Origin: a virus
DNA length: 64,000 bases
Reading direction: 5' to 3' (one strand)
Virus record (IMG/VR): IMGVR_UViG_3300044712_002165
Location: 1-64,000 of that record
Shown here: one piece after another, positions 1 through 64,000 of the stretch
How positions within the stretch are numbered: position 1 is the first letter of the stretch
Layout: the number at the start of each line of letters is the position of its first letter
The notes under the pieces: model-generated
What the model was told of the DNA's origin: nothing
What the model saw: only the letters and a program-made list of their open reading frames with translations
Databases searched by the model: none
Position numbers and translations under genes: made by a program

Positions 1-63
1 GTTAGCCAGAGCGCCTGATTCCGAATCAGCAGGTCGCAGGTGCAACTCCTGCCGGGAGCACCA
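1..63 (+). tRNA. tRNA-Arg(CCG), 5' end outside window
   Basis: The D-arm remnant, anticodon loop TTCCGAA with anticodon CCG, T-arm and encoded CCA are visible; the 5' acceptor strand lies upstream of base 1. The T-loop is TGCAACT, with G in place of the universal T55. Confidence 0.85.
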
Positions 64-83
64 GTTTCGTTCTTGCACGTGCC

Positions 84-323
84 ATGCTTCACGCACGAAA
101 AGACTACCAGCGTATCCAGGACCCCGAAGGCAAGATTCCGGCAGACGAACCAGTGTTCCTTCTTCGGGCGCAAGATGCCACCGCGGTGGCGGTGCTCGAA
201 TACTGGATCAGCCTCAACAGCGACGACACGGCGATTCACCTGGCCAGGGAACATGCCGAGCGCATGAGGGCGTGGCCGGTGAAGAAGCGTGCCGATGTGC
301 CGCCTGAAGTTTTGTCCTCGTAG
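84..323 (+). CDS. Hypothetical small protein between tRNAs
   Basis: This 79-residue protein starts at an ATG and fills the gap between two tRNA-Arg genes. I do not recognise a family. The sequence looks protein-like, with a mixed helical composition around DDTAIHLAREHAERMRAW and no low-complexity stretch. Its TAG stop lies inside the next tRNA gene, at the conserved TAG of tRNA positions 8-10, so the two genes overlap by 10 nt. Function unknown. Confidence 0.6.
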   Translation: MLHARKDYQRIQDPEGKIPADEPVFLLRAQDATAVAVLEYWISLNSDDTAIHLAREHAERMRAWPVKKRADVPPEVLSS

Positions 324-389
324 CTCAGCGCCAAGAGCAGCCGCGTCCTAAGCGGATGGTCGCAGGTTGAAATCCTGCCGGGGACACCA
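314..389 (+). tRNA. tRNA-Arg(CCT)
   Basis: A 7-bp acceptor (GTCCTCG with CGGGGAC), an anticodon loop GTCCTAA giving CCT, and CCA encoded. The T-loop is TTGAAAT, so position 56 is G rather than C. The D-loop contains a GC that could pair with T55-G56 in compensation. It decodes AGG. Confidence 0.9.
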
Positions 390-407
390 GTTTCGGTAAG
401 TAGAATC

Positions 408-620
408 GTGACGCCACGACCCGGTCTCAAGGTGTGCTATCGCTTCCTGGCTCCGAGCTACATGTACGAGGAGCATGAGCTGACGGTCCACTCGGTGGAC
501 GCCACCTCGAAGACCCTGGAGACGACGCACGGCACCATGACCTGGGAATACTGGGACTGGATGGTCGAACACCAAATGGTCGTGCCGCTCTCCGCCGCAC
601 AACAGCTTCTGGAAGCGTAG
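408..620 (+). CDS. Hypothetical small protein between tRNAs
   Basis: This 70-residue protein starts with GTG. It has an aromatic-rich C-terminal half (MTWEYWDWM) and no family I recognise. It occupies the space between tRNA-Arg(CCT) and tRNA-Val(TAC). As with the previous gene, the TAG stop is the TAG at positions 8-10 of the following tRNA, giving a 10-nt overlap. It may be a small KOW/Tudor-like domain, but that is only an impression. Confidence 0.6.
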   Translation: MTPRPGLKVCYRFLAPSYMYEEHELTVHSVDATSKTLETTHGTMTWEYWDWMVEHQMVVPLSAAQQLLEA

Positions 621-685
621 CTCAGCAGTAGAGCACCTGGCCTACACCCAGGCTGTCGCGGGTGCAATCCCTGCCGCTTCCACCA
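611..685 (+). tRNA. tRNA-Val(TAC) with C33
   Basis: Acceptor GGAAGCG pairs with CGCTTCC, and the anticodon stem CCTGG/CCAGG is perfect. The loop is CCTACAC, so the base 5' of the anticodon is C33 instead of the near-universal U33. The T-loop is TGCAATC (G55). CCA is encoded. Confidence 0.85.
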
Positions 686-714
686 TTTTGCCAGCCTTTT
701 TCGTTCTTGGAACC

Positions 715-1179
715 GTGATTACGAAACGAAAGCAGTGCTATAAATGCAGAAAGTACAAGAGTCTGTCCTCTTTCGGAAAGCGTAAACGGTCAACTGACGG
801 CCTGTGCCCATGGTGCTTCGATTGCATGCGCGTAGCCCACAAGACAACGTATAAAACGAGCCTGTCCAGACGGATTCAGATACGCGCTTCAAATCAGGTG
901 AGGGCCGTTAAATACCGAGAGTGGATTCTAGCTTACTTGGCTGATCATCCGTGCGTGGACTGCGGCGAACATGATCCAGACGTTCTCGAATTCGATCATG
1001 TTCGCGGTATCAAGAGAGGTAGTATAAGCGCGATGCTTGCTCGCAGCTATTCGCTGAAAACAGTGTCGAAGGAACTCTTAAAGTGCGAGGTTAGATGCGC
1101 TAACTGCCATCGGCGAAGAACACGAAAAACAATTTGGAGAGCCCGCGTGGCTTCAGTGGCAACAGCGCCGGTTTCGTAA
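715..1179 (+). CDS. HNH homing-type endonuclease
   Basis: A protein of about 154 residues from the GTG at 715; an in-frame TTG at 688 is less likely. An N-terminal CxxC...CxxC zinc motif (CYKCRKYK, CPWCFDC) precedes an HNH-like core with CVDCGEHDP, LEFDHVRG and CANCHRRR, as in HNH nucleases of phage mobile elements. Codon use is more AT-rich than most neighbours, which fits transfer. The stop TAA overlaps the anticodon of the downstream tRNA-Thr(CGT), so about 39 nt of coding sequence lie in the tRNA gene. A tRNA-adjacent homing target is a reasonable inference. Confidence 0.85.
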   Translation: MITKRKQCYKCRKYKSLSSFGKRKRSTDGLCPWCFDCMRVAHKTTYKTSLSRRIQIRASNQVRAVKYREWILAYLADHPCVDCGEHDPDVLEFDHVRGIKRGSISAMLARSYSLKTVSKELLKCEVRCANCHRRRTRKTIWRARVASVATAPVS

Positions 1180-1217
1180 ACCGGATACCGTGGGTTCGAG
1201 TCCCACCGTGGGCTCCA
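1141..1217 (+). tRNA. tRNA-Thr(CGT)
   Basis: Acceptor GCCCGCG/CGTGGGC, anticodon stem CCGGT/ACCGG, loop TTCGTAA with anticodon CGT. It has one of the few canonical T-loops here (TTCGAGT). CCA is encoded. The upstream HNH gene ends within its anticodon loop. Confidence 0.92.
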
Positions 1218-1227
1218 GTTTTTGAAT

Positions 1228-1304
1228 GGTGCGCGGAGTGTGATGGTTTAGCACCCAAGCCTGTGAAGCTTGAAGAGCGGGATCGAAACCCGTCGCGCAC
1301 CCCA
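1228..1304 (+). tRNA. tRNA-His(GTG)
   Basis: Anticodon loop CTGTGAA gives GTG. An encoded extra G at position -1 (base 1228) can pair with C73, the histidine identity pair. CCA is encoded. The T-loop is ATCGAAA. Confidence 0.92.
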
Positions 1305-1308
1305 ATTT

Positions 1309-1383
1309 GTCCTGCGACGGAGCCAGTGAACCGACCGGTCTGCAAAACCGAGGCGTGGAGTGCGACTCTCCAGCAGGACTCCA
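1309..1383 (+). tRNA. tRNA-Cys(GCA)
   Basis: Acceptor GTCCTGC/GCAGGAC, anticodon loop CTGCAAA giving GCA, and CCA encoded. The T-loop is TGCGACT (G55). The D-arm is weak compared with bacterial tRNA-Cys. Confidence 0.88.
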
Positions 1384-1387
1384 TTTC

Positions 1388-1463
1388 GCGCACGTAGCTC
1401 AGTCAGCAGAGCGCTGGTCTTCCAAACCAGCCGTCGCGGGTGCAAATCCCGCCGTGCGCTCCA
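1388..1463 (+). tRNA. tRNA-Gly(TCC)
   Basis: Acceptor GCGCACG/CGTGCGC, anticodon stem CTGGT/ACCAG, loop CTTCCAA giving TCC. The T-loop is TGCAAAT (G55), the D-loop lacks the GG pair, and CCA is encoded. Confidence 0.92.
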
Positions 1464-1467
1464 CGCT

Positions 1468-1716
1468 ATGAAACTGAACCTCAGGGCCAGCGACAAGACT
1501 GCGCAGCTGCGTGCCTACGCGTACCTCGATGCGCGGGACAAGGCGCTTGAGCCCTACCTCGCCAAGTATCCTGGCAGGTTGCCGCGAAAGATCGCCAGGG
1601 CGGTTCATCAACAGGCTTTGAAAGCCTCCGAAGCAGAGAAAGCGCTGCGCGGCCTTGGTAAGGCTGGGAGCAGGGTGCATGTCCCTGCGGAGGCTCCATA
1701 CTTAGAGCGTGAATAG
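1468..1716 (+). CDS. Hypothetical protein with a tRNA gene nested in its 3' end
   Basis: An 82-residue reading frame starts at an ATG 4 nt after tRNA-Gly. The first 52 codons look like ordinary coding sequence: basic, Ala-rich and helical. From 1624 to 1698 the same strand also encodes tRNA-Thr(GGT), and the frame stays open through it to a TAG at 1714. Either the protein really is read through the tRNA gene, or the C-terminus is a by-product of a shared end. No recognised family. Confidence 0.5.
   Translation: MKLNLRASDKTAQLRAYAYLDARDKALEPYLAKYPGRLPRKIARAVHQQALKASEAEKALRGLGKAGSRVHVPAEAPYLERE
1624..1698 (+). tRNA. tRNA-Thr(GGT)
   Basis: Acceptor GCCTCCG/CGGAGGC, anticodon loop TTGGTAA giving GGT, and CCA encoded. 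The T-loop is TGCATGT (G55). The gene lies wholly inside the reading frame at 1468-1716. Confidence 0.85.
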
Positions 1717-1960
1717 GGATGCGCTGAGCGTTGCGGCAAGGCTTCTTGAAAACGAGATCGTCACTGTCTGTGCCGCATGTGAAAAGGAACACGGTCCAGT
1801 GCCTGTTTCACCTGGCGTGCTCAAGTCGCATTCGATGTGCAAGCGCCACGCACAAGCGCAATGGTCTGACGTGCTGACCCCAGAAGAGTTCGACTCTCTG
1901 GAATTTGCGCCTGATCTTTCTGAAGTGCCAGCCGGTCCGGCGACCACGCGGGCGTCATAA
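1709..1960 (+). CDS. Small putative zinc-binding protein
   Basis: An 83-residue protein starting at the GTG at 1709, overlapping the stop of the previous frame. It has a CAAC pair near residue 21 and a CKRH near residue 45, spaced like a treble-clef or zinc-ribbon site, followed by an acidic tail (EEFDSLEFAPDLSE). Function unknown; such proteins are common among phage accessory genes. It ends 46 nt before tRNA-Lys(CTT). Confidence 0.6.
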   Translation: MNRDALSVAARLLENEIVTVCAACEKEHGPVPVSPGVLKSHSMCKRHAQAQWSDVLTPEEFDSLEFAPDLSEVPAGPATTRAS

Positions 1961-2006
1961 GCCTGCAAGTCCAGATCGACACTGGGGGCTGGTACCACTT
2001 TTCTAT

Positions 2007-2081
2007 GGCTCCGTAGCTCAATGGCAGAGCAAGCGGCTCTTACCCGCGAGGTTGCAGGTGCAAGTCCTGTCGGAGCCACCA
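2007..2081 (+). tRNA. tRNA-Lys(CTT)
   Basis: Acceptor GGCTCCG/CGGAGCC, anticodon loop CTCTTAC giving CTT, and CCA encoded. The T-loop is TGCAAGT (G55); the D-loop keeps a GG. Confidence 0.9.
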
Positions 2082-2098
2082 ATCTCGTTCTACCTGGC

Positions 2099-2181
2099 GT
2101 GCAGGCAGCTGCCGGTTTTTGCTGCTTCCCGGCCAGCGCAGGGACTCCGAAGCACAGCAGCGTCAGGAGTCCCGCCTGCAC
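2099..2181 (+). ncRNA. Candidate three-way-junction RNA
   Basis: An 8-bp perfect outer helix (GTGCAGGC at 2099-2106 with GCCTGCAC at 2174-2181) encloses two hairpins: GCTG-CCGG with CCGG-c-CAGC, and GGGACTCC with GGAGTCCC. The stretch lies between tRNA-Lys and tRNA-Thr and holds no reading frame of its own. Not a tRNA, since there is no anticodon or T-arm. Could be a processing element or a small RNA. Confidence 0.45.
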
Positions 2182-2185
2182 ACTT

Positions 2186-2260
2186 GCCGGCGTAGCTCAG
2201 CGGCAGAGCAACTGTTTTGTAAACAGTGGGTCGCAGGTTCAATCCCTGTCGCCGGCTCCA
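2186..2260 (+). tRNA. tRNA-Thr(TGT)
   Basis: Acceptor GCCGGCG/CGCCGGC, anticodon stem ACTGT/ACAGT, loop TTTGTAA giving TGT. Canonical D-loop GG and T-loop TTCAATC. CCA is encoded. Confidence 0.93.
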
Positions 2261-2273
2261 ACCACAAACGAAC

Positions 2274-2654
2274 ATGCGCTTACTGCCTTTGCTCCTGGTG
2301 CTCGGATTGACCGGCTGCTCGATCTACGTTGAGCAGTTTTCGTTTACGAACCGTCCAGGCGATACCAACGTCGTGTTTCGAGGGACGGTGCGAAGCGCGG
2401 CGTACATCACCAACTTCCTGAGCACTCCGGCACCGACCAACGAGCCGCCGAAGCTCTACACGGTGAAGGTGAAGCACCTGACATTCTTTCAGTGGGGGCG
2501 CGCTGCCAAGCTGGAGACGGCCACGGTCACCAAGGACTTTCTTCGGACGGTCAACGGGGAGGGCCTGGCAACGGGCGTCGATGCGGAAGCCATCAAGGCG
2601 GTGTCCGAGGGCGTGACAGAAGGGGCACTGAAATTCTTCGTGCCGAAACCGTAG
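2274..2654 (+). CDS. Putative lipoprotein
   Basis: A 126-residue protein from the ATG 14 nt after tRNA-Thr. The N-terminus MRLLPLLLVLGLTGCS is a clear lipoprotein signal with lipobox LTGC, so residue 15 would become the lipidated cysteine. The mature part is polar and ends in FFVPKP. The role is not recognised; phage lipoproteins of this size include superinfection-exclusion proteins and outer spanins, but there is no supporting motif. The stop precedes tRNA-Val(GAC) by 7 nt. Confidence 0.7.
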   Translation: MRLLPLLLVLGLTGCSIYVEQFSFTNRPGDTNVVFRGTVRSAAYITNFLSTPAPTNEPPKLYTVKVKHLTFFQWGRAAKLETATVTKDFLRTVNGEGLATGVDAEAIKAVSEGVTEGALKFFVPKP

Positions 2655-2661
2655 ACAATTT

Positions 2662-2738
2662 GCGCGGGTAGCTCAGTCCAGTAGAGCAACGCCATGACAT
2701 GGCGAAGGCCGCAGGAGCGAAGCCTGCCCCGCGCACCA
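2662..2738 (+). tRNA. tRNA-Val(GAC)
   Basis: Acceptor GCGCGGG/CCCGCGC, loop ATGACAT giving GAC, and CCA encoded. The T-loop AGCGAAG departs at positions 54 and 55 and is shared with tRNA-Ser(GCT). Confidence 0.85.
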
Positions 2739-2741
2739 TCC

Positions 2742-2963
2742 TCAGCTGTTCGGGCTCGTCCGAAGACGCTTGTAGACCTCCCAGATCGGAGGCGCACCCG
2801 TGTCCTTGGCATCGAACTTGGTCTGGGCAGCCTGCCACGCAGCCATCGCAGGTCCGCGCACCTCGGCTTCGGAAGCGCCCGTGAAGAAGGCGATCACGCC
2901 TCCACGCGGACCGTAGACCAGGGCGACGTACTCGTCGGAATCGAACGTGAATTCGGTCGGCAT
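2742..2963 (-). CDS. Hypothetical small protein
   Basis: A 73-residue protein on the minus strand, ATG at 2963, filling the space between two plus-strand tRNAs almost exactly. It opens MPTEFTFDSDEYVALVYGP and contains VIAFFTGASEAEVRGPAMAAW, giving a beta-hairpin then helix impression. No family recognised. Transcription opposes the flanking tRNAs. Confidence 0.6.
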   Translation of the reverse strand: MPTEFTFDSDEYVALVYGPRGGVIAFFTGASEAEVRGPAMAAWQAAQTKFDAKDTGAPPIWEVYKRLRTSPNS

Positions 2964-2969
2964 AGTTTT

Positions 2970-3046
2970 GCTCCTGTAGCTCAATCGTCCAGAGCGGGCG
3001 GCTTCGGACCGTCAGGTTGCGGGTTAAAATCCTGCCAGGAGCGCCA
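2970..3046 (+). tRNA. tRNA-Arg(TCG)
   Basis: Acceptor GCTCCTG/CAGGAGC, anticodon loop CTTCGGA giving TCG, and CCA encoded. The T-loop is TTAAAAT (A56 instead of C56), and the D-loop carries a GT that could restore the 18-55/19-56 pairs. Confidence 0.9.
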
Positions 3047-3047
3047 A

Positions 3048-4016
3048 TCACGCACCGAACAGACTCGCAGCTCCGGGCGACGGTGTTGCGGCAGGTCCAG
3101 GCGACGCGGACGGTGCGGTGTCCGCGGTCTCTTCCTTTTCAACGTTCGGGTCCGGAACGCTGACGGCAGGTGCAGTGCCGCCCATGGCATTCTCGTTGGT
3201 CGGCGGCTTCCACTTCATGCGGTCCTTGCCGAGCTTCGGTGCCTGAGGTGCCTGAGGTGCCTTGGCTTCTGGCTCCGGCTCGCTGGGCTTCCAGTTCATG
3301 CGGCCGGCGTGCTTACCTGGTGCCGGCTTCGCTGATGGCTTCGCTGTCGGCGACGCGCCGAGCGACGGGCGACTGCCGGTGAACTTCTTGCCCTTGAAGC
3401 TGAACTTGCCGAGCGATCCCTGCCGCCAGGGGTCCTTCGCTCCGCCCGCTCGCTTCTCGAATTCTTCGCGTCCGTCACCGCCGTAGGCGAAGTCTTCGTC
3501 GAGCATCGCACTGACGACCTGCTCGGCGCTTTCGTGTGCAACGGACTGGCGCATGGCGGAAGCCTTGCGGCGCTTGTTCAGGTAGTCCTGGCGCTTCTTG
3601 GGGTCGGGATTCTGGGACATAGGTTCGCGAGTGTAGGGGTAGCGGTCGCCGATAGGTTCGAGATTGATGAGGTGGCCGGGTGGCTGTGCCTTACGCCGTT
3701 CGTTGACGGCTTCACCCATGCGCCTGGCCATGCCGGCGAGAGTCTGAGCTTTGACGTTTTGCACCTGAATGTTCGGGATTTTCCAGCCGCGACGCGCCAT
3801 GTGCGCCGAAAGGCCGTCCTGATAGCCGCCGGCATCGTTCAGCTTCAACTCGAAACCGTTCTCGGCTCCGTGGTACGGACCTACAACGGCAGGAAGGCGT
3901 TCACCTTCCGGACTGACGACCATAACACGCTTGCCGACGAGTTGCCGGTGCTGAAGCGGTGCGGCCGGGCGCTGCCCCTGCTGCGGCTGCGTCTCGTTTA
4001 CCTGTTTGCGCGTCAC
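3048..4016 (-). CDS. Hypothetical protein with Pro/Ala-rich tail
   Basis: A 322-residue protein with a GTG start at 4016 that ends 2 nt from tRNA-Arg(TCG). An N-terminal region around residues 25-95 has a folded look (KRVMVVSPEGERLPAVV). It is followed by basic helical segments and a disordered C-terminus rich in Pro, Ala and Lys that repeats a short motif, RMNWKPSEPE and RMKWKPPTNE. The composition resembles other tailed proteins in this phage. No family recognised. Transcribed against the tRNA array. Confidence 0.75.
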   Translation of the reverse strand: MTRKQVNETQPQQGQRPAAPLQHRQLVGKRVMVVSPEGERLPAVVGPYHGAENGFELKLNDAGGYQDGLSAHMARRGWKIPNIQVQNVKAQTLAGMARRMGEAVNERRKAQPPGHLINLEPIGDRYPYTREPMSQNPDPKKRQDYLNKRRKASAMRQSVAHESAEQVVSAMLDEDFAYGGDGREEFEKRAGGAKDPWRQGSLGKFSFKGKKFTGSRPSLGASPTAKPSAKPAPGKHAGRMNWKPSEPEPEAKAPQAPQAPKLGKDRMKWKPPTNENAMGGTAPAVSVPDPNVEKEETADTAPSASPGPAATPSPGAASLFGA

Positions 4017-4034
4017 ACCCTATCTACCGTTTTC

Positions 4035-4118
4035 GCCAGCGTGGTTTGCCCGGAATAGCAGACGGGCCTGCTTCAGAGGCAGTGAGCCTTGGGAGTGCAA
4101 TTCTCCCCGCTGGCACCA
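4035..4118 (+). tRNA. tRNA-Leu(CAG)
   Basis: 84 nt, with acceptor GCCAGCG/CGCTGGC, anticodon stem CTGC/GCAG, loop TTCAGAG giving CAG. The variable region is short for a Leu tRNA, and its AGCC can pair with GGTT after the acceptor. The D-loop GAATAGCAGA lacks GG. The T-loop is TGCAATT (G55). CCA is encoded. Confidence 0.85.
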
Positions 4119-4124
4119 GTTCTT

Positions 4125-4415
4125 ATGAACATGAAGCGTCGTACGTTCCTCTCACGACTTGTCGGCAGTGCGATCCTTGGCCGGTTTCTGCCCAAGGTCC
4201 TGGCCAAAGCGCCGGCCGCAGTCGTGGCACAGACGACGACGGCCAACGCACAGGCGTTCAGCGCGTGGGTTTTCCCGGTGATCCGGAACATGTCGCCAAG
4301 TGACGTGCTCACGGACCTGGTCAGCGTTCAACCGATGACGGCTCCGAGCGGCAACGTCATGTACCTCGATTTCAAGACGGACTCGAAGCCGGACCCGAAC
4401 GGTTGCCTTTTGTAA
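4125..4415 (+). CDS. Tat-like signal fused to a major-capsid-protein fragment (A)
   Basis: A 96-residue protein whose N-terminus MNMKRRTFLSRLVG has the twin-arginine pattern RRxFL, followed by a hydrophobic stretch and AKA. Residues from about 44 match the phage's own capsid protein (35982-37445, residues ~94-135): FSAWVFPVIRNMS against FDKWIFPVIANMS, then LVSVQPM against LVAIQPM and MYLDF against VYMDI. The capsid-like part stops soon after. Tat export is inferred from the motif only. Start chosen at the ATG 6 nt after tRNA-Leu(CAG). Confidence 0.75.
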   Translation: MNMKRRTFLSRLVGSAILGRFLPKVLAKAPAAVVAQTTTANAQAFSAWVFPVIRNMSPSDVLTDLVSVQPMTAPSGNVMYLDFKTDSKPDPNGCLL

Positions 4416-4419
4416 ACAA

Positions 4420-4680
4420 ATGAAACGTCGAAAATTCATCGCAGCTCTGGTTGGTGCTCCGGCTTTCCTCAAGGCGGCAGGAAGGCTGCGCGCAGCGCCG
4501 CCGCGTGTAATCGAGATGAAGCTCGTCAGTGCGCCTGTGGTTGCACAAGCGCGCAAGCTGAAGGCGATGTGGACGTGCGAGCTTGAACAGGACCTCAACG
4601 CCATGTACAACATTGAGGTCGAAGACATCCTCAAGAAAGCGCTTGATGGACATTTTGCCAGCGTGGTTAAGCCCGAATAG
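4420..4680 (+). CDS. Tat-like signal fused to a major-capsid-protein fragment (B)
   Basis: An 86-residue protein that begins MKRRKFIAALVGAPAFL, again an RR-F Tat-like signal. From about residue 32 it matches capsid protein residues ~256-300: EMKLVSAPVVAQARKLKAMW against EMKLSSTPVTAKVMKLKTLW, then AMYNIEVEDIL against AMYNIKAESVL. It follows fragment A by 4 nt and represents a later, non-overlapping capsid segment. The last 8 codons and the TAG stop lie inside the next tRNA-Leu gene. Confidence 0.7.
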   Translation: MKRRKFIAALVGAPAFLKAAGRLRAAPPRVIEMKLVSAPVVAQARKLKAMWTCELEQDLNAMYNIEVEDILKKALDGHFASVVKPE

Positions 4681-4740
4681 CAGAGGGTTCAGTTCGAGAG
4701 ACTGAGAGCCTTAGGGGTGCAAGTCCCTTCGCTGGCACCA
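4657..4740 (+). tRNA. tRNA-Leu(GAG) with C33
   Basis: 84 nt; the acceptor is identical to tRNA-Leu(CAG). The anticodon stem TCAGT/ACTGA is perfect and the loop TCGAGAG gives GAG with C at position 33. The T-loop is TGCAAGT (G55). CCA is encoded. It shares the GGTT/AGCC pairing of its neighbours. Confidence 0.85.
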
Positions 4741-4752
4741 ATTCTTAAAGAC

Positions 4753-5232
4753 GTGAGAGTGCTTGGTCCTTACCTCTGGCGCACAGGTGTAAACGCTGGT
4801 CGGCGCTACGTTCAGATTGTATACGCCGATGGGCGAAAAACAACGATGACGTGGGCGCGCTTTCAGCTTCGGAATCGCGTTAAAAAGGATGACTGCGTTC
4901 ATCACGTTGACGGCGATAAATCGAACGATAGCGCCTCAAATTACGCGATTGAATCGCGAAAGGAGCACGGGCGTATACACGCTAAGATTGAGTGCGGCGT
5001 TGAGATCGCTTGCGTTTGGTGTGGAAAAGTGTGCGTTAAAAGAGCACAAAAGTTAGACCATAACTCAAAGCAAGGAAAAGCAGGTCCGTTTTGCGGTAAA
5101 CGTTGCGTTGGCCTGTATAGTGAGTACGTCAGGCGCGGAGGAAACAGGTTGGCTGTTCAGCCTAGACGCCCTGTCGAAAGCAGAATCTACGGGCGAGTGG
5201 TTCACGGGGAACAGCAGACCCGACCGGCCTAG
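4753..5232 (+). CDS. HNH homing-type endonuclease
   Basis: A protein of about 159 residues from the GTG at 4753. The HNH core reads CVHHVDGDKSNDSASNYAIES, typical of phage HNH nucleases with a His-Asn-His metal site. A CVWCGKVC...CGKRC zinc motif follows. The gene is more AT-rich than its neighbours. The TAG stop at 5230-5232 is exactly the anticodon of tRNA-Leu(TAG), so about 42 nt are shared with that tRNA. Probably a mobile gene lodged at a tRNA. Confidence 0.85.
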   Translation: MRVLGPYLWRTGVNAGRRYVQIVYADGRKTTMTWARFQLRNRVKKDDCVHHVDGDKSNDSASNYAIESRKEHGRIHAKIECGVEIACVWCGKVCVKRAQKLDHNSKQGKAGPFCGKRCVGLYSEYVRRGGNRLAVQPRRPVESRIYGRVVHGEQQTRPA

Positions 5233-5274
5233 ACCCGGATAGCCTTGGAGGTGCAATTCCTCTCTCGCCCACCA
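5191..5274 (+). tRNA. tRNA-Leu(TAG) with C33
   Basis: 84 nt, with acceptor GGGCGAG/CTCGCCC, stem CCGG/CCGG, loop CCTAGAC giving TAG with C33. The T-loop is TGCAATT (G55) and CCA is encoded. The HNH stop codon coincides with the anticodon. Confidence 0.85.
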
Positions 5275-5292
5275 TTTTCGGGTATCTAATCC

Positions 5293-5940
5293 GTGCGTGT
5301 CATCACCTGCGTCAGCGTTGCGCTCACAACGCACTGCAACCTGGCCTGTCCAGACTGTTGCTGCGATATTCCGCGGCGCGGCGGAGGCACTCCGGTCGCC
5401 TGGGAGTATCTGGAGCTGGCAGCACAGCACTTGCGCGGCACGCCGAGGATCAATCTGACCGGTGGCGAGCCGACAACGCATCCACACTTCGATGAGTGGA
5501 GCCCGCGTTTTCGCGATCTGTTTCAGTGCTCGAAGCTGACCGTGGAGACGAATGGAATTTTGTCTACGAAACACGTGGACGCTCTGAGGTGCTACGATAC
5601 TGTATACGTTACGCACTACACGCCCGACACGTTCAAGGACGCGCCTTCGTACTACAGGGTGGACAACTCCAGGCAAATTGAAATTCTGCGCGAGGCGCTC
5701 GGCGACCGGCTCTACGTCAAGCCGTACATGTACCACCAGCCCAGACGCGAGCAGCGTGGTACCAAGCCTTGCGCCGCGGCCTTTTCGGAGACGGTGGCCT
5801 TCTGGAACGGCAAGCTGTTTCCGTGCTGCCTGGCTGACGGTGTTCCGAATGCGGTCGGCATTCCCTTGACGGACGATTGGCGAACGCGCATACACGAAGT
5901 GCAGCCTCCATGCGCGACCTGTTTTTTCGCAGTTCCATAG
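5293..5940 (+). CDS. Radical SAM enzyme with SPASM-like cysteines
   Basis: A 215-residue protein from the GTG at 5293. CNLACPDC near residue 16 is the CxxxCxxC motif that binds the SAM-cleaving [4Fe-4S] cluster, and LTGGEPTTHP is the GGEP motif for SAM binding. Near the C-terminus CAAAF, FPCC and CATC provide further cysteines like an auxiliary-cluster (SPASM/twitch) region. The substrate is unknown. The location between two tRNA-Leu genes allows a role in tRNA or peptide modification, but the sequence does not decide. The last base of the stop is the first base of the next tRNA. Confidence 0.88.
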   Translation: MRVITCVSVALTTHCNLACPDCCCDIPRRGGGTPVAWEYLELAAQHLRGTPRINLTGGEPTTHPHFDEWSPRFRDLFQCSKLTVETNGILSTKHVDALRCYDTVYVTHYTPDTFKDAPSYYRVDNSRQIEILREALGDRLYVKPYMYHQPRREQRGTKPCAAAFSETVAFWNGKLFPCCLADGVPNAVGIPLTDDWRTRIHEVQPPCATCFFAVP

Positions 5941-6023
5941 CCCGTGTGGGTTGACAGCGAATACAAGAGCACTGGCACTTAAAAGCCGGACCTTTGCAGG
6001 TGGAAGTCCTGCCACGGGCACCA
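5940..6023 (+). tRNA. tRNA-Leu(TAA)-like with 8-nt anticodon loop
   Basis: Acceptor GCCCGTG/CACGGGC, T-stem GCAGG/CCTGC and encoded CCA are clear. The anticodon stem CTGGC/GCCGG closes an 8-nt loop, ACTTAAAA. Read with U33 the anticodon is TAA (Leu); read from the 5' side it would be TTA (ochre). The D-arm is poorly formed, so it may be degenerate or specialised. Confidence 0.65.
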
Positions 6024-6027
6024 ATTT

Positions 6028-6111
6028 CGCGGCGTGGTTTACCCGGAATAGCAGACGGGGCGGTTTCAAAAACCGACAGCCTTGGAGGTGCAATTCCTCT
6101 CGCCGCGACCA
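6028..6111 (+). tRNA. tRNA-Leu(CAA)
   Basis: 84 nt, with acceptor CGCGGCG/CGCCGCG, anticodon loop TTCAAAA giving CAA, T-loop TGCAATT (G55), and CCA encoded. Fifth Leu isoacceptor in a row. Confidence 0.87.
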
Positions 6112-6114
6112 TTT

Positions 6115-6241
6115 CGGCCGGAGCACATCGGACGAGGCTTAGGCTCGTGTGCGGGTGGAGATACCGAGGCGGTCCCCAGAGACCGATAGTGATCCCGAAG
6201 CGAATCGAGGTGGGAAGCGTGCGGATGACCAGCTCCGGTCG
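6115..6241 (+). ncRNA. Structured RNA resembling the 16S rRNA platform (h23/h24)
   Basis: A 10-bp outer helix joins 6115-6124 to 6232-6241. Inside, blocks occur in the order of the 16S central domain: GTGTGCGG (6147), TGGAGATACCG (6156), AGGCGGTCCCC (6167), then GAGGTGGGAAGCGTG (6207), compared with GTGTAGCGG, TGGAGGAATACCG, AGGCGGCCCCC and GAGGTGCGAAAGCGTG from bacterial 16S. Two long 16S segments are missing. The 16S similarity was judged by eye from memory of consensus sequence; the outer helix is seen directly. It lies directly upstream of a TAGTTAC promoter. Confidence 0.6.
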
Positions 6242-6243
6242 TC

Positions 6244-6250
6244 TAGTTAC
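6244..6250 (+). promoter_or_regulatory. TAGTTAC late-type promoter box
   Basis: TAGTTAC followed by 4 nt and the ATG at 6255. It matches the box found before many virion genes in this window and is proposed as the -10-like element of a phage late promoter. Here the spacing is one base longer than at most other sites. Confidence 0.45.
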
Positions 6251-6254
6251 AGGC

Positions 6255-6821
6255 ATGGACGCTGTTCGCATCGTAAACGTTTTGCTGGAGATGCCGCAGA
6301 TCACGCGTAAAGGAAAGACTGTATACGCGGATGATCAGCCGTTGCGCGACGTTCCAGACGTTGCGGTCAAGGGCAACATCGTCATCATCCGTCAGCCAAC
6401 AGCGAACGCCCTGGTTCCCGAGGGTTTCACGCTCGTCTACTTCATGGACAGCGACGAGTCGGCTGCGGCCATGAAAGCCGGCAAGCTGCCGTACAAGTTC
6501 GTGCACAACCGTCCGCGCTTCTCGTTCGACGCGTCGCCGATCACCGATGTCTGGAAGGGCCAGTTTGACAAAGGCCAGAAGGCCATCCTGGGCGTGCTCC
6601 AGGGCACGAGCGACGAGAACGAGATTTACGTAGACAAAATGACCGTTCGGCCGGCGTACAAGCGCAACACGATCATGCGCCGCTTGGTGGGAGCGCTCCA
6701 GGCGTCGTTCCCAAACGCAAAGGTCAACTTCTCCGGCCCGACCAAGGAAGGCGCGGCGTTCATCCGCGGCACCACCGGCAGCGATTGGGTGCCGGCGCAC
6801 GGCGAAACGCCGGAGTTCTGA
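6255..6821 (+). CDS. Hypothetical protein, possible degenerate GNAT fold
   Basis: A 188-residue protein from the ATG at 6255; an earlier ATG at 6226 lies in the structured RNA. Its C-terminal part, IYVDKMTVRPAYKRNTIMRRLVGALQASFP, has the beta-strand then helix look of GNAT acetyltransferases, where the RxxGx(G/A) pyrophosphate loop would sit, but that loop is not conserved. Treated as unknown. About 60 nt of spacer with a TTGACA precede the initiator tRNA. Confidence 0.75.
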   Translation: MDAVRIVNVLLEMPQITRKGKTVYADDQPLRDVPDVAVKGNIVIIRQPTANALVPEGFTLVYFMDSDESAAAMKAGKLPYKFVHNRPRFSFDASPITDVWKGQFDKGQKAILGVLQGTSDENEIYVDKMTVRPAYKRNTIMRRLVGALQASFPNAKVNFSGPTKEGAAFIRGTTGSDWVPAHGETPEF

Positions 6822-6885
6822 ATGTTTACAGAAGGCTGTTGACAATCGGCCTTCGAGTCGGCACAGTGCGCACGTTCTTTTTGGA

Positions 6886-6960
6886 CGCAGGGTGGAGCAG
6901 CGGTAGCTCGTCAGGCTCATAACCTGGAGGTCGGCGGTTCGATCCCGTCCCCTGCACCCA
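6886..6960 (+). tRNA. Initiator tRNA-fMet(CAT)
   Basis: Begins CGCAGGGTGGAGCAGCGGTA and carries CTCATAA in the anticodon loop. C1 faces A72 unpaired, the bacterial initiator hallmark. The anticodon stem has two G-C pairs and one A-T where initiators usually have three G-C. Canonical D-loop GG and T-loop TTCGATC. Phages rarely carry an initiator tRNA. Confidence 0.93.
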
Positions 6961-6961
6961 T

Positions 6962-7159
6962 TTCCGGCGAAAGCCGGGTGGAGGTTCGGCTGAAACCGAA
7001 CTTCCAGGCGGGCGGCTTCGTTGCAGCCCGCCACCTTTTCTCCGCGCCAGCGCGGGGTAGCGCCGAAAGGCACTGGAAGCGCAAGCAGCTGGATGGTGGA
7101 CGGCGTAGTCGCAAGACTGGCCCCTTCGCCCCTTGGGGAAACCTGAGGGGCGCTGTTTT
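6962..7159 (+). ncRNA. Hairpin-rich RNA between fMet tRNA and tmRNA
   Basis: No reading frame. A run of strong hairpins is visible: CCGGC-GAAA-GCCGG, a 10-bp GGAGGTTCGG/CCGAACTTCC, GGCGGGC/GCCCGCC, CCGCG/CGCGG, GCC-GAAA-GGC, AGTC-GCAA-GACT, and a final CGCCCCT/AGGGGCG. Several carry GNRA tetraloops. Two short stretches echo 16S rRNA (7046-7059, like the 530 loop; 7107-7119, like h27), which may be coincidence. The function is not known. Confidence 0.5.
7127..7159 (+). terminator. Rho-independent terminator before tmRNA
   Basis: 7-bp stem CGCCCCT/AGGGGCG with a 12-nt loop followed by CTGTTTT. It probably ends the upstream RNA unit and separates it from the tmRNA that starts at 7175. Confidence 0.6.
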
Positions 7160-7174
7160 CTGATCTTTGATATT

Positions 7175-7595
7175 GGGGGTGTACTGGTATCGATCTGTGT
7201 AAACAGATCGGTTGCTGCGTGCCGAGGATGATCGTTGGCCTCGTAAAATCTGCGATCAAAACATCAACTGCCAACAGGCTGAGTGATGAGTCGGTCCTCG
7301 CGGAAGCGGAAGCCATCCTGGCCAACCCGGATGCTTTCCTCCCCGCGGAGGTCGAAGCCGTGGCCTAACAAGGTCACCCGGTTGCCTGTAGACGCCTGCT
7401 AAGCAGGGTCAACCGTCATCAGCAGGATCGTGGCGCTTCGAGCAGTGTCGAAGCTCCGGCAGCTGGGTCAAGCTGCACCACAGGCTCTGCGCGATTTTGC
7501 TGATTCAGCGCAGCCTGGACTCAAATCAGCTATGCACGTAGACGCGGCCGGTTGTAGACGCAGAGACGCGGGTTCAACTCCCGCCACCTCCACCA
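7175..7595 (+). ncRNA. ssrA: tmRNA (one-piece)
   Basis: The tRNA-like ends are clear. Acceptor GGGGGTG pairs with CACCTCC with the G3-U70 pair that specifies alanine. TGCCGAGG...TTGGCCTCGTAAAA matches the conserved 5' part, and GACGCGGGTTCAACTCCCGCC the T-arm before CCACCA. Length is 421 nt, against 363 nt in E. coli. A long tag frame ends in TAA at 7368. Its product would free ribosomes stalled on broken mRNAs and mark the nascent protein for proteolysis. A phage-borne tmRNA is known in some mycobacteriophages but is rare. Confidence 0.95.
7270..7368 (+). other. tmRNA tag-peptide reading frame (32 codons)
   Basis: Taking the GCC at 7270 as the resume codon, by analogy to the position of GCA in E. 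coli, the tag begins ANRLSDESVL and ends AEVEAVA, 32 residues before TAA. It is much longer than the 10-residue E. coli tag; its hydrophobic Ala end suits ClpXP-like recognition. The exact resume codon is an inference. Confidence 0.7.
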
Positions 7596-7599
7596 TTTT

Positions 7600-8220
7600 C
7601 GCGCCGCCAAGCTCCGGCTAACCGTGAGGGCTCCGTTGATCCGGTGTACGACAGTTGAAAGATGCACCGGGGAGTAGAGCCACTGTCGGCGGCGCGATTC
7701 AATTTGGTGAGCGCAGCGTCATGACCTGCGCGTTCTCGGCAAAATCCCGTCTGCATAGTGCGTACGAACGAAAGCGGCCAAGCCTGTAGAAGGCGTCAGG
7801 GTGGATATTCGTCGGTGAAAATCCGAAGGCCGAGACACCTTTTTCGTAAACAATACCGCAAAGGTTAGTGGGTTCAGCAGCATCCCGCGACGGTGGAACC
7901 CTTAGGCTGCCAGGCAGAGGTGCGGTGACTCTGCCAACGATTTTGGGGACTACGGACGCGCACCATGGTCAAAAAGCGCGTCCCCGCTGAAAGCTTCGCC
8001 TGACCAGCGTTGTGATGTAGGCTAAACCCCACGCCTGGACGATGAGTGCACGTAGTCGTCCAGTGCCCCTTTCACGAGCCGAAGGCTAGGGTTATCATAA
8101 CGGTCCTAAGGTAGCGACGCTCCGGTGACGGACTTAGCGAGGACGACGAGTCTGCTGTAGCCGTAGATAAATTGTCCGTTTCGATGACGGTCATCGCATG
8201 AATCCGCGACCCGTACAGAA
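7600..8220 (+). ncRNA. Large structured RNA derived from 23S rRNA domain IV
   Basis: No plausible gene lies in 7596-8260. Bases 8097-8117 match the 23S rRNA 1916-1936 region perfectly over 21 nt (the CGGTCCTAAGGTAGCGA element). Other blocks appear in 23S order: GTAGAG (7673), GGTGA (7706), CTCGGCAAAAT (7735-7745), AAGGTTA (7861), then AAATT (8169) and GCATGAAT (8196). About 50 extra bases separate GTAGCGA from AAATT. Perfect local helices include 7600-7608/7688-7696, 7954-7961/7976-7983 and 8035-8042/8056-8063. The rest is too diverged to be a working rRNA. Alternative: a GOLLD/ROOL-type ornate RNA that acquired rRNA pieces. Confidence 0.8.
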
Positions 8221-8263
8221 GACCGAAAAACATCCTATCCGCACACTTGCTCGTTTACAGTTT

Positions 8264-8410
8264 TGTTGGTGGTCCGAACGTGTTGCTTATCATCGGTACC
8301 GCGGGTCGCAGGTTCAAATCCTGCCGTCTCGGCTTTCGATCCGAGGCGTAGCTCAGCCTGGTTAGAGCAGCGGTCAGCATTTGCGACGCGATCCACTTGA
8401 TCACCGACTT
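8264..8410 (+). ncRNA. Y RNA (YrlA-type, circularly permuted tRNA mimic)
   Basis: The ends pair (GTTGGTG at 8265 with CACCGAC at 8402) and carry the conserved Ro60-binding elements GGTCCGAACG (8271) and CCACTTGATC (8393), as in animal and bacterial Y RNAs. The middle is a permuted tRNA: 3' anticodon strand ACCGC, T-arm GCAGG-TTCAAAT-CCTGC (8308-8324), a closed acceptor stem (8325-8332 with 8341-8348), D-arm TAGCTCAGCCTGGTTAGAGC and 5' anticodon strand GCGGT. It sits just upstream of the Ro60 gene, as in Deinococcus. Ends are approximate. Confidence 0.9.
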
Positions 8411-8531
8411 CCTTTTCGTCCCCCTGGGTCGAAAGCGTTCGAGCCGCTCCCTTGCCTGAACGCGATACCCAAGAACGGCCGATGAGCACGGCCGGCGAAA
8501 GCGTTTGGGGAGTGCGCGTGCTCGTCCACAG
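8411..8531 (+). other. Noncoding leader between Y RNA and Ro60 gene
   Basis: 121 nt with no gene. Hairpins CGTTC/GAACG and CGGCCG/CGGCCG are visible. It could be the 3' trailer of the Y RNA or a 5' leader of the Ro60 mRNA. Confidence 0.4.
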
Positions 8532-10214
8532 ATGGCAAAGATCAGCACTGCCTCGTTTCACCGTCGGCGTTCCATTCCCGTCACTGAGCCCATCCCAGGG
8601 CGCAAGGAAATGGTGCCGAACTCCACTGGTGGCTACGCCTGGAAGGTCACCGAGTGGGATCAGCTCGACCGCTTCCTGATCCTGGGCGTCACTGGCGGCA
8701 CCTACTACATCGGCGAGCGCAAGCTCACCGATGACAACGCGGCTGCCGTCAAGGCGTGCATCCAGCTGGATGCCGGCCGTGTTGTTGACCGCGTCGTCGA
8801 GGTCTCCGTCGGAGGTCTCGCGCTCCGCAACGATCCGGCCATCTTCGCGCTCGCGCTCGTCGCTGCCAGCAACGACGCCGAGGCCAAGGCCAAGGTCGCT
8901 GCTGCGCTCCCGCAGGTCTGCCGCACCGGTACGCACCTGCTGCACTACGGCGATTACGTCAACGCTTTGCGCGGCTGGGGTCCCTCGGTCCGCAAGAGCG
9001 TCGCGTCCTGGTACACCGGCCGTGAGGCCGACAACCTGGCGTTCCAGGTCGGCAAGTATCAGAGCCGCGACAACTGGTCGCATCGCGACTTGCTGCGTCT
9101 CACGCACCCGAAGGCTCCGAACGAGGCCACCGACGCGGTTTTCCGGTGGATCGTTGGCGGCATGGAGGCTGTCAACGGCCGGACCGTGAAGCGCAAGGAC
9201 GGCAGCTCGGTCAAGTACCCGTCGCTGCGCGAGCACCTGCCTCGGTTCCTGGCTGCCATGGAAGAGGTCAAGGCAGCCAAGAAGGCCAAGGATGTGGTTC
9301 GGCTCATCACCGAGCACAACCTGCCTCGCGAGGTCATTCCGACCGAGTGGCTCAATGAGGTCGAGGTCTGGGAGGCGCTTCTCCAGAAGATGCCGCTCAC
9401 GGCCATGATCCGCAACCTGGGCAAGATGACCTCCATCGGCCTGGTTCGCCCGCTCTCCGCGGGCGCACGGCTCGTCAAGGAGCGCCTTGGCAACAAGGAC
9501 TACCTCCGGAAGAGCCGCATTCACCCAATCAGCGTCCTCGTGGCTGCGCGGACCTACGCGCAGGGCAAGGGCGTCAAGGGCAGCCTGTCCTGGAGCCCTG
9601 TGCCCGCCGTCCAGACGGCGCTGGATGAGGCGTTCTACGCCACGTTCGGCAACGTCCGGAAGATCGGCAAGCCGGTTCTGATCGCGCTCGACGTGTCCGG
9701 TTCCATGGGTTCGTCCGCGGCCGGTACGGTCCTGCGCGCCTGCGAGGCGACGGCAGCAATGTCGCTCGTCTGGCTGAACACGGAGCCCGAGGTTCACGTG
9801 TTCGGTTTCGGAAGTACGTTCCGCGAACTCGGCATCCGCAAGGGCATGACCCTGGAGGCTGCGTGCCAGAAGGCCGTGCAGGCGAACTTCGGTTCGACCA
9901 ACATCGGTCTGGCGGTTGAGTACGCGGAGCAGCACAAGATCGATGTCGGCGGCTTCATCGTCATGACCGACAACGAGGGCAACACGGGTGAGCAGCCCGC
10001 AAAGGTGATGGAGCGCTACCGCAAGGCCCGCGTTCCTGACGCTCGCCTCGTGATGGCTGCCACGTCAGCCAATCAGTATCGGGCAAGCGACCCGAACGAC
10101 AAGTGGAGCCTGGATGTGGCGGGTTTCGATCCGTCAGTCCCCACGGTCGTCAACAACTTCATCCGCGGCAGCGCGGGCGAGGAAACTGTTGACGAGCCCG
10201 AGTCGGAGGAGTAA
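8532..10214 (+). CDS. rsr: Ro60/Rsr-like TROVE protein
   Basis: A 560-residue protein from the ATG at 8532. The N-terminal ~370 residues form a TROVE (Ro60) HEAT-repeat ring that binds Y RNA and misfolded RNAs. Residues from ~380 are a von Willebrand A domain with an intact MIDAS: DVSGSMGSS, the GSTNIGLAV threonine, and VMTDNEGN. Length fits bacterial Ro60. With the Y RNA upstream this is a full Ro60 RNP locus. Bacterial Rsr works with PNPase in rRNA maturation and decay, which fits the rRNA-like RNAs next to it (inference). A UUCG-loop terminator follows. Confidence 0.96.
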   Translation: MAKISTASFHRRRSIPVTEPIPGRKEMVPNSTGGYAWKVTEWDQLDRFLILGVTGGTYYIGERKLTDDNAAAVKACIQLDAGRVVDRVVEVSVGGLALRNDPAIFALALVAASNDAEAKAKVAAALPQVCRTGTHLLHYGDYVNALRGWGPSVRKSVASWYTGREADNLAFQVGKYQSRDNWSHRDLLRLTHPKAPNEATDAVFRWIVGGMEAVNGRTVKRKDGSSVKYPSLREHLPRFLAAMEEVKAAKKAKDVVRLITEHNLPREVIPTEWLNEVEVWEALLQKMPLTAMIRNLGKMTSIGLVRPLSAGARLVKERLGNKDYLRKSRIHPISVLVAARTYAQGKGVKGSLSWSPVPAVQTALDEAFYATFGNVRKIGKPVLIALDVSGSMGSSAAGTVLRACEATAAMSLVWLNTEPEVHVFGFGSTFRELGIRKGMTLEAACQKAVQANFGSTNIGLAVEYAEQHKIDVGGFIVMTDNEGNTGEQPAKVMERYRKARVPDARLVMAATSANQYRASDPNDKWSLDVAGFDPSVPTVVNNFIRGSAGEETVDEPESEE

Positions 10215-10221
10215 TTCACGG

Positions 10222-10246
10222 GCGGCTCTTCGGAGCCGCTCTTTTG
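10222..10246 (+). terminator. Rho-independent terminator after Ro60
   Basis: Stem GCGGCTC/GAGCCGC with a TTCG tetraloop, followed by TCTTTTG. Ends the Ro60 transcript before tRNA-Ser. Confidence 0.85.
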
Positions 10247-10251
10247 TTTAC

Positions 10252-10341
10252 GGAAGTGTGACCGAGCCCAGTAAGGTACCGACTTGCTAAGTCGAGGTCA
10301 GGGTAAAACCTGCGCAGGAGCGAAGCCTGCCACTTCCGCCA
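10252..10341 (+). tRNA. tRNA-Ser(GCT)
   Basis: 90 nt class II tRNA: acceptor GGAAGTG/CACTTCC, loop TTGCTAA giving GCT, and a long variable arm AGG...CCT. The T-loop AGCGAAG is the same unusual one as in tRNA-Val(GAC). CCA is encoded. Confidence 0.88.
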
Positions 10342-10359
10342 CTTTCCAGAAGCGAAGTA

Positions 10360-10902
10360 ATGTCAAAGCGTCTACCAAAACGCGATTCCACGATTATTCT
10401 GCAACTGGCCATGTCTGCTTACGAGGCGCGCCTGTTGCGCGACGAGCTATGTGGTCAGCTTTCTGAAATGGATTTGGACGACGCTACAGCTGACGTTTTT
10501 GAGGACCACGAAACCGTTCTAACCACGTCTTTCGACGATTGGGTCAACATTCGCCAAAACGACGTATACAGAAAAAGGCTGAGGCCCGTGCTAGAGAAAA
10601 CGGTGAAGGCACTGCGCGTGTCTCTCGGCCTTTCACCTGAGATTCCAACGGTCAAACTGCCGATGGCGTTGGCTGATCGTGACGGGCATACCTTGCAGGA
10701 ATTTAGGCTTTACCTCGACTTGCACAAAAAGGGTCTGCTTGATAATTCAACTAGGCTCAAAGGTCTCGCAAAGTTTGAAAAATGCGCTAGAACGCTGAAC
10801 GCGACTTATATCGCAAAGGATACGTCGTGGTATTACGACGGAACTGTATACGCCACGTTTGACGCGCTTTGCGAAAGGCTCATTAGTGATTTTCGGGAAT
10901 AG
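10360..10902 (+). CDS. Hypothetical protein
   Basis: A 180-residue protein from the ATG at 10360, 18 nt after tRNA-Ser. Charged and mostly helical, with MDLDDATADVFEDHETVL and VLEKTVKALRVSLGLS. Codon use is slightly more AT-rich than the neighbours, hinting at separate acquisition. No family recognised. The stop is 1 nt before the next tRNA. Confidence 0.7.
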   Translation: MSKRLPKRDSTIILQLAMSAYEARLLRDELCGQLSEMDLDDATADVFEDHETVLTTSFDDWVNIRQNDVYRKRLRPVLEKTVKALRVSLGLSPEIPTVKLPMALADRDGHTLQEFRLYLDLHKKGLLDNSTRLKGLAKFEKCARTLNATYIAKDTSWYYDGTVYATFDALCERLISDFRE

Positions 10903-10903
10903 C

Positions 10904-10980
10904 GGGCTCGTAGCTTAGCGATTAAAAGCAGTGGACTCATAATCCTCAGACCGTGGGTTTGAATCCCACCGAGCCCACCA
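10904..10980 (+). tRNA. tRNA with CAT anticodon (elongator Met or Ile2)
   Basis: Acceptor GGGCTCG/CGAGCCC, loop CTCATAA giving CAT. It is a normal elongator with G1-C72 paired. Sequence alone does not tell Met from Ile2, which needs TilS lysidine at C34. The T-loop TTTGAAT has T56. CCA is encoded. Confidence 0.87.
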
Positions 10981-10998
10981 CGTTCTCCTGAAGCAGAC

Positions 10999-11454
10999 AT
11001 GACGTACGCACGCAGCATCAATTCCAAGCAGGCGTTCGAGAGCATTACCGCCAGCGGCGTCCTTTCTGCGCGCCGCCTGGAGACGTACCAAGGGCTCTAC
11101 GAGCACGGCCCCATGACGGCCCGCGAACTCGACAAACTTCTTGGTCGAACCGGCCTCTGGAAACGCTGCTCGGAGCTGGAAAGCATGGGCTTGGTGCGCG
11201 CTGTCGAAACCCGCGAGTGCAGCGTGACTGGACAGGCCGCAACCGTCTGGGACGTGACGGACGTGGCCAAAGCCCAGCCGTACAAAAAGCCCGAGGTGCA
11301 GAAGCGCAAGCTGTACGTTGTCCTCAACCAGCACGGGACTGGTGCTGCCTCGTTCAATCGCCAGGACATCCTCGACTACAAGGAGGCGACGACGGAGGAC
11401 GAAGTTCTGACCATGGACACCATTGACGTGCCGCCTGACTTTTGCTCGAAATAG
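10999..11454 (+). CDS. Winged-helix DNA-binding protein
   Basis: A 151-residue protein from the ATG at 10999. Residues ~30-75 read as a winged helix-turn-helix: LYEHGPMTARELDKLLGR, then LWKRCSELESMGLVRAVETR, then a wing with VTGQAATVWDVT. This layout is typical of small phage and MarR-like regulators that control gene expression. The C-terminal third (KKPEVQKRKLYVVLNQ) is unrelated. It probably acts as a transcription factor; its target is unknown. Confidence 0.8.
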   Translation: MTYARSINSKQAFESITASGVLSARRLETYQGLYEHGPMTARELDKLLGRTGLWKRCSELESMGLVRAVETRECSVTGQAATVWDVTDVAKAQPYKKPEVQKRKLYVVLNQHGTGAASFNRQDILDYKEATTEDEVLTMDTIDVPPDFCSK

Positions 11455-11458
11455 CTTG

Positions 11459-11521
11459 TGCCGCGCAGGAGCCCGCAAGGGCAAGGGTTGATTACCCTTT
11501 TCATCACTTGCGCGGCATTTT
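11459..11521 (+). ncRNA. Three-way-junction RNA with U-rich end
   Basis: A 9-bp perfect outer helix (TGCCGCGCA at 11459 with TGCGCGGCA at 11509) encloses GCCC-GCAA-GGGC and AAGGGT-tgatt-ACCCTT, then TTTT. It could be a terminator of unusual shape or a small RNA or riboswitch-like element in the tail of the winged-helix gene. Confidence 0.5.
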
Positions 11522-11528
11522 CGTTTTC

Positions 11529-11603
11529 GGCCTCGTAGCTCAACATCAGAGCAGCGCGCTTTTAACGCGTTGGTTGGGGGTGAGAATCCCTCCGAGGTCA
11601 CCA
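11529..11603 (+). tRNA. tRNA-Lys(TTT)
   Basis: Acceptor GGCCTCG/CGAGGTC, loop CTTTTAA giving TTT, and CCA encoded. The T-loop TGAGAAT departs at 55 and 56. Confidence 0.88.
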
Positions 11604-11607
11604 GTTT

Positions 11608-11680
11608 AGCCCCGTAGCTCAATCAGTGGAGCGTCGGACTTTGATTCCGAATGTTGCTGGTGCAAGTCCAGCCGGGGCCG
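11608..11680 (+). tRNA. tRNA-Gln(TTG), CCA not encoded
   Basis: Anticodon stem TCGGA/TCCGA, loop CTTTGAT giving TTG. The acceptor has an A1-C72 mismatch and the gene ends at G73 without CCA, unlike nearly all others here. The T-loop is TGCAAGT. Confidence 0.82.
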
Positions 11681-11686
11681 CTTTAC

Positions 11687-11715
11687 TTGACAGTTTGTTT
11701 ACAAACAGGACTATG
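11687..11715 (+). promoter_or_regulatory. Sigma70-like promoter, leaderless type
   Basis: TTGACA (11687), 17-nt spacer, ACTATG (11710). The spacer carries the inverted repeat GTTTGT-TT-ACAAAC, a possible operator. Transcription would begin near the ATG at 11722. Confidence 0.6.
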
Positions 11716-11721
11716 CCAGTC

Positions 11722-12060
11722 ATGCAAAACGACCCGATGCGCTGTGGACGTTTGTTGTCCTACGAGATCAAACGCCTTCGCCGGTCGCTGCACAAGCACT
11801 CCGGTGTTGATGATCTGACATCGTCCTACGCGCTTCTTTGCGGCATGCAGTGTGGTTACATGTTGGTGGCCGGTCGGAAGCATGCTGGTGCGTCCTCCTT
11901 GATGAAGGTCGTCTATGCGCGTATCGCTGCCCTGGATCAAGGCGCAGCGGCCCGCGCTGAGGCGCACAGTGAAAACAATTTCGCAGTCGTTCGGAAAATG
12001 CTGAAGACGACCGGAACCATTCCTACAAAGACCAGGACACCAAGACGATCTTTGAGGTGA
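11722..12060 (+). CDS. Hypothetical small helical protein
   Basis: A 112-residue protein from the ATG at 11722, preferred over the ATG at 11713 because the promoter -10 covers the latter. Mostly helical, with basic segments (KRLRRSLHKHSG, KTRTPRRSLR) and MRCGRLLSYEIK. No family recognised. It overlaps no neighbour; the HNH gene starts 4 nt after its stop. Confidence 0.65.
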   Translation: MQNDPMRCGRLLSYEIKRLRRSLHKHSGVDDLTSSYALLCGMQCGYMLVAGRKHAGASSLMKVVYARIAALDQGAAARAEAHSENNFAVVRKMLKTTGTIPTKTRTPRRSLR

Positions 12061-12063
12061 ACT

Positions 12064-12636
12064 ATGACTGTAGCCGCATTACTCAAGCAGCCCGTGCTGA
12101 TCCTGAACAGGAACTGGCAGGCTATCGAGGAAACCACCGTCGAGACGGCGCTGGGTGACGTGTTCCGTGGCCAGAAGCGTGCCATCGACACCGACACCAT
12201 GCAGGCCATGACCTGGGACGAGTGGGCGCGGCTACCGGTTCGTGCCAACGACGAGTCCATCAGCACGACCAAGGGTCGCGTGCGCGTGCCCCGTGTGATC
12301 GTCGCAGCCTGGGCCGGCATGCCCCGCAAGCGGCCGAAGAAGAACGGCCGAGGCGTAGCTGCCAGGGACAAGTTCATCTGCGCCTACACCGGCAAGTTCG
12401 CACCCGACGGAAACGTAGACCACGTGATCCCGTTGGGTCAGGGCGGCTCCGGCGACTGGGAAAACCTGGTCTGGTCGGACCGGGAGATCAACCACCGAAA
12501 GGGCAACCGTACACCGGAACAGGCAGGCTTACGCCTACTGCGCAAACCGTTTACGCCAACGGAACTGCCTGCTGTCGCTTTGATCGACCCGAAGCACCCG
12601 ACCTGGGAACACTTCTGCGTCGTGAAAAAGCGTTGA
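12064..12636 (+). CDS. HNH endonuclease
   Basis: A 190-residue protein. The HNH core reads CAYTGKFAPDGNVDHVIPLGQGGSGDWENLVWSDREINHRKGN, with the DH, N and H positions of the beta-beta-alpha metal nuclease fold. The N-terminal VLILNRNWQAIEETTVETAL is the usual leader of the phage HNH family typified by VLxLNxxW proteins. Start ATG 4 nt after the previous stop. Could be a free-standing homing nuclease or a packaging-type HNH; no terminase is seen nearby. Confidence 0.88.
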   Translation: MTVAALLKQPVLILNRNWQAIEETTVETALGDVFRGQKRAIDTDTMQAMTWDEWARLPVRANDESISTTKGRVRVPRVIVAAWAGMPRKRPKKNGRGVAARDKFICAYTGKFAPDGNVDHVIPLGQGGSGDWENLVWSDREINHRKGNRTPEQAGLRLLRKPFTPTELPAVALIDPKHPTWEHFCVVKKR

Positions 12637-12689
12637 CATTCTGATCGTCAGGGCCAACTTTGACGGCAGCCGATAGGGCTGTAGACATC

Positions 12690-12890
12690 ATGAGTGCCGC
12701 AAATCACAATCCAGCGAGGTGCACGTGCCAACTGTGCGTGCAGAACTGGCAGCTCGTTGACGGCGCTTTCGAGCCCAGTCCACGAGAGCAGGCCGAAACC
12801 GTAAACCGTCAGCGCGAGGCGGATAAGACGCGTCGGCAGGATTCGATGCCGGCGTACCTGCGACCAGTGACGCAAGGCGTCATGGTCTAA
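12690..12890 (+). CDS. Hypothetical small cysteine-containing protein
   Basis: A 66-residue protein from the ATG at 12690. CTCQLCVQNW gives a CxCxxC cluster near the N-terminus, followed by a basic helix EQAETVNRQREADKTRRQ. A TTGACA at the end of the HNH gene may drive it. Function unknown. Confidence 0.6.
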   Translation: MSAANHNPARCTCQLCVQNWQLVDGAFEPSPREQAETVNRQREADKTRRQDSMPAYLRPVTQGVMV

Positions 12891-12918
12891 GCCTCGGGCG
12901 ACAACTTCAGAAGGGACG

Positions 12919-12948
12919 GGCACCCTAGCCGGGTGCCTGTCGTCTTTT
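12919..12948. terminator. Terminator shared by convergent genes
   Basis: Stem GGCACCC/GGGTGCC with a 5-nt loop, then TGTCGTCTTTT. It lies between the plus gene ending at 12890 and the minus gene ending at 12947. Confidence 0.7.
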
Positions 12949-13765
12949 ACCGCGCCACTCCTGGCGGTTTGCAGAAGTTGCCAAACCCTTGCGGCAAAGC
13001 GTTTACAGCGAGGTCTTTGCCGAGGTTGACGCCGATCCGCTTCAGGCTTTCAGCGTCGGTGTAGTAGAGGCTGAACGTCGCCAGTTCCAGCCCGCGCTCG
13101 AACGTGGTCTCGTTGCACCGGTCTTCCTGGGTGCTGCCCCATCCTGTGCCGAGGGTGAAGTCCGGCGTATCGTTTACGCAAAGCGAAGCGCTGTAATCCG
13201 TAGCAGGCGCGCAGCAGTTGACCATCGCGGGTGTTCCATGTGGAACAACTCCAGACGTGGACGTGGTCGGTTCGTAGCACCACATCGGCACCGGTCCTGG
13301 GTACACCGGGTAGGGTACCGGAACGTAAACTTTCTCCGGCATCAGGGCCTGCGGCCTGATCTGTACCGGCCGCGGTCGTTCAGCCAAGACCTTGCAGGCG
13401 ATGACGCCGCAGTTGGCGGTTCCGCTGGGTGTGGACGCGGTGTAACTGCCGGTCTTGTTCTCGAACACGAACTGCTGCGTCTGATCGAGGGACGTGCGCC
13501 AGCCCCTGATCTCGACGGAGCTGTAGCCGTTGACGACGTATCCCCTGGACTCGCCGGTTGCCGGTTCCCCCTCGATGACGCTCAGGCCGTCGATGCTGAC
13601 GATGGCCAGGACCCTGGCGGGGGAGTTGTTTTTGAAAACGACCGAGAAGGGTTGCCCTTTTCGGCCTTCGACGTACGTGATCCCGTTGTGGCCGTACTCG
13701 CGGATGCGTGGGGATCGACCGTCGCGATGGATTGCGACGGCCAGCTCAAACTGACCATGCTGCAT
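12947..13765 (-). CDS. Hypothetical phage protein with beta-rich N-terminal domain
   Basis: A 272-residue minus-strand protein. Residues ~35-115 (FSVVFKNNSPARVLAIVSIDGLSVIEGEP... GYSSVEIRGWRTS) look like a beta-sandwich, then a Pro/Tyr-rich linker (YVPVPYPVYPGPVPMW) and a C-terminal region ending GFGNFCKPPGVAR. Proteins of this type occur in many bacteria and phages without assigned function. Several cysteines suggest an extracytoplasmic or virion location. Confidence 0.75.
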   Translation of the reverse strand: MQHGQFELAVAIHRDGRSPRIREYGHNGITYVEGRKGQPFSVVFKNNSPARVLAIVSIDGLSVIEGEPATGESRGYVVNGYSSVEIRGWRTSLDQTQQFVFENKTGSYTASTPSGTANCGVIACKVLAERPRPVQIRPQALMPEKVYVPVPYPVYPGPVPMWCYEPTTSTSGVVPHGTPAMVNCCAPATDYSASLCVNDTPDFTLGTGWGSTQEDRCNETTFERGLELATFSLYYTDAESLKRIGVNLGKDLAVNALPQGFGNFCKPPGVAR

Positions 13766-13811
13766 GTTCTGCCTTTCTGCGCCTTTTGGCGACTTTGATG
13801 GACCGACTGAA

Positions 13812-14315
13812 TTGACGATCCGCTCTAGTTACGTCGTGACAGCAAGCCTGATCGCCAACCTGCTCCTGGAATCGGGGCCTGAACGCTTCGAGACCGTCGT
13901 GCGCTCGCGCAACATCGAGTTTGTCGGCGGTCCCAAGGACATTGATCATTTCGACGGGGAAGCGACCATCGTTTGGACGGGTCAGCTCCAGGGCGGGCGT
14001 CAGGCGATCAGCGGCATCATCGTTGGCATCGAGAGCATCAAGGTTTGGGGCGACCTGGTAACGCTTGGCCCAGAGGTGTACCCGCCCGAGCACCTGATGG
14101 CTGGTGAGCCGTTTGAAAACGTGGAGCAGATCGAGATCGAGTATCCGGAGGGACCTGCGGAGGTTCCGGACGATGCGGACGCTTCGGAGATTGCGGACGC
14201 TCTTTCAGGTCCGAAATGGCGCGTGGAGCTGAGCGGCGAAACAACGTTCCCACGGCGTCCGGATACCTTGATCATCAACTTCGACAAACGCCTTCTGGAA
14301 GTGATGTTTGAATAG
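13812..14315 (+). CDS. Hypothetical acidic protein
   Basis: About 167 residues if it starts at the TTG at 13812; an ATG at 13764 would overlap the start of the divergent gene. The beta-rich centre (TIVWTGQLQGGRQAISGIIVGIESIKVWG) is followed by an acidic stretch EYPEGPAEVPDDADASEIADAL and a basic end. No family recognised. Confidence 0.65.
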   Translation: MTIRSSYVVTASLIANLLLESGPERFETVVRSRNIEFVGGPKDIDHFDGEATIVWTGQLQGGRQAISGIIVGIESIKVWGDLVTLGPEVYPPEHLMAGEPFENVEQIEIEYPEGPAEVPDDADASEIADALSGPKWRVELSGETTFPRRPDTLIINFDKRLLEVMFE

Positions 14316-14317
14316 GC

Positions 14318-14346
14318 TCGACAGGTTCGTCAGAGTTGTATACAGT
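14318..14346 (+). promoter_or_regulatory. Promoter, leaderless type
   Basis: TCGACA (14318), 17-nt spacer, TACAGT (14341). The -10 ends 7 nt before the ATG at 14354, so the transcript probably starts at the start codon. Confidence 0.6.
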
Positions 14347-14353
14347 TTGGCGC

Positions 14354-14593
14354 ATGTGGACGCCGTCTGAGTTCGACAAGCGCTGGGCTGAGCAGATGGT
14401 GAGCGTGCTGCGCGATGGCGCGGTCTGGGCTCTGCCCGGCAACTCGACGGTGTACAAGATCAGCAAGGAGCGCAAAACGCTGGCCTTGGTGGAAGGTCCC
14501 AAGGACTACCTGTTCGACAGGACAGTAGCCACATTCGCCGCGGTCGGTTACACAGTCACGGATGAGCGCCAACTGGCAACGCATGGGACGTGA
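14354..14593 (+). CDS. Hypothetical small protein
   Basis: A 79-residue protein starting MWTPSEFDKRWAEQM. Beta-rich middle (GAVWALPGNSTVYKISKERKTLALVEG). No family recognised. First gene of a cluster of overlapping small genes leading to the SleB-like hydrolase; it overlaps the next gene. Confidence 0.65.
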   Translation: MWTPSEFDKRWAEQMVSVLRDGAVWALPGNSTVYKISKERKTLALVEGPKDYLFDRTVATFAAVGYTVTDERQLATHGT

Positions 14594-14816
14594 ATTTTCG
14601 CGCACTTGGCGGCGCGGAAAGGTTTACCGTGACTCCGAACTTCGTCAGCTGGCGCGCAAGCGCGGACTTGTTCTAAGGCAGGCGGGCAACGGTAGGGTCG
14701 ATGTTGTCCAGGGGAAGGAAGTTGTTGCCCGATTCCGGGCTGTCGGGGATGCCGCCCCCGTAGACGAAACCAAAGCGCCCGAGCGGCTTGAGGCGTACGC
14801 AGCCCTGAAACTATGA
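14562..14816 (+). CDS. Hypothetical small basic protein
   Basis: 84 residues from the ATG at 14562; the ATG at 14583 is an alternative that reduces the overlap with the previous gene to 11 nt. A basic N-terminus (FSRTWRRGKVYRDSELRQLARKRGLVLRQ) suggests nucleic-acid contact. Its stop overlaps the start of the hydrolase gene by 4 nt, so the genes are probably co-translated. Confidence 0.6.
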   Translation: MSANWQRMGREFSRTWRRGKVYRDSELRQLARKRGLVLRQAGNGRVDVVQGKEVVARFRAVGDAAPVDETKAPERLEAYAALKL

Positions 14817-15253
14817 AAATCCTGCTACTGATGATCGCCTTGTCGGCTGTCCGCCTGTCCGCTCAGACCTATGAGCAGAAGGTGGTGGCCGCGGTGATCC
14901 TGGGCGAGGCTGCGTGCCAGGGCTCCAAGGGAATGGTGGCCGTGGGTGAGGTCATCGGTGAGCGTGCGCGTCTGAGCGGTACCTCGCCCCTTACTGTCGT
15001 GACCAAGCCCAAAGCCTTTTCCTGCCTGACCGGTCGTAAACTGGACGCGTTCGTGCGCAGGAAGAGTCGCGAGGAAGGCTACGGCGAAGCGCTACGCATC
15101 GCTCGCACGGTCACCGACACGCCGCAACGTCTTCCGGGGATCACGCGGCGTGCAACGCACTTCACGCGGTCCGATGAGCGCCCGTATTGGGCACGCGGGC
15201 ACCGCCCGGTGGCAGTGATCGGAGAGCACGCTTTTTACCGAATCGGCTACTGA
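14813..15253 (+). CDS. SleB/CwlJ-like cell wall hydrolase
   Basis: A 146-residue protein with an N-terminal signal peptide (MKILLLMIALSAVRLSAQ). The mature part fits the SleB/CwlJ hydrolase family: VVAAVILGEAACQGSKGMVAVGEVIGERA holds the catalytic Glu in LGEA, and ATHFTRSDERPYWARG... GEHAFYRI forms the C-terminal part. It would cleave peptidoglycan and is a likely endolysin or exolysin exported by Sec. ATGA-type overlap with the upstream gene. Confidence 0.85.
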   Translation: MKILLLMIALSAVRLSAQTYEQKVVAAVILGEAACQGSKGMVAVGEVIGERARLSGTSPLTVVTKPKAFSCLTGRKLDAFVRRKSREEGYGEALRIARTVTDTPQRLPGITRRATHFTRSDERPYWARGHRPVAVIGEHAFYRIGY

Positions 15254-15282
15254 AGCGCCTGCAAATCTCGTTCTACAGGTGT

Positions 15283-16305
15283 ATGAGCAATTCAGCGCCT
15301 GTGGCTACGACGAACGTTGTGGGCTACTTCAATTCCAAGAAGTTCCCGCTGTACCTCTTCATCAGTCGGCTGGGAATCACGATTGAGGTCCGCTCTGGCG
15401 AGTACGTCAAAGATGCTCGCGGGCGGAAGTTCAACGATCCTTTGTTCGAGGGCTACCCTCAGCTCTCCAAGGAAACGAGCCCGACGCCGGTTCCTGTTTA
15501 CGCGGTGCCCGAACCCAAACCGATCCAGGCACCGTCGGACGGACACTCCGTCCATTCTGTCAACGAGTTCAAGTACAACGAGCACGGATTCCGGCAGCCG
15601 GTGATGCCAACACCCAAGCCGCATCCGACGCCGACAGCGATCAACGTTCCGCAGGTCCGTGGCATGTCCATGGACGAAGCGCGCCGCCTACGCCTCGTGC
15701 GCCCTGTGCGCGAAGTGCCAGAAGACTACGGCGTCGCGGATACGGACGCGGCTATGCCGCCGCGAGGCCCGGACATTCCGATGATCCGCGAAGCTCGCGA
15801 CATGCCGGTCAAGCAGAGCGCCACAACTCCAGTTCCTGCCGCTCCGCCGGTTGCTGCGCCGGCTGAAGTGCCGGAGCCGGCCGTGCCAGTGCCGGCCGTC
15901 AACGCCGAGGAGTCGCCGGAGCGCGCTGCGTTGCAGGCCAGCCTGCTCGAACAGCACGAGAATGCTGAAGCCCTGGTGGAAGACCCCAACGTGTTTCTGA
16001 ACCGTGTCGTCCAGCCGGTCGCTCCCGCGGTCGCTCGTCAGACCAGCGCCCAGGTGAATGCCGAGGTGCCTGAGGATGCTGCGCTGCCTCTGCCGACGCT
16101 CGATGAAGTGGAGGAGCAGGCACCTGAACCGGTTGCTGCGCCGGCACCGCCCAAGCCCAAGGCTCAGCCTCTGCCACCCCGGCGGAAGTTCATCTGCGCA
16201 GCTGACGGTCGCAGCTTCGACTTCCGGTCGCAGCTTGAGCAGCACGTGGACCGAAAATTCCCGCACCTCAAGGAGCAGCTGATGGCTCCGTACCCGAAGA
16301 CGTAG
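15283..16305 (+). CDS. Hypothetical Pro/Ala-rich protein
   Basis: A 340-residue protein from the ATG at 15283. A short folded N-terminus (YFNSKKFPLYLFISRLGITIEVRSGEYVKD) is followed by ~230 disordered residues rich in Pro, Ala and Glu, and a C-terminal RRKFICAADGRSFDFRSQLEQHVDRKFPHLKE that resembles a damaged C2H2 finger with one Cys. Similar long tails occur in other proteins here. Probably a structural or scaffold-like protein. Confidence 0.7.
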   Translation: MSNSAPVATTNVVGYFNSKKFPLYLFISRLGITIEVRSGEYVKDARGRKFNDPLFEGYPQLSKETSPTPVPVYAVPEPKPIQAPSDGHSVHSVNEFKYNEHGFRQPVMPTPKPHPTPTAINVPQVRGMSMDEARRLRLVRPVREVPEDYGVADTDAAMPPRGPDIPMIREARDMPVKQSATTPVPAAPPVAAPAEVPEPAVPVPAVNAEESPERAALQASLLEQHENAEALVEDPNVFLNRVVQPVAPAVARQTSAQVNAEVPEDAALPLPTLDEVEEQAPEPVAAPAPPKPKAQPLPPRRKFICAADGRSFDFRSQLEQHVDRKFPHLKEQLMAPYPKT

Positions 16306-16309
16306 CCCC

Positions 16310-16316
16310 TAGTTAG
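16310..16316 (+). promoter_or_regulatory. TAGTTAG late-type promoter box
   Basis: TAGTTAG, 3 nt, then the ATG at 16320. One of six sites with identical 7+3 spacing before virion-type genes. Confidence 0.6.
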
Positions 16317-16319
16317 GGC

Positions 16320-17093
16320 ATGGGTGTAAGCGGTCCATCGAGCAACGCCAGCCAGCCGGTCAGAACCAGCGCTGATTCACCGGACACGCTGCCCCTGCGC
16401 GGCTACACGGTTGACCAGCTGAAAAACTACATCATGCGCCAGCTCGGGGCTCCGACCTGGCACGTGGAGTTGACCAACCAGCAGGTCCTGGATTGCATCC
16501 AGGACGCTCTCGGACTCTTCTCGCAGTGGGTGCCGCGGACCAAAGTCGGGACACTTCAAATGGTCCGCGGGCAGTATCGCTACCTCGAAGGTGAAGATGT
16601 CGGCCTCGGCATCGCAAAGATCGACTTCGTTGAACCCAATCCGGTGCCGACGGAAATCTTCTACGGCAACCTGATCAATCCTGCTCCCCTTTTCCGCCTG
16701 GGCCTCGACGAGTACGACACGTTCCTTCGTTGGAGGAAAACGTGGCAGCGGGTGACCAGCGTCCGCCCCGACTGGTACTACGATGAGTCGGAAGCCGTGC
16801 TGTACATCCACAATCCAATCGAGCGTTACCAGGCGGGAATTTTCATCTACGCGCTCTGGGAGCAGACGCAGAACCTGTCGGTGACGGGAGCCGACTGGGT
16901 GAAAAAGTACGCGCTGGCCACGTCGCGCCGTCTGCTCGGCGAGACCTGGATGAAGTTCAGCGGAGCCATTCCAGGACCAGGTCAAAACATCCAGTTGGAC
17001 CAGCAGCGCCGCGAATTGGCGCAGCGCGAAATCGACAAGCTTGAGGAGCAGCTGAAGGGCATGCAGCTGCACACGCCGGCCGTGATCGACTGA
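16320..17093 (+). CDS. Putative neck / head-tail connector protein
   Basis: A 257-residue protein. YTVDQLKNYIMRQLGAPTWHVELTNQQVLDCIQDALGLFSQW near the N-terminus and a hydrophobic aromatic middle resemble neck or head-completion proteins of large myoviruses. The C-terminus is a coiled-coil-like helix (QRRELAQREIDKLEEQLKG). A late-type box lies directly upstream, which supports a virion role. Assignment is by general likeness, not by a diagnostic motif. Confidence 0.6.
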   Translation: MGVSGPSSNASQPVRTSADSPDTLPLRGYTVDQLKNYIMRQLGAPTWHVELTNQQVLDCIQDALGLFSQWVPRTKVGTLQMVRGQYRYLEGEDVGLGIAKIDFVEPNPVPTEIFYGNLINPAPLFRLGLDEYDTFLRWRKTWQRVTSVRPDWYYDESEAVLYIHNPIERYQAGIFIYALWEQTQNLSVTGADWVKKYALATSRRLLGETWMKFSGAIPGPGQNIQLDQQRRELAQREIDKLEEQLKGMQLHTPAVID

Positions 17094-17096
17094 AGG

Positions 17097-17729
17097 TTAC
17101 TCGCCGTAGCTGCCCGTGGGTCGAGCTTGCAGCCACAGCTCGACCAGTTCGTAGTTCTCGCGCTGCTGTGTATTCAAGCGCTTCTTCGGTGGAAGCCCGT
17201 GCCTGCGGGCCATGGCAATGGCGTCCATGAGGTCTTTTTCACGCGTGCTGTTCAGCTTCATCAGGATCACGTCGTTTGCGGTGGCAACCGGGAATCCAGA
17301 CGGGCTGGACGCGTCCAGCTGTACTGTTGACGGAACGACAACGCCGTTCGGCAACGCTTCACCTGCGACCAGGAAATCGACGTAACCGCCGCCGGGAGAA
17401 ATCCAGCTCTCGACGCCAGGAGCCGAGGGATCGCGCCGCCAGCCTTCGAGCGGCCTGGGGAGCTGCTGAAGCACGTGGATGTCGATGTCCACCGTTGGAC
17501 GAAAAGCGCTTGCGTCGCCGCCGAAGTGGTAGAAGGCAGCCGCGCTCCCGACGATCACAGGGCGAAGACCGAAGCTGCGCAGGTACGTGATCAATTCCTC
17601 GACTTCCTCGGCCGTCGGCGGAACGTGGCTGTCGCTGCCGATCACCTCTTCGGCGAGAGATCGGACACGGCACTGGGCAAGATATGACGCGATTTGTCCC
17701 ATACTGCTACCTATCGTAGAGACCCGCAT
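17097..17729 (-). CDS. Nucleotidyltransferase-like protein (MNT/AbiEii type)
   Basis: A 210-residue minus-strand protein. RPVIVGSAAAFYHFGGDASAFRPTVDIDIHV holds the GS motif and a DxD pair of the polymerase-beta nucleotidyltransferase fold, and GGYVDFLVAG gives a third Asp. NDVILMKLNSTREKDLMDAIAMAR resembles the C-terminal part of AbiEii and uncharacterised NTases. Such enzymes add nucleotides to proteins or RNA, and some are antitoxins or toxins. No partner gene is seen. Convergent with the neck gene. Confidence 0.7.
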   Translation of the reverse strand: MRVSTIGSSMGQIASYLAQCRVRSLAEEVIGSDSHVPPTAEEVEELITYLRSFGLRPVIVGSAAAFYHFGGDASAFRPTVDIDIHVLQQLPRPLEGWRRDPSAPGVESWISPGGGYVDFLVAGEALPNGVVVPSTVQLDASSPSGFPVATANDVILMKLNSTREKDLMDAIAMARRHGLPPKKRLNTQQRENYELVELWLQARPTGSYGE

Positions 17730-17764
17730 GTTTTATGTAAACAATTTTCCAAGCACATTTGAGG

Positions 17765-17792
17765 TTGACGGCGCGCTCAAATTGTATACACT
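17765..17792 (+). promoter_or_regulatory. Promoter, leaderless type
   Basis: TTGACG (17765), 16-nt spacer, TACACT (17787), then 6 nt to the ATG at 17799. Confidence 0.6.
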
Positions 17793-17798
17793 GTCGCC

Positions 17799-19178
17799 AT
17801 GATTTACGAGATTCCCGAAGCCAACCTCGCCACCCTCGTCAAGCGCGTGCAGCGCCTCAACGCTCGGGCAGCCAAGATCGGCAGCGCCCCGGTGGTGCTC
17901 CGTCAGACCGGTAACTTCAGGGACGTTCCCCACGCCACGAAGCCCAACGTCATCGTGCGCTTCGTGGAGATGGAGGCCAACGTCGAGGCTCCGGCGTACA
18001 ACGGCTGGCACTTCATGGCGGTCATTTGTCGTACGACCGAGGGCAACATCATCCGCTCGGTTCCCGGGTACGAAGTGCCGGTGGAACATCGCGACGGCGA
18101 GCATCGCTGCGATCACTGCCACACCATCCGCAATCGTCGTGACACGTACGTGGTTCGCCACGACGACGGCCGGACCCTGCGCGTGGGCAGCACCTGCATC
18201 CAGGATTTCCTCCAGCACGCGAACCCGAACCAGATGACCCAGTCGGCCCGCACCTGCTTCGAGGCGGCGCAGATGCTCGAATCCGCTCAGGACGAGTCCT
18301 GGCTCGGCGGCAGTGGAATGAACGCGGTTTGCCGGGTCGATCTCGAAGTTTTCCTGGGGTACGTTGCGGAATTGGTGCTGAAGACCGGTCGCTACATCAC
18401 CAGCAAGTCGGCGTACGAGACTGGCGGGACCTCCACGGCGCAGACTGCGCTTCAGTATTTCCAAGGCTCAGCGCAGGAGTTCGTGGTCAGCGAGCAGGCC
18501 AAGCGCCTCGCGACGGAAGCTCGCGAGTGGGTGCTCGGCACGTACGGTCCGCGTTTTGACGATGACCTCGACATTTCTGAGGTCGTGGAAGCGATGACTT
18601 CGGTGCGCAAGGACTGCTCCGACTTCGAGCACAATCTGCTCACCGCGGCACGCCTGGAGAGCATCGAGCCTCGCTTCGCCGGCATTGCTGCATACATCAT
18701 CGAGGCGCACCGCCGTAGCAAGGCCGCGCCCAAGTTGCAGCTCGGCGCGAACGGCGCAGCTCGCATTTTCGGTCTGTTCAGCACGGCCAAGGCGGCAAAG
18801 CTCAAGCACCCGGCGATCCGGCTCAGCAACGGCTCCGAGGTGTTGACGCTCAGCATGGCATCCGACAAGAGCAGCAACCCTGGCCACCTGTACGTCAAGG
18901 GCAACGCCTACTACGGCAAGATCACGCCCGCCGGCCGGTTCCTCGGTACGCGTGAGTGCCCGCCGACGGTCGAGCAGAATCTGGTTGAGTTTGCCGCGAA
19001 TCCGGAAGAGGTGGCCGCTCGCTTCGGCAAGCTGACTGGCCAGTGCTGCTTCTGCGGGCGTCCGCTCACCGACGAGCGGTCCACCGATGTCGGCTACGGC
19101 CATGTCTGCGCCAAGAAGTTTGGGTTGCGCTGGGGCAAAGTTGTAAACGAAACTGCCGTCGAGGCGATTGCTGCCTGA
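17799..19178 (+). CDS. Protein with two zinc-ribbon sites (DUF6011-like C-terminus)
   Basis: A 459-residue protein. An N-terminal site reads CDHCHTIRNRRDTYVV... VGSTCIQDFL, and a C-terminal site CCFCGRPLTDERSTDVGYGHVCAKKFG has the pattern of DUF6011-type zinc ribbons found in phage and actinobacterial proteins. The centre is helical. Probably a nucleic-acid-associated protein; activity unknown. It has its own promoter immediately upstream. Confidence 0.8.
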   Translation: MIYEIPEANLATLVKRVQRLNARAAKIGSAPVVLRQTGNFRDVPHATKPNVIVRFVEMEANVEAPAYNGWHFMAVICRTTEGNIIRSVPGYEVPVEHRDGEHRCDHCHTIRNRRDTYVVRHDDGRTLRVGSTCIQDFLQHANPNQMTQSARTCFEAAQMLESAQDESWLGGSGMNAVCRVDLEVFLGYVAELVLKTGRYITSKSAYETGGTSTAQTALQYFQGSAQEFVVSEQAKRLATEAREWVLGTYGPRFDDDLDISEVVEAMTSVRKDCSDFEHNLLTAARLESIEPRFAGIAAYIIEAHRRSKAAPKLQLGANGAARIFGLFSTAKAAKLKHPAIRLSNGSEVLTLSMASDKSSNPGHLYVKGNAYYGKITPAGRFLGTRECPPTVEQNLVEFAANPEEVAARFGKLTGQCCFCGRPLTDERSTDVGYGHVCAKKFGLRWGKVVNETAVEAIAA

Positions 19179-19186
19179 TCACGCTT

Positions 19187-19519
19187 ATGACTATCGGAGA
19201 TGTTCTGAACGCACTGCCACGCCGCGACCGCCGCGCCATCGAGCGGGTGCTTTCCAAGCCGGGTGATGTGCTGAAGGCGGCACGCGAATTGAAGCTGATC
19301 CTGGCGCAGCACGCGCAGCTTCTGGAGCGCCTGGGTCTTCTTCCCGATTACGCGGCCTACGCCCTCCCCTTCTACGCCTGGAACGTCGGCGGCGACATCA
19401 ATGACTTCATCGCCAGCCTCCAGAAGAAAGTCCAGGATCAGCAGGCCGAGCTGGCGCGTCTCGAACGGCAGATCGACGGTCTGCGCACGCTGGTCGAGAC
19501 AGACCCTAAGCAGAATTAG
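19187..19519 (+). CDS. Hypothetical coiled-coil protein
   Basis: A 110-residue protein from the ATG at 19187. The C-terminal half is a clear coiled coil (LQKKVQDQQAELARLERQIDGLRTLVE); the N-terminus is helical with a basic patch. Follows the zinc-ribbon gene and ends against the convergent gene at 19516. Confidence 0.7.
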   Translation: MTIGDVLNALPRRDRRAIERVLSKPGDVLKAARELKLILAQHAQLLERLGLLPDYAAYALPFYAWNVGGDINDFIASLQKKVQDQQAELARLERQIDGLRTLVETDPKQN

Positions 19520-19746
19520 CCCACGTCCAAGGCTTCCAGCGTCGGAGGCTCGGAAGCTGTCAAATCGATCCCCAGGAAGCGTGGTCGGTCGCACTTGGCC
19601 CGCGGAAGCTCATGCCTGATCTCCACAGGCACTCCGTCCCAGGTTGGTGCGACAGACTTTCTAGCCGCCAGCACGAGCAGCGCCATCGGAGTCACCAGGA
19701 TTCGCTCCGGCGTTCGGCGGTGCTTCTCCTTGAACTGATCCAGCAT
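19516..19746 (-). CDS. Hypothetical small protein
   Basis: A 76-residue minus-strand protein from the ATG at 19746, opening MLDQFKEKHRRTPERILVTP and containing VAPTWDGVPVEIRHELPRAK. This looks like a small phage family, but I cannot name it. It overlaps the next upstream minus gene by 86 nt in another frame. Confidence 0.6.
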   Translation of the reverse strand: MLDQFKEKHRRTPERILVTPMALLVLAARKSVAPTWDGVPVEIRHELPRAKCDRPRFLGIDLTASEPPTLEALDVG

Positions 19747-19936
19747 TTTCGTCAGCAATTTGGCGGCGAAGGCGCTCGATCTCGCTGTTGGACTGTTCGG
19801 CATACGCGATGGCCTGGGCAAGGGCTGCTCGATACTGCTGGACCAGATCGGCGAGTGCCAGCACAACGTTGGCTCGTTCGCCCAAGGCGTTGTGCGCCAT
19901 CTTCAGTCTCTGTAGCGCAGGATTCGGTGCGTCCAT
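19661..19936 (-). CDS. Hypothetical coiled-coil protein
   Basis: A 91-residue minus-strand protein from the ATG at 19936. Residues ~10-60 are helical (AHNALGERANVVLALADLVQQY... SEIERLRRQIADE), followed by a Gly/Ala-rich tail that lies over the start of the downstream gene. The overlap lowers confidence in the tail. Confidence 0.5.
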   Translation of the reverse strand: MDAPNPALQRLKMAHNALGERANVVLALADLVQQYRAALAQAIAYAEQSNSEIERLRRQIADENAGSVQGEAPPNAGANPGDSDGAARAGG

Positions 19937-19949
19937 GTTCTTAGAGAAC

Positions 19950-21467
19950 ATGAGCGTTCCAACCTTCTCGCTGGCGTACACATCCGTGCGGGCAGCCACG
20001 ATTCCCCACGTCATCCGCATGTGGGAAGACGCCGCGGTCATGGGGGACTTCGAGTGGGTACTGTGTGTTGACGACGGCGACAGCGTCTGTCTTGCTGCGG
20101 CCGAGGCAGCCAAAGCTACCAGTCGCGTTCCGTTTACAATCGTCATCAACAAGGGTTCCAAGGACTGCGTTTCAGGCTGGAATACTGCTGCGGCTGCAAC
20201 CGCCGGGAAAGTTATCATCGCAGTGGCTGACGACTTTGTTCCGCTGCCGCAGTGGGACATTCAGCTGCTTGGTCTGGAACCTGCCGGTTGGGTTGACGGC
20301 GAGCACGCGGTGCATGTCGAGGATGGTTACGTGCATTCACTCATGGTGCTGCCGATCATCACCAGGGCGCGCTACGCTCGGTTCGGCTACCTCTTCTACC
20401 CGAAGTACAAGAGCATGTTTTGCGATACGGAGCTGACCGAGGTGGCGTATCGCGACGGCGTTGTCATCGACGCGCACCACCTGCTCTTCGAGCACATGCA
20501 CCCGGACTGCGGCAAGCGCAACCGCGACCAAAACGACCTTTTGCACGCGTCTTCAGAGCGCTGGAATGTCGGCGAGATGCTGTTCAATTTCCGGAAGGCG
20601 GCTGGATTTCCAGTCGATGATGGTCCAAAGGCGGTCAGCACGGTTGAAAAATCGTCTACAGAATTTGCGGTCTACATGCAGGTGACGCAGGACGATATTT
20701 GTTTACAAGAAGTGTGCCTGCGCATGATGGAGGAAGGCTGCCGTGTGTTTTTCTTCGCAGTGCCGGACACCTACTGGTCTGGCGAAAAAGTGCCCGAGGA
20801 CAAGTTGAAAAGCCTGGACCCTGTTTTCGCCTTCCTGACGGCCAAAGGCGCAGACGTACGGGTGAAACAGTTCCAGGTGGCGCGCTACCGAATGAGCGAG
20901 AAGGATGATCGGATCACGGTTGAAACTCGTTTACGAAATGACAGCCTAGCCTGGATCAGAAAAAGCGGTTTTGACCGCATTCTGATCGTTGACGGCGACG
21001 AATTGTGGATGCCAGGCACACTGGAAATGCTCAAGCCCTACATTGAGCGCGGCGACCTTGCCATCAGCGTGCGCATGATCCCAGTAATCGGCGTACCGGG
21101 CTATCCAGTCGAAGGTGCAACCGATGTGGCGGTTGTTTACATTGGACCCAAATGCAATTTTCGAGTGTGCCGCACTCCGACCGTATCGCAGACGATCATC
21201 GAGCAGCCTCGGATCATTCACTTCACGAGCACCCGGCGCACCTTGGAGGACAACAAGGCCAAGCACCTTCGCAGCGGGCATTACGGCGATCCTGATTACG
21301 ATTTTGACGGCTGGATGCAGAGCGTTTTGCCAAACGTGAAGCCGGGCATGCGCGACGTGCACATGTACAAGCCGTACTCGATTTGGAAGTCGGTTCGCGC
21401 TTGGCGACCAGAGGAATTGGCGATTATTCCGTCTACAATTCACCCGTATCTTGGGCTCGAAAAATAA
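19950..21467 (+). CDS. Glycosyltransferase, two GT-A-like domains
   Basis: A protein of about 505 residues from the ATG at 19950 (or 19935). Residues ~1-215 read as a GT2-like domain: FSLAYTSVRAATIPHV start, CVDDGDS and VAVADDFVPLPQWD for the metal/sugar-nucleotide DxD region. A second domain starts ~225, with ILIVDGDELWMPGTLEMLKPY and MRDVHMYKPYSIW. It probably modifies cell-surface glycans or virion proteins. Part of a pair with the next gene. Confidence 0.8.
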   Translation: MSVPTFSLAYTSVRAATIPHVIRMWEDAAVMGDFEWVLCVDDGDSVCLAAAEAAKATSRVPFTIVINKGSKDCVSGWNTAAAATAGKVIIAVADDFVPLPQWDIQLLGLEPAGWVDGEHAVHVEDGYVHSLMVLPIITRARYARFGYLFYPKYKSMFCDTELTEVAYRDGVVIDAHHLLFEHMHPDCGKRNRDQNDLLHASSERWNVGEMLFNFRKAAGFPVDDGPKAVSTVEKSSTEFAVYMQVTQDDICLQEVCLRMMEEGCRVFFFAVPDTYWSGEKVPEDKLKSLDPVFAFLTAKGADVRVKQFQVARYRMSEKDDRITVETRLRNDSLAWIRKSGFDRILIVDGDELWMPGTLEMLKPYIERGDLAISVRMIPVIGVPGYPVEGATDVAVVYIGPKCNFRVCRTPTVSQTIIEQPRIIHFTSTRRTLEDNKAKHLRSGHYGDPDYDFDGWMQSVLPNVKPGMRDVHMYKPYSIWKSVRAWRPEELAIIPSTIHPYLGLEK

Positions 21468-21482
21468 CACGTTCTATGAGGC

Positions 21483-22685
21483 ATGCTGCCAAAGCTCTTC
21501 AGCACTGCCTGGAAGATCGTCACTGTTACCGAGCCCGTCATGTTTCACCGGACCTACGATGAGGTCTGGTTGCTGAATCCAGGACGGCGCTACATCCTCA
21601 ACGCAGATCAGGTCGAAAAGGTTTCGCAGTGGGTCGATACCTGCTCTGATTTTGCCGGCGCGTCGCTTCACAATCCGCTACGCGCCGGGCAGAACCTCGC
21701 CAACGCCAGTCTGCTCATCGAGCGCGTGCGTGATCGCGGCATCGGTGATCTGCTTTTCCTCACCGCACCTATTGCGTTCATGCAGCACGCGTGCGGGCGT
21801 CTGCTTACCGTTGATCTCTACGCGCTGAGCGACCGAGGTCAGGTGCTGACCCACAACCAGGACCTGCGTAACGGTTGCGTGCTCGCAGGACCCATCGAGT
21901 ACGACCACCTGCGGAATTACGCCTACCACTGGTTCGTGGAAAGCGTGACCGAGTGGGACGAGGAACCGGACCAGCATAACGTATACGACGCGCTCTACGC
22001 GCAGCTGGGATTCTCTCCGGATCAGATTGACTCAGAATGGAAGCGCCCACGCGCCACGTGCGTGCCGCAGGACTACAAGCACCTGGACCAATTTTTCTAC
22101 AGCGTCTGGAACGCCAAGCACATCGATCTCCGCCGCACTGGCTACTACGTCGTGGCACCGTTTGCGTCAGCGTCCATTCGCGCCTTCGACTACCAGCGCT
22201 GGCTGACGATCATCAAGGAATTGTCGCAGCGCCGTCCTGTCGTGGTGATCGGAACGACGCGCATGAAGCTACCGGACACCAGCATCTCCGTTGGTGAATT
22301 TCACCAGCAGCTCGGCGGTATGGGCAACTCGGTGATCAACGCGATTGACGGTACGCCGCTGCGCATCCTGATGGCGCTCATCAGTCGGGCAAAGGGCTTC
22401 GTCGGCCTTGATTCTGGCCCGCTTTACATCGCGCAAGGCTTGCGCACGCCGGCCGTCAGCATCTGGGGCAGCCATCACCCTGGGGTGCGCATCGGCTACG
22501 ACAAGACCTACATGGACCTGGCGGTCTGGAAGGGCGAAGCGTGCCCGCACGCGCCCTGTTTCGCGTACCTGAATTTTCCCGCCAGCAAGTGTCCTGAAGG
22601 AAAGTTTCAGGCCGAGTGTTCTGTATACAAAAGCGTCACTCCGTCTGACGTTCTCTCGAAGGTGGACATCATCGAACAAGCCTGA
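21483..22685 (+). CDS. GT9-like (heptosyltransferase-type) glycosyltransferase
   Basis: A 400-residue protein. The C-terminal GFVGLDSGPLYIAQGLRTPAVSIWGSHHPG is the hallmark of GT9 ADP-heptose-type transferases (GxDSGxxHxAxALGTPxVxLFG), although the His of the motif is Tyr here. The N-terminal domain has RVRDRGIGDLLFLTAPI, the usual GDxLxxTP start of GT-B heptosyltransferases. May work with the cytidylyltransferase/kinase at 30664. Confidence 0.83.
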   Translation: MLPKLFSTAWKIVTVTEPVMFHRTYDEVWLLNPGRRYILNADQVEKVSQWVDTCSDFAGASLHNPLRAGQNLANASLLIERVRDRGIGDLLFLTAPIAFMQHACGRLLTVDLYALSDRGQVLTHNQDLRNGCVLAGPIEYDHLRNYAYHWFVESVTEWDEEPDQHNVYDALYAQLGFSPDQIDSEWKRPRATCVPQDYKHLDQFFYSVWNAKHIDLRRTGYYVVAPFASASIRAFDYQRWLTIIKELSQRRPVVVIGTTRMKLPDTSISVGEFHQQLGGMGNSVINAIDGTPLRILMALISRAKGFVGLDSGPLYIAQGLRTPAVSIWGSHHPGVRIGYDKTYMDLAVWKGEACPHAPCFAYLNFPASKCPEGKFQAECSVYKSVTPSDVLSKVDIIEQA

Positions 22686-22688
22686 CCT

Positions 22689-23150
22689 ATGAGCAAAGCT
22701 CCTCAAAACCTGCCGAAACTTGGAACGCTCCAGTTCAACGACTACACGTTGGACCTGGATTACTGGATGGGCATGGAATTCGGCGATTTTTCGCAAGCCG
22801 CCCATGAACTGCCGATCATTTCCGAGTGGCTGAACGACCTGCTGCAATACTACGTCGCCACCGAGATCGTCGAGTATCGCAAGGTCAAGCAGCTCGAAGC
22901 TGAAACCTACTTCCGATTGCGCAGCGGCGATTTTACGCGGCTGTACGGCGACAAGATGACGGAGAAGGCCCTGGAGTATGCCGTCGAACTCGACAAGGAC
23001 CTGATTGCCGCCGTGGAATCGTACGCCACCGCGAAGGCGTGGACGGTTCGTCTACGAAATACCATTTCCGTTCTCAACGCCAAGCTCGACATGTTGCGCA
23101 CGAGCGAAGCGACGCGACGCCACATCGACAATGCACGTTCTCCCTCCTGA
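22689..23150 (+). CDS. uvsY: UvsY-like recombination mediator
   Basis: A 153-residue protein. The region EYRKVKQLEAETYFRLRSGDFTRLYGDKMTEKALEYAVELDKDL... RLRNTISVLNAKLDMLRTSEATRRHI follows the layout of T4 UvsY (K-LEAxxxxxxRxxYxxG...LKxDxxL...). It would help load UvsX onto SSB-coated DNA. Position directly before the SSB and UvsX genes supports this. Similarity judged by eye. Confidence 0.75.
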   Translation: MSKAPQNLPKLGTLQFNDYTLDLDYWMGMEFGDFSQAAHELPIISEWLNDLLQYYVATEIVEYRKVKQLEAETYFRLRSGDFTRLYGDKMTEKALEYAVELDKDLIAAVESYATAKAWTVRLRNTISVLNAKLDMLRTSEATRRHIDNARSPS

Positions 23151-23180
23151 CGACCGAAACTGAAGCTGACACTCAAACCG

Positions 23181-23186
23181 TATACA
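23181..23186 (+). promoter_or_regulatory. Possible -10 box of the SSB gene
   Basis: TATACA followed by GTTT and the ATG at 23191. The wider GTATACAGTTT also occurs before the gene at 14354. The -35 is not clear. Confidence 0.4.
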
Positions 23187-23190
23187 GTTT

Positions 23191-24582
23191 ATGCGACAAG
23201 TGAACAACAACCTCGATCCATCGCTGATGGACCTGGATTCCGAGAACAAGTACATCGCCACGACCAGCCGTGCGCCGAAGCGCGTGAAGCTTCAGCGCGG
23301 TGAAGCGTGGCTCGTTCGTTTTCTCCCTGCGGCACTGGGTCCGAAGCGTCTCTGGTACGTGCGCTCCGGCCGGCACTGGCACAACCAGGCTCCCATCACC
23401 TGCCCCGTTCACACCGCTCCGGATTTCGGCGGCGATCCCGACGCGTACTGCCCCGTGTGCGAGACCGCGGCGCAGTTGAACGACGACGAGAACAAGGAAA
23501 TCTCGACGTTGGGGTACAAGGCCACGGGCCAGGCCAACTGGCTCACGTACTGCATCGTGCTCCAGAAATCGACTGGCTCGACTACGATCAACGTGACCGA
23601 AGCCGAATCGCTGGTCGTGCACGAGTTCAATCACTACAAGGCCACGTTCGAGGAGCTGTCGCAGTTTTTCCGCAACAGCGTTCGGCCGAACAACCCGAAG
23701 GGTGTGCTCGATTACGTCAACGGCTGCGACTTCTGGGTGAGCAAGACCGGTAAGGGTCTGCGCCTGGACAAGCAGGACCCGCAGCCGATTTTCGACGATC
23801 TCCAGGACCCGGCCACTGATCCGCGCATCAAGAAGCTCGAAGAGCAGATGCGCACGCCGAAGATCGTGATCCCGTCCGAGGCGGAAATGAAGCGCTTCGC
23901 CGAGAAGCTGTACGACGACGCTTATCAGACCGGTCGCGGTCGCGGCGTTCGCGGCGGTGGCGGCGATGATCGGTCGCGGCGTGCCACGGATTACGAGGAG
24001 GCCGAAGGTGACCACGAGGAGCGCCGTCCTGTTCGCGGTGGCCGTCGGCCTGCCCCCACCGAAGACTCGGGCGATGACCAGATTCCTGGTGCTGAAGTGC
24101 CCCCGCGCCGGCCCGCGCCTGCTGCGTCTCGGACTGCTCCTGCTCGGACTGCTCCAGCTCCTGCTCCGGAGCCCGAACCGGAGCCCGAACCGGAGGCCGA
24201 AGGCCAGGAAGCTCCTGCCGAGGTTGATGCTGAAGGTGGTGTCCAGGATGCTCCTCCGCCCCCGCCTCCGCGCCCTGCGCCCCGCACAGCGGCTCCTGCG
24301 CAGCGCCCTGCCCCCGCAGTGGCGTCCCGGCCGACGCCCCCGGCTCGGCCCGCCCCCGCGCCTGCCCGCGCTGTCCCGCCGCCTCCGTCCAAGGGGCGTA
24401 CGGAGCGCATCGACGAAGGCGAGGAGTTGCCGGAAGAGCAAAGGGACCCTGCCCCTCCCGCCGAAGACCCGTTGCCCGAGGCTGAGACCCAGGCTCCGCC
24501 CCCGGTTGCGCGCCCCGCAGCAGCGGCAGCTCCCAGCGGGCTGCGTAACCGCATCCAGACCGTCACCCAGCGCAAGCCGTGA
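23191..24582 (+). CDS. gp32-like single-stranded DNA-binding protein
   Basis: A 463-residue protein. Residues ~25-215 resemble the T4 gp32 core, with ITCPVHTAP... DAYCPVCETAAQL giving the C-H-C-C zinc site and RFLPAALGPKRLWYV at the OB-fold start. The C-terminal half is disordered: first Gly/Arg-rich (GRGRGVRGGGGDDR), then a long Pro/Ala/Glu tail, longer than the acidic tail of gp32. It coats ssDNA and recruits replication and recombination partners. Confidence 0.88.
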   Translation: MRQVNNNLDPSLMDLDSENKYIATTSRAPKRVKLQRGEAWLVRFLPAALGPKRLWYVRSGRHWHNQAPITCPVHTAPDFGGDPDAYCPVCETAAQLNDDENKEISTLGYKATGQANWLTYCIVLQKSTGSTTINVTEAESLVVHEFNHYKATFEELSQFFRNSVRPNNPKGVLDYVNGCDFWVSKTGKGLRLDKQDPQPIFDDLQDPATDPRIKKLEEQMRTPKIVIPSEAEMKRFAEKLYDDAYQTGRGRGVRGGGGDDRSRRATDYEEAEGDHEERRPVRGGRRPAPTEDSGDDQIPGAEVPPRRPAPAASRTAPARTAPAPAPEPEPEPEPEAEGQEAPAEVDAEGGVQDAPPPPPPRPAPRTAAPAQRPAPAVASRPTPPARPAPAPARAVPPPPSKGRTERIDEGEELPEEQRDPAPPAEDPLPEAETQAPPPVARPAAAAAPSGLRNRIQTVTQRKP

Positions 24583-25925
24583 AAAAGAAGCTCAAGTCGT
24601 TTGCTGAGCACCTCAAGGCGAAGCTCGTGGCAGGCCAGCCGAAGTCGGATGGACCCACCTATGAGGTGGCGGACACGTCAGAAGAAATTCTGTCGGAGAT
24701 CAAGTACGTGGTCACCACCGGCCTGCCCCCGTTCGACGAATTGACCGGGGGCTGGCCCTTTGGCCGCGTATGCGAACTGTACGGTCTGGAGGAGTGCGGC
24801 AAGACCGCGATGTGCCTGCGGTCGGCCATTCGGGCGCAGATGCTCCAGATTTGCGAGATCACACGCGAAAATGGTCAGCGTGTATACAAACCTGTCGATC
24901 CTGCAACCTGCGAGATCAACGTTGTTTACATCGACAACGAGCAGTCGATTGACAACGACGCCAAGCTGATTGTAGACGGACAGCGTGCAAACTTCATCGT
25001 CTGTCGTACCGATACCGTGGACCTGATGTTCAAAGTTGTTGACCAGGTTACGGCTACGGCGAAGGAACGCATGGAGGAGCTGGCGGAAGCCGGCATCGAC
25101 AAAAAAGTGTTTACAGTGATCATCGTTGACACCATCACCTCGACCAGCTCCCGCCAGGAGCTGGAGCAGGAATGGGGCAAGGAGGACTACGCTCGGCAGC
25201 CACAGCAGTTGAGTGCCGGCTTCCGTCAGATGGTGCGCGACATCAACCGCTACAACGTGTGCATGATCTGCACCAACCAGACGCGGGACAACTTCAAGGC
25301 ACAGGCGCAGCGCGGACCGCGCTCTTCGACGCCCGTCGAGACCGAGTACACGACCTTTGGTGGCAAGGCCCTTCGGTTTTACAGCTCGCACCGCGTGTTC
25401 ATGTGGAAGAGCGAGATGAAGTACCGGCTGGTGCCTGGTGCCAAGTTCACGGCGGGTTACCTGGTCGGTTTCCGCACAATCAAAAACCGCATGATGAAAC
25501 CCAAGCGTGAAGGGCGCTTGGTCATCATTTTCGATGAGGAACGTGGCGGGTTGCACCCGGAATTCAGCATTCTCGAAACACTGATCTTTTTGGGTTTCGC
25601 TGAAATTGTAAACAAAGAGAAGCAGACCAACTTCGTCTTCAAGTTCAAGTCGAACAAGATCGAGACGACGACGTTTGGTCGTAAGGCTGCATCTCTGGAA
25701 GAGCAGGACGAGGAGCCCCGTGGCAAAGCCGTGCGTGGTCCGAAGGACCCGTCGATCATGACGAGAGCCGAGTGGCCTCGATTCTACGCCGAACACCGCG
25801 AGGATTTCGACAAGCTGTGGGCTGCCGCAATGACGTACGCCCACGCGACCGAAGGGTACGACGGAGAGCCTGCCGTCGTGCTCGATGACGCTGAGTTGGA
25901 AGACGAAACGACGAAAGAGGACTGA
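24579..25925 (+). CDS. uvsX: UvsX/RecA-like recombinase
   Basis: A 448-residue protein with a GTG start overlapping the SSB stop by 4 nt. Walker A GLEECGKT at residues 69-76, VVYIDNEQSIDNDA with the catalytic Glu, Walker B VFTVIIVDTIT, and a RecA-like loop LSAGFRQMVRDINRYNVCMICTNQT. The C-terminus is acidic. Forms presynaptic filaments with help from the UvsY-like protein; recombination-dependent replication is likely as in T4. Confidence 0.93.
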   Translation: MKKKLKSFAEHLKAKLVAGQPKSDGPTYEVADTSEEILSEIKYVVTTGLPPFDELTGGWPFGRVCELYGLEECGKTAMCLRSAIRAQMLQICEITRENGQRVYKPVDPATCEINVVYIDNEQSIDNDAKLIVDGQRANFIVCRTDTVDLMFKVVDQVTATAKERMEELAEAGIDKKVFTVIIVDTITSTSSRQELEQEWGKEDYARQPQQLSAGFRQMVRDINRYNVCMICTNQTRDNFKAQAQRGPRSSTPVETEYTTFGGKALRFYSSHRVFMWKSEMKYRLVPGAKFTAGYLVGFRTIKNRMMKPKREGRLVIIFDEERGGLHPEFSILETLIFLGFAEIVNKEKQTNFVFKFKSNKIETTTFGRKAASLEEQDEEPRGKAVRGPKDPSIMTRAEWPRFYAEHREDFDKLWAAAMTYAHATEGYDGEPAVVLDDAELEDETTKED

Positions 25926-25928
25926 CCT

Positions 25929-26765
25929 ATGGCCGCAGTACAGTACGAAGACGACGCAGAACTGTCCAAGCTGGTTACCCAGCTGATGAAACAGCACCAC
26001 CAACCCCTGATCACCAACAAGGTCAGGATCAAGGCGGTGCTCAAGGTGAAGATGAACGACCAGGACGAGCTGGTCCCTTCGCAATCGGATCGCGTGAAGC
26101 TGTCGCGTGTCAACGCGCTCTACGCTTCGCACGTGAATGCCGATTTCGTGATTACCGTGGATGCGAAGTGGTGGAAGGAAGGTGATGCCCGAACGCGTCA
26201 GCCTGTCCTCAATTTCGCGCTCTGCGGCATCGAGGTCGTCGGCGAGGAAGGCAAGAAGAAGAAGCTGAAAACGCGCCGGCCCGACATCATCGACTACAGC
26301 ATGAACGTGCGCCTGTACGGCGTGTACGAGCAGCCCCTCCAGAACGTGCTGGAGTTCGCCAACGGCGTGTCCGGCGTCGCGGCCGATCACATCGAGGCCA
26401 TCGTCAAGCGCCTGAAGGGTGACGCGACACCCGCCAAGCGCAGCGCGCCTGCACGCGCACAGAGCGCGCCGCCTCCTCCGCCTGTCGCCGAAGCGGACGA
26501 GGAAACGCTGCCAGAAGAGGCCCAGCCGCAGGCTGCGGCAAAGGGAGGCGACGAGGATTACGGCTTCACGCCTGATCCTGTCGAAAGACCGGCCGCTGGC
26601 CAGGAAGATACCGGAGAGGAAGCGCCGCCGGAGCCGGCCGCTGAGGGCGAAGAAGCGCCGCCGGAGCCGGCTGAAGAGCCGGAACCGCCGCGCACACCAC
26701 CACCCAGCCGGCGTCCACCCATCGCGATGCCGTCGCGGCCTAAGCCGCCGACACTTCAGCGCTGA
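25929..26765 (+). CDS. Hypothetical protein with acidic Pro-rich tail
   Basis: A 278-residue protein right after the recombinase. A folded N-terminal ~155 residues (LITNKVRIKAVLKVKMNDQ... ALYASHVNADFVITVDAKWW) is followed by a tail rich in Pro, Glu and Ala that resembles the tail of the SSB. I cannot assign a family. Location suggests a recombination or replication accessory role. Confidence 0.75.
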   Translation: MAAVQYEDDAELSKLVTQLMKQHHQPLITNKVRIKAVLKVKMNDQDELVPSQSDRVKLSRVNALYASHVNADFVITVDAKWWKEGDARTRQPVLNFALCGIEVVGEEGKKKKLKTRRPDIIDYSMNVRLYGVYEQPLQNVLEFANGVSGVAADHIEAIVKRLKGDATPAKRSAPARAQSAPPPPPVAEADEETLPEEAQPQAAAKGGDEDYGFTPDPVERPAAGQEDTGEEAPPEPAAEGEEAPPEPAEEPEPPRTPPPSRRPPIAMPSRPKPPTLQR

Positions 26766-26815
26766 TTCTGTTTGCGAAAGCTCACCAGTAACGTATACAC
26801 AACTACCCCAACGCA

Positions 26816-27583
26816 ATGAGTCTTACATCCCGAGATTTTGGAAAGGTGCAGAAGGCTGCGGAGAAGGACAACTTTCTGTCCAACCGCCTCAGTGAACGGA
26901 TGATCAAGGTCTACAAACCCACAGGCGAGGTCGTGGAGTTTTCCGAGACCGTGGTCGCCATCGCGAATTACCTGGTCAGCCAGGGATTCGATCCCAAGAC
27001 CGCTCCGGCTGGCGTCATCCAGTCGAGTGGCTTCAGTTTGGTCAACAACCAGGTCACCAACGGCAAGCGATTCTACCCGGAGGAAGACGAGATTCGTCCG
27101 GCCAAGAGTGCTGGCAGCCCCGACTCCAACGGTGCGAGCGCTGCGGATTCCGAGCCCAAGGGACGTGGACGACGCAAGGGAGCCGGTCGGCGCGGGCGTA
27201 AACCGGCGGCTGAGTCCAACGGGGAACCCGAACCGTCCGAGCCGCGGCGCGGCCGAGGCCGTCCACGCCGCGTTGAAGTCGCTGCCCCTGCACTCACTGC
27301 CCCGCGGCGCGGACGGCGCGCAGCCACTGCGGAAGCGAAACCGGCACGTCGCGGTCGCGGACGCAGTTCTTCTGTGGTGGAGTACAGCGTGCCCATGTGG
27401 ATGGGTGTCGTCTCGAACTGCGTCGTGATCCGTGAGCTGTTGCAGCGCCACGACAAGACGCCACGACAGGCCGAGCGCCTCGCTCACCTGGATGCACTGC
27501 TGACTTCCATCACGAATGAAAAGGAAAGCGGCAGCCTCCAGTTCCCCGTCCAAAGCCCCGAAGAAGCGGGCACGCCGGGCTAA
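26816..27583 (+). CDS. Basic protein with AT-hook-like segments
   Basis: A 255-residue protein. The N-terminal ~85 residues look folded (MIKVYKPTGEVVEFSETVVAIANYL). Residues ~110-185 are highly basic and contain GRGRP/GRGR repeats (RRGRGRPRR, RRGRGRS) like AT-hooks that bind the minor groove. The C-terminus MWMGVVSNCVVIRELLQRHDKTPRQAERL is helical. Probably binds DNA or RNA. Its 3' end overlaps the sigma gene by 68 nt. Confidence 0.72.
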   Translation: MSLTSRDFGKVQKAAEKDNFLSNRLSERMIKVYKPTGEVVEFSETVVAIANYLVSQGFDPKTAPAGVIQSSGFSLVNNQVTNGKRFYPEEDEIRPAKSAGSPDSNGASAADSEPKGRGRRKGAGRRGRKPAAESNGEPEPSEPRRGRGRPRRVEVAAPALTAPRRGRRAATAEAKPARRGRGRSSSVVEYSVPMWMGVVSNCVVIRELLQRHDKTPRQAERLAHLDALLTSITNEKESGSLQFPVQSPEEAGTPG

Positions 27584-28574
27584 GGGCGAGTCTCCAGGCA
27601 ACGAACACATCTTTCCCGCATCGCTTCTCACGCCTCTGGCGATCAAATGGAAAGAGCTGAATGCTGCCGGTCGGCACAAAGAGGCGATGGAGGTGCTCGA
27701 ACGTATCGTCGAGGGATCGACGCCCATGTTCGAGCGCCTCGCTCAGTACGAAGACTTCCACTACACGGTTGATCTTCCTATTCTGGTCTCCGCAGCTCAG
27801 GAGAAAATGGTCAAATGGCTCTTGCGTTGGCAACCGCGCAAGGGCCGTTTGTTTTCCTGGCTGTCTACGTGCGCCAAGAACGCGTTCCGCAGCGAGCTGG
27901 TCAAGGTCAACCAGTACCGTAAACGCTTCCACGTCACGGGCGACAACCTGGAGAAGTTCCACGGGATTGAGGATCACGAGGTCGATAAGCGCGATCTGGC
28001 GGCAGATGTGCGCGGCAGCATCCACGAGATGGTCTGCCGATGGGGTGATCCTCAAGAGATCGGGGCGATTCGGTACCTCATCGAGTGCATCATCGACGAC
28101 GAGCACGACAAGCAGGCCAGTATACGCGGAGCTGCGTACGCTTACGGCATCAGTCCTGAATTTGCTCGCTTCTTCTACGACTGGGCAGTCTCTGAGCTGC
28201 GACACCGCCTGTACGAAAAGGTCTACATTCCGTTCACCGAGGAGGACCTTTTCCGAGCTGTACACAGTCACGACCCCATTTTGGCGCTGGCGGACATGAT
28301 TCCGTGGCCAATGATGAAGAAAGCGATTGTCGTCTTGCAGGGGAAGCGTATAAAGATTCCACTCGTCTCATCGCTCACAAAAGCCCGTGCCGACTACGCT
28401 CTTCACCGTGAAATCAGCAACAGCGACCTCGACCCAGACACGGTTGCTGAAATAGCTCGAAAGCACAAGAAGACGGCGCGTTCAGCTTCCGAGATTTTCG
28501 AGGAGATGTCCGAAACACTGCACCCGAAGCGGTATGGAGAACATGACATCTACGGTTCCGACGATACCATCTAG
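27516..28574 (+). CDS. Phage sigma factor-like protein
   Basis: A 352-residue protein. LVSAAQEKMVKWLLRWQPRKGRLFSWLSTCAKNAFRSELVKVNQYRKRFHV matches the region-2 pattern of sigma70-family factors (helices that bind core RNAP and melt the -10). A basic N-terminus precedes it. Likely to direct host RNA polymerase to phage promoters, perhaps the TAGTTA boxes. The start at 27516 gives a 68-nt overlap with the previous gene. Confidence 0.75.
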   Translation: MKRKAAASSSPSKAPKKRARRAKGESPGNEHIFPASLLTPLAIKWKELNAAGRHKEAMEVLERIVEGSTPMFERLAQYEDFHYTVDLPILVSAAQEKMVKWLLRWQPRKGRLFSWLSTCAKNAFRSELVKVNQYRKRFHVTGDNLEKFHGIEDHEVDKRDLAADVRGSIHEMVCRWGDPQEIGAIRYLIECIIDDEHDKQASIRGAAYAYGISPEFARFFYDWAVSELRHRLYEKVYIPFTEEDLFRAVHSHDPILALADMIPWPMMKKAIVVLQGKRIKIPLVSSLTKARADYALHREISNSDLDPDTVAEIARKHKKTARSASEIFEEMSETLHPKRYGEHDIYGSDDTI

Positions 28575-30018
28575 CGACATCGGTTTTGCTCGTGCTGTCA
28601 TTCGCGAGTTTCTGCTCAGTCTTCCGGACGTATACAGCCACCCGTCGGTTCGGCCACCGGTCCTGGAGGAGATGCAGGCCGACATCGACAGGTTGATCCT
28701 CAGCCTGTCGCACCAGTACAGCGATCAGACGTGCATGGCGCTGCACGTCGATGAACTGGTCTCCGAGGGTAACCTGAAGCTGGCCCAGCTCATCCACAAG
28801 GGAGAGCTGAATCGCCAGGTGAATCGGACCAACTTCTTCCGATTCTTCAAAACCGCGGTCGCCAACCATTTTCGCAGTCTGGTTCAGCGCCATCGGTTCA
28901 CCTACAAGCGTACCGGGCAGAAGCCGCCTCCCCGTCAGCGTCAGAATGAGCTGGTGCGCGCCGATCACGCTGAGGTTGACATGGGCTACCGAAAGCAGGT
29001 CGAGGTGTCACTGGACGACGAGGAGTCCGGCATCCAGGCCGCGGATCAGCACGAAGCTCAAAGCGAAGAAGCGGAAATGCGTGAGGATTTTGAGTCCGTC
29101 CTCACGCCCGTCGAGCGTTTGGTATTCCGTCAACTGGTTGAGCCTGACGAAATAGCTCGCTGCTTGGCAGTCCTCGACGCACAGATCAAACGTAAACCCG
29201 GTTCCATTCGGATCGACATCAAGCACGAGCACATGGCTGAAGCGCTCGGCGTAACCGAGCAGTTTTTCGACGAAACTGTTCTACGGATCAGAGAGAAGAT
29301 TTCCAAGCGCATGGCCATGACACAAAAAGATCACGCGGATGCGGCACGTCGGAACATGCTGATACAACAGCTGTCCTGCGTTTTCGGAGTGCAGGTCCCG
29401 CCCAACCTCGACGAGATCGTCGTCAAGCGCTTGTTTACGATTGCCGCACGCGATCAGTACGCGAAGGTGAACACCCAGGTGCGCGATCTGCTCACCGAGT
29501 TGGGTGCCAGCGTACCGCAGCCGCACGGAGACGGACTGGCCTGCTACGGCATCCTCTACAAGCGCAACGACCGTCGGTGCATGGTCTGTGATTTGCGACA
29601 GGCGTGCGCCGTGGAAGCTGCCAATGTCGGTCTGGGGAGCAAGATCACCATCAGTCCAAAGCTGCTGGGCAGTCGAAACACGCGGTATCCCACCGTGCTG
29701 CCTTCCGAGGGCGGCAAGGCCCAGTCGCTTGATGCGGAATCGTTCGACGTGGTTGCCTACCTCGACGAGATGTTCACCCGCTACAACAAGGATGGGTTCA
29801 TCTACTACCTGGAGAAGGCGACCAACAGTCGGCGACCGCTCTTCTGCCTGGAGCGAACCAACCCGGTTCGTCTACGATTTTGCAACCCGTCGGTCAGTCT
29901 GACGCAGAAGCTGATCGGTAAACCCAAGGCGTGGTACCCTCCGGATGATCTCGATTCGCGCACGCTATTTCGCCTGATCGAGGAACACGCCGAAGAAATG
30001 TTCGCCCGCAATGCCTGA
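28534..30018 (+). CDS. Second sigma factor-like protein with cysteine cluster
   Basis: A 494-residue protein. The stretch VDELVSEGNLKLAQLIHKGELNRQVNRTNFFRFFKTAVANHFRSLVQRHRF resembles sigma region 2, and FESVLTPVERLVFRQLVE... MAEALGVTEQFFDETVLRIREKI resembles region 3/4 helices. CYGILYKRNDRRCMVCDLRQAC adds a zinc-type cluster. It overlaps the previous sigma-like gene by 41 nt, so the two are translated together and may be paralogues. Confidence 0.65.
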   Translation: MENMTSTVPTIPSSDIGFARAVIREFLLSLPDVYSHPSVRPPVLEEMQADIDRLILSLSHQYSDQTCMALHVDELVSEGNLKLAQLIHKGELNRQVNRTNFFRFFKTAVANHFRSLVQRHRFTYKRTGQKPPPRQRQNELVRADHAEVDMGYRKQVEVSLDDEESGIQAADQHEAQSEEAEMREDFESVLTPVERLVFRQLVEPDEIARCLAVLDAQIKRKPGSIRIDIKHEHMAEALGVTEQFFDETVLRIREKISKRMAMTQKDHADAARRNMLIQQLSCVFGVQVPPNLDEIVVKRLFTIAARDQYAKVNTQVRDLLTELGASVPQPHGDGLACYGILYKRNDRRCMVCDLRQACAVEAANVGLGSKITISPKLLGSRNTRYPTVLPSEGGKAQSLDAESFDVVAYLDEMFTRYNKDGFIYYLEKATNSRRPLFCLERTNPVRLRFCNPSVSLTQKLIGKPKAWYPPDDLDSRTLFRLIEEHAEEMFARNA

Positions 30019-30373
30019 CGACAACCAAAAGCCGGCACAGCCAAAAGTGCCGCAGCCAGCGATGACGCGGTTCGAGGCTCAGCGAAAGCTCGGGCTGTTT
30101 GGTCCGCACGATTACGTGACGCTCTTTTTGATCGTCAGCAGTCTCGTGACGCTCTTTTTCTGGTGGCTGTTCGGAGAGCCCTCGGCCGTCAGGGTCCTTG
30201 CGGTGCTTGCCGGCATCGTGATCCTGATGCTGTTTTGGATCGTTGTGCTCTGCTACCGCATCTTGGTCTTCCTCCTGGACATCCAGGCGGACATCAATCT
30301 GATGCCAGAGACGGCAGCACGCATCGTCCGTGGCTACCAAATGGCCGCAGCCTCAGCGCCTCGCCAAGGCTGA
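30011..30373 (+). CDS. Small membrane protein, two TM helices
   Basis: A 120-residue protein. Two hydrophobic segments, YVTLFLIVSSLVTLFFWWLF and VLAVLAGIVILMLFWIVVLC, span about residues 35-85 with a short turn between them. Could be a holin-like or inner-membrane protein; no other lysis gene is adjacent. Overlaps both neighbours by a few bases. Confidence 0.7.
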   Translation: MPDDNQKPAQPKVPQPAMTRFEAQRKLGLFGPHDYVTLFLIVSSLVTLFFWWLFGEPSAVRVLAVLAGIVILMLFWIVVLCYRILVFLLDIQADINLMPETAARIVRGYQMAAASAPRQG

Positions 30374-30672
30374 TGTCGAACGCGTACACCAGGGCTGATC
30401 TGATCGCTGCGGTCAGCGAGACCACCAAGCTTCCTCCGGAGCAAGTCCGTGAAGTCGTTGAGGAGGCTCTTGTGCAGGTCAGTCTCCAGTTGATTGCCGG
30501 TCGGCGCGTCGAATTCCGAGGCTTCGGTGTCTTCGAGCCTGTGACGCGGAAAGCGAAAGTAGGGCGTAATCCGAGACGACCGCAGGCTGGTGACTACATT
30601 ATTCCTGCCAAGAGGACCGTCAAATTCCGTCCGGGCAAGGACCTTGGCCTGGAAATGAATCCGTCAGAGTGA
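30373..30672 (+). CDS. HU/IHF-like DNA-binding protein
   Basis: A 99-residue protein with the HU layout: YTRADLIAAVSETTKLPPEQVREVVEEAL, RVEFRGFGVFEPVTRKAKVGRNPRRPQAGDYIIPAKRTVKFRPGKDL. The GRNP motif that intercalates in bent DNA is intact. The TGATG overlap with the membrane-protein gene suggests coupled translation. It probably helps to compact or bend phage DNA. Confidence 0.93.
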   Translation: MSNAYTRADLIAAVSETTKLPPEQVREVVEEALVQVSLQLIAGRRVEFRGFGVFEPVTRKAKVGRNPRRPQAGDYIIPAKRTVKFRPGKDLGLEMNPSE

Positions 30673-31725
30673 TTTTGTATACGGTTCAACGTGGATCACG
30701 TTGTCCGGGCGCTTGCCGTGCGCGAAAAGGTACAGGACGTAGCCGCCCCAGCCTGATCCGAGGTACTTCTTCGCGATGGCGTGCGGCATGTCTGGAATAG
30801 TATCCATGCCTTCCGCCAGCTGGCAGCGGTAAGACATGTCAATGGCATCTACGATGTGACCGATGCTGTTGTTGCGCACGCCTGTAAACGCTACTTCAGC
30901 GGCCTTCTCGATCAGCTTGAAGTTTCTGGGCTTGTTTACGAGTTGAGGCGTGGAGTGCGGCCTTCCTGTCCAGGCGATGCCCATGAGTCCGTTCAGAAAA
31001 CGTCCGCTTGTCTTCATCTCCAGGATCGGCTTTGACCCAGAATTCCAGACGCACAGGCCAGTCTCGTTGATGACGGCCGGGTCCTGCCAGCCGACACCCG
31101 CGTCGAGTTCGGACTGGAGCGCGTTTTGACCCAGGAGCAGGCGGTATGCGGCCGATCCGCCGAGCCCACCTCCCACTTCGTATGGCCAGTCGCTCAGGCT
31201 CACGAGAGGGCTGACAGCGCAGTTGACCACGTGCGCACCGTGAACAGCGAACTTCGGGACATCCAGCCAGCCGCCGGCAAAATCAACGCGCAACGGCACG
31301 CGTTCAGGAGCACGCATGTACCTGGCGATTTCGGTGCTGCTGATCTGAGCGAATCCGAGCGTCTTGGGCAGTTTGACGTACTGCGCCCCGATCTCGTCGC
31401 ACAAGGCGCGCTTTTCTTTCTCGTAAAGATCGTCTTCGGTCACGGCGAGAATGTCCGGGCGAAGAGCGAGGAACTGTGATTTGAAGTTGAGACCTTCCTC
31501 TTCGTCCCTTCCGACGACAACTTTGTCTACGACGCCGAGCGCTTGCAGGATGTGAACCCTGTGATCGACGTTTAGAGCTGGTCTACGGTGTTTGTGCGCA
31601 GCCAGGACGGTATCGGTTGGAACGCAGACGATCAGGAAATTGCCAAGGGCTTTGGCTGCGGTCAGGAACTCAACGTGACCGCCGTGTAGAATGTCGTAGC
31701 AGCCGGACACGAAGACTGTTTTCAT
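30664..31725 (-). CDS. Fused cytidylyltransferase / GHMP kinase
   Basis: A 353-residue minus-strand protein. Residues ~1-135 are a nucleotidyltransferase of the RfaE2/GCT family: FVSGCYDILHGGHVEFL holds the HxGH motif and ISSTEI the second motif. Residues ~145-353 are a GHMP kinase: VPLRVDFAGGWLDVPKF and GGGLGGSAAYRLLLG (GGGLGSSAA loop). HddA kinases and HldE transferases act in heptose activation, so a nucleotide-sugar precursor role is likely. This order in one chain is uncommon. Confidence 0.85.
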   Translation of the reverse strand: MKTVFVSGCYDILHGGHVEFLTAAKALGNFLIVCVPTDTVLAAHKHRRPALNVDHRVHILQALGVVDKVVVGRDEEEGLNFKSQFLALRPDILAVTEDDLYEKEKRALCDEIGAQYVKLPKTLGFAQISSTEIARYMRAPERVPLRVDFAGGWLDVPKFAVHGAHVVNCAVSPLVSLSDWPYEVGGGLGGSAAYRLLLGQNALQSELDAGVGWQDPAVINETGLCVWNSGSKPILEMKTSGRFLNGLMGIAWTGRPHSTPQLVNKPRNFKLIEKAAEVAFTGVRNNSIGHIVDAIDMSYRCQLAEGMDTIPDMPHAIAKKYLGSGWGGYVLYLFAHGKRPDNVIHVEPYTKSL

Positions 31726-31740
31726 GTTCTGTAGAACCGT

Positions 31741-32640
31741 ATGAAGATCGCTATCGCCGTGCTGACCTACCGTCGGTCCGAGACCGTCCAGACCATGCTG
31801 CGCGGCCTTGGAGAGCACTGTTCTCAGTACCCAATCGCTGTTTTTGAGGACTGCGGACAGCGCGATGATACCTCACGTGTGCTCGAAAAAGGGCGTGAAA
31901 GCCATTTTCGGCCGGAGTACCTGGCCTACGAGTACAAGGCGGCAGAGGGCGCTAACTTTCCGTTTACAAAAGTGTTCATGGGCGAGCGCAACCTCGGCGT
32001 CGCTGGCAACTCCAACCGTGCAATCCACTGGTTCATGACGGAGACCGATGCCGATTACCTGTGCCTCTGCAACGACGATCTCCACGTCCTGGGCGATTTC
32101 GCCAAATTCTACGCCGAGGCGTCGAAGGCTCTCGGCGTCGAGCACTTCTGCTTCTGCGATTTCACCCACCATCCGTCGTACAAGTGGACGACGTACAACG
32201 TGCGCGGGTATCCGGTGAAGTTCATGCCCAGGTTCACCGGCATCATGCTCATGTTTACAAGACCGCTGCTGGAACGCGTCGGCTATTTCGACGCTCAGTT
32301 CACGCAGTTTGGTGAGGAGCACTGCGACATGACCATTCGGTGCCGGTTTGCCGGCGGGATCAAACTCGAAGGCCGCGACATGAACTGTCTCGACATCGAG
32401 CACCAGCTTTTGAAGCACCAGGAGTGCGGGACAAGCGTGACCGGTCACGACCGTCAACGTGCCGACCAGGAGGCCAGTGCGATCATGCGCCAGTGTTCCC
32501 AGGACTACGGTTGGCGGCACTACCACCGCCCGTACCGGCTGATTCTGCCCAAGATGGCGGGCGGCTACAGCGGTGGCGGCATCTCGGTGGCCAACCTCCT
32601 GGACTGCGGCTACAAACTGGTCGCCGACCTCGCCGGGTAA
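31741..32640 (+). CDS. Family 2 glycosyltransferase
   Basis: A 299-residue protein starting MKIAIAVLTYRRSETVQTML, the usual GT2 first strand. DADYLCLCNDDLHV gives the DxD-like NDD, and GYFDAQFTQFGEEHCDMTIR the catalytic ED region. Divergent from the cytidylyltransferase/kinase and near the other GT genes; probably part of a glycan-modification set. Confidence 0.87.
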   Translation: MKIAIAVLTYRRSETVQTMLRGLGEHCSQYPIAVFEDCGQRDDTSRVLEKGRESHFRPEYLAYEYKAAEGANFPFTKVFMGERNLGVAGNSNRAIHWFMTETDADYLCLCNDDLHVLGDFAKFYAEASKALGVEHFCFCDFTHHPSYKWTTYNVRGYPVKFMPRFTGIMLMFTRPLLERVGYFDAQFTQFGEEHCDMTIRCRFAGGIKLEGRDMNCLDIEHQLLKHQECGTSVTGHDRQRADQEASAIMRQCSQDYGWRHYHRPYRLILPKMAGGYSGGGISVANLLDCGYKLVADLAG

Positions 32641-32650
32641 GTAGGTTGCC

Positions 32651-33166
32651 ATGCGTACAACCACGGTCAGGCGCGTCTTGGGGGAATCCGGGAAAGAGCC
32701 AGCACAGCGCGTTCAGCGAACGTCGCTGCTTCGTGTGCTGGGGGAGGACGCGCATGGCGAAGTCGCGGATTTCGATCCCAGACACGATGACTCAGAGCCA
32801 CCGGCTCCGCCTGTACCGAATAAGCCTGGCGATGGGGACTTCAGTTCCTACGCGGATGTCGAGCAGGCCGAAGCTGACGCTGAACTTGGCCAGGAGGGCG
32901 TTTCCTCGGCGCTCAGCACGGCAGTGTCGATGTGGAAAAGCGGCAGCAAGTACGACGTGGCCGACTACCTGCTCAAGAGCGATTTTCTGTACACGGATTT
33001 CGTCCGCATGATCCGCATGCTTCCTGCCGATGAGGCTATCGAGCTGGGAAGCTTGCTCGACGAGCTGGCTCCGCCGGCTCCTACCGGCGCTACGCCGGAA
33101 GATTTGGTTTCTGCGGTGACAGGCACGTCGCCCAGCACCGGCAAACCTGAAGCTCCTGCGCCATGA
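32651..33166 (+). CDS. Hypothetical protein
   Basis: A 171-residue protein with short repeated N-terminal motifs (VRRVLGESGKEP and LLRVLGEDAHGE), a helical centre (ALSTAVSMWKSGSKYDVADYLLKSDFLYTDFVRMI) and a Pro-rich end. Similar N-terminal VSRVLG occurs in the next gene, so the two may share an interaction peptide. Unknown function. Confidence 0.7.
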   Translation: MRTTTVRRVLGESGKEPAQRVQRTSLLRVLGEDAHGEVADFDPRHDDSEPPAPPVPNKPGDGDFSSYADVEQAEADAELGQEGVSSALSTAVSMWKSGSKYDVADYLLKSDFLYTDFVRMIRMLPADEAIELGSLLDELAPPAPTGATPEDLVSAVTGTSPSTGKPEAPAP

Positions 33167-33882
33167 ATCCTCTCGTCTCTCGTGTCCTTGGTTCGTCCGA
33201 CGCGCCGGCACCGGTCAGCGAAAGCCGGTCAGCGCCAGTTCGTGAAGATGTCCCGGTGCCGTGCGCAGTCCTCCCAAGGACGACCTTTCGGGATCGGCTC
33301 AAGAAACGGCGCACGGAGGTGGCCAGGGTGGTTGGAGAGTCGAAAGCCCCTGAAGACGCGCTTATCCCGGACAACGCAGAGGACTATGAAGGGGGCGGAC
33401 AGCCCTACGAGAAGCAGCAGAAACCGGTGAAGGACGTGGTCATGGAACCACGCGATCCGTACGCCGACAAGGAAAAACTAATGACGCCGAGCGCGGCCTT
33501 GGTTGCGCCCGACGTGACGCCAGAGGCCGAGCAGCCGATTGACCCTGCCAAGGTCCCCAATACCGGCGGTGGCGTGCGCTTTCGTGCTTCCGACGCTGAG
33601 CGCGAGCCGGCTGCGCCGAATCAGCCCCTGGCCAAGCGCGCCATGGACACGCTCTTGGGCCGTCCTTCTGGGCCGTCGCAGCAGGCTGAGCCGGATGCCG
33701 TGGTCACGGCCGAGTCCGCGTACGGCCTGCTGGGGATCAAGAGCCCGGATCAGCTGCACCTGGAGGAGCGGTCAGGAGCGGTCAGCGGCGAAGCTGCGCT
33801 ACGACAGGGTACGCCCATGCCCGAGCACAAAAACGGGGACGGTCAGGCCGTCCTATCCGCGTTCCGACGCTTTGTGGGATGA
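33163..33882 (+). CDS. Hypothetical disordered protein
   Basis: A 239-residue protein, ATGA-coupled to the previous gene. Begins MNPLVSRVLGSS; mostly polar, rich in Pro, Ala, Glu and Arg with little predicted fold. Located just upstream of the capsid protease and capsid genes, so it may be a scaffold or head-associated protein. No family. Confidence 0.68.
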   Translation: MNPLVSRVLGSSDAPAPVSESRSAPVREDVPVPCAVLPRTTFRDRLKKRRTEVARVVGESKAPEDALIPDNAEDYEGGGQPYEKQQKPVKDVVMEPRDPYADKEKLMTPSAALVAPDVTPEAEQPIDPAKVPNTGGGVRFRASDAEREPAAPNQPLAKRAMDTLLGRPSGPSQQAEPDAVVTAESAYGLLGIKSPDQLHLEERSGAVSGEAALRQGTPMPEHKNGDGQAVLSAFRRFVG

Positions 33883-34160
33883 GGAACCAGGCCGCATCGG
33901 TCTCAACGGGCGCGTCCATGACCGTGCTGGTGACGCGAGAACCGTTTTCAGACTACTTCGTCATCCAGCTGGAAAGTGGGCAGTCTGAAGAGCTGGAACC
34001 AGAGGAAGCCAGGACCTGGTTTGCAGAGCACGGGGCCAATATGGACGCCGTGGAGAAGTGTCTGGACCATGTCTGGAACTTCCGGCAGGCGTCAATAACG
34101 ATTACAGATTTTCGGTTGCCGAAGTACAAGCTTCACGCGCACGCACCCCAGCTGGACTGA
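33879..34160 (+). CDS. Hypothetical small protein
   Basis: 93 residues, start at the ATG overlapping the previous stop; the ATG at 33918 is an alternative. PFSDYFVIQLESGQSEELEPEEARTWFAEHG suggests a small mixed alpha/beta fold. Followed by a 117-nt spacer with an ACTTGAT/ATCAAGT hairpin before the protease gene. Confidence 0.6.
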   Translation: MRNQAASVSTGASMTVLVTREPFSDYFVIQLESGQSEELEPEEARTWFAEHGANMDAVEKCLDHVWNFRQASITITDFRLPKYKLHAHAPQLD

Positions 34161-34277
34161 GCTTTCTGCGCGCAAACTTGATTTGAAAATCAAGTCTCTT
34201 AGGTGCGTTTTCGTATTCACTTCACTCGCCAGGTAGTCATTTAGCGTGCTTAGGCAGCGGGAGTTTCCCCGTTCCAC

Positions 34278-35945
34278 ATGCGACAATACCTTGCTGAAGG
34301 CGTAACGGGAGCAACTCCCTTTGTTGTTGATCGCAGCAAGCCCTTCGTCACGGAGAGCCGCCCCTCTGGCTCCGCATTCACCAAGATACCGGGTCGCTTC
34401 AGCGTCTGCGACTGCATCAACGGGAACAACCGCCGCTACAGTAAGCGCGTCTGGGAGAAGAACTTGAGCGACGGGTCTCCCCTGATGGATTCCATCGCCA
34501 AGAGCGCAGCCTTCGGTCTTCTTGAGCATCCCAAAGACGGTACGATCAGTCTTCTTTCCCCGATTTCCCACCAGGTCACCTCGGCAAAGCTCATCGAGAG
34601 CAAGGGTGACGATGGCAAGCCTGTCTACGAGGTGGTCGGTGAGATTTCCATCTACGACACCGAGGAAGGCCGCAAGCTGAAGGCCCTCATCGAAGGGGGC
34701 TACAACCCTTTGGTTTCCAGCCGAGGATACGGGTCCTTGGTGAAAGCGCCGGATGGCGTAGACGAGGTGCAGGAGGACTACGTCTGCGAAAGCTGGGACG
34801 TGGTCATCAAGCCGTCCTTCTCGACGGCTGAACTCAAACCAATGCGGGAGCCCGTGGCATCGACCACCGATTCCCGATTGGCTGCACCTCCGGCCCACGA
34901 ATCGAACCCTCAGAAGGAGCAGAAGGCACTTGCTGAGGGTCAGTCAGGTTTGAAGGAGTCGCCTTCAAAGCCGGGCGCAGCCGTCGCTGCCGCCACAACC
35001 CAAAAGAGCACCATGGAACTATCCGAAATCAAGAGCCGGCTCACGACGCTGCGCGGTATCGATGCCACCAAGCTCGATCCCACACGCGTCTCTGAGAGCT
35101 TGCAGGAAGTTGAAACCCTGCACCAGGAGGTTGCTACGTTCGGTGCTGCTGATCCCAAGCGGGCGTATGAAGCGCACCGCCTGCACCAGCAGCTCGACGC
35201 GGTCGCCAATCGCATCAACGAAGCCGTCGCCGCCCCGCGCAAGCAGGCCGCAAAGCTTCACGAGCACAACACCAAGCTCATGAAGGTCATCAACGCCGTG
35301 GCTGCCACCGCGTTGACCTACAGGAAGAAGCTCGGTGAGTCCCTCGGCAAGGAGGGCAAGACCTCGAAGATCGTCGAGGAACTCACCCGGCGCGGCCAGG
35401 GCTGGCACCAGCTCGCCACGGAGCGCAAGGAAGCCCTCGGGACCACGACCAAGAAGTTCGAGACCGCCTGCGAGGCCCTCGACATCATGGCGAAGCGCTA
35501 CCACGAGGACACCACCGCCCTCAGCCGCCGCCTCCTCCAGCTGGAGTTCAAGCAGCAGCTCGAAGCCAAGCCCGCGCTGGCCGAGAAGCTCTCCAAGGCG
35601 ACCCGCATGCGCCACGTCGCCGCCGTCCGCGAGGAACTCGAAGGCAAGAAGCCGGCCAAGGTTTCCGAGGAAGCCGGAGTCGGCAAGCCGTCCGACGGTG
35701 CAGCTCCTGGTAAGGAGGGCATCAAGGACGAGAAGCAGAAGGGTGCCCCCAGCCCCGACGAAGGCAAGGTCGCCGACGCTCCTGGCAAGGTCACCAACGA
35801 GTCGAAGACGCCTGCTGCTGACGGCAAGAAGCCCGTCCAGGAGGACAAGCAGAAGCTTTCGTTCACGACGCCGGGCGATCCCCGCGGCTTGAACGAATCC
35901 GTGGAAATGGTGCGCCGGTTGAGCGGTGCCACCGCCAACAAGTAG
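34278..35945 (+). CDS. Prohead protease fused to scaffold-like domain
   Basis: A 555-residue protein. Residues ~35-185 match the gp21-type prohead protease family: INGNNRRYSKRVWEKNL, the His of GLLEHPKD, and VSSRGYGSL with the catalytic Ser. Residues ~235-440 are helical and coiled coil (LHQEVATFGAADPKRAYEAHRLHQQLDAVANRINEAV) like a scaffolding core, and the last ~100 residues are Lys/Glu/Pro-rich. T4 has separate protease and scaffold genes; here they seem joined. Directly upstream of the capsid gene. Confidence 0.85.
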   Translation: MRQYLAEGVTGATPFVVDRSKPFVTESRPSGSAFTKIPGRFSVCDCINGNNRRYSKRVWEKNLSDGSPLMDSIAKSAAFGLLEHPKDGTISLLSPISHQVTSAKLIESKGDDGKPVYEVVGEISIYDTEEGRKLKALIEGGYNPLVSSRGYGSLVKAPDGVDEVQEDYVCESWDVVIKPSFSTAELKPMREPVASTTDSRLAAPPAHESNPQKEQKALAEGQSGLKESPSKPGAAVAAATTQKSTMELSEIKSRLTTLRGIDATKLDPTRVSESLQEVETLHQEVATFGAADPKRAYEAHRLHQQLDAVANRINEAVAAPRKQAAKLHEHNTKLMKVINAVAATALTYRKKLGESLGKEGKTSKIVEELTRRGQGWHQLATERKEALGTTTKKFETACEALDIMAKRYHEDTTALSRRLLQLEFKQQLEAKPALAEKLSKATRMRHVAAVREELEGKKPAKVSEEAGVGKPSDGAAPGKEGIKDEKQKGAPSPDEGKVADAPGKVTNESKTPAADGKKPVQEDKQKLSFTTPGDPRGLNESVEMVRRLSGATANK

Positions 35946-35981
35946 CCAACACTCAACGCCCACATCTGAACCCACAAAGCT

Positions 35982-37445
35982 ATGGTTATTCTGCACGAAA
36001 CAGGACGGCCGATGCTGGCGAGTGAAGGCGGTCACATCAACCGCTTCACCGACATCCTCGAATGGGGTTACCGCCTGGCTGAGACGCCGGTCGGCACCCC
36101 CGAAAAGAACCCCCGCGGTCTCTGGGAAGCCAGGGGCTGGAAGGAGTTCGTCCAACACATGCCCGAGCACAAGCGCCCCATCGCGGCGATCATGCTCGAA
36201 AACTGCCGTTCCCGCTGGGGCCGGCTGGACGAAGTTACCCGGACCACAAGTCTCGGTACCTTTGATAAGTGGATCTTCCCGGTGATTGCGAACATGTCCG
36301 AGAACGACGTGATCGACCAGCTCGTCGCCATCCAGCCGATGGCCGGTCCGGTCAGTCAGATCGTTTACATGGACATCGTCACCGGACGCCGGAAGGGCCG
36401 CACGCCCGCTGGCGCGCCGATGTGGCGTGCGCTCCAGGGCGCGGTTGACCGCGACGACGACGCCGACGAGCTGATCCAGGACGAGACCGGCACCTCGAAC
36501 GGTTCCGGCGTGATCGTGCTGGAATGGACTCCGATTCGCGCCGGCACGCTGTCCGGCACCGTCGGCTCCATCTCGGTGGCCGACGACGGCAACGGCAACA
36601 TCATCAACGTGGCGTCCAACGCTACCGTCGGTACCGTCGTGTACCAGGGCACGGGCGCGGGCACGATCACCATCGCGTCGCAGGCGAACGCGAGCTACAC
36701 GCTCACCTACGCCTACAACTCGGAAGGCAACCTGGCGATCCAGGACTACGAGATGAAGCTCTCATCGACGCCGGTTACGGCGAAGGTGATGAAGCTGAAG
36801 ACCCTCTGGTCCGAGGAAGCCGACCAGAACCTCCAGGCGATGTACAACATCAAGGCCGAGAGCGTCCTGCTCAACGCCCTGACCAACGCGCTCCAGTACC
36901 AGAAGCACCGCCAGGTGATCTTCGATCTGCGCGCCAAGGCTGACGCCGGCTTCGTCGTCTGGGACGCCATCGCTCCGGCGAACGTCAACTACCAGACGCA
37001 CAAGTTCTCGATCATCGACGCGTTCGAGACCGCCTCGAACTTCATCTTCGGTGCCACGAACATGGTCGCCGGCAACTGGGTGCTCCTGGGTCTCCAGGCT
37101 GCCACCGTGGTGGCCACGCTGCCTCAGTTCGTGCCGAAGAACTCCCGGGTCCAGATGCAGGGCATCACCTACATCGGTGATCTTGGAAATAAGAAAATCT
37201 TCTCGGACCCGCACTATCCGAACAACGAGTTCCTCGTCGGCCACAAGGGCGACCAGTTCCTCACGACCGGGTACGTTCTGGCGGAATATCAAAAATTGTA
37301 TACAACGCCCGACGTTGTTCTCCCGGACTTCATCCACCAGCGCGGCTTCGCCACGAGCTTCGCTCGGAAGATGATCAACTCGAAGATGTTCTGCCGCGGA
37401 TTGGTTCAGAACTCTCCGACGGCGTTCGGCCAGACCATCGGCTAA
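35982..37445 (+). CDS. Major capsid protein (gp23-like)
   Basis: A 487-residue protein. KWIFPVIANMSENDVIDQLVAIQPMAGPVSQIVYMDIV is characteristic of the T4 gp23-like HK97-fold capsid family, and the C-terminal IHQRGFATSFARKMINSKMF completes it. The N-terminal ~65 residues may be removed by the adjacent protease. A Gly/Ser/Thr-rich insert (ITIASQANASYTLTYAYNS) could be the surface-exposed insertion domain. Ends at a strong terminator. Two short genes at 4125 and 4420 copy pieces of it. Confidence 0.92.
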   Translation: MVILHETGRPMLASEGGHINRFTDILEWGYRLAETPVGTPEKNPRGLWEARGWKEFVQHMPEHKRPIAAIMLENCRSRWGRLDEVTRTTSLGTFDKWIFPVIANMSENDVIDQLVAIQPMAGPVSQIVYMDIVTGRRKGRTPAGAPMWRALQGAVDRDDDADELIQDETGTSNGSGVIVLEWTPIRAGTLSGTVGSISVADDGNGNIINVASNATVGTVVYQGTGAGTITIASQANASYTLTYAYNSEGNLAIQDYEMKLSSTPVTAKVMKLKTLWSEEADQNLQAMYNIKAESVLLNALTNALQYQKHRQVIFDLRAKADAGFVVWDAIAPANVNYQTHKFSIIDAFETASNFIFGATNMVAGNWVLLGLQAATVVATLPQFVPKNSRVQMQGITYIGDLGNKKIFSDPHYPNNEFLVGHKGDQFLTTGYVLAEYQKLYTTPDVVLPDFIHQRGFATSFARKMINSKMFCRGLVQNSPTAFGQTIG

Positions 37446-37463
37446 GCGCTGACTGACTTCACG

Positions 37464-37496
37464 AAAAACCCGCAGCCTCACGGCTGCGGGTTTTTT
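37464..37496 (+). terminator. Strong terminator after capsid gene
   Basis: AACCCGCAGCC/GGCTGCGGGTT hairpin with a short loop and six T. Confidence 0.93.
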
Positions 37497-37500
37497 GTTT

Positions 37501-38225
37501 ACGTTCCGGCCCTTCCTATCCTGTTCGGTCGTCTACCTTCCAATCCATGACTTTCCTTTCCTGCCTTTCCGTTCCTTTCCGCAACTTTCCTCTGCGCACC
37601 GCTCCACTTCGTTCCATTCCGGCCCTTCCCCTCCTGTCCATTCAGCTCCCTAGCACTTCTAACCGTTCCTCTCCTGCCCTTCCGTAGCCTTCCCTGCCGG
37701 TCCGATCCTTTCCTTTCCCATCAGCTCCTTTCCGAGCCGTTCCTGCCTTTCCATTAGCGTCCACACCATTCCTGCCGGTCCGGTCCCATCCCTTCCTATC
37801 CATTCCGCTTCTCGCCATTCCAATCCTCTCCTGCCGCTCCACTCCTCTGACCTCCGGTCCGTTTCTATCCCCGCCGCTCCTTTCCTGCCGGTTCATTCCC
37901 CTCCATGCCACTTTGCGACGCTCCACTCCTATCGTCTCCTGCCGGTCCGTTCCCCTCCATGCCGTTCCTCACCGTTTCACTCCTTGCCTCTCCTGCCGGT
38001 CCGATCCTTGCCATTCCAGTCCGCTCCTTTTCGTGCCTTGCCATTCCTGCCACTCCGATCCGATTCCTTCCACTGCGTTCCGATTCACTCCCTGCCGTTC
38101 CTCTCCTGCCCTTCCTCAACGGTCCCATCCACTCCACTTCTCTCCACACCATTCCTCACGGCTCCATTCCTGCCTTTCCATTAGCGTCCGATCCTATGCA
38201 ATCCACAACTGTCCAATCCTGCCGT
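37501..38225. repeat. Pyrimidine-rich degenerate pentamer tract
   Basis: About 725 nt of very C/T-rich plus strand in which TCC recurs nearly every five bases, a degenerate (NTCCN)n pattern. A longer unit TCCTGCCGGTCCG recurs (for example near 37930 and 37995). Open frames exist on both strands but only repeat short peptides. No gene is supported here. Confidence 0.85.
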
Positions 38226-38232
38226 TCCTTGT

Positions 38233-38694
38233 TTACGTTTTGGTACACCGTTTTCTCACTCTATCCACGGTGTCCCAAATTTCATGAAGGTGCGTGAAGA
38301 ACGCGTATTTTGCCTTCAGCCTGTCAAGCTCGCGGTAGAGCTGCTCAAGCAGCACTGTACTGTGCTGCGCGCTACTCATGACCTCGCCCACGGGTCTGTA
38401 CCCTCCGCCTTGTTCGCGGTCCGTGGTGAGGCTGATCCAGGCAGGAGCCGGGCTGCCGTTTGACAACGTTATTTCGATCTTACCGACGAGGTCTCTCGCC
38501 TCGACGATCCAGTATTTTTGAGCAGCTTCTTGAACATCCCAGGTAAAGTGCCTGTGGCATTCACTCTGTGGATGCGTGCGGGCAAACTCAACGATGTCGG
38601 CTAGGTGAAGTTTGCCGTCTTTGGAAGCAGCGCGGATTTTTTCGATTTCCCGCGCTGCCTTTTTGAGCCGACGTGGTTCAAAAGCGTTGTCCAT
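38233..38694 (-). CDS. Hypothetical helical protein
   Basis: A 153-residue minus-strand protein from the ATG at 38694. FEPRRLKKAAREIEKIRAASKDGKLHLADIV is basic and helical, and the C-terminus LYRELDRLKAKYAFFTHLHEIWDTVDRVRKRC is also helical. A middle section (KIEITLSNGSPAPAWISLTTDREQGGG) may form strands. No family. Overlaps the end of the upstream gene and is co-transcribed with it. Confidence 0.7.
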   Translation of the reverse strand: MDNAFEPRRLKKAAREIEKIRAASKDGKLHLADIVEFARTHPQSECHRHFTWDVQEAAQKYWIVEARDLVGKIEITLSNGSPAPAWISLTTDREQGGGYRPVGEVMSSAQHSTVLLEQLYRELDRLKAKYAFFTHLHEIWDTVDRVRKRCTKT

Positions 38695-39406
38695 TGGGAA
38701 GCAGAACTTCAAAGGAGCCCCATCCGCAGCCGTTGGATTGGCGTGAGTTCATGCGCCCTTCACCGAGGCCGTTTTGAAGACCCATGCGCCACAGCAAATT
38801 CGTCACGTCGTTGTGCGTAAACTGGTCCTGGTCCCATCCGAGAGTGACGACGGCTTCCCATCCGGGTTTCCACAGAGGGCGCGACTTGATGTCGAAAACT
38901 CCCGTAGCCAACCGGCCAGGGCCAAGGTGCTGTTCGGGCTCACCTTTGGTAATCCGAACGAGCGGGGTATTGTCGAACATGTCGTAGCCATCGGCAATGC
39001 ACCAGATCGACATTTTGGCCAGCGTCATTTTGTAATCAACCAGACGGCAAACAGAGATGATGCCGCAACGGATTGCAGTGGCGTTAAAGCCGTTCCAACC
39101 TTCGTTGGACACGTAGAGGGCGTCCTTCCAGAGCTGGTCAAAGTCCTTGGGAGCGCGTGAACCTTTCTTGGTCTTGGAAGTCGTTCCTTCGCGCTGTCTG
39201 CCCATGATTGCCTCCTGGGACTTGGTGCTGAACCGCTGAATGACCAAAGGCGTGGTGCCTCGAATCGTGAACTGTGCGCGCACCATGTTCGGCGCATTGA
39301 CCTGCACCTCTTTGGTGACGACTCGACTGGTTTCGTCCGGTGCGGGCGATCCGTTCGTCGCGGCTGATGTTCCGTTGTTGCGTGTCGGTTTGAGCGTTGC
39401 TTTCAT
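38678..39406 (-). CDS. Conserved phage protein of unknown function
   Basis: A 242-residue minus-strand protein from the ATG at 39406. Features VRAQFTIRGTTPLVIQRFS, KDFDQLWKDALYVSNEGWNGFNATAIRCGIISVCRLVDYKMT, and GLGEGRMNSRQSNGCGWGSFEV near the end. This layout recurs in phages of many types and has a glycine-rich loop like RAMP folds, but that link is speculative. Its promoter region holds a perfect 14-bp palindrome. Confidence 0.75.
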   Translation of the reverse strand: MKATLKPTRNNGTSAATNGSPAPDETSRVVTKEVQVNAPNMVRAQFTIRGTTPLVIQRFSTKSQEAIMGRQREGTTSKTKKGSRAPKDFDQLWKDALYVSNEGWNGFNATAIRCGIISVCRLVDYKMTLAKMSIWCIADGYDMFDNTPLVRITKGEPEQHLGPGRLATGVFDIKSRPLWKPGWEAVVTLGWDQDQFTHNDVTNLLWRMGLQNGLGEGRMNSRQSNGCGWGSFEVLLPNGQRF

Positions 39407-39439
39407 TGTGTTGTACTCTGGGGTACGGCGCATACATTT

Positions 39440-39453
39440 TGTAAACGTTTACA
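39440..39453. promoter_or_regulatory. Perfect 14-bp palindrome, LacI-family-type operator
   Basis: TGTAAACGTTTACA lies in the divergent region between the genes starting at 39406 (minus) and 39515 (plus). It fits the catabolite-responsive-element pattern TGWAANCGNTNWCA used by LacI/GalR-family regulators. No such regulator is seen in the window, so a host protein may bind. Confidence 0.6.
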
Positions 39454-39514
39454 TTTTGTCAAACAGTTTTCTGCAATTGACGCATGCGCTGCTGAACCGT
39501 AACCTTCCGACAGG

Positions 39515-40159
39515 GTGGAAACCAAAGCTCAGCAGATCGCGGAGATGCTTTTGGAGCACAGGCGCTACGAAGCGTTACGTCCGGCTACGCCGCTTACCGC
39601 AGCGCAGCTCCTGGAGATGCCGCAGCACTACCCGGGCAACGTCATCTATCAGTCCAAGCTCAAATTCGTGCCGATCTCGCGCCGGAATTTCGGCAGCCAC
39701 ATCGTGATCGGCCAGGACGGTTTCTACACCTACGTCGTCGATCTTTCCCAGACGACGGGTTTCGTTTTCGTCAGCGCGGACATCGAGTCGGAGGCGCTCG
39801 AATTCGTCCCTGTCATGCAACTTCAGCTGCGCAAGTCGTCGCTTGACGGACTGCGCCAAGCCTTTCGCCTGCGTATACAGGAAGAGCATGCGCGCAAGGG
39901 CATCGCGACGACGTGGTACGTGTTGTTTGCTCAGACGTTCGGCGGTATCGTTTCCGACTTTGAGCACCTGGAAGGTGGCAAGAATTTGTGGCGTGCTTTT
40001 GTAGACAAAGCTGCGTACCGCGGACTGACGATTCACGCTGTTGACACTTTGACAGGTGAATCAGTTCCAGTAGGCCCGGAAACGTCGGATGATGCGATCT
40101 GGTCAACGGATCAGAGTAAGAGGAGTACCGTTTTGGTACTTCGCAGGTCAGCGCGTTAG
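39515..40159 (+). CDS. Hypothetical protein
   Basis: A 214-residue protein, GTG start at 39515. The stretch HIVIGQDGFYTYVVDLSQTTGFVFVSADIESEALEFVPVMQLQLRK is beta-rich and HARKGIATTWYVLFAQTFGGIVSDFEHLEGGKNLWRAFVDKAAYRG is reminiscent of a GNAT-like or RES-like fold, but no diagnostic residues are seen. Unknown. Confidence 0.7.
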   Translation: METKAQQIAEMLLEHRRYEALRPATPLTAAQLLEMPQHYPGNVIYQSKLKFVPISRRNFGSHIVIGQDGFYTYVVDLSQTTGFVFVSADIESEALEFVPVMQLQLRKSSLDGLRQAFRLRIQEEHARKGIATTWYVLFAQTFGGIVSDFEHLEGGKNLWRAFVDKAAYRGLTIHAVDTLTGESVPVGPETSDDAIWSTDQSKRSTVLVLRRSAR

Positions 40160-40166
40160 GTAGTGC

Positions 40167-41525
40167 ATGCGCACTACGATTGACTCTCCCGCCATTGAGT
40201 CCGCTGAGTTGCCGTCTGGCCGTCGAGTATACGTAGCCGACGTTCCTGTACAGGAAAACCCTACAGACATCGAAGTCTGGGAACCCCAGCACGAGGTCTG
40301 GCTGGCTCCGAAGGGTGCCAGTACCGTACCGGGCAAAGGCACTCAGTTCAACCCTCTGCGCGTCGGTACACCCCAAGAGTACGACGCTGTTTTCACGCGT
40401 CCGCTTGAAGCGATTCGCACGTCACCCAAGGTGTTTCGACTGTACCCTGGCGACTACTACACCCGCGGCGTCTGGGCGTTCGAGGCGCAGAACTACCACG
40501 CCATCGGTTCAGGCGAATCCTTGATCGGTTCAGGCAGCAGGCGAACAACGGTTCACCTGGACGCTGACAGCGCTCCCTTTACCACCAACGGTCAGCCTCG
40601 GCCGGACATCGGCGTCCTGTGGGTGGGAACGTACATGGGTCGGGCCGAGTACATGCGGGTTGAAGGTCTGTGCCTGCACGGTCACCAGGACAAGTTCCCG
40701 GCGGAGAAGCTGGTCACCTCAGGCGTGCGCGTCACGGGCAGCCATTTCGTCATCCGAGACGTGGGCGTACAAGGTCTGCGCGGCAGCGTGCCGGCGCAGT
40801 ACGAAGCCTTCCCGATCTCGTCGATCAATTTCGAGGGCCTACCGCTGACCAATCCTGCGGACGGCGGCGGTCTGATCGAGGACTGCTGGACGCGCAGCAT
40901 GGCGGACAACTCGTACGTCAGCGCCATCAGCCTCGGGTTCCGTCCATGCGGTCGTCCAATCGTTCCCAGCGTCATCCAGCGCTGTCACGTGGACAGCGGA
41001 CGCGGCAACTACTTCGGCTTCTCGGCGTGCCATTCGACCACGATCCGCGACTCTTCCTGCCGCGGCGTGAAGCAGGCCGTGTACAACGACACAGACAGCG
41101 TCCAGGACCTGCTGGTCTACGACAATCAGTTCGAGACCGAGTACGCCGGCATGTCGTTGATCGCTGTCGAAGCTTCGGCCGGCAAGAGCGTCGTGAAGGT
41201 TCAGCGCAACAGGTTCACGTTCGTGCCGACTGGCGCGTATGATCTTCCAGCCATCGCCTTGGTTGATCAGGCAGGTGCGCGCATCAGCAACATCCTGGTC
41301 AGTGAAAACGTGTTCGTGGCACCGCCGTCGAATCGGTTTGCTTTGGCCAGCATCAAGGCAGCACAGCTGTTCAACGTGAAGATCGTAAACAATGTGATCT
41401 CTTCTGGAACCGTTTACAGGAACCTCGTTGATCCGACGCCGAAGACCAACGTTACTCTGGCGTCCAACCACGAGTACAACGGCGGCCTGGTAGGGATTTA
41501 CCAGCCCTTGGCAATCGGTAGTTAG
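40167..41525 (+). CDS. Right-handed beta-helix tail spike-like protein
   Basis: A 452-residue protein. The sequence has the short-strand rhythm of pectate-lyase-like parallel beta-helices: FVIRDVGVQGL, GGGLIEDCWTRS, IQRCHVDSGRGNYFGF, TIRDSSCRGVKQAV, LLVYDNQFETEYAG, ILVSENVFVAPP, KIVNNVISSGTV. Such proteins serve as receptor-binding or depolymerising tail spikes. No catalytic motif stands out. The final codons overlap the late-type box for the next gene. Confidence 0.83.
   Translation: MRTTIDSPAIESAELPSGRRVYVADVPVQENPTDIEVWEPQHEVWLAPKGASTVPGKGTQFNPLRVGTPQEYDAVFTRPLEAIRTSPKVFRLYPGDYYTRGVWAFEAQNYHAIGSGESLIGSGSRRTTVHLDADSAPFTTNGQPRPDIGVLWVGTYMGRAEYMRVEGLCLHGHQDKFPAEKLVTSGVRVTGSHFVIRDVGVQGLRGSVPAQYEAFPISSINFEGLPLTNPADGGGLIEDCWTRSMADNSYVSAISLGFRPCGRPIVPSVIQRCHVDSGRGNYFGFSACHSTTIRDSSCRGVKQAVYNDTDSVQDLLVYDNQFETEYAGMSLIAVEASAGKSVVKVQRNRFTFVPTGAYDLPAIALVDQAGARISNILVSENVFVAPPSNRFALASIKAAQLFNVKIVNNVISSGTVYRNLVDPTPKTNVTLASNHEYNGGLVGIYQPLAIGS
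41519..41525 (+). promoter_or_regulatory. TAGTTAG late-type promoter box
   Basis: TAGTTAG, 3 nt, then the GTG at 41529. The box includes the stop codon of the spike gene. Confidence 0.55.
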
Positions 41526-41528
41526 GTC

Positions 41529-41828
41529 GTGGGCGAGATGACTCCATGGGCTCTTGCCGGCCCCCGACAGCCTCAGCGTGTTCGACGCCGCGTGCAGTAC
41601 AAGCGCGATCCCTACTGGTTCGCGTGGGCGTCGGTCACGCAAGGCACGAACCAGCTGCCAGTAATGATTCCGTCTACGGGACCTGGCGCAGCTGGATCGA
41701 CGTTTCCAAACAACCAGCCGCAGGTTGAGCAGGTTGAAATCACCGTTGAAGGCTTGCCTCCGACGACGTATGGCTCGAATATGGGTCGGCCGGCTGGACC
41801 AGGCGCGAATCTGCCGGGTGGTATATGA
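41529..41828 (+). CDS. Hypothetical small protein, virion-linked by context
   Basis: A 99-residue protein, GTG start preceded by a late-type box. A Gly/Pro-rich end (SNMGRPAGPGANLPGGI) follows a short beta region (YWFAWASVTQGTNQLPVMIPS). No family. Overlaps the phosphoesterase gene by 4 nt. Confidence 0.62.
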   Translation: MGEMTPWALAGPRQPQRVRRRVQYKRDPYWFAWASVTQGTNQLPVMIPSTGPGAAGSTFPNNQPQVEQVEITVEGLPPTTYGSNMGRPAGPGANLPGGI

Positions 41829-42244
41829 TGCCTCCATCTGAACTGCTCGTTGCCTGTCTTCTTGAGAGCGAAGGACAGCTTGTCAGCGTCGTCTTGAGCC
41901 CGGAAAGCCAGCGGCGTCTCCTCGACCGATTCCCACCTGTCCATTCGGACGTGAAGGCGCACCACATGACGGTCGCCTACAAACCGGCGCAGCTTGATCG
42001 GTACGTGAACATGGTCGGCAAGCAGGTCGAGCTGAGCGTCATCGGCTACAGCGCGGATGAACGCGGTCAGGCTGTCCTGGTCATGGGGCCGAGCGAGAAC
42101 ATGCACCCGCACGTGACGATCTCGGTCGCTCCAGGCACGGAAGCCGTGTACAGCAACGAGCTGCTCAAGCAAGGCTGGGAGCCTGTACGGCCGAAATTGG
42201 CGCTCGACGGAGTGCTGACCATCGAAAACCTGGATCGTACGTAG
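41825..42244 (+). CDS. 2H phosphoesterase (tRNA-ligase CPDase / LigT-like)
   Basis: A 139-residue protein with two HxT motifs, HHMTVAY (residue ~48) and HVTISV (~95), the signature of the 2H phosphoesterase superfamily. PGTEAVYSNELL resembles the phosphodiesterase domain of plant/fungal tRNA ligases. 2H enzymes open 2',3'-cyclic phosphates in RNA repair, and phage Acb1 uses the fold to destroy CBASS cyclic-nucleotide signals. Which applies is not decided by sequence. Confidence 0.8.
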   Translation: MMPPSELLVACLLESEGQLVSVVLSPESQRRLLDRFPPVHSDVKAHHMTVAYKPAQLDRYVNMVGKQVELSVIGYSADERGQAVLVMGPSENMHPHVTISVAPGTEAVYSNELLKQGWEPVRPKLALDGVLTIENLDRT

Positions 42245-42248
42245 TTAC
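42242..42248 (+). promoter_or_regulatory. TAGTTAC box upstream of 42263
   Basis: TAGTTAC at the end of the phosphoesterase gene, 14 nt before the ATG at 42263, with AAAGGA between. The longer spacing differs from the leaderless sites. Confidence 0.4.
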
Positions 42249-42262
42249 GGAAAGGAACTGCC

Positions 42263-42505
42263 ATGCCCGACGCCATCAAACTCGACTTCGATCCCAACGC
42301 CCGTTACGACACAGGCCCCAACGCGGCCGGCTGTGGACGCGCCTCCGGCCAGGCAACGCTCAACGGCGGTGCCAGCAAGGGCCTCGACACCGACGGTGTC
42401 CTGTACTCGTCCCATCTTCGCACCGGACTGAACGCTGCCGGAGTGGCCCGCAACAATCCCGGACCCAACGTTGCCGGCGCTCCGCGCTCGTACAACCAGA
42501 CCTGA
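42263..42505 (+). CDS. Small Gly/Asn-rich protein
   Basis: An 80-residue protein with repeated NAAG/NVAG motifs (GPNAAGCGRASG, GLNAAGVARNN, GPNVAGAPRS). It may be a minor virion or capsid-decoration protein. Ends before a strong terminator. Confidence 0.62.
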   Translation: MPDAIKLDFDPNARYDTGPNAAGCGRASGQATLNGGASKGLDTDGVLYSSHLRTGLNAAGVARNNPGPNVAGAPRSYNQT

Positions 42506-42545
42506 TCTCCTCTCGCTCAGTGCTGCTCCCAGTCGGGTCGTCATG

Positions 42546-42576
42546 ACGCGGTCTACTTCACGGTAGACCGCGTTTT
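42546..42576. terminator. Bidirectional terminator
   Basis: ACGCGGTCTAC/GTAGACCGCGT hairpin with TTTT after it, between genes converging at 42505 and 42579. Confidence 0.9.
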
Positions 42577-42578
42577 GT

Positions 42579-44531
42579 TTACAGCCAGGCGATAGTGGAC
42601 TTGCAGTCCTCTCCTTCTCCGCTCTTCTCGACCTGTAGAAAATACTCGGCGTAGTTGTTTACGGCCGGGTTGTGATCGACGATGAAGATCAGGATTTTTC
42701 GCTCCTGGGCCACGTTGCGAAGGTACGAGTAGAGGCTCTGGCAGACAACCGCGTCCTGATGAGGCACGATCTCGTCGTAGTAGCGAAACCCGACCCGGTT
42801 GGCCACCTGACCGACTTCTCCGAGCGTCTCGGCAATGATGAAGTTGGTCAGCCCGCCCTCACCCTTTGAGTTGAGGCGCGCATCCGCGCTGCCGAGCGCG
42901 TTGTCCACGACCACGTTGAGCTTTGGGCGAGCCTCACCTTCCACCAGAATGCGCTGCGTGCTGAACTGCACGCGCAAAGTGCCGCCGGTCATCAGCGCGG
43001 AAATGCGCCGAGCCTCCTGGTTCAGTGGCCCGAGTGAATCTTCGAGGACTTTGTTGGGAATGCCCGTAGGGCTGAACGCAGTGCACCAGTAGCCAACCAA
43101 GTCCTGGGCCTGCTTTGCTTCTATGACCGCGTGCGCCGCCTCGGCCAGCTTCGTCTCTGCTTCCTCCTGGGCGCGCCTCCGCTCTTCCAAGACAGCTTCC
43201 GCCTTGCGAAGCGCTTCGTCGTTTGCACCTGGGCCTGCCTGGGCTATTTCCAGCTGAGTGCGGTGAATCGCGTCGGCCGCGGCGCGGATAGTGCGCTCAA
43301 GTCCTCTGTACTCTTCGTTCAGTTTGTTTACGGCATGAGCGCTTCCATTGTCGCGCAGCGCTTTGACTTTTTTCTGCTCGTCCTCGCGAAGCGCGACGAG
43401 GTTGTCCTCATGCTCCCTGTACGCCTGCTGGGCGCTGGTATGCTTGCGAAACGCCGTGTCACGCGCTGCCTTGGCTTTGGCCAGGTCTTCCGGGTTGGCT
43501 GCGTCGTCCATCGGGCGTTGGCACGTCGGGCATTGTGCCGGCCGGTTGGCCATCGTCCTGTATGCCTGATCCGCCAGGGCGTAGGCGCTGCTCGCCTTTT
43601 CCTTCGCGTCAACGAGAGCCTGCCTGGCGCTCTCAGCTTCGCGTATGGTGTCGCGAACGCTGTTCAGCTCGATTTCGAGAGCATGCTGGCGTTCGGCCGC
43701 GCTCTCTTCGAGCTTCTTCATTTCGCGCTCGATGGCCGTCTTGCGTGCAGTCGCCGTGTCGATGGCCGTCTGGTGCGCCTTGAGCGTTTCCTGCTTTTGG
43801 CTGATGCGCGCCTTGTGCTCTCGAATCTGTTTTTCGTAAACAGCTTTCGCAGCGGAGACGGCTTCATTCGCCGAGTACACACTTTCCTGCGCCTGGACTA
43901 CAGCGTTCTGCGCGCTGTCGTGCTTGCCCTGCTCAGTCGCGACATCTCGCCGGCACTGCTGGTAGGTTTTCTTGGCGTTTTCGTGATACATGTTCCAGGG
44001 CGGCTGCTTCAGAGCGGACATCACAAGGTTCACTGAATCATTCTGGGCCAAGGCGTGAAAATTCATGTGCTGGCCGTCTACAAAAACGGTCCATGCCGCC
44101 AAATCGGCCGTCATGCCTAGTAGGGCGTCCAGGTCATCACGCGTTTGCGTGATCTTGCCGCGCTCAACCTGTTTGCCGTCGTAGCTGAAGCGAAGGCCCT
44201 CGCCGGTCGTGCTGATTTCCTTGCACCGATACCCAGCTTCGATGATCAACGGCTTACCGTGATAGGTCGCGCTGACCTTGACGTAAGTGTTGCCCTTCTG
44301 ATCGCGACTGGCGTCCTTGAGGTTGCCGAAACGGGTGCGCACTCCGAACATGCAGCGTCCCAGGGCTTCGCCAAAAGCGGTCTTGCCGGAACCGACGCTC
44401 ATGAGCTTGCCGTTTGAGGCTCGGTTGACGCCGCTGACGACAACCAACCCGTACTCCGGAAACTGAACGTGGGCGCTCTCGAATTTTGCCCAGTTCCGCA
44501 TCACAATTCCGTTCAGCTGTAGTTCGCTCAT
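42579..44531 (-). CDS. SbcC/Rad50/gp46-like recombination ATPase
   Basis: A 650-residue minus-strand protein from the ATG at 44531. N-terminal VVVSGVNRASNGKLMSVGSGKTAFGEALG holds a Walker-A-like loop. Long coiled coils flank CPTCQRP, the CxxC zinc hook. The C-terminus has LNSKGEGGLTNFIIAETL (signature-like) and RYYDEIVPHQD (Walker B), then IFIVDHNP. With a gp47-type nuclease it would process DNA ends for recombination; that nuclease gene is not in the window. Confidence 0.9.
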   Translation of the reverse strand: MSELQLNGIVMRNWAKFESAHVQFPEYGLVVVSGVNRASNGKLMSVGSGKTAFGEALGRCMFGVRTRFGNLKDASRDQKGNTYVKVSATYHGKPLIIEAGYRCKEISTTGEGLRFSYDGKQVERGKITQTRDDLDALLGMTADLAAWTVFVDGQHMNFHALAQNDSVNLVMSALKQPPWNMYHENAKKTYQQCRRDVATEQGKHDSAQNAVVQAQESVYSANEAVSAAKAVYEKQIREHKARISQKQETLKAHQTAIDTATARKTAIEREMKKLEESAAERQHALEIELNSVRDTIREAESARQALVDAKEKASSAYALADQAYRTMANRPAQCPTCQRPMDDAANPEDLAKAKAARDTAFRKHTSAQQAYREHEDNLVALREDEQKKVKALRDNGSAHAVNKLNEEYRGLERTIRAAADAIHRTQLEIAQAGPGANDEALRKAEAVLEERRRAQEEAETKLAEAAHAVIEAKQAQDLVGYWCTAFSPTGIPNKVLEDSLGPLNQEARRISALMTGGTLRVQFSTQRILVEGEARPKLNVVVDNALGSADARLNSKGEGGLTNFIIAETLGEVGQVANRVGFRYYDEIVPHQDAVVCQSLYSYLRNVAQERKILIFIVDHNPAVNNYAEYFLQVEKSGEGEDCKSTIAWL

Positions 44532-44547
44532 ACCCAAACAGAACGCG

Positions 44548-44554
44548 TAGTTAC
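44548..44554 (+). promoter_or_regulatory. TAGTTAC late-type promoter box
   Basis: TAGTTAC, 3 nt, then the GTG at 44558; lies in the short gap between divergent genes. Confidence 0.6.
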
Positions 44555-44557
44555 TGC

Positions 44558-45181
44558 GTGTGGACGGCAGAACGCATCGCGCACGCTCTTCTTGAATCAA
44601 ACCCCGTGAAGGGGCGCGCTGTCGCGTTCGGTCCTGGCCTACCAGAACACGGTTTTCTGGCGACCACGCACACGATCTCCGATTTTCTCGTCGAGCGCGG
44701 CGTTGCCAGGGATCGAGCCGACGTGCTCAAGCGCTTCACGATTTTCTTCGTGAACAACAACGTCGAGCTGGCGCTGGCTGGAAATCCGAAAAACAGGTTC
44801 AGCCAGGATCAGCTGAAGACACTGGAATTTGCGCTTGGCTTTGAAGGCGTGGAAAATGTTTACGGACCAAACAACACGATCATCCCTGTGGCTTCGCTGT
44901 TCGTAGACAAAAAGACGGCGAAGCCTACGAAGGTGAAGGGTCCGTACACTGGAATTCAATTTGATCTGACGGCGCTTCCTCCCAAGATTGTTTCGGTCGC
45001 TGGGCCGGCATATCGTGCAAACCTGCGACCCGGTGACCAGATCACGCACGTTGCTGGAGAAAACGTCGCTGAAGAAGGCGCTCTGGTTGATGCGCTGAAC
45101 AAGCTCAAGTCCAGCAGACCCGCCGAACTTGTCGTGCGCAGGCGCGGAACACCTTATCGTACCCGGTTGATCCCGGCCTGA
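44558..45181 (+). CDS. PDZ-domain protein
   Basis: A protein of about 207 residues from the GTG at 44558. The C-terminal ~75 residues (PPKIVSVAGPAYRANLRPGDQITHVAGENVAEEGALVDALNKLKSSRPAELVVRRRG) form a PDZ domain, including the RPGDxIxxVxGxxV pattern. No protease domain is attached; the N-terminal part is mixed. It may bind C-terminal peptides of a virion or host protein. Confidence 0.82.
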   Translation: MWTAERIAHALLESNPVKGRAVAFGPGLPEHGFLATTHTISDFLVERGVARDRADVLKRFTIFFVNNNVELALAGNPKNRFSQDQLKTLEFALGFEGVENVYGPNNTIIPVASLFVDKKTAKPTKVKGPYTGIQFDLTALPPKIVSVAGPAYRANLRPGDQITHVAGENVAEEGALVDALNKLKSSRPAELVVRRRGTPYRTRLIPA

Positions 45182-45184
45182 CGT

Positions 45185-46594
45185 ATGCCCAGGCTTACTT
45201 TCGACAGACTGTTTCAGGTGAGCGACCCGAAGCGCGTCACGCGCTCGTTCGACGTGAAGGGTCCGCCGCTGGACATCGACGCTTACCGGGACTCAGTCTA
45301 CTACGCGTTCAACTTCAAGTCGCACATCACCAACACGACGGGTTTGCGCCATCGTGGCTACGTGAAGTTCTTTCGGCCGCGTAGCAACGTTCCGACCCCT
45401 CTTCAGCACCTTCCGTGCATCGTTGACTGCACGTGCCCCGATTACCGCTACCGGTGGGCCTGGGCCAACAAGCAGCGCGGTTCCGGCGTTGTTGGCCCGC
45501 GCAGCATGAATCAGTCGCTGAATCGTGCTCCGCGCATCACCAATCCACAGGCGCGTCCTGGACTTTGTAAACACATTCTCGCTGTCCGGGACTACATCTA
45601 CGGCCTACTCAGCAGGTTTGAGGGTGACGAGCCCGATACTTCTTACAAGCTCGACAAACTGCTGAAGTACGCCAGCAAGCGCTGGGCTGATTTTCCTGGC
45701 CAGATGGCCGCAGCACGCGAGCGTGAAGCTTTGTTCCGCAGGAATGCGCAGCGACGCAACGTGGCCGGTCCTCCGCCAGTTCCTGCTCCCGAGCCCGCCG
45801 CACCCGCAGAGGTGCCGGGTGAGGCTCCTGAATTGCCGCCTGAAGTAGAGCTGCCTGTTCCGCCCGTACCGCAGCAGCCACAGGCACAGCCTCCGTTGGC
45901 CGTTCCTCCGGAGGAGCGTCGTAGACAACGTGAGTGGCCTGGTCAACCGCCAGTTCCCTCGCTTCCTGCTGGTCCACAAAAAGCGAAAAGCAGAGTGGCC
46001 ACAGGCGGATACGACACTGAGGCGGAGAGACGGTTTAACCGGTACGGCGAAAGTGCGAACGTAGTTATCGCGAACAGTGGACCTGACATGAACGACCTCC
46101 AAAACGCCATCAAGCTGGTTGAGGAGCTGGCGGATGAAACCGAGCAGATGATCACGCTCGACGCACCTGATGCCGTCGGAGACGATGCGATCTCTGGTGC
46201 GGTTGCGTCTCCAGACCTTCCGCCAAGCGAACCCCCGATCAGTGACACCGCGCTCGGTGCTGACACCGAAGGTGAAACGGCTCTGAGCCTGTTGAGCCAG
46301 ATGCGCGACAGTCTCCAGCAGTTGGCGCAAGCTCTCGCGCCGGCTCCTGAGCTGGAACCTGGCGCAGAAGGTGGCGCAGGTCCTGGCGCAGGTGGCGCAC
46401 TGCCCGCGGAAATTTCCGGAGGCGAGGACGACCTCGGAGTTCCGGACCTCGCCGACGATGCTTTTGGTGCCGAGGAGGGCGCTGGTGGTGAAGGCGAGAG
46501 CGAAGCCGAGGGCGGTGAAGAGGGCGGTGAGGAAGCCGAGGACGACGACGAAGAGGACGAAGGTTCCAATCGGCGTCCTGTGGGCGAGGAGTAA
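45185..46594 (+). CDS. SWIM zinc-finger protein with acidic tail
   Basis: A 469-residue protein. The N-terminal ~150 residues contain CTCPDYRYRW... GLCKHILAVRDYI, the CxCx(n)CxH pattern of SWIM zinc fingers. A Pro-rich linker follows, then a long highly acidic C-terminus (EGGEEGGEEAEDDDEEDE). Could bind DNA or act in head assembly. Begins 4 nt after the PDZ gene. Confidence 0.75.
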   Translation: MPRLTFDRLFQVSDPKRVTRSFDVKGPPLDIDAYRDSVYYAFNFKSHITNTTGLRHRGYVKFFRPRSNVPTPLQHLPCIVDCTCPDYRYRWAWANKQRGSGVVGPRSMNQSLNRAPRITNPQARPGLCKHILAVRDYIYGLLSRFEGDEPDTSYKLDKLLKYASKRWADFPGQMAAAREREALFRRNAQRRNVAGPPPVPAPEPAAPAEVPGEAPELPPEVELPVPPVPQQPQAQPPLAVPPEERRRQREWPGQPPVPSLPAGPQKAKSRVATGGYDTEAERRFNRYGESANVVIANSGPDMNDLQNAIKLVEELADETEQMITLDAPDAVGDDAISGAVASPDLPPSEPPISDTALGADTEGETALSLLSQMRDSLQQLAQALAPAPELEPGAEGGAGPGAGGALPAEISGGEDDLGVPDLADDAFGAEEGAGGEGESEAEGGEEGGEEAEDDDEEDEGSNRRPVGEE

Positions 46595-46623
46595 ACGGCA
46601 ACGCGTAGCCAACGACTAGACCC

Positions 46624-47073
46624 ATGAACGCAGGCGAATATCCACAGCCTCTGGTCCGCAAGACCGTTGTTCAGTGCCCGGTCGTGTCTGGTTACGTGGC
46701 GGCTCGGCTTTACTCCCAGAGCTTCGTTGCTCCAACGATTTCGGGCGCAAATACGACGGCACTGGCGGTGTTCGAGAACGTTGGCAACACGCAATTCAGC
46801 GTGCTGCTGCGTGAGACGGACGACCGGTCCTCGTCGGGTGTTCGGTACAACCTGACATCGGCAGTGTCCCTGGCCCCTGGCGGTCAGGACACGAAGACGT
46901 TTGTCGGGCGGCGACCGTACCTCGAAGTCTACTGCACTGGAACGACGACAGGTCAGCTGCGGCTTCAGATCGACTCGCAGCGCACCTGGAATCAGCTCGG
47001 GTTCGACCGAACCGATCCGTACTACCCGGCACGGCTGTATCAGGGCAAGACAAGCCCAGGTGCCATCACCTGA
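46624..47073 (+). CDS. Hypothetical beta-rich protein, likely virion
   Basis: A 149-residue protein. The strands LAVFENVGNTQFSVLLRETDDR and YLEVYCTGTTTGQLRLQIDSQ suggest a beta-sandwich of the kind used in decoration or tail proteins. Ends 5 nt from the convergent hub gene. No family match. Confidence 0.62.
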   Translation: MNAGEYPQPLVRKTVVQCPVVSGYVAARLYSQSFVAPTISGANTTALAVFENVGNTQFSVLLRETDDRSSSGVRYNLTSAVSLAPGGQDTKTFVGRRPYLEVYCTGTTTGQLRLQIDSQRTWNQLGFDRTDPYYPARLYQGKTSPGAIT

Positions 47074-47077
47074 GCCC

Positions 47078-48382
47078 TTACGCAGGTCCTCTGTTTGCGT
47101 CCGACAGGATCGTGAAGGTCCTGTCGGACGTTTGCTTTCCGGCACCGCTGCGCGTCTGGCTGCTCGTCACGGCAGGAATGTTTACGTCCTGTCCAGGTGC
47201 TTCCAGGACAGGGATGAGCTTGTTCTCGTCTCCAACCGTCGTTTGGACGACAGGAAGTCGCCCGGTTTCTCCGCGCTGAAGAGCCAAAGCCGTCGTAGCA
47301 CGTCCGTTTACAATGCTGACGGATGTTCTGCTCACCAGATAAAATCCAGAAGCCGCTTCGCTGCGACTCGATGGTGTGATGTCGATGTTGAGCAGGCAGC
47401 CAGCCCGAATGTTTGTCATCCGGGGCAGCGTAAAATCAGCCCTGAAAGCGCTGATGCGCGCTAAATCGTAAACAGATTGCGCGATAGCGACGCACTCCTT
47501 GTCGCCGTTTGCTCCAGAGTGATACGGCACATTGTACTGGCTCTGCGCGACGTTGAGGTTGTGCGCGACGGTGGCGTACCTTAGTGCTTTCGACGGATCG
47601 CTGCTGATCTCGTTGGAATTTCCAGTGTACGGATCGTACCGGACAATGCGCGTTCCGCCAATGCCGCCTTCGTAGAGCTTCTGCGTGTGGTCTACGAGCG
47701 CCAGATTCAGCCCTCCGGCGTTGTAGTAGTTGGCGTAAAGCGGGCGTGTGCTGTAGTCGGGCGTGTGGAAGTGCAGCGCATCGTCCTGGTAGAAAAACAG
47801 GTAGTTGCCGAAGCCCTTTTTGTTTACGGACCTTCGCAACAGGCGCTGCATGACGAATTCCGTGTCGCCCTCGAACGCCTGATAGTAGACGCCTTCGGTG
47901 TCTGTCTCCTCGATAACCGTGTTCTCGATGCCGTTTTCGCTGGCGATCTGAGCAACGATGCTGCTGATCTTTCCCTTTCGGCAGACGACCTTGGATTGCC
48001 TGTTCCAGGCGTAGAGCGGGTCGTTGGAAACGATGTGCAGAATGTGGCCCGCGGCTTCTCCAACGCCAACGGGTAGCGCAGAAAACGACGTGAGAAGGTG
48101 CTGAGACCACGGCATCCAGTTCGTCGTTTTTTCAGCATTGATGCCGTACCGAAAGCGCACGATAGGCGTCGGCTGTGCCAGCGTCAGCCTCAGGATGCTG
48201 TCCACGATGTCGAGCCGCTGCGTGATGAACTGATGCTCGAAAAGCGCAGGCTCGAAAACGGATTCGGTCAGCGTGCTCGATTTGTGCGCAGCCACGGAGG
48301 CGTCGAGGACGATAGGCTTGTCGTCCGTGCTGAATTGGAATTGGACGACAACAACGCCGTCGTAAAAGCTGGCTGCATCCAT
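47078..48382 (-). CDS. Baseplate hub protein (gp27/gpD-like)
   Basis: A 434-residue minus-strand protein. GHILHIVSNDPLYAWNRQSKVVCRKGKISSIVAQIASENGI and ESDxxFV-type FEGDTEFVMQRLLRRSVNKKGFGNYLFFYQDD correspond to the tail-hub fold of gp27/gpD proteins that trimerise at the tube tip. ADFTLPRMTNIRAGCLLNID fits the later tube-like domain. It would hold the gp5-like spike at 58829. Confidence 0.78.
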   Translation of the reverse strand: MDAASFYDGVVVVQFQFSTDDKPIVLDASVAAHKSSTLTESVFEPALFEHQFITQRLDIVDSILRLTLAQPTPIVRFRYGINAEKTTNWMPWSQHLLTSFSALPVGVGEAAGHILHIVSNDPLYAWNRQSKVVCRKGKISSIVAQIASENGIENTVIEETDTEGVYYQAFEGDTEFVMQRLLRRSVNKKGFGNYLFFYQDDALHFHTPDYSTRPLYANYYNAGGLNLALVDHTQKLYEGGIGGTRIVRYDPYTGNSNEISSDPSKALRYATVAHNLNVAQSQYNVPYHSGANGDKECVAIAQSVYDLARISAFRADFTLPRMTNIRAGCLLNIDITPSSRSEAASGFYLVSRTSVSIVNGRATTALALQRGETGRLPVVQTTVGDENKLIPVLEAPGQDVNIPAVTSSQTRSGAGKQTSDRTFTILSDANRGPA

Positions 48383-48385
48383 AGG

Positions 48386-48682
48386 TCAGGTTTCGTCTAC
48401 GGCGCTGAACGCCCGTTCCACTGCTTCCAGAGCTTCAGCAGCGAGCACCAGCTCGTGCAGCTCAACCGACGCTTCTTCGGGGTACCCGAGTGCTTCGTGA
48501 AACTGCTCAACCGTCAAGCGCGAGTGAAAAACAACGGCGCATTCCTCAGGTGTCAGTGTAAACGAAAACTGAGGTTTGCTCGACTCCACTGTTGCATAGG
48601 ACTCCTGCGTCGAACCCACGGAAGATTCTGAGATTTCCGCGATGAGATCGTCGATGAGCGCCTGAACTGCTGCGGGTTTCAT
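48386..48682 (-). CDS. Hypothetical acidic protein
   Basis: A 98-residue minus-strand protein, helical and acidic (LTPEECAVVFHSRLTVEQFHEALGYPEEASVELHELVLAAEALEAVERAF). Ends 4 nt before the hub gene, so probably co-transcribed. It may be a small baseplate chaperone; unsupported otherwise. Confidence 0.62.
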   Translation of the reverse strand: MKPAAVQALIDDLIAEISESSVGSTQESYATVESSKPQFSFTLTPEECAVVFHSRLTVEQFHEALGYPEEASVELHELVLAAEALEAVERAFSAVDET

Positions 48683-48688
48683 CTGGAA

Positions 48689-48695
48689 TAGTTAC
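48689..48695 (+). promoter_or_regulatory. TAGTTAC late-type promoter box
   Basis: TAGTTAC, 3 nt, then the GTG at 48699; in the gap between divergent genes. Confidence 0.6.
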
Positions 48696-48698
48696 GGC

Positions 48699-49253
48699 GT
48701 GAAGTTTTCCGAACGACGCGAGTACCTGTACGATCAGGAGCTGTTTGGGCGTCCTGACGTACGGACGGCTTTGACCATCGCAGCCGAGTATACCCGCATG
48801 CACACGCCAAAGAACCCGATGCCTACCGTTCTGGAGGTGGATCGGCGTTCGGAAAAGATCGACCCTCTCTGGCACGTGTCGTTGGATGAGCGAACGGTGT
48901 TTTCGCGTCAGTTTGAGATTCCGTCGCTGGTGAAGTCGCGCCAGCTCAACGTCAACTACACGCGGGTCGGTCTGGTGCCGCAGCAGATGTGCCGTTTCTG
49001 GTTTTCAAACCTCGATCTCCAGGACAAGGACTGGTTCCCCATGCGCGGAGACATGGTGATTTTCAACGGCTACCGCAATCTGATCGTAAACGTTGTGCTC
49101 GAACCTGACCAATTTTGGCAGCAGACCAACGTGTGGCTCAGCCTGGCATGCGACACCATCATTCCGGCGGAGGGCGATGCGCGGCCCGTGGTCAACGCCA
49201 GCACGACAGTTCCACGTGAGCGCTACCAGACCCGACCGATGCCTGAGGTATGA
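48699..49253 (+). CDS. Putative neck/tail-completion protein
   Basis: A 184-residue protein, GTG start with a late-type box. MCRFWFSNLDLQDKDWFPMRGDMVIFNGYRNLIVNVVLEPDQFWQQTNVWLSLACDTIIP resembles T4-type neck proteins that carry a 'GD.v.y.g..y.I..v' strand pattern. Placement before other tail genes supports a connector role. Similarity is general. Confidence 0.55.
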   Translation: MKFSERREYLYDQELFGRPDVRTALTIAAEYTRMHTPKNPMPTVLEVDRRSEKIDPLWHVSLDERTVFSRQFEIPSLVKSRQLNVNYTRVGLVPQQMCRFWFSNLDLQDKDWFPMRGDMVIFNGYRNLIVNVVLEPDQFWQQTNVWLSLACDTIIPAEGDARPVVNASTTVPRERYQTRPMPEV

Positions 49254-49588
49254 ACCTGGTGGCTGAATTCGAGGCCGCGGTTTCGAGCGATCTACACGGC
49301 ATCCTTGAGGCCGGTCGAGCGCGGTTGCCAGCGGCGCTTGAGGTGCACCTTCGCGCTGTTCGTAAACGGGCGGACGCCAACCATGAGGCCGAAATCGTAG
49401 CTTATCGTCCGAAGTTGAAGCAGTTGGCGGAGAAACTATCTGTTGGATTCGCTGGCGGTGCCATCGTATTTAGGGCACAGGGGTCCGCAGAGCAGGTGCT
49501 CAAAGAACTGCGATACGGTTCACCTTGGTTTGAAGGCAGCGACAACATCACCGAAATCATTCTAGCCGGGCTCGACTCCGGTAGGTAG
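49250..49588 (+). CDS. Hypothetical protein
   Basis: A 112-residue protein, ATGA-coupled to the previous gene. Helical N-terminus (EFEAAVSSDLHGILEAGRARLPAALEVHLRAVRKRADANHEAEIV) and a short C-terminal domain. No recognised family; probably head-tail joining by position. Confidence 0.6.
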   Translation: MNLVAEFEAAVSSDLHGILEAGRARLPAALEVHLRAVRKRADANHEAEIVAYRPKLKQLAEKLSVGFAGGAIVFRAQGSAEQVLKELRYGSPWFEGSDNITEIILAGLDSGR

Positions 49589-49592
49589 CAAC

Positions 49593-49853
49593 ATGAAAGA
49601 CCTAAAGCTCGTCATCAACGAAACCGTCGAGCGTGGCGGTAAGAACTTCGTGCGCGAGGCCGTAAACCGAATCCTCAGTGAGGACATCTCCACCGGCCAG
49701 ACCGTCGCCGTTGTTGATGATCCGATCTCCGGGTACAGCGGGGCAAAGGGCAAAGTTCGGGCCATCTCGGACAGCAATCCCGGCTTCGCCGAAGTGGAGC
49801 TGGAGAACGGCACGAAGGTTCAGATGCAGACCTCGCTCCTGGTTCCCGTCTGA
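49593..49853 (+). CDS. Small SH3/KOW-like protein
   Basis: An 86-residue protein. The second half, TGQTVAVVDDPISGYSGAKGKVRAISDSNPGFAEVELENGTKVQMQTSLLVPV, reads as an SH3/KOW-like barrel (GDxVxVxxGxYxGxxGxV-like pattern). Role unknown. Preceded by TAGGTAG, a possible variant of the late box. Confidence 0.68.
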   Translation: MKDLKLVINETVERGGKNFVREAVNRILSEDISTGQTVAVVDDPISGYSGAKGKVRAISDSNPGFAEVELENGTKVQMQTSLLVPV

Positions 49854-49879
49854 TCACCCCATCTTCAGCTTGTCGGCCA

Positions 49880-49886
49880 TAGTTAG
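49880..49886 (+). promoter_or_regulatory. TAGTTAG late-type promoter box
   Basis: TAGTTAG, 3 nt, then the ATG at 49890. Confidence 0.6.
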
Positions 49887-49889
49887 GTC

Positions 49890-52007
49890 ATGGCTGACGG
49901 CACGCTCACTGCAAGGGCCGGTTCGCTGGGAGGCGCGTCGATGCGCTACCACGAACTGGCCCTTCAGCGTTGGTTGAACTCGTGGGCAATCGTTCGGGAG
50001 GGGTACCCCGTTCCGGTTGTTTACACGAGTCCGATGGATGCGTTCGCGCACTTCCGCGAGCTGTGGGCGCAGGCCAACAATCCGTTCGAGTACCTTCTCA
50101 GCCTCAAGGACAGCACCGGCCGTCCGCTCTACGAGCCTCACCCTTCACCGATGCGCTATCCGGTGATCTCGGTGCACCGCCGCGGCTGGAATTACCGGAC
50201 CTCTCAGAACTTCTCGATTCACCGTTGGCGGCACCTCAACTGGCCTACCGTAAGCGATGACGGCCCGCCTATTCCTGGCAAGGAGCAGCTCGGTACAGGG
50301 CTGACGCGGCGCGATCTTGGTGAGGTGATGACGGCCCGCCGTCCGATGGCTTGGGACTACCGGTTTCAGATCGACCACTTCTGCAACAGGCCGGACACGC
50401 AGGCGTTTTTCATCGAGCAGTTCATGCAGCAGATGTGGCGCACGGGCGGTGTGCCGCAGACCTGGATCACCGTTCCGTACCCTGGATACGGCGACATGCT
50501 GGTGCGGCTTTACCTCGAAGGGAACATCGAAAACATGACCCCCGAGGAGGTACCGGAGGGTCGCTACGTGGAATTTCGCACGACGCTTTCGGTCGTCCTT
50601 GAAGGTTTTGACGTAGACCTGCGCTACAAGATTTTTCCGGCACTGTGGAATGTTGTCATTGGGTCAGGATCGGTTGATCCGGAAACACTGCAAATCGCGT
50701 TTACAGAAGACTTGCGCGAGAATGCCGCCAATCCGACACTGGACAGCCGAACGCCTCCACCAAGTGCCGAGTCTGAGGCCACCTGGCGGCGCGAGCGCGA
50801 AGTTGAGCCGGTTACTCTCGACGTTTCGGACTCGTGGTCAACTGCCGGCGTGCTTCTGCCAGTGAGCTTCAACGCTTCTGCCAGCTGGGACGTTGATCTC
50901 AACACCCCTGTCGATTTTGACGCCGTTGCCGCGTGGGACGTGGCGCTGAATACGGAAATCGTTTCCGAGGATGCTGAAGCGGTTTGGGATGTCGAAAGTG
51001 ACATCGGACCTTGGACGCCGACGCTGTTTGATGTCGATACGCGCAACGCCAACGGAATGGGCAGCTGGGGTCCTGGAATGGATAGCGGCAACGGCCAGCT
51101 TTGGGTTTCGCACAACTCGTCGCAGTCCACTGGTTACTATGGCGGTAAACAGGTCGGCTATGCTGTACTGCCGAACAACGATCTTCAGGAAGTCGATGGT
51201 TCATCGACAACACCTTTGGACGACTATCTGACGTGCCTTTGGTTCGATCCTACGCAAGAAATGTATACGCGTAGGCGCAACTTTCTCACCATCTTCAATC
51301 CCGACGGAACTCAGTCGTTTCCTGAAATCGCACTTGGCATCAACCCGTCCCCAGGTTGCTGGGGCCTGACGTGCAATTCGACGCACATTTTTGGTGCCCG
51401 CGGTCAAGGCGGCACTGGTGCCGTTTACAAAGTTGACGCCAATACACGCACCATCATCGCTGAGACATCCAGCGTTGCTGGACTCGCCCTCATCGCAGGT
51501 GGCATCACCTACGTGGCGGATACGGACCGGGTCTACGCGTGCGGATCGCAGGCGGGAGGTAAAATCGCCTGCATCAACCCGGCTACGTGCGCCATCACAG
51601 GGTACATCGACGACAGCGCCATTTCTGGTCAGCAGTACCTGCGCCTTGCCTATTGCGCAGCCACGCAGCGCCTGTTCGCCACCACGTCGAATCAGTCCAA
51701 AATCTACGTGTTCGCGTTGACTGGTGGTTCTGGCGGCGTTGGCGTGTGGGAAGCCACCATCGATACCGGTACGTCTCTGATGTACCCGATCATCTACGAC
51801 GCCGAGTTCGAGAGGATCATCACTGCCGAGTACAACGGTGTCGGCAACGGTCGGCTCCTGGTGATCGATCCGCAAACGCTCACATTCGAGCGCGACATAA
51901 CGCATCCTGAAATCCAGGCGTCGTGGGATTTGCACATTCTGCCGAACGGGGTCTGCTACCTCTTCCAGAACTACCCTGGGAAAATCGTTCGTTTTGCCCG
52001 TACTTAG
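49890..52007 (+). CDS. Tail-terminator-like protein fused to a beta-propeller
   Basis: A 705-residue protein. Residues ~15-265 (RYHELALQRWLNSWAIVREGYPVPVVYTSPMDAF... MLVRLYLEGNIENMTPEE) look like a myovirus tail or sheath terminator. Residues ~310-375 repeat a SWDV/AWDV motif about every 20 residues. Residues ~380-705 show the repeated strand pattern of a YncE-like propeller (GGITYVADTDRVYACGSQ, GRLLVIDPQTLTFER). The propeller could decorate the tail or bind the cell surface. Confidence 0.65.
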   Translation: MADGTLTARAGSLGGASMRYHELALQRWLNSWAIVREGYPVPVVYTSPMDAFAHFRELWAQANNPFEYLLSLKDSTGRPLYEPHPSPMRYPVISVHRRGWNYRTSQNFSIHRWRHLNWPTVSDDGPPIPGKEQLGTGLTRRDLGEVMTARRPMAWDYRFQIDHFCNRPDTQAFFIEQFMQQMWRTGGVPQTWITVPYPGYGDMLVRLYLEGNIENMTPEEVPEGRYVEFRTTLSVVLEGFDVDLRYKIFPALWNVVIGSGSVDPETLQIAFTEDLRENAANPTLDSRTPPPSAESEATWRREREVEPVTLDVSDSWSTAGVLLPVSFNASASWDVDLNTPVDFDAVAAWDVALNTEIVSEDAEAVWDVESDIGPWTPTLFDVDTRNANGMGSWGPGMDSGNGQLWVSHNSSQSTGYYGGKQVGYAVLPNNDLQEVDGSSTTPLDDYLTCLWFDPTQEMYTRRRNFLTIFNPDGTQSFPEIALGINPSPGCWGLTCNSTHIFGARGQGGTGAVYKVDANTRTIIAETSSVAGLALIAGGITYVADTDRVYACGSQAGGKIACINPATCAITGYIDDSAISGQQYLRLAYCAATQRLFATTSNQSKIYVFALTGGSGGVGVWEATIDTGTSLMYPIIYDAEFERIITAEYNGVGNGRLLVIDPQTLTFERDITHPEIQASWDLHILPNGVCYLFQNYPGKIVRFART

Positions 52008-52010
52008 GCT

Positions 52011-52547
52011 ATGGGAGTCGAACTCGTTCAGTGGCGGTATTCGACGACAGCTGGAAGCGCCGGAAATTCCGAGGCGCAGGCTGATCCGAATGCTGCTCTC
52101 GGCAAATACATGTCCACGACGGCGTGGAGCGGAAGTTCCGTAAACAATCTGTTCGACAACCAGATGACCGGCGATCAGCTCGCCGGTACGCAGGACTACC
52201 GCTGCGTCTTCGCTGCCAACTTCAACGGAACGCTGTCGCTGTACAACGCCATCGCGTATCTGCCGGGGCCGTACCCAAGCCAATCCACCATCGCCGTAGG
52301 AGCCGACCCTGCCGGCGTCGTGGCTGTGAATTCTGGCACGGCCCAGGCTGTGCAGATCGGCACCGAAGTGTCGGCTCCTGCCGGCGTTACCTTTTCGTCT
52401 CCGACCACGCCTGCCAGTGCGATTGTGGTCGGAAACCTCACGCCAAACACATGTCGGGCCATCTGGTTGCGTCGAACGCCAACCGGTGCGGTGGCCGCGT
52501 CTGGAGAGACCGTAACGGTTCGGCTCTACGGCACGTTGGCTCCGTAG
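52011..52547 (+). CDS. Hypothetical beta-rich virion-type protein
   Basis: A 178-residue protein, low in charge and rich in Ala, Thr, Gly and Val, with the strand pattern of fibre or decoration proteins (AVQIGTEVSAPAGVTFSSPTTPASAIVVGNL). A TACTTAG box, a variant of the late box, precedes its ATG by 3 nt. No family. Confidence 0.65.
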   Translation: MGVELVQWRYSTTAGSAGNSEAQADPNAALGKYMSTTAWSGSSVNNLFDNQMTGDQLAGTQDYRCVFAANFNGTLSLYNAIAYLPGPYPSQSTIAVGADPAGVVAVNSGTAQAVQIGTEVSAPAGVTFSSPTTPASAIVVGNLTPNTCRAIWLRRTPTGAVAASGETVTVRLYGTLAP

Positions 52548-52551
52548 TTAG
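52545..52551 (+). promoter_or_regulatory. TAGTTAG box upstream of sheath gene
   Basis: TAGTTAG overlapping the previous stop. An 8-codon frame (52560-52586) follows before the sheath ATG at 52600; whether it is translated is unknown. Confidence 0.45.
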
Positions 52552-52599
52552 GGCAACCGATGAGACTGGTGCGACTGAAACCGTAAGCGAGAACGACCT

Positions 52600-54807
52600 A
52601 TGGCAGACCCAACCTTTCCTGGCGTTTATACCCAGATCATCGATCAGAGCTTCCTGCCTGCGCAGCAGAGCCGGTTTCGGCCAGCACTGGTCGGCGTGAC
52701 CTCCAAAGGGCCGATGAACGAGCCGACCGTGGTTCGTTCGCTGAAGGATTTTCTGAATACCTTCGGCACGCCTGTCGCCGCGGCCGACATCAACGGTGAC
52801 ACCGTCAACTACTACCTGGCCGACGCCGTTTCCCTGATTGCCGACTACACCAGCACGATGACCGTCGTGCGCGTCGGCAATCAGTACACGGAACTCGACA
52901 GCCCCGTTTCGGCTGCTGGAACGTCGGGTGGAACGTCGCTGACCGTCAGCACCACGACGGCCACGATCCTGACCGACCTGCGCAACGCTGATCCTTCCGG
53001 TCAGCTCTACCTCAAGGTTGGCCAAGACGCCAAGGTCAGTTCTCCAGGTCTGCTCGTCACCAACATCAGCGGTACGACGGTTACCGTGGATACGGCGCTC
53101 TCCGACACGTACAGCGGCGCGACTGTCTACTACAGCAAGACGGCGAGTGCTGCAACGGAGGCGGAGGGCGTGCTGAAGTCCTACGTCTACACGAACAAGC
53201 TCACGAGCTTCGGGGCTGTTTACGGCGACAAGAACGGGTACACGTTCCGCGTCAGCAGCAACGGCAGCAACGTCAGCACTTCGGCTGTTTACAAGCTGGC
53301 AGCCGACAGCGCCCTGGTGGCTGAGACGCCTGAGCTGAAGGTCAAGATGGTGGTCAACGGCACGGCTTACCTGGAGACCACCAGCGACAGCCAGACCGGC
53401 TACCAGGCTCTGCCGCTTCAAGCCACCTACGACGCGTCAAACCCGGCTTACCTCTACCAGGGTACGGCGACGCAGAACGCGTACTTCATGGCGGCAGCGA
53501 CGCCTGGTGAGTGGTCCAACGGCAATTCCGCGAACATGGGTCTGTACGTTCGCGTTCGCCCAGGCAGCAAAGCCGGCACCAAGAAGCTCGAAATCTTCGA
53601 GAATGGTGCGCTGGTCGAGACCTTCGACAACATCGAGAAGGGCACGAACCCGGCCACCAGCCGGCCTTACTACGCCGAGGCACTCGACGCTTCGCAGTAC
53701 GTGCACATCAACGACTCCGTGGTGGGCATCGAGCATGCGGCAAACACGCGCTCGCCTTGGGATTCGGCCAGCTACGGCGCTGCGGTGAACGCAGGCGTGC
53801 TCGCGACCACCGGCACCACGTTCCAGACGGGCGGCAATTTCACGGGCGGCGCGAACGGCAACAACGCCACCGAGCAGGACTTCATGGGATCGTACGATCC
53901 CGTAAACGACCGCTACACCGGAATTCGATCCCTGGAGGACACCAACAACGTTGATGTCAACCTCATCGTGGCTCCGATGGACTTCGACAAGCTGAGCGGC
54001 ACTGCCACGACTCGCGGTATCGCGATCATGCAGCAGCTGGCCAGCACCGGTCGCGTGGCCAACGCGCTGGCGATTGCCGACGTGCCTCCTGGTCTCAACT
54101 CGGCGGCGGCGGTGGATTGGCACAACGGTGCCGGTCGGTACACAGGTCGCGCTCGCATCGATGACCCGAACCTGGCGATCTACTGGAACTGGTGGACGAT
54201 GACGGACAAGTTCAACGGGCTTCCGAAGGAAGTGCCGCCGTCCCTGGCCGCTCTTCGCTGCTTCGGGTTTACGTTCCAGCGCGATCAGCCCTGGTACGCC
54301 GCTGCCGGCGAAACCCGCGGCTGGGTCGCCGAGGCCAGCGCTGTGGAGTACGAGCGACTGAGTGCTGATGCGCGCAACGCGATGTACGGCAACGGCAACT
54401 CGGTCAATCCGATCATCAAGATCAACGGGCGCTACTACGTCTACGGCGAGCGCACCATGCAGCGCGTCGAGTCGAAGCTCACCGCGGCGCACTCGGTGAT
54501 TCTGGTCAACACGGTGGTCAAGGGTTTGGCCGCAATTGGTCGCCAGTTCGTCTTCGACCCGAACGACCTGGAGCTGTTGGTGCACATCCGTTTGGCCTTC
54601 TCGGAGTACCTCGACAAAATCCGCAATCAGCGCGGCATCGAGGAGTACGAGCTGGTCGTGGACGAGCGCAACAACACGGCAGACACGCGCAACCGGCGCG
54701 AAGTCATCGTGGACCTGTCGGTCATCCCGACCGATGTGGCCGAGCGGATTTTCATCAATGCCACCGTGCGCGAGTCGGGTGCTCAGCTGAACTCAGTGAG
54801 CGCGTAA
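52600..54807 (+). CDS. Tail sheath protein (gp18-like)
   Basis: A 735-residue protein. The N-terminus MADPTFPGVYTQIIDQSF has the FPGVYxxE-type start of contractile sheaths. The C-terminal ~170 residues (YVYGERTMQRVESKLTAAHSVILVNTVVKGLAAIGRQFVFDPNDL... RNNTADTRNRREVIVDLSVIPTDVAERIFINATV) fit the sheath domain that interlocks subunits. It surrounds the tube encoded next. Confidence 0.93.
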   Translation: MADPTFPGVYTQIIDQSFLPAQQSRFRPALVGVTSKGPMNEPTVVRSLKDFLNTFGTPVAAADINGDTVNYYLADAVSLIADYTSTMTVVRVGNQYTELDSPVSAAGTSGGTSLTVSTTTATILTDLRNADPSGQLYLKVGQDAKVSSPGLLVTNISGTTVTVDTALSDTYSGATVYYSKTASAATEAEGVLKSYVYTNKLTSFGAVYGDKNGYTFRVSSNGSNVSTSAVYKLAADSALVAETPELKVKMVVNGTAYLETTSDSQTGYQALPLQATYDASNPAYLYQGTATQNAYFMAAATPGEWSNGNSANMGLYVRVRPGSKAGTKKLEIFENGALVETFDNIEKGTNPATSRPYYAEALDASQYVHINDSVVGIEHAANTRSPWDSASYGAAVNAGVLATTGTTFQTGGNFTGGANGNNATEQDFMGSYDPVNDRYTGIRSLEDTNNVDVNLIVAPMDFDKLSGTATTRGIAIMQQLASTGRVANALAIADVPPGLNSAAAVDWHNGAGRYTGRARIDDPNLAIYWNWWTMTDKFNGLPKEVPPSLAALRCFGFTFQRDQPWYAAAGETRGWVAEASAVEYERLSADARNAMYGNGNSVNPIIKINGRYYVYGERTMQRVESKLTAAHSVILVNTVVKGLAAIGRQFVFDPNDLELLVHIRLAFSEYLDKIRNQRGIEEYELVVDERNNTADTRNRREVIVDLSVIPTDVAERIFINATVRESGAQLNSVSA

Positions 54808-54839
54808 CCACGAACTGATCGTTTACAGGAGAAAAGTCT

Positions 54840-55442
54840 ATGCGGATGAACTTCAAAAACACGTTCGGGTCGCAGGATTCGCGCCTCGACCTTCAGCGTG
54901 TTGACCTTTGGAAAGTCACGTTGCAGCTGCCGCAGGCGCTCGGACTGAGCTGGGCGGAAAACGTCGAGTTCGCACTCCAGAACTTTCCGTTCCCGGATCG
55001 TGCTCGCGAAATGACGGCGGTGAAGTACATGCAGCAGACCAACCACCTGTTGGGTGCTGACGTAGCCACCACGCCTGTTGAAATCCAGGTGCGGTATGCG
55101 TTCGCTCAGCGGACCGCAGAGGCCCTGGAGAAGTGGTTCCAGTTGTGCGCCAACCAGAGGACTGGTGGTGTCGGCTTGACCTCCCAGGTGAAGGCCAAGG
55201 GCTACATGCGCTGGCTCGTCCCGAACATGCAGAAGCAGATTCAGGACATCCGCGGCGTGGCCGTGCCGGGCGAGAACACCCTGAACGAGGGCCTGACGTA
55301 CGAGCTGGAAGGCTGCGTCATCCGCGGGCTGAAGTTCACGGATGCGGACATGACCCAGAGCGGTCCAGTCAACATGGTCTTCTCGCTCCAGATCGACCGG
55401 TACTACCCGGTGAATCTGGACCAGATGGTCATCAACACATGA
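54840..55442 (+). CDS. Tail tube protein (gp19-like)
   Basis: A 200-residue protein from the ATG at 54840, with one of the few clear ribosome-binding sites in the window (AGGAGA, 8 nt upstream). RVDLWKVTLQLPQALGLSW, VEIQVRYAFAQRTAEALEKWFQL and GCVIRGLKFTDADMTQSGPVNMVFSLQIDRYYP follow gp19-type tube proteins. Directly follows the sheath gene, the usual order. Confidence 0.9.
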   Translation: MRMNFKNTFGSQDSRLDLQRVDLWKVTLQLPQALGLSWAENVEFALQNFPFPDRAREMTAVKYMQQTNHLLGADVATTPVEIQVRYAFAQRTAEALEKWFQLCANQRTGGVGLTSQVKAKGYMRWLVPNMQKQIQDIRGVAVPGENTLNEGLTYELEGCVIRGLKFTDADMTQSGPVNMVFSLQIDRYYPVNLDQMVINT

Positions 55443-55750
55443 GCGACGAGCTGCTCGCGGACGTTGAGGCTTTGGATCAGGAGCAGGTGGACGTTGTCCT
55501 TCCGGCTCCTGAACCGTTGAGCACGTCTACCGCGGGCCTGGCTTGCCCTCATTGCGACAGCCTGGAAACAGCGGTTCAGGAGGTTGAGGACGCGGAGGTT
55601 GGTCTCTCAGGTGGTGGCGAGAAGTTGAAGGTTGTGATCTGCCAGCAATGCCAGGCAGAGTTCTGTCCGCCACCGCCGCTTGAGTCGGCAGCCGTCATCG
55701 AGGCAGTCTTGGCGCGCCGCGCTGTGGTTGCCAGGAAGCTTTTGTCGTGA
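55439..55750 (+). CDS. Zinc-ribbon protein in tail operon
   Basis: A 103-residue protein, start overlapping the tube stop. Two CxxC pairs, CPHCDS and CQQCQAEF, make a zinc ribbon; the N-terminus is acidic. At this position many phages encode tail assembly chaperones; this one may fill that place, but the sequence does not prove it. Confidence 0.68.
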   Translation: MSDELLADVEALDQEQVDVVLPAPEPLSTSTAGLACPHCDSLETAVQEVEDAEVGLSGGGEKLKVVICQQCQAEFCPPPPLESAAVIEAVLARRAVVARKLLS

Positions 55751-56274
55751 AGGGATTCGTCACCATCATCGGCGTCACGTTGGCAGACGGCACGCCTGTT
55801 TCGACGCAGAAGGCCATCGAGTATGGCTGGATCACTGCGCCTGTCGGTCGCCAACCCGGCGGCTGGGGGCTTGAGCGTCACGAGGTGCCCATCGGCACGA
55901 ACCTCATCGTGGACCAGGGGCGGCAGTGCAACGCGTACGCCATGGGTTACCGGTCGCCGATCACCGATTACGTCATTGCGCGTTTCGGAGTGGGCACGGG
56001 GCTCACCGCAGCGAAGGCAACAGATGTGGCGCTCGAAGCACCTATCACGCTAAGCACCGGTCTGACGAAGCCTGTCGATCTGGTCGATTTCCCCGGGCCG
56101 TTCATGGTGCGCATCATCGGCACGCTGAGCACGAGCGAAGCCAACGGCTACGTCATCTCGGAGATGGGTGCGTTTACGGCAGCCGGCACGCTCATTGCCC
56201 GCAAGGTTCGCTCAACGACGATCAACAAAACCTCTGATTTTGCGCCAACAATCGCTTGGCGTATACGCTTCTGA
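55747..56274 (+). CDS. Hypothetical virion-type protein
   Basis: A 175-residue protein, GTG start overlapping the previous stop. Beta-rich with PGPFMVRIIGTLSTSEANGYVISEMGAFTAAGTLIARKVRSTTINKT, which resembles the tail-fibre/collar-type proteins that contain 'ISEMGLF...G.L.A...' segments. Probably a fibre or baseplate-associated protein. Confidence 0.7.
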   Translation: MKGFVTIIGVTLADGTPVSTQKAIEYGWITAPVGRQPGGWGLERHEVPIGTNLIVDQGRQCNAYAMGYRSPITDYVIARFGVGTGLTAAKATDVALEAPITLSTGLTKPVDLVDFPGPFMVRIIGTLSTSEANGYVISEMGAFTAAGTLIARKVRSTTINKTSDFAPTIAWRIRF

Positions 56275-56277
56275 GCC

Positions 56278-56631
56278 ATGATCACGCACGTCACCGACAG
56301 CCAGGTAGTTGGGGAGACCGAAGCCACGCTGTGGAGCACGATCCAGCAGGGACCGGTCTCCATGATGGTCATCATCAAAAACTCCGGCGTCAACACCATG
56401 AACTATCGCTTCCAGGAGTACAACGGGAGCGCGTGGGTTGACCTCGGAGCCTCGGGCTCGGACTACTACAACACGCTTTCACCGAACGAGGTCCGCGGGT
56501 TCAAGGTTTCCTCGACCTATCCGCAGGTCCAGATGGTCGGAAACGCTTCCGGCGGCGCGTTCCTGGAGTTCTCGGTTGACCGCTACGTCAATCGGGCTTC
56601 CGGCGGCTCAATCCCTCTCCTGAGCCTGTAG
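56278..56631 (+). CDS. Hypothetical beta-rich protein
   Basis: A 117-residue protein with a clear beta-sandwich pattern (MMVIIKNSGVNTMNYRFQEYNGSAWVDLGASGSDYYNTLSPNEVRGFKVSSTYPQVQMVGNASGG). A head or tail decoration protein is plausible. No family recognised. Confidence 0.68.
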   Translation: MITHVTDSQVVGETEATLWSTIQQGPVSMMVIIKNSGVNTMNYRFQEYNGSAWVDLGASGSDYYNTLSPNEVRGFKVSSTYPQVQMVGNASGGAFLEFSVDRYVNRASGGSIPLLSL

Positions 56632-56632
56632 T

Positions 56633-57022
56633 ATGGCTCGCCCACTCAAGCCCGGCACGCTTCGGACCAAGACCTGGCCCGGCGTCAAACCCGACGACAA
56701 GCACGCGCCTGAGACGACGCGCTACCAGAACCGGACTGATTTCGTGCCGCCGCCGGAGGCTCAGGCCGTCATCGACAAGATGTGGCCGCACATCGAGAGG
56801 GCCTTCAAGCAGTACGGGGCCTCCGAAGGCATGCTGGCTGTTTACGTCGCGACGCGTGACGCGACCAAAGCGGCCGGGTGGGGAGACGACAAGGCGCACC
56901 TGATGCGCGACTACATCCTGGGCATGGTCAACAAGGCCAAATTCAAGCCGAACTTCGGGTCTGACCCTGAGTTTCAGGTTGAGTCTGCCGAGCGGATCGT
57001 AAACAGGCTGCTCGAAGCCTGA
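56633..57022 (+). CDS. Hypothetical protein
   Basis: A 129-residue protein with a Lys/Pro-rich N-terminus and helical rest (PPEAQAVIDKMWPHIERAFKQYGASEGMLAVYVATRDATKAAGWGDDKAHLMRDYIL). Convergent with the nuclease gene. No family. Confidence 0.65.
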   Translation: MARPLKPGTLRTKTWPGVKPDDKHAPETTRYQNRTDFVPPPEAQAVIDKMWPHIERAFKQYGASEGMLAVYVATRDATKAAGWGDDKAHLMRDYILGMVNKAKFKPNFGSDPEFQVESAERIVNRLLEA

Positions 57023-57024
57023 TT

Positions 57025-57870
57025 CTACTCGGCGTAGTCGTCGGTGTTTCTGGCGTGTCCGTAGACGTGCCAGATTTCGTCGTAGAGGCTGGCAATCCCA
57101 GGAATCCCGAGGTCTGCCACGTCCCGTGGTTTGGCCAGCACTATGGGAGCCGGCTCAGGAACATCCGGAACATCCGTGTGCAGAAGCGTTCGGTCCAGTG
57201 ACGACCAGAACGCTTCCTTCAGCTCCTCCGGAACCTGCGCGTCGATGGCTTCTACGACCTTGTCGAACGGCATGTCGTTTGGAATCTGCTCGAAGAGCTT
57301 CTGGCACTTCTTTGGTCCCCAACGGGGAATGCCTGCGATGTTGTCTACAGGATCACCGATGATCGCCAGAGCTATGGCGATTTGGTTGGGGTGCTTGACG
57401 CCCCACTTTCGGTTGATGAGGTGCGGAGAAAGCGTCGCTTTTTCGTTGAGGCAGTAATAGCGCACAGGACCGCCCTGGAGCTGCATCAGGTCCTTGTCGC
57501 CTGACACGACGTACACCGCATCAGCCGGGCTTTTGTAAACGGCAGTTGCGACAACGTCGTCACCCTCGAAGTCCTGGTGTTCGGCGTTGGGCGCGCCGAA
57601 CACGAAGTGCAGCACGTCGCGCACCGCCTGCTTGGTCTCGTGGTACTCTGGCGGCTTCTCGGCTCTGTTCTTCTCGGCTTTCCGGGCTCCGTCCCAGGCG
57701 AACAGCAGGCGGTCGATCTTCTCGCCGATCTTGTCGTTTCGTGGATTCAGGATGACGCACAGCGTCTGCAAGACCAGGCGCACGGCCTCTGCCGGGTCAG
57801 GGTTGATGCGCTGTGCAGCATACCAGGAACGGGCGTAGAGCGAGTTGGCGTCCACGATCATGTCCGTCAT
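57025..57870 (-). CDS. 5'-3' exonuclease / flap endonuclease (FEN, RNase H-like)
   Basis: A 281-residue minus-strand protein from the ATG at 57870. MIVDANSLYARSWY and FAWDG supply the first metal-binding Asp residues, FEGDDVVATAV and VYVVSGDKDLMQLQGG the central acidic cluster, and AIIGDPVDNIAGIPRWGPKK the H3TH that binds DNA. Family members remove RNA primers and flaps, as T4 RNase H does. Overlaps the upstream small gene by 4 nt. Confidence 0.92.
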   Translation of the reverse strand: MTDMIVDANSLYARSWYAAQRINPDPAEAVRLVLQTLCVILNPRNDKIGEKIDRLLFAWDGARKAEKNRAEKPPEYHETKQAVRDVLHFVFGAPNAEHQDFEGDDVVATAVYKSPADAVYVVSGDKDLMQLQGGPVRYYCLNEKATLSPHLINRKWGVKHPNQIAIALAIIGDPVDNIAGIPRWGPKKCQKLFEQIPNDMPFDKVVEAIDAQVPEELKEAFWSSLDRTLLHTDVPDVPEPAPIVLAKPRDVADLGIPGIASLYDEIWHVYGHARNTDDYAE

Positions 57871-58049
57871 GCGGTGCCTCCCTTCATCGCGGCATTCTCG
57901 CGTTCCACGCACTCGTTGCGCCACTCGACGAGCTGGTCCATCAAGTCGTCAGGAATTTGGGTCGCGTCGAGGACAATCCCCTTACCGTCCCACGCCAGGC
58001 TGAACAGGAGTTTCCAGCGTGCCTCCCGGCGCAGGCGCGCTTCCTCCAC
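57867..58049 (-). CDS. Small protein overlapping baseplate gene in another frame
   Basis: A 60-residue minus-strand frame from a GTG at 58049: EEARLRREARWKLLFSLAWDGKG... DDLMDQLVEWRNECVERENAAMKGG. It overlaps the end of the 57982-58812 gene by 68 nt in the +1 frame. Six consecutive T at the junction (minus strand) could allow a frameshift making a joined product. It could also be a separate gene started at the GTG. Confidence 0.55.
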   Translation of the reverse strand: MEEARLRREARWKLLFSLAWDGKGIVLDATQIPDDLMDQLVEWRNECVERENAAMKGGTA

Positions 58050-58812
58050 GAAAAAACTCGGTCTCGAAGCCCAACCGGTAGGTGAATCGGGTGCCGCACT
58101 CGTCGCAGATGTGCTGAATGTCCGTGTTGAGGTGCGGAGAAAGCCGATCCTGCTCGGTCTCCAGGAACTTGAGGTCGGCCGGGGTGAGCGCGTTGTACCA
58201 GCGCAGCATTTCGTCCAAGGTGTCCGCGGTGCTGCCGTTGATCGACACGATGCCGAGGAGCGTCCGCATGAGCCTGTCGGAAACAACCTGGCGATCTTGC
58301 GACGAGCGTTCGGTCACGATCTTCTCGTCGCGCACCGTCAGCGGGCGGATGCGCACCGTATCCTTCGCGTCTGCCAGCAGGATGTCGTCCCAGCCTGGGT
58401 AGTCGGCTGCCTTTTCGCCGATCTTCTCCAGCTCGTCAGGAACCACGATGGCTTCCTGGTTGGCGTGGTGGCAGGACGGGCACTCGGCGTTGTATACGAC
58501 GCGCCCTTCGCCAGCGGCCATGGCGCGTGCCGTCAACAAAATCGTCATCAGCTCGGAGGTGAGCAGATCGTCGATTTTGCCGCCGTTCAGGTTGCATAGG
58601 CGTTCGACCAGGCTGAACACCACCTCGGTGCGCTTCGACCGACGCACCTGTTCGAGCATGAACTCGTCGATGGACGAATCCCACGGGTAGACCGTGATTC
58701 GGCCTTCCGGCCATGCAGTCGGATTGGTGTACCCACGCGACAGAAGGATGATTTCGCGACTGAAAGCCTGTCGCCGAGGCTTCAGGCTCTGCATGTTCGT
58801 CTTGAGCGGCAT
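57982..58812 (-). CDS. T4-baseplate-like assembly protein with zinc site
   Basis: A 276-residue minus-strand protein. SREIILLSRGYTNPTAWPEG... ITVYPWDSSIDEFML opens it, CPSCHHAN and CDECGTRF form a zinc-type cluster, and TVRIRPLTVRDEKIVTERSSQ is central. The arrangement resembles T4 baseplate hub/wedge assembly proteins (the T4_baseplate family, gp26-like). Next to the spike gene on the same strand. Assignment moderate. Confidence 0.65.
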   Translation of the reverse strand: MPLKTNMQSLKPRRQAFSREIILLSRGYTNPTAWPEGRITVYPWDSSIDEFMLEQVRRSKRTEVVFSLVERLCNLNGGKIDDLLTSELMTILLTARAMAAGEGRVVYNAECPSCHHANQEAIVVPDELEKIGEKAADYPGWDDILLADAKDTVRIRPLTVRDEKIVTERSSQDRQVVSDRLMRTLLGIVSINGSTADTLDEMLRWYNALTPADLKFLETEQDRLSPHLNTDIQHICDECGTRFTYRLGFETEFFRGGSAPAPGGTLETPVQPGVGR

Positions 58813-58828
58813 ACGGTAGAGAACGGGT

Positions 58829-59779
58829 TTACGAAGTGAAAACGGTTCGAGAAATGAGGAGACTCGGTTCAGGTTGAACTATGCCGATGGGCGGAATCAC
58901 CGGAGGGAACGTGTTGCTCCCGTTGTTCCCGTTGCCGTGCGTGTGCGTGCTGAGGTAAAGCAGCAAGCTTTCAAGGAACAGAGTCAGCTGCGTGCCCAGG
59001 ACGTTGGGTTCAACCGCCTGGGCGCTTCCAAGGCGCACGATAGGGGCAGTCAGAGAAGCCTCGGCAAGGGCGTCCAGGGTGATATTTGAAGCTGCTCCGA
59101 CACTGAAGTCGTAGGTGGTCTGGAAATCGACGCTTCCGCCGCACTGAACCGAAAAATCACCCGTCATCGTGGTCCAGTCGAAGTTGTTCGAGAAGCCCGT
59201 GACGGCCTCGCCAACGTTGATGGCGAGGTCCTCGTTTGCGAAGACAGAAATGCCGTTGTCGAGGTCGTCGAGCCGGACCAGGTTACCCAGCGATGTGCTG
59301 AGGTCAATTCGGCCGTCGGCTTCGCCGTCGATAATCTGTAAACGGTATCCCTGGGACGTGATCGCGTTGATGCCTGTCTCTGCCAGCTCCAGCGCGTGGT
59401 TGAAGCGAGTCCAGAAGCTGGATTGAGGTTTGCCGACTTCGCCGGTTGCCGTCATCGCGTAAGGATGCAGCTTCAGCTTGTCGCGATCCGAGAAGGTTTG
59501 CATGCCCCATTCCCAGATGGGCTTTTCAGGTTCACCGTCGAGAAAGCGCACCCACACATGGTCTCCAGGTGCGGGCAGGTGCGAGAACCCTCCGCTCTGC
59601 GCGCTGCCACCTGCGGGCATACCTGCGGGCATCGCCCAAGGCAAATCGTTTACGCCGATGTACCCCGCGGCTGAGCTGCTGACGCCGTGAATATGTGCGA
59701 CGCGCACCTTTGCGCGGCCCAGTTTTTCTGGATCACGCACGTTCTCGACGACCCCGCCGTATGTGCCAAAAAATCGCAT
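58829..59779 (-). CDS. Baseplate spike / gp5-like OB-fold protein
   Basis: A 316-residue minus-strand protein from the ATG at 59779. FFGTYGGVVENVRDPEKLGRAKVRVAHIHGV is the gp5/VgrG OB-fold start, and GDHVWVRFLDGEPEKPIWEWG the second half. Later SVQCGGSVDFQTTYDFSVGAASNITLDALAEASLTAPIVRLG gives beta-helix-like repeats, and a HTHGNGNNGS stretch could bind metal near the tip. No lysozyme domain is inserted, unlike T4 gp5. Confidence 0.86.
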   Translation of the reverse strand: MRFFGTYGGVVENVRDPEKLGRAKVRVAHIHGVSSSAAGYIGVNDLPWAMPAGMPAGGSAQSGGFSHLPAPGDHVWVRFLDGEPEKPIWEWGMQTFSDRDKLKLHPYAMTATGEVGKPQSSFWTRFNHALELAETGINAITSQGYRLQIIDGEADGRIDLSTSLGNLVRLDDLDNGISVFANEDLAINVGEAVTGFSNNFDWTTMTGDFSVQCGGSVDFQTTYDFSVGAASNITLDALAEASLTAPIVRLGSAQAVEPNVLGTQLTLFLESLLLYLSTHTHGNGNNGSNTFPPVIPPIGIVQPEPSLLISRTVFTS

Positions 59780-59787
59780 TCTACAGG

Positions 59788-59794
59788 TAGTTAC
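59788..59794 (+). promoter_or_regulatory. TAGTTAC late-type promoter box
   Basis: TAGTTAC, 3 nt, then the GTG at 59798; between divergent genes. Confidence 0.6.
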
Positions 59795-59797
59795 GGT

Positions 59798-60637
59798 GTG
59801 CGCATCACGCCCGCCAAGCAGAAGAACGTGTGGGGAAGCCAGGCTACGGGCCTCACTTTGGAGCCGCAGCGCTCTGATCTTTGGATGGTAGACATGGATG
59901 CCGCAGTGAACGCGCTGAACGCCTCCTGGTCTGCCATCTACCCAAGTAACGCCAATCTGCTTGAGCCTCTTTTGCCACAGTTCGTCACTTCGGTGACGTT
60001 TCCGAACTTCGCCGTGAAGCCGGAGGTTTATCGCCGGTCGTCGATTCCGTACAACATGCCTGGATTCGATGAACCGATTGAACCGGTGAAGATCACATTC
60101 CTGTTGAACCAGGACAACAGGGGCGTGTCTCCTGTATACGAATTCGTCACGCGCTGGCAGGCGCTGACCAGGCTTGGCCGTGGGAGTCGAATACTCGAAG
60201 GACCGCTCGACAACGACGTGTACCCTGACGCCGAAACTGAAGCGTTGCCGATTTTTCGGTTCAGCTTTGAAATCGTGCACCTGCGTGGTGCACAGCTACA
60301 AACGCAGAATGTGGGTGCTGAGCTTGCGCGCCTCAACGAATCGGTCAAGCAGGCGGTCATAACCAGACGGCGCATTCAGGATGCGCTCAAGCTGGGCAAC
60401 GTGCGCTCCGATTTCTTTACGGCTTCTTCTGCTATTTCGTCGTCCAGCACGCGTCTCGTTGAGTCCACGGGATTCCTGGAGCGCGCTTGCACCTTTGTGG
60501 TTCAGAACGCCTGGATTGGAAGCTTCAAGTTGTCCGACCTGGCCTACAAGCAGACTGAACTGGTAACCCTGGAAGCTACGTTCTACCCAGAAACGGTGCA
60601 CGTAACGCGTGGGGGCGACACCGACCCAATTCCCTGA
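59798..60637 (+). CDS. Baseplate tube-initiator-like protein (gp48/gp54-type)
   Basis: A 279-residue protein, GTG start with a late-type box. PVKITFLLNQDNRGVSPVYEFVTRWQALTRLGRGSR and ERACTFVVQNAWIGSFKLSDLAYKQTELVTLEATFYPETV show the tube-fold strand pattern with a long helix between. Such proteins cap the baseplate and start tube growth. Similarity is by fold impression. Confidence 0.65.
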   Translation: MRITPAKQKNVWGSQATGLTLEPQRSDLWMVDMDAAVNALNASWSAIYPSNANLLEPLLPQFVTSVTFPNFAVKPEVYRRSSIPYNMPGFDEPIEPVKITFLLNQDNRGVSPVYEFVTRWQALTRLGRGSRILEGPLDNDVYPDAETEALPIFRFSFEIVHLRGAQLQTQNVGAELARLNESVKQAVITRRRIQDALKLGNVRSDFFTASSAISSSSTRLVESTGFLERACTFVVQNAWIGSFKLSDLAYKQTELVTLEATFYPETVHVTRGGDTDPIP

Positions 60638-61767
60638 TGATCCCGACATCTCCAGGCACCAGAAACGTCCTGAAAGCGCTGCGCATTCCATGTGCCAGGA
60701 CGTGCACGCTTGTATACGGATTCTCACGCGAGGCACAGACCAACATCGGCTACACGTTGGAGATGCCAGACGGAGAGCCGGCGGTCGCGTGCGGAACAGG
60801 GACTGTCATTGCGATCCGTGAGCGTTTCGCCGACTGGGCCTACTCATCAGCACTGAGCAACGTGCTGATCAAGGAGGTGCTGATTGAGCACGGTGACGGT
60901 GTCCGAACTTTGATCTCCGGCTTGGCTTCGGTGTCGGTTGTTGACGGAGACTCGGTTGAGCGAGGCGCTGAAATTGGGTACGGAGCCACTTCGCAGGTTC
61001 ATTTCCGAATTCTGCTGTTCGAGCAGGCCATCGATCCGGCAGTCCTCGGCGCGCCGTTTGCGATGTACGACGGGCGCTACGTTCCAGGACAGGATCGGAA
61101 GATTCGGTTTGCTCCGGACAAGGTACAGCGCGATCCGAGCGAAGGCTACCTTGTCCGCCTGTACAACGGCATTCGGTATTTCAAGGCCCTGATTTCGTCG
61201 AATTTCCTGGTCAGCGTCGATTGCAACGGATCAGGCACCAAGGTTGGTCCTGGCCAGGTTACGGTCAACAGCTCGGACTACTGGAACGTCTACAGTCCGG
61301 CCCAGTTTTACGCCGTCGGCACCTACGCTTGCGGGTACGGAACGCTTTTCTCGTCCGACCCTGTGCTTTGGCTGTACGGCTACGACGGGGAGCGCACCAG
61401 CGCCTGGATCGAGAAGATCGTGGAGCCGCTGGCCCCTTTCTATGGCAGCACGTCGGCTTGGGATACGATGCTCGGCACTTGGCTTGGCGGATACTCCGGC
61501 ATCAACCCGGTTGAAACGTTTTTCAACGTGCGTGGGCTGCCGATGGGTACGCTGGACGTGTACCTCTATGGATTTGTCGCCTCAACGACGTTTATGGTTT
61601 CCGTAAACAGCGGATCAATCGCGACACAGGTTTTGAATCCAAACGGAACGGCTGGATACGCGGAAGGGCGCAACTACGTGAAGTTCACGGTCAGCATGCC
61701 GTTCAGAGGCATCCTGAACGTGAAAGCGTTCGGCTACTTCTCGGGCATGCAGATCATCAAGGTTTGA
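60637..61767 (+). CDS. Virion protein with degenerate M23-like domain
   Basis: A 376-residue protein overlapping the previous stop. Residues ~50-130 (GTGTVIAIRERFADW... VLIEHGDGVRTLISGLASVSVVDGDSVERGAEIGYGATSQVHFRIL) follow the lysostaphin/M23 layout. Only the final HxxI-like His is clear and the first metal ligands are missing, so it may be inactive. The rest is Tyr/Ser-rich and beta (YACGYGTLFSSDPVLWLYGYDG). Likely a baseplate or tail-tip protein. Confidence 0.68.
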   Translation: MIPTSPGTRNVLKALRIPCARTCTLVYGFSREAQTNIGYTLEMPDGEPAVACGTGTVIAIRERFADWAYSSALSNVLIKEVLIEHGDGVRTLISGLASVSVVDGDSVERGAEIGYGATSQVHFRILLFEQAIDPAVLGAPFAMYDGRYVPGQDRKIRFAPDKVQRDPSEGYLVRLYNGIRYFKALISSNFLVSVDCNGSGTKVGPGQVTVNSSDYWNVYSPAQFYAVGTYACGYGTLFSSDPVLWLYGYDGERTSAWIEKIVEPLAPFYGSTSAWDTMLGTWLGGYSGINPVETFFNVRGLPMGTLDVYLYGFVASTTFMVSVNSGSIATQVLNPNGTAGYAEGRNYVKFTVSMPFRGILNVKAFGYFSGMQIIKV

Positions 61768-61779
61768 GTTCTTGATGAT

Positions 61780-62343
61780 ATGCGGTCGGTGCCGTGGCAT
61801 ACCCATCCGTTCGTTTCTGGAGTTCTCGTGGTTTCAGACGCCACGCGCCTACCGCTTGCACGAGAGGCTGCTGACTCGTTTACAAAGCAAGATTGGCCCG
61901 TCAAGGAGCTGGTCATCGTCAACACGACAGGTGTGCCTGTAGGGCAAGGCCGTGAGCTTTTGTTTACGGTAGCTCCAACGTCGGACAGGAATGAACTGGT
62001 GCGCATCGGGTACTGTGCGTCCGGTGGGGAATGGTGCGCGGTGCTGGATGACAATGCCTGGTACGCGCCGGAGTACATCAAAACGCAGATGGCGCAGGCC
62101 GTTGACGGCGTTCGGGTGATGCTGACCTCAGGAGTGTTCTACTTCGACACTCGCCATCACACTACGGTCAGGCGTTGGGACATGGCCTCCTACGTGTTCA
62201 AGCGTACTGCCGAAACGCAGTTGCCTTCTGAGGTTACAGCTGAAGCCTTGCGTGCGGCTTTCAAGTCTGTTTACATTGTTGACCCGCACGCTGAAGCACC
62301 ACTGGTCACACGGTTTCTCTATGCTCACACGCCTTCCGATTGA
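61780..62343 (+). CDS. Small GT2-like glycosyltransferase
   Basis: A 187-residue protein. FVSGVLVVSDATRLPLAREAADSFTKQDWPVKELVIVNTTG is the N-terminal GT-A strand-helix unit, and WCAVLDDNAWYAPEYIKTQMAQ the DD metal site. Short for the family; it may be a minimal or partly degraded enzyme. Overlaps the next glycosyltransferase by 23 nt. Confidence 0.68.
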   Translation: MRSVPWHTHPFVSGVLVVSDATRLPLAREAADSFTKQDWPVKELVIVNTTGVPVGQGRELLFTVAPTSDRNELVRIGYCASGGEWCAVLDDNAWYAPEYIKTQMAQAVDGVRVMLTSGVFYFDTRHHTTVRRWDMASYVFKRTAETQLPSEVTAEALRAAFKSVYIVDPHAEAPLVTRFLYAHTPSD

Positions 62344-64000
62344 GCGCTACGAGCAGCTGGCTCGAACGACGAGGCCCAATTTGCCGGTGCTGAAGTCCGT
62401 CGGACTGAGCGTTGGCATTCGAGGACCCACAGAGCCTTGCACCGGGTACGGCCAGCACGTTCAGTACACCGCGGATGCGCTTACCAGTGCAGGATACACG
62501 GTCCACGTTGAAAACACGCGCTCGCAGGCTGGTTCCGAGTTGAAGCTGGGGGCGCACCATCTTCTCATCGAGACCCCTGACTTCACGCAGCCATCAGACT
62601 GGTGGTTTACGATGCACGAGACGACGCGTCTTCCATGGGACGCGTTTCAGCGGCTGAACGCTGCGAAGCACGTCATCGTTCCGAGTACCTGGAATGCCTC
62701 CTGTTTCAACGCGCAGGGCCTCTCGGGTGAAATTCACGTCTGTCCGCTCGGAGTCAACCTTGCGCTGTACCGGCCGAAACCGCGACCGCCAGGTAATCCG
62801 TTTACATTTGGCGTGTTCGGTACTCCATCGCTCAGCAACGCCGTCCGAAAGAATTTCGGATTGGCCGTTCAGGCGTTTCGGATGGCGTTTGGCGGGCGCG
62901 CAGGTGTCCGCTTGCAGATCAAGCAGCTGCCGACCTGCTCGACTCTCGGATTGGCTGGAGCCGGAGTCGAAGTGATCAGCGCCATCTACACCGAGCAGCA
63001 AATAGCAACGTGGTTGCAGACCATTGACGTGCTGGTCATGCCATCCAGGTGCGAGGCGTTTGGCTTCACTTCCCTTCAGGCCATGGCCTGCGGTATCCCG
63101 GTCATTGCCGCGCCTTACGGAGGGCCGGCAGACTACCTGGGCGAGCACAATGGCTACTTGGTCGATTTTGACATCGTTCCTGTTCGTGGCGCGTACGCTG
63201 AAACAGGCATGTGGGCAGAGCTGAAGGTCGAGAGCATGGCGCAGGCTATGCTCCATTCCTACGGAGATCACAAGCGCTCGGCAAAGGGCAGCGCGGCGCT
63301 GAGCACGGCACGCAAGTACGGTTGGGACGCATACGCGACGCGGCTGTCCGACATCCTCAACTCAACTGGCTTTTTCAGCCGCAAGCAAACTGTTTACAAA
63401 CCGAGCGTCGTCATCAAGCCTGGACGCGTTGGCGTGGATGACGTGGTGCGCTTCTACGCGGACCACCCTGGATCGAGCAAACCAAAGCTCGGTAGAACGT
63501 TTGATCCTGAAACGCACACGTTGACGAACACCCCAACAGGCATGGGGGACTCGATCATGATGACGGATTTGCCGCGGGCAGCAGCACTGTCTCGTCGGCA
63601 AGGCAGCAGCTACCTGTCGTCGCCGCATTTTCGGGACCTGATCCAGTTCAACCCGTATTACCGAGATCGCCACTGCCCCGTGTGGGTGAGCCTGTCGCAG
63701 GTTCAGATGGAGTACGACCTTGGGCCTGGGCACAACTTCCAGAAGGTGCGCCGACTGTTCAATCTGCCGGTCGATCCACGTCCTTCGGGTTGCGTCATCG
63801 TGCCTGGCGGAACGGTGAAGCGCAACAGGGTGAGCCTGCATTTTGAACCTGGCGTGCACGCGATCTCGCAGAGAGCACACATTCACCCCAGAGCCCGAGA
63901 GGTCTACCCCGAAAATCTGGACATCGTGCGTGCGTTCATCAAGCGTCATCCTGAGCTTGAATTTTTCGAGGTAGGCGGCTGTGTGCTCCAAAACGACGTG
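62321..64000 (+). CDS. Bifunctional glycosyltransferase (GT4 + GT9-like), 3' end outside window
   Basis: The frame is open from the ATG at 62321 to the last base, at least 560 codons. Residues ~20-340 are a GT4 GT-B enzyme: GPTEPCTGYGQHV start and MPSRCEAFGFTSLQAMACGIPVIAAPYGG with the EGFGLxxLEAMAxG-type loop. From ~400, GMGDSIMMTDLP and VIVPGGTVKRNR resemble the start of GT9 heptosyltransferases. It would thus carry two transferase domains. Fits the other sugar genes in the window. Confidence 0.82.
   Translation, partial: MLTRLPIERYEQLARTTRPNLPVLKSVGLSVGIRGPTEPCTGYGQHVQYTADALTSAGYTVHVENTRSQAGSELKLGAHHLLIETPDFTQPSDWWFTMHETTRLPWDAFQRLNAAKHVIVPSTWNASCFNAQGLSGEIHVCPLGVNLALYRPKPRPPGNPFTFGVFGTPSLSNAVRKNFGLAVQAFRMAFGGRAGVRLQIKQLPTCSTLGLAGAGVEVISAIYTEQQIATWLQTIDVLVMPSRCEAFGFTSLQAMACGIPVIAAPYGGPADYLGEHNGYLVDFDIVPVRGAYAETGMWAELKVESMAQAMLHSYGDHKRSAKGSAALSTARKYGWDAYATRLSDILNSTGFFSRKQTVYKPSVVIKPGRVGVDDVVRFYADHPGSSKPKLGRTFDPETHTLTNTPTGMGDSIMMTDLPRAAALSRRQGSSYLSSPHFRDLIQFNPYYRDRHCPVWVSLSQVQMEYDLGPGHNFQKVRRLFNLPVDPRPSGCVIVPGGTVKRNRVSLHFEPGVHAISQRAHIHPRAREVYPENLDIVRAFIKRHPELEFFEVGGCVLQNDV

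Follow-up and report, generated by a model that had tools for sequence, protein, structure and literature searches.

Why does a large uncultured phage that encodes an intact major capsid protein (MCP) also carry two small genes, each of which joins a twin-arginine-like leader to a piece of that type of protein? We addressed this question for the window, a stretch of 64,000 bases from an IMG/VR virus record of 75,142 bases (G000). The two genes stand in tandem and both start MKRR.F: ORF-A (4125-4415, + strand, 96 aa, starting MNMKRRTFLSRLVG) runs from an RR-F leader into MCP block 1, and ORF-B (4420-4680, + strand, 86 aa, starting MKRRKFIAALVG) runs from an RR-F leader into MCP block 2. They look like members of a recurrent class of accessory genes that hold short, long-diverged but constrained pieces of a gp23-type MCP. 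Many pieces of this class sit behind a leader that is common to other genes of the same genome.

ORF-A and ORF-B match two separate blocks of the capsid protein

The leaders are encoded at 4125-4232 (+; MNMKRRTFLSRLVGSAILGRFLPKVLAKAPAAVVA) in ORF-A and at 4420-4509 (+; MKRRKFIAALVGAPAFLKAAGRLRAAPPRV) in ORF-B, both twin-arginine-like. Downstream of them, an MCP profile search placed block 1 at 4233-4385 (+; profile positions 86-136, E 1.6e-14) and block 2 at 4510-4647 (+; profile positions 255-300, E 1.1e-11), the latter in the spine-helix region of the P domain. In the alignment, block 1 is the N-terminal arm of the mature MCP, directly after the predicted LDE prohead-protease site, and its profile positions 100-136 map near T4 gp23 residues 97-131. 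PF07068 (Gp23, gathering cut-off 24.4 bits) matched ORF-A at profile positions 4-46 (E 6.2e-7, 29.6 bits) and ORF-B at 133-178 (E 4.2e-9, 36.7 bits). Chance similarity to the MCP was ruled out by the PF07068 and MCP-profile matches. Both ORFs also matched phrog_138 'major head protein'. Coverage of the 376 positions of PF07068 was partial, being limited to these two spans with a near full-length domain absent; on sequence grounds ORF-A and ORF-B are pieces of a capsid protein, not capsid proteins.

The intact MCP gene, of T4 gp23 type, lies at 35982-37445 (+; 487 aa; PF07068 E 2.6e-29). Aligned to its product, ORF-A residues 37-87 were 43% identical (E 2e-12) and ORF-B residues 31-76 were 52% identical (E 3e-11), so that the homologous spans fall near the residues given in the initial annotation. 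Its account, in which each RR-F start leads into a different MCP block, agrees with PF07068, phrog_138 and these alignments. The motifs VQPM (block 1) and KLKxxWxxExxQxL (block 2) of the T4 gp23-type MCP (PF07068, phrog_138) are kept in the two homologous ORFs. Unlike such an MCP, ORF-A and ORF-B hold only ~45-50 MCP residues each, without propeptide or full fold, and are separate genes with an RR-F leader. The structure model of ORF-A, of moderate confidence, has a disordered leader followed by only a helix plus a hairpin. For both ORFs, genome codon usage preferred the annotated frame over the remaining five.

In the intact MCP the predicted cleavage site is LDE, with VTRT after it; we infer from its resemblance to T4 sites that this is a prohead-protease site. 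Profile matches identified a prohead protease (Peptidase_S77) at 34278-35945 (+), whose long C-terminal region is probably scaffold-like. Just 3' of the MCP gene, at 37640-38300, low-complexity repeats give rise to repeat-like ORFs on both strands.

The pieces are old and look constrained

According to the initial annotation, ORF-A and ORF-B copy blocks of the phage's own MCP. The homology was upheld, but to call them copies overstates the relation: the two ORFs are 40-60% identical to any MCP of the clade, far outside the diversity of clade MCPs, which are nearly invariant in these blocks, and a recent copy of the own MCP is thereby ruled out. Most pieces, including those from relatives described below, retain the clade signatures WIFPVIxNMS and QTHKFS and therefore derive from this MCP lineage, though long ago. 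These shared signatures leave an MCP of cyanophage or T4 type unsupported as the source of most pieces; the exceptions are the G022 block 1 and G007 block 2 pieces, which are closest to other Gp23 types.

To look at constraint, we separated MCP positions conserved throughout the Gp23 family from positions that are invariant in the clade alone. ORF-A and ORF-B retained 13 of 14 family-wide residues and 18 of 45 clade-only residues (Fisher P 5e-4). Over all block 1 and block 2 pieces the counts were 37/47 and 60/150 (P 4e-6); block 3 pieces, found in relatives, were without this contrast. Such sorting of positions is unlike free decay from an MCP, and because they are coding and selectively retain family-wide residues, ORF-A and ORF-B look constrained. 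No close homologues of the two ORFs for dN/dS were found in IMG/VR, and the pieces are singletons by close search. Alignment-based scans with the three blocks recovered intact MCPs and the block 3 pieces already known, and nothing else.

Capsid protein pieces recur in related genomes

We searched 29 records, the own record included, with the MCP profile (A1). Beyond the window, ten stray MCP pieces (two of them weak) were found in eight related records, and the same three blocks recurred: the mature N-arm (block 1), the spine helix (block 2) and the A-domain (block 3). Block 1 pieces are present in G000, G023 (E 4.5e-16), G022 and, weakly, G010; block 2 pieces in G000, G022, G007 and, weakly, G001; block 3 pieces in G019, G002, G023 and G020. 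Independent searches also recovered such pieces. The stray pieces are located away from the intact MCP, and each genome has them at other sites and with other partners. Block boundaries are common to pieces from different genomes, with block 1 pieces starting approximately at the predicted mature MCP start. All pieces scored best by codon usage in their own coding frame. No stop-containing, frame-shifted or recent high-identity pieces were seen among them, though one weak piece ends at a stop.

The block 3 pieces of G002 and G019 are as near to each other as to any MCP. When a model of the G002 piece (moderate confidence) was searched with Foldseek, phage capsid proteins were among the best matches, all of them weak (for example the phage P1 head, E 0.012), which would weakly support a capsid fold for the block 3 piece.

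The dispersal is biased towards the MCP. Distant partial pieces in small genes were counted for 39 core clusters (proteins of at least 250 aa, present in at least 5 genomes). The MCP had 9 of them, one mobile insertion domain included, although the MCP is also the most conserved family in these genomes, so its pieces are the easiest to detect. Other core clusters had 0-2 distant pieces each, tail-protein paralogues excepted. A second, different method agreed on MCP specificity, save for one repeated small domain. General dispersal of fragments of all genes was thus rejected as the main explanation, because the other core clusters are almost free of such pieces, a DNA polymerase A piece and a weak prohead-protease-like piece (both described below) being exceptions. 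Two controls, both of modest size, gave no clear stray MCP piece: 13 annotated Gp23 phages and 19 records with more distant MCPs. The insertion-domain piece of G010 (83276-83914) was set aside because the domain is also present in other, large proteins. In the same genome, a small gene (86968-87396, +; L146) weakly resembles part of a prohead protease (E 4e-5) and lies 3 kb from the gene with the MCP insertion domain.

RR-F leaders and the question of Tat export

The RR-F leaders, starting MKRRTFLSRLVG in ORF-A and MKRRKFIAALVG in ORF-B, begin MKRRTFL and MKRRKFI. In both, an RRxF(L/I) pattern stands near the N-terminus and the residues after it are moderately hydrophobic (mean leader hydropathy 0.85 for ORF-A and 1.29 for ORF-B). 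The Tat-type signals of the initial annotation were upheld as regards the twin-arginine motif, but a match to the TAT profile was missing: TIGR01409 matched none of the ORF-A, ORF-B and G023 leaders, in a search where HMMER filters may drop weak matches. Only a G001 leader protein approached the profile (16.1 bits against a cut-off of 16.7). Tat export of ORF-A and ORF-B may be entertained as a motif-level possibility. A separate gene of G023 (131509-132465, +; 319 aa) has a near-perfect Tat motif (SRRNFIKTGALWLPGAAVVSA) on a tail-type-looking protein.

Leaders of the RR-F/A kind are rare, with 8 in 12 genomes (~2,700 genes), and 4 of the 8 stand on MCP pieces (hypergeometric P ~1.5e-8, although pieces from one genome do not count as independent). 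These same RR-F leaders also served to build the leader profile, after an unbiased motif scan. In G023, RR leaders precede both the block 1 piece (MHRRSFFKVLASG) and the block 3 piece (MNRRDALKAFGF), and as in the window an RR-leader block 1 gene is directly followed by another RR-leader gene. Because the same architecture is found again in this relative, the joining of RR-F starts to MCP blocks is not due to chance, as had been proposed from the window itself.

The MCP pieces of G001, G002 and G022 have leaders or leader remnants like those of other genes in the same genome. Near the MCP block 2 gene of G022, and with a leader motif in common, is a small gene (10551-10832, - strand; L132) that encodes a DNA polymerase A O-helix piece (PF00476 positions 209-252, E 1.2e-4). 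On account of the MCP pieces with other leaders and of this polymerase gene, the plan of a leader plus a short piece of an essential protein is wider than ORF-A and ORF-B, the MCP being the favoured source. DNA polymerase A frames in which the domain is interrupted were seen in G003 (34-37.5 kb, 1915 aa) and G008 (14.7-17 kb, 1419 aa); the interruptions are probably inteins.

Common N-terminal leaders were observed more widely, on 4-22 otherwise unrelated genes per genome, in G001 (191-199 kb and elsewhere), G007, G010, G022 and G002 (loci L131, L120, L118 and L132). Examples are MIPEEGSxQEFKRxVL, IVxxLLEaDPDEVDPkxYl and MSRARAIxEAETPR. The LLE motif in one of these is like a T4-type prohead protease site, and comparable N-terminal sites are ~1.7-3.5 fold more frequent in the relatives than in shuffled sequences. 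Proteins with common leaders may possibly be packaged and injected.

The ORFs lie between tRNA-Leu genes

ORF-A and ORF-B lie between two tRNA-Leu-like genes of class II. The first (4035-4118, +) has a CAG anticodon by hand (loop TTCAGAG) and an encoded 3' CCA; the second (4657-4740, +) has a GAG anticodon by hand (loop TCGAGAG) and a CCA end. Their acceptors are identical (GCCAGCG/CGCTGGC), and the reading by hand agrees with the placement between tRNA-Leu genes proposed at the outset, though neither gene was called by ARAGORN or Rfam. The ATG of ORF-A starts 6 nt past the CCA of the first gene. The stop codon of ORF-B (4678-4680) falls within the second; RNase P cleavage of this tRNA would take away the stop codon. 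In the relatives G001 and G002, a tRNA-Leu bearing this CAG anticodon is separated from a second tRNA-Leu by 6 nt, and no ORF intervenes.

Between the first tRNA and ORF-A lies the element GTTCTTA (4119-4125, +), which follows the CCA and overlaps the A of the ATG. In most relatives, GTTCTT[AT] occurs ~10-25 fold more often than expected within the 25 nt before predicted gene starts (in G022, 21 seen against 0.8 expected), and is a promoter- or start-like element.

In all, the window has four tRNA-Leu-like genes of 84 nt each (4035-4118, 4657-4740, 5191-5274 and 6028-6111; anticodons by hand CAG, GAG, TAG and CAA), which ARAGORN and Rfam missed. An HNH-like gene (4717-5232, a weak match) and a radical SAM gene (5293-5940) are each flanked by two of them, as accessory genes inserted between tRNA genes. 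A tmRNA gene is located in the tRNA cluster at 7175-7595 (RF00023, 127 bits) and was missed by ARAGORN.

Discussion

What might such pieces do? We rank first, tentatively and as judged from sequence comparison, a reading in which they are decoys that mimic the MCP, most likely against a host sensor of the capsid. Each piece would yield a small protein resembling a single contact surface of the capsid protein, and this mimic and the real MCP would compete for the same binding partner. The likeliest partners would be host sensors of the capsid protein, so that the pieces would act as decoys that slow or weaken capsid-triggered defence. As a guess, the RR-F leader of ORF-A and ORF-B would bring the mimic to or across the inner membrane, or would only stabilise it.

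This reading was placed first because the pieces fall in MCP regions that are known or predicted to be recognised by defences. The predicted complex of CapRel contacts the spine helix and A-domain loops of the MCP (PMC9712102), CmdC binds T4 gp23 (PMC11618068), and Gol, which lies in the first quarter and most conserved region of gp23, binds EF-Tu and activates Lit (PMC3014915). Block 1 is in the same part of gp23, and a free block 1 would be Gol-like in position, though Gol is part of an intact capsid protein and block 1 a separate gene. The spine helix and A-domain contacts predicted for CapRel are likewise regions found as pieces. CapRel and CmdTAC, which recognise the MCP, are host systems, unlike the phage genes ORF-A and ORF-B, and no phage-encoded MCP mimic against either was described in the literature searched. 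Mimicry as anti-defence is seen in T7 Ocr (PMC12409349), but Ocr mimics DNA and the model here would be the phage's own capsid protein. Recurrence, MCP specificity and the retained family-wide residues also speak for decoys, and the rapid turnover of pieces between genomes fits an arms race. Against decoys, the RR-F leaders are left unexplained, a sensor-binding piece might trigger the sensor and not block it, and ORF-B, ending inside a tRNA gene, could be truncated. An extension, that the clade keeps a dispersed anti-defence arsenal of N-arm, spine-helix and A-domain decoys with exchangeable leaders that localise or deliver them, we regard as possible but unlikely.

Chimaeras and capsid poisoning come next in our ranking, followed by packaged proteins. 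As chimaeras, the ORFs would be non-adaptive or weakly adaptive: MCP DNA would have recombined randomly into fast-changing accessory regions and been joined in frame to leaders, with most products having little function. We think this unlikely. In its favour, location and partners vary from genome to genome, close homologues were not found, ORF-A and ORF-B are flush with the tRNA genes in the window, and a DNA polymerase piece is also present, so the process is not wholly confined to the MCP. Against it stand the lack of pieces with recent high identity, frame shifts or internal stops (one weak piece ends at a stop), the selectively kept family-wide residues, the block boundaries common across genomes, the strong MCP bias and the association with RR-F leaders.

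That the pieces are trans-dominant inhibitors is likewise unlikely, though a close alternative to decoys. Free N-arm, spine-helix or A-domain pieces would poison capsid assembly of co-infecting relatives, and interference with other phages by MCP pieces is possible. The pieces are drawn from those elements of the HK97-type fold that interact, and they vary between genomes; since they differ from the own MCP (40-60% identity), self-poisoning could be avoided. Against this model, such small pieces would have to fold or bind, three unrelated surfaces are used and the RR-F leader is not needed. Fv1 and enJSRV Gag are capsid-derived restriction factors of animals, host genes that come from retroviral Gag; they would be an analogue if the pieces poison capsid assembly, but here the genes are those of a phage.

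Improbable, in our judgement, is a role as capsid-associated cargo, where the MCP piece would dock a protein to the prohead, or the leader would target it, for packaging and injection like T4 internal proteins. The sets of as many as 22 unrelated proteins behind one leader in the relatives, the LLE motif of one leader type with the excess of such N-terminal sites, and the relation of the leaders or remnants on G001, G002 and G022 MCP pieces to such leader sets would all suit this role. On inspection, however, the (L/I)xE site is absent from the RR-F leaders of ORF-A and ORF-B, and since the two ORFs contain solely leader and MCP piece, there is no evident cargo. T4 internal head proteins, which have a capsid-targeting sequence, are comparable as small accessory proteins behind a short common leader, but differ in that the RR-F leaders have no protease site. 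To our knowledge, MCP pieces do not occur in T4 internal proteins.

Finally, a broken MCP duplicate whose remnants gained start codons, as initially considered, is highly improbable: blocks 1 and 2 are in MCP order, but a second RR-F start lies between them, the ORFs keep conserved residues in stop-free coding frames at 40-60% identity, six-frame HMM searches near the site found the two blocks only, with no stops, frameshifts or nearby remnants as signs of a pseudogene, the same kinds of discrete blocks stand singly in other genomes, and no continuous degenerate capsid gene was seen in homologues, the tRNA-Leu pair of G001 and G002 being without an ORF between.

We found no description of capsid-fragment, decoy or Tat-type capsid-fusion genes in phages in the literature, which is weak evidence of novelty as subscription coverage was incomplete. 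The capsid protein is a common trigger of bacterial immunity and is hardly mutable for phages. If the proposed function is true, conserved capsid parts in small genes would be a simple means to interfere with recognition by host sensors or with assembly of rivals; if the arsenal reading is true, a phage would mimic its own capsid to blind capsid-sensing immunity. The clade offers a ready list of natural capsid pieces. Our results suggest that these phages make up accessory proteins by combining exchangeable leaders with short pieces, and building of this kind may help to explain the origin of many unrecognisable small phage genes.

Follow-up and report, generated by a model that had tools for sequence, protein, structure and literature searches.

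A probable Y RNA with a 23S rRNA H69-like module beside the Ro60 gene of a virus

Why a viral genome should hold 21 nt identical to 23S rRNA around helix 69 (H69), between a tmRNA and a Ro60 (Rsr) gene, is the question raised by the stretch of DNA analyzed here (64,000 nt, termed the window). The source virus record is 75 kb in length and contains head protease, major head protein, and tail sheath genes (PHROGs). It also holds a tRNA array and a tmRNA. From 5′ to 3′, the order is the tmRNA, a stretch at 7596-8073, a predicted unit denoted H69-Y, a YrlA-like RNA, and the Ro60 gene (Table 1). The unit is probably a Y RNA in which a module mimicking 23S H69 takes the place of the usual tRNA mimic.

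Table 1. Features at and around the predicted H69-Y unit of the window.
Feature	Position	Strand	Basis or remark
tmRNA, upstream of the H69-Y unit	7175-7595	+	RF00023, 127 bits
H69-Y RNA, whole predicted unit (Y-type end stem and 23S-like module, 181 nt)	8074-8254	+	Unconstrained fold; family model match inside
Outer stem, 5′ strand ACGAGC	8074-8079	+	Fold; pairs with GCUCGU 8249-8254
Y motif CGAA (8080-8083), then inner stem 5′ strand GGCUAGGGU	8080-8092	+	Inner stem pairs with CCUAUCC 8234-8240
21-nt core shared exactly with 23S (3′ strand of H69 plus the following junction)	8097-8117	+	Exact match
23S-like effector module	8098-8225	+	R1 model, 51.1 bits; covariation
H69-like closing helix CGGUC/GACCG	8101-8105/8221-8225	+	
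H71-like hairpin UCCG-GUGA-CGGA, then UAGCGA (8135-8140)	8121-8132	+	Family alignment, helix 2
H67-like helix GGACGA (8141-8146)/UUGUCC (8172-8177)	8141-8177	+	Centroid fold; family helices 3-5
H68-like helix ACGG (8187-8190)/CCGU (8211-8214), with UCGC/GCGA inside	8187-8214	+	Centroid fold
Y motif 3′ side GCACACUU (8241-8248), then outer stem strand GCUCGU (8249-8254)	8241-8254	+	
YrlA-like Y RNA	8268-8405	+	Permuted tRNA-like module 8300-8372 inside Y stem
Ro60 (Rsr) gene	8532-10214	+	Frame open from 8505, ATG at 8532; PF05731 8e-44, PF25045 5e-40

The locus and its neighbors

Domain IV of 23S rRNA forms the intersubunit face of the 50S subunit, and an earlier note on this DNA had read 7600-8220 as an RNA of ~600 nt colinear with that domain. 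Its starting point is real: the core ATAACGGTCCTAAGGTAGCGA is identical to 23S around H69, and by our own estimate the chance expectation of an exact 21-mer between either strand of the window and a 2.9-kb 23S is ~1e-4. The absence of a gene is also borne out, as no convincing ORF lies over 7600-8230. The colinear likeness has to be given up, since Rfam gives no LSU match over the region and the window holds no native-order match to 23S. The 11-mer CTCGGCAAAAT and the shorter blocks of 5 to 8 nt, once taken as further traces of 23S, are within chance expectation. A k-mer control over the initial 13 kb of the window counted 19 sense and 19 antisense 11-mers in common with 16S/23S, where shuffles gave 14; only the 21-mer stands out clearly. 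A free-standing ribosomal mimic of 600 nt is barely credible, given that the 21-mer alone speaks for it, that LSU models find nothing beyond this 21-mer, that the other k-mers are at background, and that the relatives described below have in common only the 181-nt unit. What stands is that 8074-8254 is very probably an RNA gene mimicking the H69 region of 23S domain IV; the larger size, the colinear order, and the stand-alone mimic do not.

The Ro60 gene downstream is complete, with TROVE and vWA domains in a profile search. The encoded protein matches the solved Ro60 structure 1yvp over its full length (3e-107), and a histidine aligns with His187, a Y-RNA contact residue (PMC4030889). The neighboring YrlA-like RNA scores 32.6 bits against RF02553 (E 8e-5), under the curated cut-off, and folds with the stem GGUGGUC-CGAA-CGUGUUGC/GCGACGCG-AUCCACUU-GAUCACC. 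The stretch at 7596-8073, between the tmRNA and H69-Y, is separate from the unit and is without an ORF or an Rfam match. Its fold beats that of most shuffles (z −1.94) and opens with a strong GCGCCGCC/GGCGGCGC helix; it is possibly another structured RNA. A weak match to the R1 model described below falls within it (7816-7943, 11 bits), and an h18-like reading of 7610-7626 was dropped after the k-mer control.

A family with a Y-type end stem

The module between the stem strands is a member of an RNA family new to Rfam, where no family matches it, and to the literature searched. As the earlier note had supposed, no RNA of such a kind is described, either in Rfam or in the open papers searched. 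A pattern search for the core with any next base except the A of true 23S returned 16 viral and 26 bacterial contigs. One of the 26 bacterial contigs, L097, is a true 23S gene and was set aside. About half of the 16 viral contigs carry an isolated core alone. All remaining contigs, viral and bacterial, belong to a single RNA family, located for the most part in tRNA arrays. Two members missed by the pattern, L133 and L134, were found by covariance model, and the 18-nt core is exact in both. Altogether, relatives of H69-Y are found at ~40 loci, in tRNA-rich phages and in bacterial tRNA arrays. The phage members, which belong to large phages, are L001/L003/L025, L002, L004, L005, L014, L016, L027, L046, L060, and the window, while the bacterial members are from Planctomycetota, Verrucomicrobia, Myxococcota/Deltaproteobacteria, and Okeania genomes. 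Conservation of the core is partly a selection effect, because most members were found through it. L093 and L105 have 29 nt identical to 23S, including the whole H69 loop, and L093 is among the members keeping GUAACUAUAACGG. Two further patterns, CTCGGCAAAATN{0,2}CCGTCTGCATAG and the core followed by AB, gave no matches; a third, GTGCCGTAA..GGTNNACG, recovered L004 and L027 and otherwise coding noise.

The RNA is single-copy in the ten genomes that were searched whole. It is also rare, occurring in 3 of 199 Planctomycetota genomes with the seed genome among the three, which fits the expectation for mobile arrays. The conservation in relatives that the earlier note had called for is strong, but for a smaller and different RNA, the 181-nt unit.

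The covariance model denoted R1 was built from 17 bacterial sequences and no phage sequence. It matches the window at 51.1 bits (E 1.3e-10, 480 kb searched), compared with 22-28 bits for bare 23S cores. Across 29 members, in an alignment that is fitted to the model, 89.8% of cells pair and 21 of the 26 base pairs change on both sides; a slid structure reaches at most 48.5%, and no shuffle is as good. An unfitted alignment shows the same trend, with 85.3% paired and 13 pairs changed on both sides. For the window unit, fold energy is unremarkable (z −0.63).

The end stem of the window unit, seen in an unconstrained fold, is ACGAGC-[CGAA]-GG.UAGG/CCUA.CC-GCACACUU-GCUCGU, with a short outer stem of 6 bp. 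End stems are complementary in 27 members, with 212 Watson–Crick pairs, 9 GU pairs, and 1 mismatch (221 of 222 standard) among 23 different 5′ strand sequences. The table of these stems was anchored at the motif, with strands picked by hand in place of noisy automatic scans for flanking helices, so it is a description and not a blind test. The Rfam YrlA consensus, acggCgaAUGCuuggGgaaCUAc...AaAcUuGucGccg, has the same conserved bases beside the stem: CGAAUGC..GGGAnUACA on one side and CUUG-UCG on the other side. In human hY1, the Ro60 site of the stem has CGAA facing (U)GCACUU. The end stem of the window unit shows the pattern of the Ro60-binding motif and is a putative Ro60 site. An earlier 16S h27-like reading of the GGGAnUACAU leader was dropped after the k-mer control, the leader being the Y-stem motif. 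Integron attC was also dropped as the source of the GYCCRAC..GUYGGRC repeats, because these covary (GCCCGAC/GTCGGAC, GTCCAAC/GTTGGAC) and fit the Y motif.

Several members are elaborated. L104:308-538 has a long insert in a strand of the H71-like hairpin, L090:6526-6729 and L092:535-770 have long inserts in the cap loop, and the cap hairpin is repeated in L101:3952-4101. A second, diverged core, TTACGGCCCTAAGGTAGTGCGG, lies at L002:1004-1029, ~500 nt downstream of the H69-Y of L002. Many more Y-type stems occur in the arrays of L102:4184-4862, L134, L004, and L014; their payloads are a permuted tRNA (YrlA-like) in some and short or unassigned in others.

Isolated cores of 17-21 nt, with the rest of the unit absent, occur in L006, L007, L008, L009, and L010, with near copies in L011, L012, L013, and L015. 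They lie at intergenic or gene-start sites of phages, often beside terminator hairpins; in L006 and L007 the core is exact and the flanks have diverged. Read on the opposite strand, such cores are antisense to 23S H69. At L097:3889-6300, a long insert at the I-CeuI position splits a genuine 23S gene within H69. Solitary cores of this kind in other phages and a 23S gene interrupted at the same position would both suit a conserved stretch that is a DNA site, such as the target of a homing endonuclease or of integration, and not an RNA. That reading is highly improbable, because the RNA covaries strongly and, at most of the ~40 loci, has a Y-type stem and is linked to Ro60.

Likeness of the module to permuted 23S H67-H71

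Native 23S has the order GACGCCUGCCCGGUGCCGG-[H68]-CCGGUAAACGGCGGCCGUAACUAUAACGGUCCUAAGGUAGCGA..[H71]..GCACGAAUGGCGU. The array RNAs have instead the order (CCGUAACUAUAACGG)UCCUAAGGUAGCGA-[hairpin]-YAGYGA(AUGGCG)-[cap]-..UGCCcACUGCCG-[hairpin]-CGGUAAGgGCGGCCG. Judged by sequence, the helix CGGUC/GGCCG that closes the module is the H69 helix. The module as a whole is well supported, although not proved, to be 23S H67-H71 in circularly permuted order, with the old H67 end capped and the new ends, opened in H69, joined to the Y stem. In the window, the H67-like helix is capped by the hairpin GUCU..AGAU; L005 has ACGA/UCGU where the window has the strands of the H68-like helix.

The alternative is convergence, in which a Y RNA took up the 3′ strand of H69 alone and is surrounded by unrelated helices, with no permutation. 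We consider this unlikely. A matrix of H67/H68 blocks ranks the position just 3′ of the core as the best of the whole locus in 7 loci, where 0.44 would be expected (Poisson 4e-7). The H69 pairs CGGUC/GGCCG persist in the closing helix in 94% of cells; in several members, the H71-like hairpin is still followed by GAAUGGCG. What convergence has in its favor is that Planctomycetota members match H67/H68 weakly and that a permuted 23S covariance model is decisive for L004 alone (35.9 against 15.0 bits). Other members score no better under this model than bare cores, and because bare cores behave alike, L004 alone counts in the permuted-versus-native comparison. The matrix does not single out the window, whose H67/H68 placement 3′ of the core is not significant by itself. 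Permutation is thus well supported for the family but not proved, least of all for the window member.

Ro60, possible roles, and known systems

Ro60 is associated with H69-Y beyond the window. The gene is present in 22 of 27 bacterial genomes with the RNA, against 11 of 199 Planctomycetota genomes drawn evenly, and in 5 of the 11 RNA-bearing phage contigs, the window counted. It was not found in the remaining 5 genomes and 6 phage contigs, the latter mostly fragments. All three RNA-positive genomes of the 199-genome sample carry Ro60 (Fisher 1.3e-4; 0.002 without the seed genome). RNA and gene are 0.2-3.8 kb apart in 17 cases, usually within 2 kb. In L102, the next unit has the same type of stem and holds a permuted tRNA, making it a YrlA-like RNA. 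H69-Y is absent from the six cultured Ro60 phages searched, a Ro60 protein scan of the viral contig collection gave no match, and linkage to RtcB was seen in genome G006 alone.

We infer expression of H69-Y, its binding to Ro60, and the whole of its functional step. With YrlA as the model, the end stem would attach to the Ro60 ring, leaving the module pointing outward. The module may then be recognized by a usual partner of the H69-H71 face, such as the 30S subunit, an rRNA enzyme, a ribosome-associated factor, or an rRNA-processing nuclease. H69-Y would tether the phage Ro60 particle to 23S rRNA and its partners, or keep it off them, and thereby steer RNA decay or quality control during infection. 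This adaptor or address role, drawn from the YrlA analogy, is the likeliest one, held tentatively. That distant members retain the core strictly would be consistent with a conserved partner that recognizes it.

More speculative is a general scheme in which Ro60 particles use interchangeable address RNAs, each a permuted translation RNA (a tRNA in YrlA, the intersubunit face of 23S in H69-Y). In phages and mobile tRNA arrays, the 23S version might serve to anchor Ro60, perhaps together with a nuclease, to ribosomes of the host or to their precursors.

The main rival to the address role is a nuclease decoy, in which mimics of RNase targets (tRNAs, YrlA, and 23S H69) soak up defense ribonucleases that cut tRNA or rRNA. 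H69-Y does sit in arrays of tRNAs that often score poorly, and YrlA has been proposed as a competitor for anticodon nuclease (PMC7790460). H69 is also a real target, as a ribonuclease cuts eukaryotic ribosomes there (PMC13189344). Against a decoy, the bases that follow the core, AAUUCC in 23S, have not been retained, and a decoy would need neither a Ro60-binding stem nor an adjoining Ro60 gene. We know of no bacterial defense nuclease that cuts H69, which also counts against it, and the decoy is on balance somewhat unlikely.

Among Y RNA modules, the tRNA-like module is the sole elaborate one in the papers searched. If H69-Y is what it is here proposed to be, a second module of the same build copies another translation RNA, which would suggest that mimicry of translation RNAs is general in bacterial Ro60 particles. 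To our knowledge, no phage-encoded rRNA mimic is known from earlier work, and H69-Y would be the first. Rsr assists maturation of 23S rRNA, and Y RNA sequesters Rsr (PMC4030889). H69-Y, if correctly read, would offer a handle on the reported link of Rsr to 23S maturation and decay.

Among known systems, GOLLD and ROOL RNAs are located near tRNAs in phages, as is H69-Y. They differ in size, and their Rfam 15 models, which the earlier note had proposed to try, give no match at the locus. Metazoan Y RNAs, such as hY1, have the same CGAA/GCACUU internal loop and a full-length Ro60 with His187; their upper stem and loop are unrelated to H69-Y. The counterpart in the ribosome, 23S H67-H71, shares with the family 18-29 identical nt in H69 and the junction, the H69 closing pairs, and H67/H68-like blocks. 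H69-Y differs from it in its permuted order, missing upper H68, capped H67, length of ~130 nt, and location outside rRNA genes. Searches of open papers, with the main reviews and the bacterial Y RNA survey lying outside their reach, found no Y RNA with an rRNA-like module.

The closest known system is YrlA (RF02553), with a stem that binds Rsr and a tRNA-like domain that is bound by PNPase and is a substrate for modification by tRNA enzymes (PMC8394870). Its covariance model gives no match to the H69-Y unit at E up to 10. The two RNAs share the stem motifs CGAAUGC..GGgaaCUAc/AcUuGucG and a locus beside Ro60, and each has an effector module that is open at a loop and connects there to the stem. 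In YrlA the tRNA is broken in the anticodon loop and its acceptor ends are joined; the module of H69-Y would likewise be opened at H69. The effector of YrlA is tRNA-like, and that of H69-Y resembles 23S H69.
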